15,660 nucleotides of DNA from Fimbriiglobus sp. (GTDB taxonomy: Bacteria; Planctomycetota; Planctomycetia; Gemmatales; Gemmataceae). This document shows, piece by piece, positions 1 to 15,660 of this stretch (its first letter is position 1; each line of letters starts with the position of its first letter). Below the pieces are notes generated by a model that made no database searches, had not been told where the DNA came from, and saw only the letters and a program-made list of their open reading frames with translations. Both the position numbers and the translations under genes were made by a program. Where the stretch lies: assembly GCA_025352585.1 (NCBI GenBank), contig JANXTD010000092.1, positions 1-15,660 on the forward strand, in the 5' to 3' direction.

Positions 1-1286
1 GTCAACTGCCCCTGGTACTCCTGGCACAGCAGCGGCTTGATCCAGTCGATGCGCGGCCGGCCGGCGTGCCTCGACTCGGCCCACCACGCCTCGACCGCGG
101 CGCAGACTTGCAGCAGCCGGTCGCGGTCCGGGTGCGCCAGCTCGCAGTAGCGCCCCGACGCCAGGAACTCGCCGTAGCGCAGCGCCGGGTCCTTGAGCGA
201 CTCGACCGACAGCAGGCGGTTGATCGCCCGCAACTCGTCGGCCGCGTTGTCGCCGAGGGCGTCGCCGAGGGGCGGGCCGAAGTAGCCCTTGCGGTAGTAG
301 CCGGCCAGCCGCGGCACCGGCACGCCGTCGAGCCGCGCCCCGCCCTCCTGCACCATCTTCGCCAGCCGGGCCTCGCGGGTCGCGGCGCTCTCGCCGGGCC
401 GCGCCCAGGCGTCGTTCTCCGGGAACCTCCAGCCGACCACGTCCGCCACCAGCACGCCGTGGCCCGGCAGCTTGGGGTCGGGGTGGACCAGCAGCGTGCC
501 GTCGGGCTGGGCGAGCAGGTACTGGTGCCGCGGCGAGATGCCCCGGCGGTTCTCGACCACCCGCGTGAAGTTGACGACCGCCACCAGCGCGTGCGTGACG
601 TGCGAGTCGGCCCAGCGCGCCGGCCACCCCACGGCCACCAGGCACTGCGCCCCCCGGCCGCCGACGCCCGGCGCGAGCTGGAAGGCCGACACGTAGGACG
701 GCGAGCGCGGGTACTCCCGGCACATCCGCTCGCACACGTCGCGGACCGCGCTCCAGGCGACGGGGTCGGCCGGGGCGTCGGCCGGCAGCGTGCGGCCCTT
801 CAAATCGACGGTGCGGAGCGCGGTCACCCCGGTCACCGCCCCGCCGCCCGCCGGCGTGCGGGCGATGGCCACGGCGTGGGACTCGACGAGGGTGTCGGCG
901 AAGAAGCGGCGGCGGACCTGGGCGGCGGTGGCGGGGGCCTGGCCGGGGTCGGGCATCTTGAGCGGCCGCTCCTGGTTGAACCGCTGCAAGGCCTTCTCGG
1001 CGTCCTCGTCGAAGCGGTCGAGCGGCCGGCCGTTGAGCGCGCGGGCCTCGCGGGCCACGTCGCGCACCAAGTAGTCGAACTCCTCGCGGATCTCGTTGGC
1101 CCGCAGGTTACTCTCATCGCTGAGGTCGATGACTTCGTGGGCCGTGAGGATGTCGCGGCCCTCGTTGAGGAAGCGCGAGCTGGTCATGGTGATCGGCACG
1201 ACGAGGACGAACAGCCCGAGGATGACGAACTGCTGCCAGAGCCGCAGTTTGCCGAGCAGTCTCAAGATGCCGTCCGCGATGCCCAT
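1..1286 (-). CDS. Membrane-anchored sensor protein with Cache-like extracytoplasmic region (partial, C-terminus beyond left edge)
   Basis: The frame is open without a stop from an ATG at 1286 to the left edge, giving 428 codons. A short cytoplasmic N-terminus with basic residues (about 1-17) is followed by one hydrophobic helix at about 18-35 (WQQFVILGLFVLVVPI), then at least 390 soluble residues that should lie outside the cytoplasm. Residues about 233-280 have the Cache/PAS-like pattern: a hydrophobic strand (ALVAVVNFTRVV), then QPDGTLLVHPDP and a loop. Such sensors normally continue into a second membrane helix and a HAMP, histidine kinase, PP2C phosphatase or Ser/Thr kinase output, but none of that lies in the window, so the output is unknown. 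The start is the first ATG after a G-run (weak Shine-Dalgarno). The gene lies 83 bp downstream of the kinase-CHAT gene on the same strand and may share its transcript. The membrane topology is well supported; the Cache assignment is by pattern only. Confidence 0.75.
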   Translation of the reverse strand, partial: MGIADGILRLLGKLRLWQQFVILGLFVLVVPITMTSSRFLNEGRDILTAHEVIDLSDESNLRANEIREEFDYLVRDVAREARALNGRPLDRFDEDAEKALQRFNQERPLKMPDPGQAPATAAQVRRRFFADTLVESHAVAIARTPAGGGAVTGVTALRTVDLKGRTLPADAPADPVAWSAVRDVCERMCREYPRSPSYVSAFQLAPGVGGRGAQCLVAVGWPARWADSHVTHALVAVVNFTRVVENRRGISPRHQYLLAQPDGTLLVHPDPKLPGHGVLVADVVGWRFPENDAWARPGESAATREARLAKMVQEGGARLDGVPVPRLAGYYRKGYFGPPLGDALGDNAADELRAINRLLSVESLKDPALRYGEFLASGRYCELAHPDRDRLLQVCAAVEAWWAESRHAGRPRIDWIKPLLCQEYQGQL

Positions 1287-1369
1287 GCCGCCCCCCCGCC
1301 CACGATTCGCGAGTGGACAGGGTACCACGAACGGCCGGGCGGCGAGAGGGGAAAGTGCGGGGCGCCGGC

Positions 1370-4300
1370 TTAACTGGGCGGGCCGACCGTTGCCAGCCGG
1401 GCGGCGGGGTCGGCGAAGCAGCGGTAGGCGAGCCACGTCGGGTCGCCGGGGTAATCGGCCCGCACCGCGAGCCGGGCTTGCCGCACCGCCTCACCGATCG
1501 GCAGCCCCTCGCCCAGCCGTCGGTAGAAGTGCCCGGCGAAGGCCAGCGCCGCGTCGTCGGTCACCGACCACAGCGAGCCGACGAACGCGCCGCACCCGGC
1601 TTGCGTGAGTCGCGCCCCCCACGAGCCGAGTTGCGTCAGGCCAAAGCCGAGCCGGCCGCTGTGGCAGGCGTTGAAGAAGACCAGCGGGGCGCACCGCCGC
1701 AGCGCCGCCGCCATTTGCGGGGAGATTTCGGCGGCGCGGAACGCCCCGTCCTCCAGGTGGACCGCCGAGGCATCGGCCGCGCCGCCGGCGAACGTCCCGT
1801 GGCTGGCGACGTGCAGCGCCGTGAACTCGCCGGCCGCCAGCAACTCCCGAAGCCGGCGGCGTAAGGCTGGCGCGCACTCGACCGCGACCGAGGCCGACCC
1901 CAGCGAGCGCATCATGTCCATCTCCTTGCCCGCCGACGGCAAGTGCGTATTCGCCGTGACTTGCTCGTCGAGTTGGCCCACCGGAACGATGTCGCGCGTG
2001 ACGGTGCCGGAGTCCCGGCTCGGCGGCGCGGACCCGCCGGCCGCCATCGCCACCACCTTTCGCAGCGACAGTCTCGCGACCGGCGGCCGGCCGCGGAGCC
2101 AGTGCGTGAGGGCGTAGGTCGCGCCCCAGAAGTCGTCCTCCTGCAACTCGCCGGTGGCCGGGTCGGTGCGGAACGGCTTGAGCAGCTCCCAGGGAATGTG
2201 CGGGTCGTCCGACAGCACCAACACGCTGCGGACGCCGCGCTCCCGCAACACCCAGCACAGATCCTTGAGCGCGGGCGGCAGCAGTTGGTCGTAGAGGCTA
2301 GCGCCGATGCCCGCGAGGACCGCCGCCGCCTCGTCGGTCGCGCCGCCGGCCGCCAACTCGCTGAGGGTCCGCAGGTGTCCGGCCACCCACTCGCCGAGGT
2401 CGGCGTGCAGGTCGCGCGTGCCGAAGTCGCCGTCGAGGACGGCCAGGTCGGCCAGCCGCGGGCCGGCCGACGAGACGACGAACTGCAACCGCCCCGGCCC
2501 CCCGGCGAAGCGGTGGACGAACACCTTGAGCACCACGTCCGGCGCGGGCCACGCCACGGGCCGGGTGAAGTCCGAGTCGTCGCTCGCCGGGGCCGCGAAG
2601 TCGGCGGCCCCCTCGCCAGCGGCCGCGACTTCGGGCAGCAGGTCCACCGAGCCGACTGGCCGGCCGCACTGGGCGAAGTCCACCATGACGCGCCCCGGCC
2701 CGACCGCCAGCCCGCGCAGCGAGAACGTCACCGCCATCGACGATCCGTCCGCCGGGACGACGAGTTCGGCCCGCGCCGGGCCGTCAAGGGCGAAGTTCTC
2801 GGCCGTGACGCTCACAGTCAGCCGCGTCGCCGTGTCGAGGGCCATCGTGACATCGTGGTCGTGCGGCTTGGGCCGCGCCCGCACCTCGCCGGTCGGCAGC
2901 GTCTCGTCGGCCGGCACGACCGCGACGCGCAGCAGTTGGACCTTGCCGACCGGTACGCGCGCCGGGAACGACACGTCCGTGTGCCGCCGGCTCCCGACGC
3001 CCCGGTGACGCCCGCGCAGCAGGCTGGCCGCCGCGCCCAGCCCCGCGGCGACCACCCCGCCGAGCGCCGCGAGCCAGCCGGGGGACGGCTTCACGGACGG
3101 CAGGGGCGGCCGAGCCGGCGCGACGGTGCCGTCGTAGCGAGACGGCCGCGCTTTGTGGAAGGAGGCTTGTGAGCCGCGGATGATCTCTTGCAACTCCGGG
3201 TCCAGTTCCGGCTCCGGCAACTCGCCGCCGGTCGGGTCATCGCGGTTGGTCAGGACCGCTGGACGACTGCCGGGTGCTTTCACCGCCGGCAGTCCCGAGA
3301 TGTATAGCTCCCCGCCGCCCGCCGGCCAGCCGACCGCCGGGGGCGTGAACAGATCGACCCTGTGTTCTTGCATGTCGCCCAGGGTCGGAGCGCCAGGACT
3401 CGGGAGCGCGCGAGACGGAGCTGCCAAGCTGAACGAACTAGGCTTTCGTAGCTCGCCGGGGGCTAGCACCAGTAGCCCTTCGATGCCGCGCTCGAGTTGC
3501 TTGACCAGATCGACGCAGGTGCGGTAGCGGTCAGTGACGCGCCGGGCAGACGCCCACTCGAGCGCACGCCGCTCGCCCCGCGTAACAATCGGCGACGACA
3601 AGTCGAGGTCGCCCAAGGCATGGGCTGTCACCATCTCGAGCTGGTTCATGCCGTCCGCGAACGGCCGCCGGCCGGTACGCAGCTCGTAGTAGCTGATGGC
3701 GAGCGAGTACTGGTCGGTGCCGATGTTCGGCTTGTTCGCTGAGAGTTCCGGCGGGGCGTAAACCGGCAAGAAGGCCGAACCGACTGTTTTACGAATGTAT
3801 TGATTCAGCGACACCGCCAGGCCGCAGTCGGTGATCTGCACCTCCGTGCCCGCGACGACCATCATGTTGTCGGGCTTGATGTCGCAGTGGACGGTCGGGC
3901 CGTCGATCATTGAGTCAACGCCCTCGTGCCGGGCGGCGTTGAGGTAGTCGATGCCCCTGGCGGCCCCGAGCATGTAGTTGAGGAGTTCCGCGGGCGGGAT
4001 GCCGCGCGTGATCGGCTCGTCGTCCTCCGCGTCGCTCCCGGCCACGCGATTGACCTCCTTCAGCCTCGCGCTCAAGCTTCTCTCACCGAGGCCCATCAGG
4101 ATCAGCAGCAGCTTCAGCTTGCCCTTCTGAGCCGCCATATCGACAGTGTGCAAGTCGAGGAACTGGCCGTGCTTGTCCTTGAGCCAAACCTTGACGATGG
4201 GCACCAGGTTCGGGTGGTCCAGGTTCATCACGAGCTTGAGCGCGCGGAACTCCTTGAGGGCACTGGAGCTGTACGAGAGGTCGATGATCTTGAGCGCGAG

Positions 4301-4429
4301 GTGCTTGCCGGTCGCCAGGTCAATCGTCTTCCAGACCTGGCCGAAAGTCCCCCCGCCGAGGTAGTCGGTCAGGCGGTAGCCGGGCACCGGCTCGTCGCCA
4401 GGGACGTAGTCGTGGCTTCGCGGCGGCAT
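1370..4429 (-). CDS. Ser/Thr protein kinase fused to a CHAT (caspase-like) protease domain
   Basis: This 1019-residue protein starts at an ATG preceded by GGAG at 4435-4438. Residues about 17-315 are a Hanks-type kinase: glycine loop GGGTFG (25-30), ATP lysine K47, likely helix-C E60, catalytic loop HCDIKPDN (181-188, base D183), metal-binding D201 in DCG (usually DFG), and YAPPE (224-228). The HCD motif lacks the usual arginine, so this is a non-RD kinase. A Pro-rich linker (about 325-450) leads to a hydrophobic stretch at 452-471 that could be a membrane helix. A probable beta-rich region (about 485-600) precedes the CHAT module (about 630-1015), which has the IPWELL motif (745-750), the dyad histidine H877 in VASHG and the dyad cysteine C922 in FFNACHSG. 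Both halves therefore look catalytically complete. CHAT proteases are caspase relatives known from bacterial defence and cell-death systems; kinase control of the protease is inferred from the fusion. The flanking same-strand genes encode a propeller protein and a membrane sensor. Confidence 0.93.
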   Translation of the reverse strand: MPPRSHDYVPGDEPVPGYRLTDYLGGGTFGQVWKTIDLATGKHLALKIIDLSYSSSALKEFRALKLVMNLDHPNLVPIVKVWLKDKHGQFLDLHTVDMAAQKGKLKLLLILMGLGERSLSARLKEVNRVAGSDAEDDEPITRGIPPAELLNYMLGAARGIDYLNAARHEGVDSMIDGPTVHCDIKPDNMMVVAGTEVQITDCGLAVSLNQYIRKTVGSAFLPVYAPPELSANKPNIGTDQYSLAISYYELRTGRRPFADGMNQLEMVTAHALGDLDLSSPIVTRGERRALEWASARRVTDRYRTCVDLVKQLERGIEGLLVLAPGELRKPSSFSLAAPSRALPSPGAPTLGDMQEHRVDLFTPPAVGWPAGGGELYISGLPAVKAPGSRPAVLTNRDDPTGGELPEPELDPELQEIIRGSQASFHKARPSRYDGTVAPARPPLPSVKPSPGWLAALGGVVAAGLGAAASLLRGRHRGVGSRRHTDVSFPARVPVGKVQLLRVAVVPADETLPTGEVRARPKPHDHDVTMALDTATRLTVSVTAENFALDGPARAELVVPADGSSMAVTFSLRGLAVGPGRVMVDFAQCGRPVGSVDLLPEVAAAGEGAADFAAPASDDSDFTRPVAWPAPDVVLKVFVHRFAGGPGRLQFVVSSAGPRLADLAVLDGDFGTRDLHADLGEWVAGHLRTLSELAAGGATDEAAAVLAGIGASLYDQLLPPALKDLCWVLRERGVRSVLVLSDDPHIPWELLKPFRTDPATGELQEDDFWGATYALTHWLRGRPPVARLSLRKVVAMAAGGSAPPSRDSGTVTRDIVPVGQLDEQVTANTHLPSAGKEMDMMRSLGSASVAVECAPALRRRLRELLAAGEFTALHVASHGTFAGGAADASAVHLEDGAFRAAEISPQMAAALRRCAPLVFFNACHSGRLGFGLTQLGSWGARLTQAGCGAFVGSLWSVTDDAALAFAGHFYRRLGEGLPIGEAVRQARLAVRADYPGDPTWLAYRCFADPAARLATVGPPS

Positions 4430-4434
4430 GACGG

Positions 4435-4438
4435 CTCC
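4435..4438 (-). promoter_or_regulatory. Ribosome binding site of the kinase-CHAT gene
   Basis: On the minus strand GGAG lies five bases before the ATG at 4429, at normal Shine-Dalgarno distance, and supports this start. The 87-bp gap to the upstream gene shows no clear terminator hairpin. Confidence 0.5.
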
Positions 4439-4516
4439 GGTCGGGGGGTTCGACGCCTACTTGACGTACTTGCCGTGCCACGCCGGGTCCAACTCCCTTT
4501 TCGCCCGGCAGTCGGC

Positions 4517-7129
4517 TCACCCCACGAAGACGCCGGCCGCGCCGGGGGTCGGCTCGAACCCGAACGCCTCGGCGGGGGCCGCGCCGGCGAGCGCCCGCCC
4601 CAGGTAGGCCGCGACGCGGGGGCCGACGCCGGTCACGAGGTCGGCCAGCCGGTCGCCGTCGAGGCTCTTGACCGCGACCCGCACGCCGGCGCGCCCGGAC
4701 GGGTCGCCGGCGAAGAAGTCGGCGACGCGGACTTGGCGGCCCGCCGCGAGCTGCGCCCCGGAGAACGCCGTCACGCGAGGCCCGCCGCCCGGCCCCGCCC
4801 CGGCCACCACGTCCGCGAAGCCGTCGCCGTCCACGTCGCCGGCGGACACGAACGCGCCGTTGCGCAGGGTCGGCTCGAAGGCGAAGAAGTCGGGGGTGAG
4901 CCGGGCGAGGCCGCCGCCGTCGCCGGCGACCGTCCGGCCGTCGAACACCGCCACGCGCGGCCCGCCGCCGGTGCCGGCCGCGACCACCAGGTCGGCCCGT
5001 CCGTCGCCGTTCACGTCGCCGACGGCGGCGCGCGCCCCGCCGCGGAACGCCAGGTCGGCGATGCCGAAGAAGTCGGCGAGCGGGGCGAAGGTCGCGCCGT
5101 CGAACGCCCGCACGCGCGGCCCGCCGCCGTCGTCCGGCGTGACGACGAGGTCGGCGCGGCCGTCCCCGGTCAGGTCGCCGGCCGCGACGAGGACGCCGCC
5201 GAGGAACGACGCCTCGAACGGGTCGGTGGCGAAGAGGCGCTGGAAGGTGACGCCGTCGTAGACCTCGACGCGGCTCGCCGCCCCCGGCCCGCTGCCGACG
5301 ACGAGGTCGGCGACGCCGTCGCCCGTGAAGTCCGCGGCCGCGACCCGCACGCCGCCGGTGAACCCCGCCTGGAACACGCTGGTCGTCCGCACCGCCTTGC
5401 CGTCCGGCCCGTAGACCCCGACGACCGGCACTCCGCCCGCGTCCGGCCCGACGGCGAAGCGCGTCGTCCCGCCCAGCGCCGGCGGCAGCGGCACCACCGG
5501 GGGCGGGGGAACTACGGGCGGGACCACCGGAGGAACGACGGGCGGGACCACCGGGGGAACGACCGGAGGCGGCGTCACGTCCACCGCGACGACGCCGGTC
5601 GCCGTCAGACCGTTGGCGTTCGTGACGGTGACGCGGACCGACGTTGACCCGGAGCGGCCGGCGACCGGGGTCAGCGCGAGCGTCCGGTCGGCCCCGGACC
5701 CGCCCGCCACGAGGCCGCTCGCCGGCAGGAGCGTCACGTCGTCGGCGGCGGCCGTCACGGTGAGCAACGCCGCCGACTGCTGCGGGTCGGCGACGGTGAA
5801 CGCGAGGGTTTGCGTACCGTTCGCCGCGACCGTCAGCGCGGCCGGCAGCCCGGTCAGCGTCGGCGGCTGGACGCCGGCCGGCAGGAGTCGGACGACCACC
5901 GGGTCGGCCCTCAAACTGACGGCGTAGACGGCGGTCCCGCCTGGGATAGGGGCGACGAAGACGGGGTCGAAGTCCACAGGCGAGGTGTCGATCGTGCCGC
6001 CGGCCCCGAACGCCGGGTCGGCCGCGCCGCCGGCGGTCAGCCCGAAGACGGCGAGTTCGTTCGAGGGGACCGCGACGAGGCCCCCGCCCGGCCGCTCGCG
6101 CACGGTCGGCACCGCCAGCGCGGCCGTCGGCCCGCCGCTGCCGAAGGTCGTGTCCCGAACCCCGGCGGGGCTGAACTTGAGGAGGGCCGAGGACGCCGGG
6201 TTCGGGTTGGTGATCCCGGCGGTGTTGTACAGGAGCAGCGCCGAGCCGTCGGCCAGCGCCGTCAGCCCGAGGCGCACGGTGGTGAGGCCCGGCCCCGCGA
6301 ACGGGCCGGCGACCGCCTGACCGCCGGTCCCGTAGCCGCCGTCCGCCTGGCCCGCCGCGTCGAGCCGCGTGAGGACGGCCTGGAACGGCGACGGCGACGG
6401 CGGACTCGGCCTGCGGCGCACGGCCAGGACGCGGCCGGTGCCGTCCGCCGCGGCGAGCTCGGTGTCCGCGCCGAGCGAGGCGAGGCCGGCGGCCCCGTAA
6501 GTCGCGTCGGTCGCCCCGGCCGCGGTCAACCGGCGGGCGTAACCCTGCACGGTCTGGTCCGCCGCCGTCTCCGCCGCGGCCACGAGGATCGTGCCGTCCG
6601 GCCTCAGCGCGAGTGAGAGCGGGGTCTCGGACGTGTCGGCCGGCGCGGCGAAGCTCAGCGTCAGCCGGCCGTCGCCGTCGAAGGCCGGGTCGAGCGCCCC
6701 GGCGGCGGTCAACTTGGCGAGGACCACCCGCCGCGGGCCGAAGACGAAGCCGGCCGTCGCCGGCGCGGCCGCCGTCCCGACGACGACGACCCCGCCGTCC
6801 GGCAGCAAAGTGATCGACACCGGCAGGTCGTCGCCCAGGCCGGGGCCGATCAAGTCGAACGCCACCACCGCCAGGCCGTTGACGCCGAACGCCGGGTCCG
6901 GCAGCCCCGCCGGCGTGAGTTTCACGACGCCGAAGTCGGCCGCCCCGCCGGTCGCCCCGACGCGGCCGGCGACGACGACGGAGCCGTCGGGGCGCGCCGC
7001 GATGTCCTCGACGCTGGCCAGGCCGGTCGCCCGCGCCACCCCGGCCGAGCCGTAGGCCAGGTCGATAAACGGGGCGGCCGGCGTGTCCCGCACTTCCAAA
7101 GCTTCGAGTCGAGGGCGCAGCGGTGTCAT
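4517..7129 (-). CDS. Delta-60 repeat and FG-GAP/VCBS repeat protein, probable exported double beta-propeller
   Basis: This 870-residue protein begins MTPLRPRLEALEVRDTPAAP, an 'RLEALE-R-TPA' start typical of large planctomycete exported proteins, with no ordinary hydrophobic signal peptide. Residues about 22-385 hold seven delta-60-type units (such as DPAFGVNGLAVVAFD at 78-92 and DPAFDGDGRLTLSF at 147-160), enough for one propeller. Residues about 420-518 look like an Ig-like beta domain, followed by a Val-Pro linker (about 519-550). Residues about 555-840 hold FG-GAP/VCBS units with calcium-binding loops: DFTGDGVAD (600-608), DLTGDGRAD (652-660), DVNGDGRAD (705-713), DVDGDGFAD (765-773) and a degenerate LDGDRLAD (823-830). 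Proteins of this kind are usually surface or secreted binding proteins; the ligand is unknown. No enzyme motif or C-terminal anchor is visible. It is the first of three same-strand genes. A 982-codon open frame that overlaps it on the same strand (7268 to 4320) is a high-GC shadow. Confidence 0.88.
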   Translation of the reverse strand: MTPLRPRLEALEVRDTPAAPFIDLAYGSAGVARATGLASVEDIAARPDGSVVVAGRVGATGGAADFGVVKLTPAGLPDPAFGVNGLAVVAFDLIGPGLGDDLPVSITLLPDGGVVVVGTAAAPATAGFVFGPRRVVLAKLTAAGALDPAFDGDGRLTLSFAAPADTSETPLSLALRPDGTILVAAAETAADQTVQGYARRLTAAGATDATYGAAGLASLGADTELAAADGTGRVLAVRRRPSPPSPSPFQAVLTRLDAAGQADGGYGTGGQAVAGPFAGPGLTTVRLGLTALADGSALLLYNTAGITNPNPASSALLKFSPAGVRDTTFGSGGPTAALAVPTVRERPGGGLVAVPSNELAVFGLTAGGAADPAFGAGGTIDTSPVDFDPVFVAPIPGGTAVYAVSLRADPVVVRLLPAGVQPPTLTGLPAALTVAANGTQTLAFTVADPQQSAALLTVTAAADDVTLLPASGLVAGGSGADRTLALTPVAGRSGSTSVRVTVTNANGLTATGVVAVDVTPPPVVPPVVPPVVPPVVPPVVPPPPVVPLPPALGGTTRFAVGPDAGGVPVVGVYGPDGKAVRTTSVFQAGFTGGVRVAAADFTGDGVADLVVGSGPGAASRVEVYDGVTFQRLFATDPFEASFLGGVLVAAGDLTGDGRADLVVTPDDGGGPRVRAFDGATFAPLADFFGIADLAFRGGARAAVGDVNGDGRADLVVAAGTGGGPRVAVFDGRTVAGDGGGLARLTPDFFAFEPTLRNGAFVSAGDVDGDGFADVVAGAGPGGGPRVTAFSGAQLAAGRQVRVADFFAGDPSGRAGVRVAVKSLDGDRLADLVTGVGPRVAAYLGRALAGAAPAEAFGFEPTPGAAGVFVG
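5516..5563. repeat. Two 24-bp tandem repeats encoding the Val-Pro linker
   Basis: Two adjacent 24-bp units (5516-5539 and 5540-5563) differ at a single base, and degenerate partial copies flank them. On the minus strand they encode repeats of VVPP in the linker between the two halves of the propeller protein. Copy number could vary by slippage without breaking the frame, since the unit is a multiple of three. Confidence 0.8.
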
Positions 7130-7415
7130 CGGGAGTTGTCCAGGTGGCGGCGTCAGGGTGGGGCGTCATTCTACCCGGTTCCCATCCGCCGACGCGCCGC
7201 GCCCGCACAGCAATGGCATCGACCACGTCGCGCCGCTCGGTGGCGCGGGGCCGCCCGCCGGCCGACACCGGCAGGTGCGGCTCGATCGACCGACGCTGCT
7301 CGTCGGTGATGTCATCAGGCTAGGATTAGGTTCTCGTGGGCCACTCGACGCACCCTATCACCTCGACTGGACAGTCACTCACCGATCCGGCCAATCCGAA
7401 AAATTCAGTGCAATC

Positions 7416-7427
7416 GTAAAATTTTAC
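7416..7427. promoter_or_regulatory. A+T-rich 12-bp perfect palindrome (possible operator)
   Basis: GTAAAATTTTAC is a perfect dyad inside the only strongly A+T-rich patch of the divergent spacer, and is followed by CAATTG (7430-7435) and a TTGACT (7436-7441). A dyad in a divergent promoter region is a typical place for a dimeric regulator. No regulator gene is adjacent and function is unproven. Confidence 0.3.
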
Positions 7428-7543
7428 TTCAATTGTTGACTCCCCTCGGCGAAAGTGATGTGTCGGTGCTTTGAGCATCGGCGTCCGCCAGCCACCAAAG
7501 TTACGGCGGCGACGTTTCCGTACTGCCTACCGTGAACACCTGT

Positions 7544-7548
7544 GAGGG
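7544..7548 (+). promoter_or_regulatory. Ribosome binding site of the TPR gene
   Basis: GAGGG lies six bases before the ATG at 7555. It supports that start, which also begins a clean signal peptide. Confidence 0.6.
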
Positions 7549-7554
7549 TCAGCG

Positions 7555-8304
7555 ATGAAGTACTTCATGACGACCGCGGTCGTACTCTTCGCGGTGGTGG
7601 CGTTCAGCCCACCCCGCGCGAGCGCGACCGACCCCGTCACCCTTTACGTCGCCAAGGCCATCGGCGAGTGGGCGGTCGGGGCGGCCTTCGACAACCTGTG
7701 CGACGCGGCCACTGGCAAGCCGAACATCCAAGAGATCGACCGGCGGTTGAAGGCGGTCGAAGAGAACACCGCGCTCCGCAGCGAGATGCGGGAGGAGATC
7801 CGCCGGGTGCGGGCGGGCCTGAACGACCGGGTGACCAAGGAAGAACTCCGCTCGGCCCTGGCGGGTCTGCAAACCCAGTTGACGGACATCCTGCGCCGCG
7901 TCAGCGCGCTCGAGGAGCGCGTCGAACTCCAGGAGGTCGAGATCGACGACCTCAAGAAGGCGACGAAGAACGCCTCGAGCGCCAGGGGGTTCCTGGCCCG
8001 CGGCCGGGACTGCGCGGCCAAGAAGGAGTACCACCGGGCGATGGCCAACTACGCCATCGCCATTCGACTCGACGAGTCCTCGAGCGACGCCTACGTGGCG
8101 CGGGGCCAGGCCTACTACGAGTTGAAGGCGATCGAGGTGGCGCTGATCGACTACACCAAGGCGATCGACCTGGAGCCGAAGTGCCTGCCGGCGTTGAAAG
8201 GCCGGGGCAATGTCTTCATTGCCAAGCAGGAGTACGGCCGCGCCGTGTCCGACCTCACCGCGGCCCTCGGGGTCAACAAGAAGGATGACGAGTCCCTCAT
8301 GTAG
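7555..8304 (+). CDS. Secreted coiled-coil/TPR protein, N-terminal portion ending at an in-frame TAG
   Basis: The 249-residue product starts at an ATG with a good ribosome binding site and has a signal peptide (basic KY, hydrophobic core about 5-17, ASA cleavage site near residue 24). Residues about 60-140 are rich in Glu, Lys, Arg and Leu in heptad-like spacing and probably form a coiled coil, as in trimeric periplasmic TPR proteins. Three TPR units follow at about 144-177, 178-211 and 212-244. The frame then meets TAG at 8302-8304, inside helix A of a fourth TPR, and carries on in the same frame to 9303 with about seven more TPRs and a C-terminal domain. The intact gene would be 582 codons long. 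The open question is whether this is a true nonsense mutation, a read-through site or a sequence error. TPR proteins act as scaffolds; the partner is unknown. Confidence 0.8.
   Translation: MKYFMTTAVVLFAVVAFSPPRASATDPVTLYVAKAIGEWAVGAAFDNLCDAATGKPNIQEIDRRLKAVEENTALRSEMREEIRRVRAGLNDRVTKEELRSALAGLQTQLTDILRRVSALEERVELQEVEIDDLKKATKNASSARGFLARGRDCAAKKEYHRAMANYAIAIRLDESSSDAYVARGQAYYELKAIEVALIDYTKAIDLEPKCLPALKGRGNVFIAKQEYGRAVSDLTAALGVNKKDDESLM
8302..8304 (+). other. In-frame amber codon interrupting a single TPR gene (7555-9303)
   Basis: Reading from 7555, codon 250 is TAG; the next codons in the same frame give RGYAYHALAKYDNAIEDY, a perfectly phased TPR helix pair. By alignment to the repeats around it, the TAG sits at TPR position 6, two residues before the conserved glycine, a variable position where many residues would be tolerated. 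One base change from CAG, GAG, AAG, TCG, TTG, TGG or a Tyr codon would create it. No frameshift or missing sequence is needed to explain the break. Confidence 0.85.
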
Positions 8305-8424
8305 CGGGGGTATGCCTACCACGCATTAGCAAAGTACGACAACGCCATCGAAGACTACAAGGCGTCACTCGGGCATGGAGTTGGGTTCGCGGAACTGTGG
8401 AACTGCCTCGCGGTCTCCTACCAG

Positions 8425-9303
8425 ATGAAAGGGGACCACGCTCTCGCCCGCGAATCTCTGAACAAGGGGATGAAACTCGACCCGAAAAACGCGATGTACC
8501 TCGCAAACCGCGGGTGGTCTTTGTACAAGCTAGGTCTTCCTACTGACGCGATCCGAGATTGCGATGACGCACTCGAGTGTAACTCGAAATGGTTGCTCGC
8601 GTGGGAAGTCCGGGGTCTGTGCAAGTACGCCGGCGACAAGCCGGGCGACGGCGTCGCGGACTTGACGCGGGCCATCGACCTCGGCAGCGTGAACCGGCAA
8701 GTCTACGAGAGCCGCGGCGACTGGCACTGCAATCAAAAGGAGTACGTCAAGGCCGTGACGGACCTCGACCGGGCGGTGAGCCTCGGGGCGAGCGGCTGGG
8801 CGGTCTACAAGAATCGGGCCAACTCCAACTACATGGTCGGCTCTTACAAGGAGGCCATTGACGACTCCACCAAGGTGATCGAGGTCAAACCCAGTCGGGA
8901 TGTCCAAGCCAGTATGTTCTGGGTCCGCGGCTTCTCGAAGCGTGAGCGCTATGACCGCGTCGGGTACAGGGAGGACGTTGCGAAATCGCTCGAACTCGAC
9001 GGCGATTACCAGAAGTATCTCAAGGCCGGCGACGTGTTGGTAAAGAACAACTCGAAATCGACCGTGACAATCGACATCGACTATTTCGTGAAGTCCTCTG
9101 GTGACAAGGAGAGTTTTACGTTGCCGCGGGAATGGAAACTCAAGGCCGGCGAGTCATTCTATATACTCTACGAAAGAGAGCATATTTACGCGCAGAGAGT
9201 TCAAGCATATGTCAAAACGCCGAACGGCAAGAAGCTGTACGCCTGGGACTACAAGTCCGGCGTCACCCTGGAGGTGGCGTTCGGCGACGCCGACCTCCCT
9301 TGA
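8425..9303 (+). CDS. TPR protein, C-terminal portion in the same frame as 7555-8304
   Basis: The open frame begins directly after the TAG at 8305; the first ATG is 8425, but no Shine-Dalgarno sequence precedes it and it lies inside a TPR, so independent initiation there is doubtful. From 8305 the product has TPRs starting RGYAYHAL, FAELWNCLAVSY, AMYLANRGWSLY, WLLAWEVRGLCKY, NRQVYESRGDW, GWAVYKNRANSNY and ASMFWVRGFSKR. About 95 residues follow, probably beta-rich, beginning YLKAGDVLVKNNSKSTVTI, which I do not recognise. Codon use shifts within the piece: TTA, ATA, AGA and other A+T-ending codons are frequent, most clearly at 9155-9225, unlike neighbouring genes. The encoded structure depends on the upstream part, so this is most likely the second half of one protein rather than a separate gene. 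Confidence 0.7.
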   Translation: MKGDHALARESLNKGMKLDPKNAMYLANRGWSLYKLGLPTDAIRDCDDALECNSKWLLAWEVRGLCKYAGDKPGDGVADLTRAIDLGSVNRQVYESRGDWHCNQKEYVKAVTDLDRAVSLGASGWAVYKNRANSNYMVGSYKEAIDDSTKVIEVKPSRDVQASMFWVRGFSKRERYDRVGYREDVAKSLELDGDYQKYLKAGDVLVKNNSKSTVTIDIDYFVKSSGDKESFTLPREWKLKAGESFYILYEREHIYAQRVQAYVKTPNGKKLYAWDYKSGVTLEVAFGDADLP

Positions 9304-9586
9304 ACGCCCCCGCGTCACGTCAAGGGTCGGGGAACGGACCGCTCCGCCTGGCGCGACCGCGACGGCGATCTGAAAGCACTCCCGCGCCGACCGGCCTGGG
9401 GACGCTCGCCCCGCTCGCCGCCGTCTGCCTCGATCAGGACGGACCGGCCGCGCCCTGAGGCGGTCGCCGAGCCGGTGCGCCAGCTCGGGGGCGCGGAGTT
9501 GAAGCAGCGGGTCTGCGAATACTTCGGCTACGCCCCGACGCCCGACCTACAACAGGCAACTCGATCCTGCACGAACCCGAGTCGCC
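9304..9586 (+). other. Intergenic region with a possible degraded coding remnant
   Basis: This 283-bp stretch has no complete gene. From about 9455 to 9560 one plus-strand frame reads as plausible protein (AELKQRVCEYFGYAPTPDLQ) with no start codon of its own and no recognised family. It runs out of frame with the next gene. It may be a gene remnant or chance high-GC coding bias. Confidence 0.25.
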
Positions 9587-10507
9587 ATGCTCCCCACCCT
9601 GCTACTCGCGCTCGCCGTCGCCGCCCCGCCGGTTAGCGGCGACGCGACGATTCGCGGCGAATTCGGCGGCTCCGCCATCGTCGTCCGCACGACCGCGCGG
9701 TTCGCCGGGGCCATCGACTCGCTGACCTGGGGCGGCCGCGAGTTCATCGACCGCGCCGACCACGGCCGGCAACTCCAGTCGGCGGCCAGCTTCGACCGCG
9801 CCGCGAAGGGCGAGTTCTGGGCCGAGCGCTTCAACCCCACCGAGGCCGGGTCGCGGGCCGACGGCGACGGGCCGACCTCGACGAGCGAACTCGTCAGTCT
9901 CAAGGCGACGGCCGCGGAACTGCGCACGACGACGCGGATGGCCTTCTGGCTCAAGCCCGGCGAGCAGTCGGCGGGGCGGCCGGCCCTCAACGACGCCGCC
10001 GTCTCGCGGCACCTGCTGGCGAAGCGGGTCCGCGTCGGCCACGGCGCGCTCGCCAACGTGCTGGAGTACGACGTGACCTTCACCGTGCCGGCCGGGGAGC
10101 GGCACACGTTCGCGCAGTTCGAGGCGCTGACTGGCTACATGCCGCCGGAGTTCGCCGTCTTCCGCAAGTTCGCGGCGGCGACCGGCCAACTCGAAGCCCT
10201 CGGCGACGGCCCCGGCGAGCAGGCGTCGCCGGTCGTGTTCGCCACGGAGTCCGGCGGGCACGCGATGGGCGTCTACTCGCCCGACCAGCCGTCACCGGGC
10301 GACGAGGCCGCCGGTTACGGCCGCTTCCGCTTCGCGGCCGAGAAGGTCGTCAAGTGGAACTGCGTCTTCCGCTCGCGCGCCCCTAAGGGCGTCGCGGCGG
10401 GCGTCGCGGCGGGCGACCACCGCTTCCGCGTCTTCGTGGCCGTCGGCACGCTCGACGACGTGCGGCTGGCGCTGGTGGCCCTCGACCGCGAGTTCGCGCG
10501 CCGCTGA
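9587..10507 (+). CDS. Exported protein of unknown family
   Basis: The 306-residue product begins with a short signal peptide (MLPTLLLALAVAAPPVSG, probable cleavage near residue 18-19). The mature part is dominated by alternating beta-strand patterns, with conserved-looking phrases such as IDSLTWGGREFIDRADHGRQLQSA (written here as a pair: IDSLTWGG and DHGRQLQSA), FNPTEAGS and EYDVTFTVPAGERH. It ends in a probable helix (LDDVRLALVALDREFARR). The whole resembles an all-beta carbohydrate-binding or mutarotase-like fold in texture, but I do not recognise the family and no catalytic motif is evident. There is no strong Shine-Dalgarno sequence; the start is chosen because it gives the signal peptide. 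It is convergent with the solute-binding-protein gene, with stop codons only 15 bp apart. Confidence 0.75.
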   Translation: MLPTLLLALAVAAPPVSGDATIRGEFGGSAIVVRTTARFAGAIDSLTWGGREFIDRADHGRQLQSAASFDRAAKGEFWAERFNPTEAGSRADGDGPTSTSELVSLKATAAELRTTTRMAFWLKPGEQSAGRPALNDAAVSRHLLAKRVRVGHGALANVLEYDVTFTVPAGERHTFAQFEALTGYMPPEFAVFRKFAAATGQLEALGDGPGEQASPVVFATESGGHAMGVYSPDQPSPGDEAAGYGRFRFAAEKVVKWNCVFRSRAPKGVAAGVAAGDHRFRVFVAVGTLDDVRLALVALDREFARR

Positions 10508-10522
10508 CGGGCGATTCCCGGC

Positions 10523-12004
10523 TTACGGCAGCCCCACGGCGTTGCGGCGGTGGCGGGCCAGCTCGGCGGGCGGCACCTTGGCGTCGAGCGCCTTCCAGGC
10601 GGCCGTCGCCTCGGCCATCGCCGCCTCGGGGGCCACCTCGCCGGTGCCGAGCCGCCGCAGGGTCGCCTCGAGCGCGGCCTGGCGGGCGTCGGCGTCCGGT
10701 AGCCGGGTGATCGTGGCGGGGTTGGCGACGTTCAGCGCCAGGAAGCCGCGCATCGCCTGGGCCAGGCGGCGCGACTGCTCCGCGTCGAACTTGTAGCCGA
10801 GCCACAACTTTTCGTTGGCCTCATCGACGTGCTCGCGGCGGAAGGGGCCGCCGCCGGTCGCGGGGTCGCTCAGGGCCGCGGCGCTGCCGGGCGCGGCCGC
10901 GGCGTCGGCCAGGAAGTCCCAGGCGGCCTGCGGCTCGGCGCAACTCTGGCGGACGACCCCGACGAGCGTGTGCGTCCCCAGGAACGGCACGGAGTTTCCG
11001 CCCCCCGCCGCGGCGACCGGCTTGCCGTCGGCGTCGAAGTAGTTGCGCGTGCCGGGCAGCGGGGCCACGGCGAAGCGGGCCGCGACGCCGCCGGTCGCCG
11101 GGTCGAGCGGCAACTGGCCGAGGTCGCGCAGTTCCAGGAATTCGAGGACGGCCCCGCCGGCGTCGGGCGCGGCCCCCGGCTTGGGCCGGTACGCGGCGCT
11201 CGCGGCGAGCCAGCGCGCCGCGGCCAGGAACCCAGGCTTCCCGAAGCGCGGCTCGCCGGTGAACGGGTCGGCGAGCAGGTCGAGCGCCGACGCCGGGGCC
11301 GGCGGGGCGTCGCGCGCGACCACCTCCGTGGCCGCGGGGCGGTCGTAGCAGGCGGCGACGCGCAGGAACAGCGTGCTCAGTTCGCCCGGCGCGGCCGGCA
11401 GCGGCGGCAGGCTGGGCCGGCCGTCGGCGGCGCGGAAGTACGCCGCCACGTCGAGGGCGTCTTCGTAGGTGCGCGGCGGCTGGAGCGGCCGGCCGGTCCG
11501 GCGGGCGAACCCGGCGCGGTCGGCCTCGGCGGCGAAGCGGTCGGCCCGGTAGACCAGCGCCGCGCCGTCGGCCAGCAGCGGCAGCCCGACGACCTCGCCG
11601 GCCCAATTCACGAGCGTGTCGCGGTACGCCTCGGCGATGCGGCCGCGCAACAGCGGGTGGTCGGCGGCCTTGAACGCGGCCGGCAGCGGCAGGCAGGCCA
11701 GGCCGGGGGTGGTCAGCGTCGCGCCGAGGCGGCCGGGCGGGATCACCAGGATGTCGGCGGCGGCCGGGTCGGCGACGACGGTCACGATTACCCCCGTGCG
11801 GCCGGCCCACGCCTTGGCTTGCTGGCCGAGTCGCGCGGCGTACACCGGGTCGGTGCAGGCTACGGACAGGCGGATTCGGGCCGGCCCCGCGACGGGCGGC
11901 GGCGGCGGGGTCGGGCCGGACGGGCACCCGGTGGCGGCCAAAACCAGGCAGGCGAACGCGGCGGGAATGAACCGCCGCGCGGAAAATGGGCTTGGCAGTT
12001 GCAT
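10523..12004 (-). CDS. Extracellular solute-binding lipoprotein (ABC-type substrate-binding protein family)
   Basis: The 493-residue product has a lipoprotein signal peptide (basic RR at 10-11, hydrophobic core, lipobox LAATGC with the modified cysteine at C27) followed by a Pro-rich tether (PSGPTPPPPPVAGP). From about residue 43 it follows the bacterial extracellular solute-binding pattern: a first strand (IRLSVAC), a helix (LGQQAKAWAGRTG), a second strand (VIVTVVAD), later AALVYRADRFAAEADRAGF, then PPRTYEDALDVAAYF, which matches the typical 'Y...F..aG...PPkTw.E.l..A' segment of sugar-type binding proteins. Such proteins deliver ligand to an ABC permease, but no permease or ATPase gene lies beside it, so it may be an orphan binding protein or serve a distant transporter. 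It diverges from the FHA gene across 210 bp. The ligand cannot be read from the sequence. Confidence 0.82.
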   Translation of the reverse strand: MQLPSPFSARRFIPAAFACLVLAATGCPSGPTPPPPPVAGPARIRLSVACTDPVYAARLGQQAKAWAGRTGVIVTVVADPAAADILVIPPGRLGATLTTPGLACLPLPAAFKAADHPLLRGRIAEAYRDTLVNWAGEVVGLPLLADGAALVYRADRFAAEADRAGFARRTGRPLQPPRTYEDALDVAAYFRAADGRPSLPPLPAAPGELSTLFLRVAACYDRPAATEVVARDAPPAPASALDLLADPFTGEPRFGKPGFLAAARWLAASAAYRPKPGAAPDAGGAVLEFLELRDLGQLPLDPATGGVAARFAVAPLPGTRNYFDADGKPVAAAGGGNSVPFLGTHTLVGVVRQSCAEPQAAWDFLADAAAAPGSAAALSDPATGGGPFRREHVDEANEKLWLGYKFDAEQSRRLAQAMRGFLALNVANPATITRLPDADARQAALEATLRRLGTGEVAPEAAMAEATAAWKALDAKVPPAELARHRRNAVGLP

Positions 12005-12214
12005 CAGCGCTCACTCGGCTGGTAAGATTTATCGGGGCGGTGGCGGCCGCCGAAAACTACTACGCGCCGCCAGCCGTCGAAGGTCGAAGAATCCCGGCCG
12101 CGAGGACCCCGCCGACGCGGGCGACGCGGCCGGTGGACATGGACTCCTGGAACCTTGTGGCGTGGCCGTGCCCGGTGGTCGGGCCGGCCGCGGGCGTCTG
12201 GAGGCGCACCCGTT

Positions 12215-12979
12215 ATGAAGATCGTTCTCGTTGTGGCGTCCGGGATTTACGCCGGCAAGGAAATCGCCATCGCCGGTAGCCAGTTCGTCATCGGACGCGA
12301 CGAGGACTGCAACCTGCGCCCCGCCAGCCCCGCCATTAGCAAGAAGCACTGCGCGGTCTTCTACAAGGACGGCGAGCCGTTCGTCAAGGACCTGGGCAGC
12401 ACCAACGGCACGTTCGTGAACGACCAACAAGTCGAAGGCGAACGCCCACTCGTCGAGGGCGACAAGGTCCGCGTCGGCCCGCTCGACTTCACCGTGAAAA
12501 TGCTGGGGGCGAGGTCGGACGCGACGCCGCTGCCGAATTCGCTCAAGAGCGTCGTCCCGCCCTCGTCGGCGACGAGCCTGCGGCCGGTCACGGCCGCCGC
12601 CGCCCCGGCCCCGGCGGTCTCGCTGGCCCCGGTCGTCGCCGCGCCCAAGCCGGTCGCGGCGGCGGGGGCGAACCCGATCCCCGCCGCCGGGTCGCGGCCG
12701 TCGAAGCCGGCCGCCCCGCCCAAGCCGGCCGCGAAACCGACGCCGGCGGTCGAGCACGGCGACGACCACATCGCCGCGATGCTGCTGGGCATGAACGACG
12801 AGGACGGCGACCCGCCGCACGTGCCCGAGGGCAGCACGGTCATGGAGATGCCGGCTGTGGACGCCTTCGGCAACCCGGTGGTGCCGAAGGTCGAGGACAA
12901 GAAGAAAATCCCCTCGCCCGAGGACTCGTCGTCGATCGCCCGCGACCTGCTCTCGAAGATGACCCGCCGGCCGCGGTAA
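12215..12979 (+). CDS. FHA-domain protein with Ala/Pro-rich linker
   Basis: I start the gene at the ATG at 12215, preceded by GGAGG at 12200-12204; the frame extends upstream to a TTG, but that would add 20 unconvincing residues. The 254-residue product begins with a forkhead-associated domain (about 1-97) with the phosphothreonine-binding signature complete: GR (27-28), S42 and H45 in SKKH, and GSTNGT (61-66). Residues about 110-180 are a low-complexity Ala/Pro/Val linker, then an acidic segment (about 183-210) and a charged tail ending SIARDLLSKMTRRPR. There is no signal peptide, so it should be cytoplasmic. FHA domains bind phosphothreonine on Ser/Thr kinase substrates, which suits a kinase-rich genome; its partner is unknown, and any link to the kinase-CHAT protein 8 kb away is speculation. 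The stop codon directly abuts the palindromic element. Confidence 0.92.
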   Translation: MKIVLVVASGIYAGKEIAIAGSQFVIGRDEDCNLRPASPAISKKHCAVFYKDGEPFVKDLGSTNGTFVNDQQVEGERPLVEGDKVRVGPLDFTVKMLGARSDATPLPNSLKSVVPPSSATSLRPVTAAAAPAPAVSLAPVVAAPKPVAAAGANPIPAAGSRPSKPAAPPKPAAKPTPAVEHGDDHIAAMLLGMNDEDGDPPHVPEGSTVMEMPAVDAFGNPVVPKVEDKKKIPSPEDSSSIARDLLSKMTRRPR

Positions 12980-13127
12980 GCGAATTCTGGTTGGCCGGAC
13001 GCGCCAGCGACGGGAGCAAATCCCGGCGGGCTACGCTGGCGGGAGTAGACGAAGCGGTCACTTCCCACCGGCATCGCCTCCACGGATTTGCTCCCGTCGC
13101 TGGCGCGTCCGGCCAACCAGAATTCGC
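12980..13127. repeat. 148-bp palindromic element with 44-bp perfect inverted repeats
   Basis: The left arm (12980-13023, starting GCGAATTCTGGTTGGCC) and the right arm (13084-13127) are exact reverse complements over all 44 bases. The 60-bp centre is itself an imperfect palindrome: I match 16 of 30 positions when its two halves are compared as reverse complements. The left arm begins at the first base after the FHA stop codon and the right arm ends 19 bp before the likely mutY start. It has no coding content of its own and no obvious target-site duplication. The stem is far longer than an ordinary rho-independent terminator and has no T-tract; a MITE-like or dispersed palindromic element is the best guess. 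Confidence 0.9.
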
Positions 13128-13134
13128 CAACTTC

Positions 13135-13138
13135 AAGG
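13135..13138 (+). promoter_or_regulatory. Probable ribosome binding site deciding the mutY TTG start
   Basis: AAGG lies eight bases before the TTG at 13147. It is the only Shine-Dalgarno-like sequence before the conserved MutY core in the right frame, so it favours the TTG start over start codons inside the palindromic element. Confidence 0.4.
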
Positions 13139-13146
13139 CTTCCCCG

Positions 13147-14283
13147 TTGCCCGCGCCCGAACCCCCTTTCGCCCCGCCCGCGACCTGGACGAACCGCACG
13201 CTGCCGGCCCTGCGCCGGGCACTGCTGGCGTGGTTCGACGCCCACCGCCGGCCGATGCCCTGGCGCAACTCCCGCGACGCCTACCGCATCTGGGTCAGCG
13301 AGGTCATGCTCCAGCAGACGACCGTGGCCGCTGTCATCCCCTTCTTCGAGCGCTTCCTGGTGGCGTTCCCGACCGTGCGGCACCTGGCCGACGCCGACGA
13401 GCAGCAGGTATTGCACCTGTGGCAAGGCCTCGGCTACTACCGGCGGGCGCGGCACCTCCACGCCGCGGCCAAGCGGCTCGTCGCCGACCACGGCGACGCG
13501 CTGCCGGACGACCCCGCCGTCTGGGCGGAGTTGCCCGGCGTCGGACGCTACATTCTCGGCGCGGTGATGTCGCAGGCGTTCGAGCGCAAGCTGCCGATCG
13601 TCGAGGCGAACAGCCTGCGCGTGCTGGCCCGCTGGTTCGCGTCGCCGCTCGACCCGCGTGCGGGGGCCGGCCAGAAGTGGGTCTGGGCGGCGGCGGCGGC
13701 GGTCTTGCCCGACGCCCGCATCGGCGACTTCAACCAGGCGCTCATGGAACTCGGCGCGACGGTTTGCACGCCCGTCGCCCCACGCTGTGACGAGTGCCCC
13801 GTGGCGAAGTGGTGCGAGGCCCGGCGGCTCGGATTGCAGGCGACGATTCCGCCGCGACCGAAGGCGAAAATCATCACCAACGTCGCGGAAGTGGGCGTCG
13901 TCCTGCACGACGAGCGGGCAGTCTGCCTATTTCAACGGCGTCCCGACGCCAAGCGCTGGGCCGGCATGTGGGAGGTGCCGCACGGCGAGGTCGCGCCGGG
14001 GGAGACGCTCGAATCGGCCGCGACGCGGGTGGTCCGCGAACTGACCGGCTTCACGGTCGCGCTCGGCGAGGAGGTCGCCACGGTGAGGCACGGCGTGACG
14101 CGCTACGCCATTACGCTGACAGGGTTTACGGCACGACGGCGTAGCGGCAGCTTCGCGGCGGGGCACTACACGCAGTGCCGCGAGGTGCCGGCGGGGGAAC
14201 TGGCCGACTACCCGATGAGCACGTCGCAGCGTCAACTCCTGGCCGAGTGGCGACGACCCGGCCGCGCCCGCCGACTGTTCTGA
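13147..14283 (+). CDS. mutY: A/G-specific adenine glycosylase
   Basis: MutY removes adenine mispaired with 8-oxoguanine in base-excision repair. Numbering from a TTG at 13147 gives 378 residues. Seen are PMPWR (36-40), SEVMLQQT (51-58, with the catalytic glutamate E52), the helix-hairpin-helix LPGVGRY (129-135), an iron-sulfur cluster set C207-x6-C214-x2-C217-x5-C223, and a C-terminal Nudix-like domain (about 246-362) with GMWEVPHGE and a degenerate Nudix box. The position of the usual catalytic aspartate (D in the LDGNV motif) reads VEAN, giving E153. The start is uncertain: no ATG precedes the conserved core, and the TTG has AAGG eight bases upstream. The frame stays open back through the palindromic element to a TTG at 12991, but that extension would be repeat-encoded. 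No other repair gene is adjacent. Confidence 0.93.
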   Translation: MPAPEPPFAPPATWTNRTLPALRRALLAWFDAHRRPMPWRNSRDAYRIWVSEVMLQQTTVAAVIPFFERFLVAFPTVRHLADADEQQVLHLWQGLGYYRRARHLHAAAKRLVADHGDALPDDPAVWAELPGVGRYILGAVMSQAFERKLPIVEANSLRVLARWFASPLDPRAGAGQKWVWAAAAAVLPDARIGDFNQALMELGATVCTPVAPRCDECPVAKWCEARRLGLQATIPPRPKAKIITNVAEVGVVLHDERAVCLFQRRPDAKRWAGMWEVPHGEVAPGETLESAATRVVRELTGFTVALGEEVATVRHGVTRYAITLTGFTARRRSGSFAAGHYTQCREVPAGELADYPMSTSQRQLLAEWRRPGRARRLF

Positions 14284-14451
14284 TCTCGACCAGGGTGCGC
14301 GGCCAGCGGCCACCGAATCGGACGTGACCGTGACAAACGACCCCAAACGGTGTGGAAATGGCGGACGGCATGTCGGTTGCTTTGATGAATTGACGGTTAG
14401 AAGTTATTCGTCGAGTGCCGCTCACCTTGCTGCCCCCTCCCGAGGCTCACT
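14284..14451 (+). other. Intergenic region before the DabA-type gene
   Basis: The 168-bp gap after mutY is noticeably richer in A+T at about 14340-14410 than the flanking genes, which suggests a promoter for the next gene rather than read-through from mutY. TTGACG at 14390-14395 and TTGATG at 14382-14387 are -35-like, but no good -10 hexamer follows either at the right distance. Confidence 0.35.
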
Positions 14452-15660
14452 GTGGACCATCACACCGACGCCCCCCCGGACGCCCCGAAGACCCCCGCCC
14501 AGGTTCTGCGGCTCGCGATCGACCACGCCGCCCACCTGCTGCCGGCGCAGGGGCCGATCACGGTGTTCATCCACCACAACACGCTGCACGCCTTCGAGGA
14601 CCAGCCTTTCGACGACGGCGTGCAGCGCGGCGGCGCGGTCTTCGGCTGCAAGCCGTACCTGCCCGAGGACACCTACCGCGAGAAGCTGCGCCTCGGCCGC
14701 ATCCGCCCCGCCGACGTGCGCGACGTGCTGCAATTCGACCTCGGCCCCCGCGCCGACGAGCGCGTCCTGGGCTTCGGCACGCGGCTGCAACTGCGCGCGG
14801 GCATGATGGAGTACCCCCTGCGCGTCGGCCCGGCGGTCGAGTTGAAGTGGTTCATGGCCGAGACCGACGCGCTGACGCGGCTGCGCCCCGACGCGACGCC
14901 GGCCGGCCAGCGGCTGCCCGGCGAGACGCGGCGCTGGGTGTTGCGTGACCTCGTCAACGGCGCGGTGCCCGAGGCGCTACGGCCGGCGTTCGCGAGGCTG
15001 GGCGGGGCCGGCCGGGTGCCACGCTGGTCGGACGCCGACTGGGAGGCGTTCACGCTCGAAGCGGTTTGGCGCGTCGCCCTGCGGGGGGCGACACTGGCCC
15101 CGCTGCCGGTCGCGCCGCCGGTGCCACTGTTGCGGCCGCGCGACCGCGTGCTGGCGGCCGGCGGACCCGACGCCGACGCGGGTGTGAACGAGTTGCTGAC
15201 GCGCTTCACGGCGGCGTACCTCGACCAGGGGGTGTCGCGCTGGCCGCTGCCCGAGCGCGCCAGTGGGTTCCTGGCGGCGTTCATCGCCCTGTACACCGGC
15301 ACGCACGGCCTGCTCGACGCCTGGGCGGCCAAGCTGCCCGAGGCGTTGCGTGGCTTGCGCGGCCTGAGCGCGACCGAGGTCGTGGCCCGCGAACTCGCCG
15401 CCTTGAAGTTGCCCGTCGGCGACTGGTCGAAGTTCCTCGAACTGACCTTCCTGGCCCTGCGCGGCTGGGGCGGCATGGTGCAGCAGGTCGAATTGCGCGC
15501 CGACTCGGTCGCCCACGCGATCACGAGGGGCAGCCTCGACGAGTTCCTGGCGGTGCGGCTGGTCCTCGACCGGCTCGCCGCCGAGTCCGCGGCCGCGCGG
15601 CTCAGTCCCGGCGGCCTCGACGCGCTGCCGACCGTCGCCGCGCCGGCCGCGCCGCTGGCC
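14452..15660 (+). CDS. dabA: DabA-type / UPF0753 (DUF2309) protein, probable inorganic carbon transporter subunit (partial, C-terminus beyond right edge)
   Basis: The frame runs open from a GTG at 14452 to the window end (403 codons). The GTG is the only ordinary start after an in-frame TAG at 14398, and GAGG at 14442-14445 lies six bases before it. The N-terminus has the family hallmark PITVFIHHNTLHAFEDQPF (about 35-53), followed by GGAVFGCKPYLPEDTYREKL, as in DUF2309 proteins. Characterised DabA proteins bind zinc through a carbonic-anhydrase-like Cys/Asp/His set and pair with the membrane subunit DabB (an NADH-dehydrogenase subunit relative) to take up dissolved inorganic carbon. The zinc residues are expected in the missing C-terminal part, so activity cannot be judged. 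If it is a true DabA, a dabB gene should lie just past the right edge. Many planctomycetes are heterotrophs, so a role in anaplerotic carbon supply or pH/CO2 handling is possible. Confidence 0.8.
   Translation, partial: MDHHTDAPPDAPKTPAQVLRLAIDHAAHLLPAQGPITVFIHHNTLHAFEDQPFDDGVQRGGAVFGCKPYLPEDTYREKLRLGRIRPADVRDVLQFDLGPRADERVLGFGTRLQLRAGMMEYPLRVGPAVELKWFMAETDALTRLRPDATPAGQRLPGETRRWVLRDLVNGAVPEALRPAFARLGGAGRVPRWSDADWEAFTLEAVWRVALRGATLAPLPVAPPVPLLRPRDRVLAAGGPDADAGVNELLTRFTAAYLDQGVSRWPLPERASGFLAAFIALYTGTHGLLDAWAAKLPEALRGLRGLSATEVVARELAALKLPVGDWSKFLELTFLALRGWGGMVQQVELRADSVAHAITRGSLDEFLAVRLVLDRLAAESAAARLSPGGLDALPTVAAPAAPLA

Follow-up and report, generated by a model that had tools for sequence, protein, structure and literature searches.

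What does a protein kinase do when it shares a single chain with a caspase-like protease? This question is raised by one reading frame in the window, by which we mean the whole 15,660-nucleotide stretch of Fimbriiglobus sp. DNA that was analysed. The initial annotation had read the frame as a Ser/Thr kinase fused to a CHAT protease and had suggested that phosphorylation controls the firing of the protease, or else that cleavage releases the kinase. Here we describe the protein, the family to which its protease part belongs and the readings that this family allows.

A kinase and a CHAT protease in one chain

The composition of the chain was annotated correctly to the residue. The kinase triad K47, D183 and D201 and the CHAT dyad H877 and C922 lie in one protein of 1019 residues (Table 1). 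The start call is sound, since the N-terminus (MPPRSH...) aligns with the start of CHAT-less kinase relatives. The Pfam Pkinase match spans residues 19-266 with an E-value of 4.6e-20, above the curated cut-off. Two motifs deviate from the usual form, the catalytic loop with HCD in place of HRD and the DFG motif with DCG, and the close CHAT-less relatives of this kinase have the same variants.

Table 1. Features of the kinase-CHAT frame and its neighbours, in window coordinates
Feature	Coordinates	Strand	Basis and remarks
Whole kinase-CHAT ORF	1370..4429	-	1019 aa, ATG at 4429, single open frame
Ser/Thr kinase head	3479..4390	-	residues ~14-317, profile match; Pfam Pkinase and motifs
Kinase catalytic codons	K47 4289-4291; D183 3881-3883; D201 3827-3829	-	motif check
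Linker, low-confidence, probably disordered	2999..3439	-	residues 331-477, pLDDT < 50 in the full-length model
Hydrophobic Gly/Ala-rich stretch, 19 residues	3017..3073	-	residues 453-471; Kyte-Doolittle mean 1.98
Constant C-terminal cassette	1373..2989	-	residues 481-1019, starts RRHTDVSFP; sharp homology boundary
DUF7363	2642..2875	-	residues 519-596, Pfam E 3.2e-7; part of Ig-like beta-sandwich
CHAT caspase-like domain	1454..2305	-	residues 709-992, Pfam; dyad conservation; structure matches
CHAT dyad codons	H877 1799-1801; C922 1664-1666	-	
Upstream neighbour, FG-GAP/delta-60 repeat protein, 870 aa	4517..7129	-	no link to the system shown
Downstream neighbour, N-terminal part of a hybrid histidine kinase	3..1286	-	cut by contig end

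The C-terminal cassette consists, in this order, of the Ig-like DUF7363, a pseudo-caspase subdomain and CHAT. The CHAT match (PF12770) has an E-value of 1.4e-25 and a score of 90.7 bits against a curated cut-off of 24. The DUF7363 region shows modelled strands and structure matches to MSP/complement beta-sandwich domains, and residues from ~630 onwards form, together with CHAT, the two-subdomain arrangement of separase and gingipain according to the structure matches. An AlphaFold model of the tail, the check by which the initial annotation had proposed to judge its protease assignment, has the caspase fold of separase and Csx29, the matches being separase, gingipain and Csx29. Chance is excluded by the E-values together with two other proteins with kinase heads, P0003 and P0122, whose tails are 58-59% identical to the window tail over 99% of its length.

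The hydrophobic stretch that directly precedes the cassette is possibly a membrane-contact helix. The full-length model predicts a helix only at residues 465-472 and with low confidence. A membrane-lytic helix was considered but is not claimed for the window protein: the stretch is hydrophobic rather than amphipathic (score 1.28) and the model is unsure. Among the relatives described below, an amphipathic cationic helix before the cassette is enriched and stays a candidate feature: 23 of 97 heads score 1.6 or higher, versus 33 of 426 other segments and 4.5% of shuffles. Composition gave no ground for claiming a recent foreign origin of the tail, the GC3 of which (0.931) lies inside the 0.875-0.984 range of five other window genes. 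The GC3 of the head is 0.853.

The head has close kin in its own genome. In a kinase tree for which 60 of 119 control kinases (matches to the window's whole protein without a listed CHAT domain) and a paralogue on contig C886 were used, the window kinase shares a fully supported group (SH-aLRT) with eight CHAT-less rows: P0001, P0004-P0008, P0002 and its source, the C886 paralogue, P0002 being this paralogue itself. The analysis rejects a single clade of all tail-bearing kinases (p 0.0002). The window head is 71-72% identical to the paralogue (72% over residues 1-449) and 82% identical in the kinase core, and with an NG86 dN of 0.117 and dS of 0.447 against the paralogue the kinase part has evolved under purifying selection. 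Judged by these sequences, the window head comes from a local CHAT-less kinase family. After the kinase, the chain of the paralogue runs on into a region of another kind, without CHAT. Comparison by eye puts the cassette of the window protein at the place of the paralogue's hydrophobic stretch and non-CHAT region.

A relative-rate comparison of the window head with P0002 gave 47-48 versus 7 unique changes with P0004, P0005 and P0008 as close outgroups, and 21 versus 12 (p 0.12) with the more distant outgroup P0014. Given the latter result, rooting may account for the difference, and we do not claim that the head evolved faster after fusion.

Could chimeric assembly or gene calling simply have fused unrelated genes to CHAT? 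Most of the listed relatives represent just one member sequence from one contig, and the window's genome is a 964-contig draft. However, the protein is one open frame, its boundary is common to proteins from several sources, the scans made found recognisable domains on either side of the joint, and the head resembles its paralogue without being identical to it. We regard such an artefact as hardly credible.

The cassette and its heads

A search with residues 480-1019 scored only the candidates that share most words with the query, 560 to ~1780 aa in length. It yielded 135 proteins, and the description below covers the best 120 of them. In 118 of these best 120 of 135, the tail is 42-59% identical to that of the window; in P0238 and P0239 it is 36-37% identical. 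The onset of homology is sharp, at RRHTDVSFP (window residue 481) or, elsewhere, variants of it, irrespective of the head. The match starts within the first eight query residues (480-487) in 111 of 121 rows, the window included, and the N-terminus of the tail is diverged or absent in the other 10 of 121. Nearly pure tails also exist, the head being shorter than 30 aa in 6 of the 111 rows. The predicted protease dyad, the conservation of which the initial annotation had made a test of its proposal, is kept almost throughout, H877 in 119 and C922 in 120 of the 121 aligned tails.

Head labels were taken from listed Pfam domains and names; they cover 81 of the best 120 of the 135 proteins and leave 39 of the 120 without a label. 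Within this best 120 of 135, the commonest head is a kinase (47 proteins), in 14 cases with a second domain (sigma-70, RRM, GAF, FHA or receiver). Nine heads are sigma-70 alone (two by name only), six are TssB/TssC sheath proteins of the type VI secretion system (T6SS), and three combine TssK with GAF, two of these three also containing FHA. Acyl-CoA synthetase and TPR heads number three each, STAS and FHA heads two each, and DnaK, WD40, RRM, nSTAND, TIR and tubulin-like heads one each. In domain scans of 22 of the 120 proteins, sheath, TssK, DnaK, nSTAND, WD40, tubulin-like, AMP-binding, STAS, receiver and kinase heads were seen directly. A search for kinase relics beside tails behind non-kinase heads gave mostly weak matches, and showed that P0210, a protein without a label from the listing, has a kinase head.

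Since the same tail sits behind the differing front ends of more than 100 predicted proteins, the tail is likely to be a general-purpose cutting enzyme, for which the front ends would serve as interchangeable sensors or baits. Head exchange can be followed on the tail sequences. We compared 66 pairs in which the tails share 75% identity or more and both heads reach 100 aa. In 19 of them BLAST detects no similarity between the heads; the kinase and receiver head of P0226 and the STAS head of P0230, for example, precede tails that are 90% identical. In 39 pairs, which are not independent of each other, the heads are homologous over most of their length, and in every such pair conservation is lower in the head than in the tail. 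On a tail tree, from which P0236 and P0237 were left out for their short tails, the 80 rows with a head label require no fewer than 33 changes of label. The T6SS-sheath heads occupy four separate places on this tree, equivalent to four changes in which gains and losses are indistinguishable. A tree uniting them is rejected (p 6e-41) under a mixture model. This analysis comprised 110 rows, after the removal of another nine, most of which had long branches or an odd composition or were diverged. By the evidence of these trees and pairs, heads are swapped often. The same labels change 45 times on average when shuffled, with a minimum never below 41 in 200 shuffles; as 33 changes compare with this average of 45, the heads are also partly inherited, which counts against the sensor or bait reading.

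The kinase heads have frequently lost residues on which catalysis depends. Of 48 such heads 41 were scorable, P0141 lacking an aligned triad and six lacking the Lys position. The catalytic Lys or Asp is lost in 15 of these 41, among which the window head is intact, versus 5 of the 119 kinases without a listed CHAT domain (Fisher p 8.6e-7), the controls not being phylogeny-matched and the losses not all independent. With partial alignments included, losses occur in 19 of 45 heads and require at least 11 changes on the head tree. As far as these residues tell, the family does not depend on kinase activity.

This bears directly on the phosphorylation control suggested in the initial annotation. 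Spelled out, the kinase would sense a signal and phosphorylate the linker or tail, toggling the protease on or off. That kinases are the commonest head and that the triad of the window protein is intact, in a head constrained relative to its paralogue, is what one would expect of such gating. For the family, however, it is not supported: catalytic residues are lost from more than a third of the scorable kinase heads as opposed to 5 of 119 controls, the same tail stands behind non-kinase heads, and the full-length model (pTM 0.45, with low confidence over the linker residues 331-477) places kinase and protease relative to each other without confidence. The argument from inactivated heads concerns the family and not the window protein, because the window head keeps its catalytic residues and is constrained. 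Phosphorylation control is for the same reason possible in this one protein, but as the general explanation we consider kinase gating improbable.

Distribution, neighbours and known systems

Any tail match at an E-value of 1e-5 is present in 13 of the 102 genomes of the window's order, and a close copy only in the window's genome among these 102. A genome of the same family (G009) carries a full-length but distant copy (27%), and the genus-mates G006 and G007 have no tail match at 1e-5. With E-value cut-offs of 1e-30 and 1e-40, tail matches were found in at least 4 of 392 genomes of a phylum sample and at least 4 of 397 of a class sample, the window's genome included in each; these counts are lower bounds because at most three candidates per genome were scored. 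A scan of GTDB contigs with two short patterns returned two loci, L034 from a MAG that is Planctomycetaceae by name (51% in the best segment) and L035 from a Chloroflexota MAG (31%). Multiple close copies were absent from all eight genomes inspected for them; one genome, G494, has eight distant matches.

The genomic context of a full, close cassette is available at two loci, the window and L034. In L034, an ORF that looks by eye like a WD40 protein ends 19 bases before a tail-only ORF. In the window, PADLOC found no match in three neighbours of the kinase-CHAT frame. The downstream histidine kinase has homologues within the genus, 78% identical in G007 and 48% in G006. A conserved operon was nevertheless rejected, as the G006 histidine-kinase locus has no tail protein in 17 kb and the G007 contig ends near. 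A mobile or phage origin was also rejected: phages and viral contigs gave no tail match, and the CHAT matches in 20 plasmid records are distant and partial only.

The cassette might in principle be a scaffold or a regulatory protease that takes part in stress or developmental signalling, outside immunity and death, with the heads as plain inputs. The searches made tied the family neither to phages nor to defence islands or mobile elements, which counts against the sensor or bait reading preferred below. Many heads (kinase, GAF, FHA, REC, STAS) are ordinary signalling modules that fit plain regulation as well as they fit baits. On the other hand, TssBC, TssK, DnaK and acyl-CoA synthetase are not input domains, and the distribution of the tail is patchy. 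Housekeeping of this kind seems to us quite improbable.

That caspase domains occur with variable partners is already known. A close likeness is seen in the two-gene EACC1-caspase systems of biological conflict (System 4 in Kaur et al. 2020), in which up to 50 interchangeable partner domains, signalling enzymes included, accompany an N-terminal caspase; the variable domain is C-terminal, an EACC1 membrane gene lies 5', and the system is mainly actinobacterial (PMC7159879). Both systems combine a constant domain of the caspase superfamily with a highly variable partner, and a membrane link has been proposed for System 4 (PMC7159879). Here, however, the order is reversed, as in a mirror image, with the CHAT cassette C-terminal and the heads N-terminal, the 5' neighbour in the window looks like an FG-GAP protein of 870 aa rather than EACC1, and the two close relatives with a name (P0197 and L034) are planctomycete MAGs.

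Release has been proposed as the way in which the EACC1-caspase systems with their variable domains work (PMC7159879). Applied to our family, the CHAT tail would cut its own long linker on a signal and free the head as an effector. We rank this as the main rival; a kinase, a sigma factor or TIR, among others, would be candidate freed effectors. Sigma factors would make sensible freed regulators, and the linker of the window protein is indeed long and of low confidence in the full-length model. Release accords poorly, though, with the many kinase heads that lack catalytic residues and with sheath or DnaK heads, which are not evident effectors, and the large FG-GAP protein stands where the published system has EACC1. 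We consider release rather unlikely.

The other relatives share less with the cassette. The best PADLOC models for the window protein, mad6, PD-T4-6 and BovA, each cover the kinase part or the CHAT core, not the fusion. Borvo (BovA) is a single-protein CHAT defence, and PMC10952713 places both type III-E CRISPR and Borvo under CHAT protease. The window's CHAT core (residues 833-991) matches the BovA model with an E-value of 3.4e-9, and 4 of 8 other tail proteins scanned match this model as well. The match of the window protein is confined to positions 507-668 of the 711 in the profile, short of full length, and Borvo has neither a kinase head nor the DUF7363 cassette. The Craspase TPR-CHAT (Csx29) and the SAVED-CHAT of type III CRISPR use a TPR or SAVED sensor and a CRISPR partner; Pfam and PADLOC scans found no TPR or SAVED domain in the window protein. 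Separase is 16% identical to the window tail and cleaves cohesin in eukaryotes, and no common biology is claimed.

In retroelement-diversified conflict systems, as described in PMC10907252, the targets are CHAT, TIR or kinase proteins in which a ligand-binding domain is varied by retroelement mutation. CHAT is there, too, joined to other modules with a proposed variable sensor part, but in our family whole heads differ. PMC7159879 reports that most kinases of the vWA-MoxR (VMAP) systems are catalytically disrupted and suggests decoys, the nearest precedent that we found for the kinase losses described here. In the open-access literature, at the level of titles and abstracts, we found no account of this cassette or of head exchange before CHAT. 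The accessible text of PMC11032199 on planctomycete kinases does not mention "CHAT" or "caspase", and that of PMC3501461 on prokaryotic caspase homologues does not mention "CHAT". Within the same literature, we did not find in print a C-terminal CHAT and DUF7363 cassette with N-terminal heads that include T6SS structural proteins, or a protease that keeps its catalytic residues where kinase heads have lost theirs.

How the heads might act on the protease

Recognition rather than catalysis by the heads best explains a conserved protease behind many heads that often lack catalytic residues. Because the protease dyad is kept and the catalytic residues of the heads are often lost, we prefer the reading in which the head is likely a sensor or bait, the disturbance of which would switch on the predicted-active protease of the cassette, and we give this reading a little less than an even chance. 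The head would bind a ligand, which could be a signal from upstream, a partner from the host or an effector of an invader. Such binding, or else a modification of the head, would then activate the protease, probably via clustering near the membrane, and the cassette, predicted to be active, would cut protein. Such cutting may lead to growth arrest or cell death. We infer the activation and the arrest or death from the behaviour of CHAT proteases elsewhere, and a role in immunity or programmed death, as the initial annotation had put forward, would follow the same line of thought. In the window member the kinase is perhaps active too, and its own phosphorylation state could form part of the trigger.

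Some plant NLR receptors contain integrated decoys: the receptor-executioner bears a copy of a host protein as bait. The CHAT-tail heads may be compared with these by analogy only. A bolder and, in our opinion, doubtful version of the sensor or bait reading makes the cassette a guard protease with plug-in baits, in which planctomycetes would repeatedly have joined one standard separase-like CHAT protease to duplicates of proteins of their own, integrated decoys that would fire the protease when touched. The own proteins in question would be kinases, sigma factors, T6SS sheath and baseplate parts, DnaK and acyl-CoA synthetase; the decoys would be aimed at an invader or rival, as the caspase counterpart of plant integrated-decoy receptors. 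For the window head, the one head scored in this respect, the paralogue in the same genome is a host protein that the head copies.

If heads are indeed sensors or baits, a bacterial caspase family would evolve its specificity by swapping whole folded baits before one conserved protease, and the sensing part of a death pathway could be read from the head. Kinases without catalytic residues and sheath fusions would be natural experiments on the gating of CHAT, and the heads would point to the host proteins that are attacked by invaders of uncultured planctomycetes. Even without an immune role, one protease cassette joined to sheath and TssK proteins of the T6SS, to sigma factors and to kinases is a regulatory device that calls for an explanation. 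The seemingly isolated kinase-CHAT fusion of the window would then be one case of a general rule.

Genes around the kinase-CHAT gene

The genes surrounding the kinase-CHAT gene are listed in the table. The homologue of the truncated histidine kinase in a genus-mate carries HAMP, PAS, HisKA, HATPase and receiver domains. The three genes at the far end of the window are ordinary ones. ARAGORN also called a tRNA-Gly(ACC) at 11487-11581 (-), which is probably a false positive; the call lies fully within an ORF on the same strand (10523-12004).

Neighbouring genes in the window
Feature	Position	Strand	Remark
Hybrid histidine kinase, N-terminal start	3-1286	-	genus-mate homologue
FG-GAP and delta-60 repeat protein	4517-7129	-	immediately 5' of the kinase-CHAT gene
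FHA protein	12155-12979		Pfam
MutY-like adenine glycosylase	12991-14283		Pfam
Open ORF	14452-15660		DabA-like in appearance

Heads joined to the DUF7363-CHAT tail

Acyl-CoA synthetase heads are carried by three of the predicted tail proteins, P0173, P0175 and P0182. Near the C-terminus, the first two have TGK, whereas P0182 has TRT at what we take to be the site of the catalytic Lys of acyl-CoA synthetases, and because of this replacement the P0182 head may be a dead enzyme.

In a Planctomycetaceae MAG (L034:2905-5659), an ORF that by eye looks like WD40 stops 19 bases ahead of a tail-only CHAT ORF, so that the head-like and tail parts are adjoining separate genes. In P0233, another tail protein, a single chain seems by eye to run from TPRs through a first CHAT-like stretch to the DUF7363-CHAT tail.

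Helices preceding the cassette

Scanning the last 75 residues of the heads of 97 tail proteins located cationic amphipathic helices (score of at least 1.6) directly N-terminal of the cassette in 23 of them, compared with 33 of 426 other segments, an approximately threefold enrichment. One example is GLFKGLLGWLGRSMKK of the tail protein P0193. Membrane contact is a possible role for these helices.
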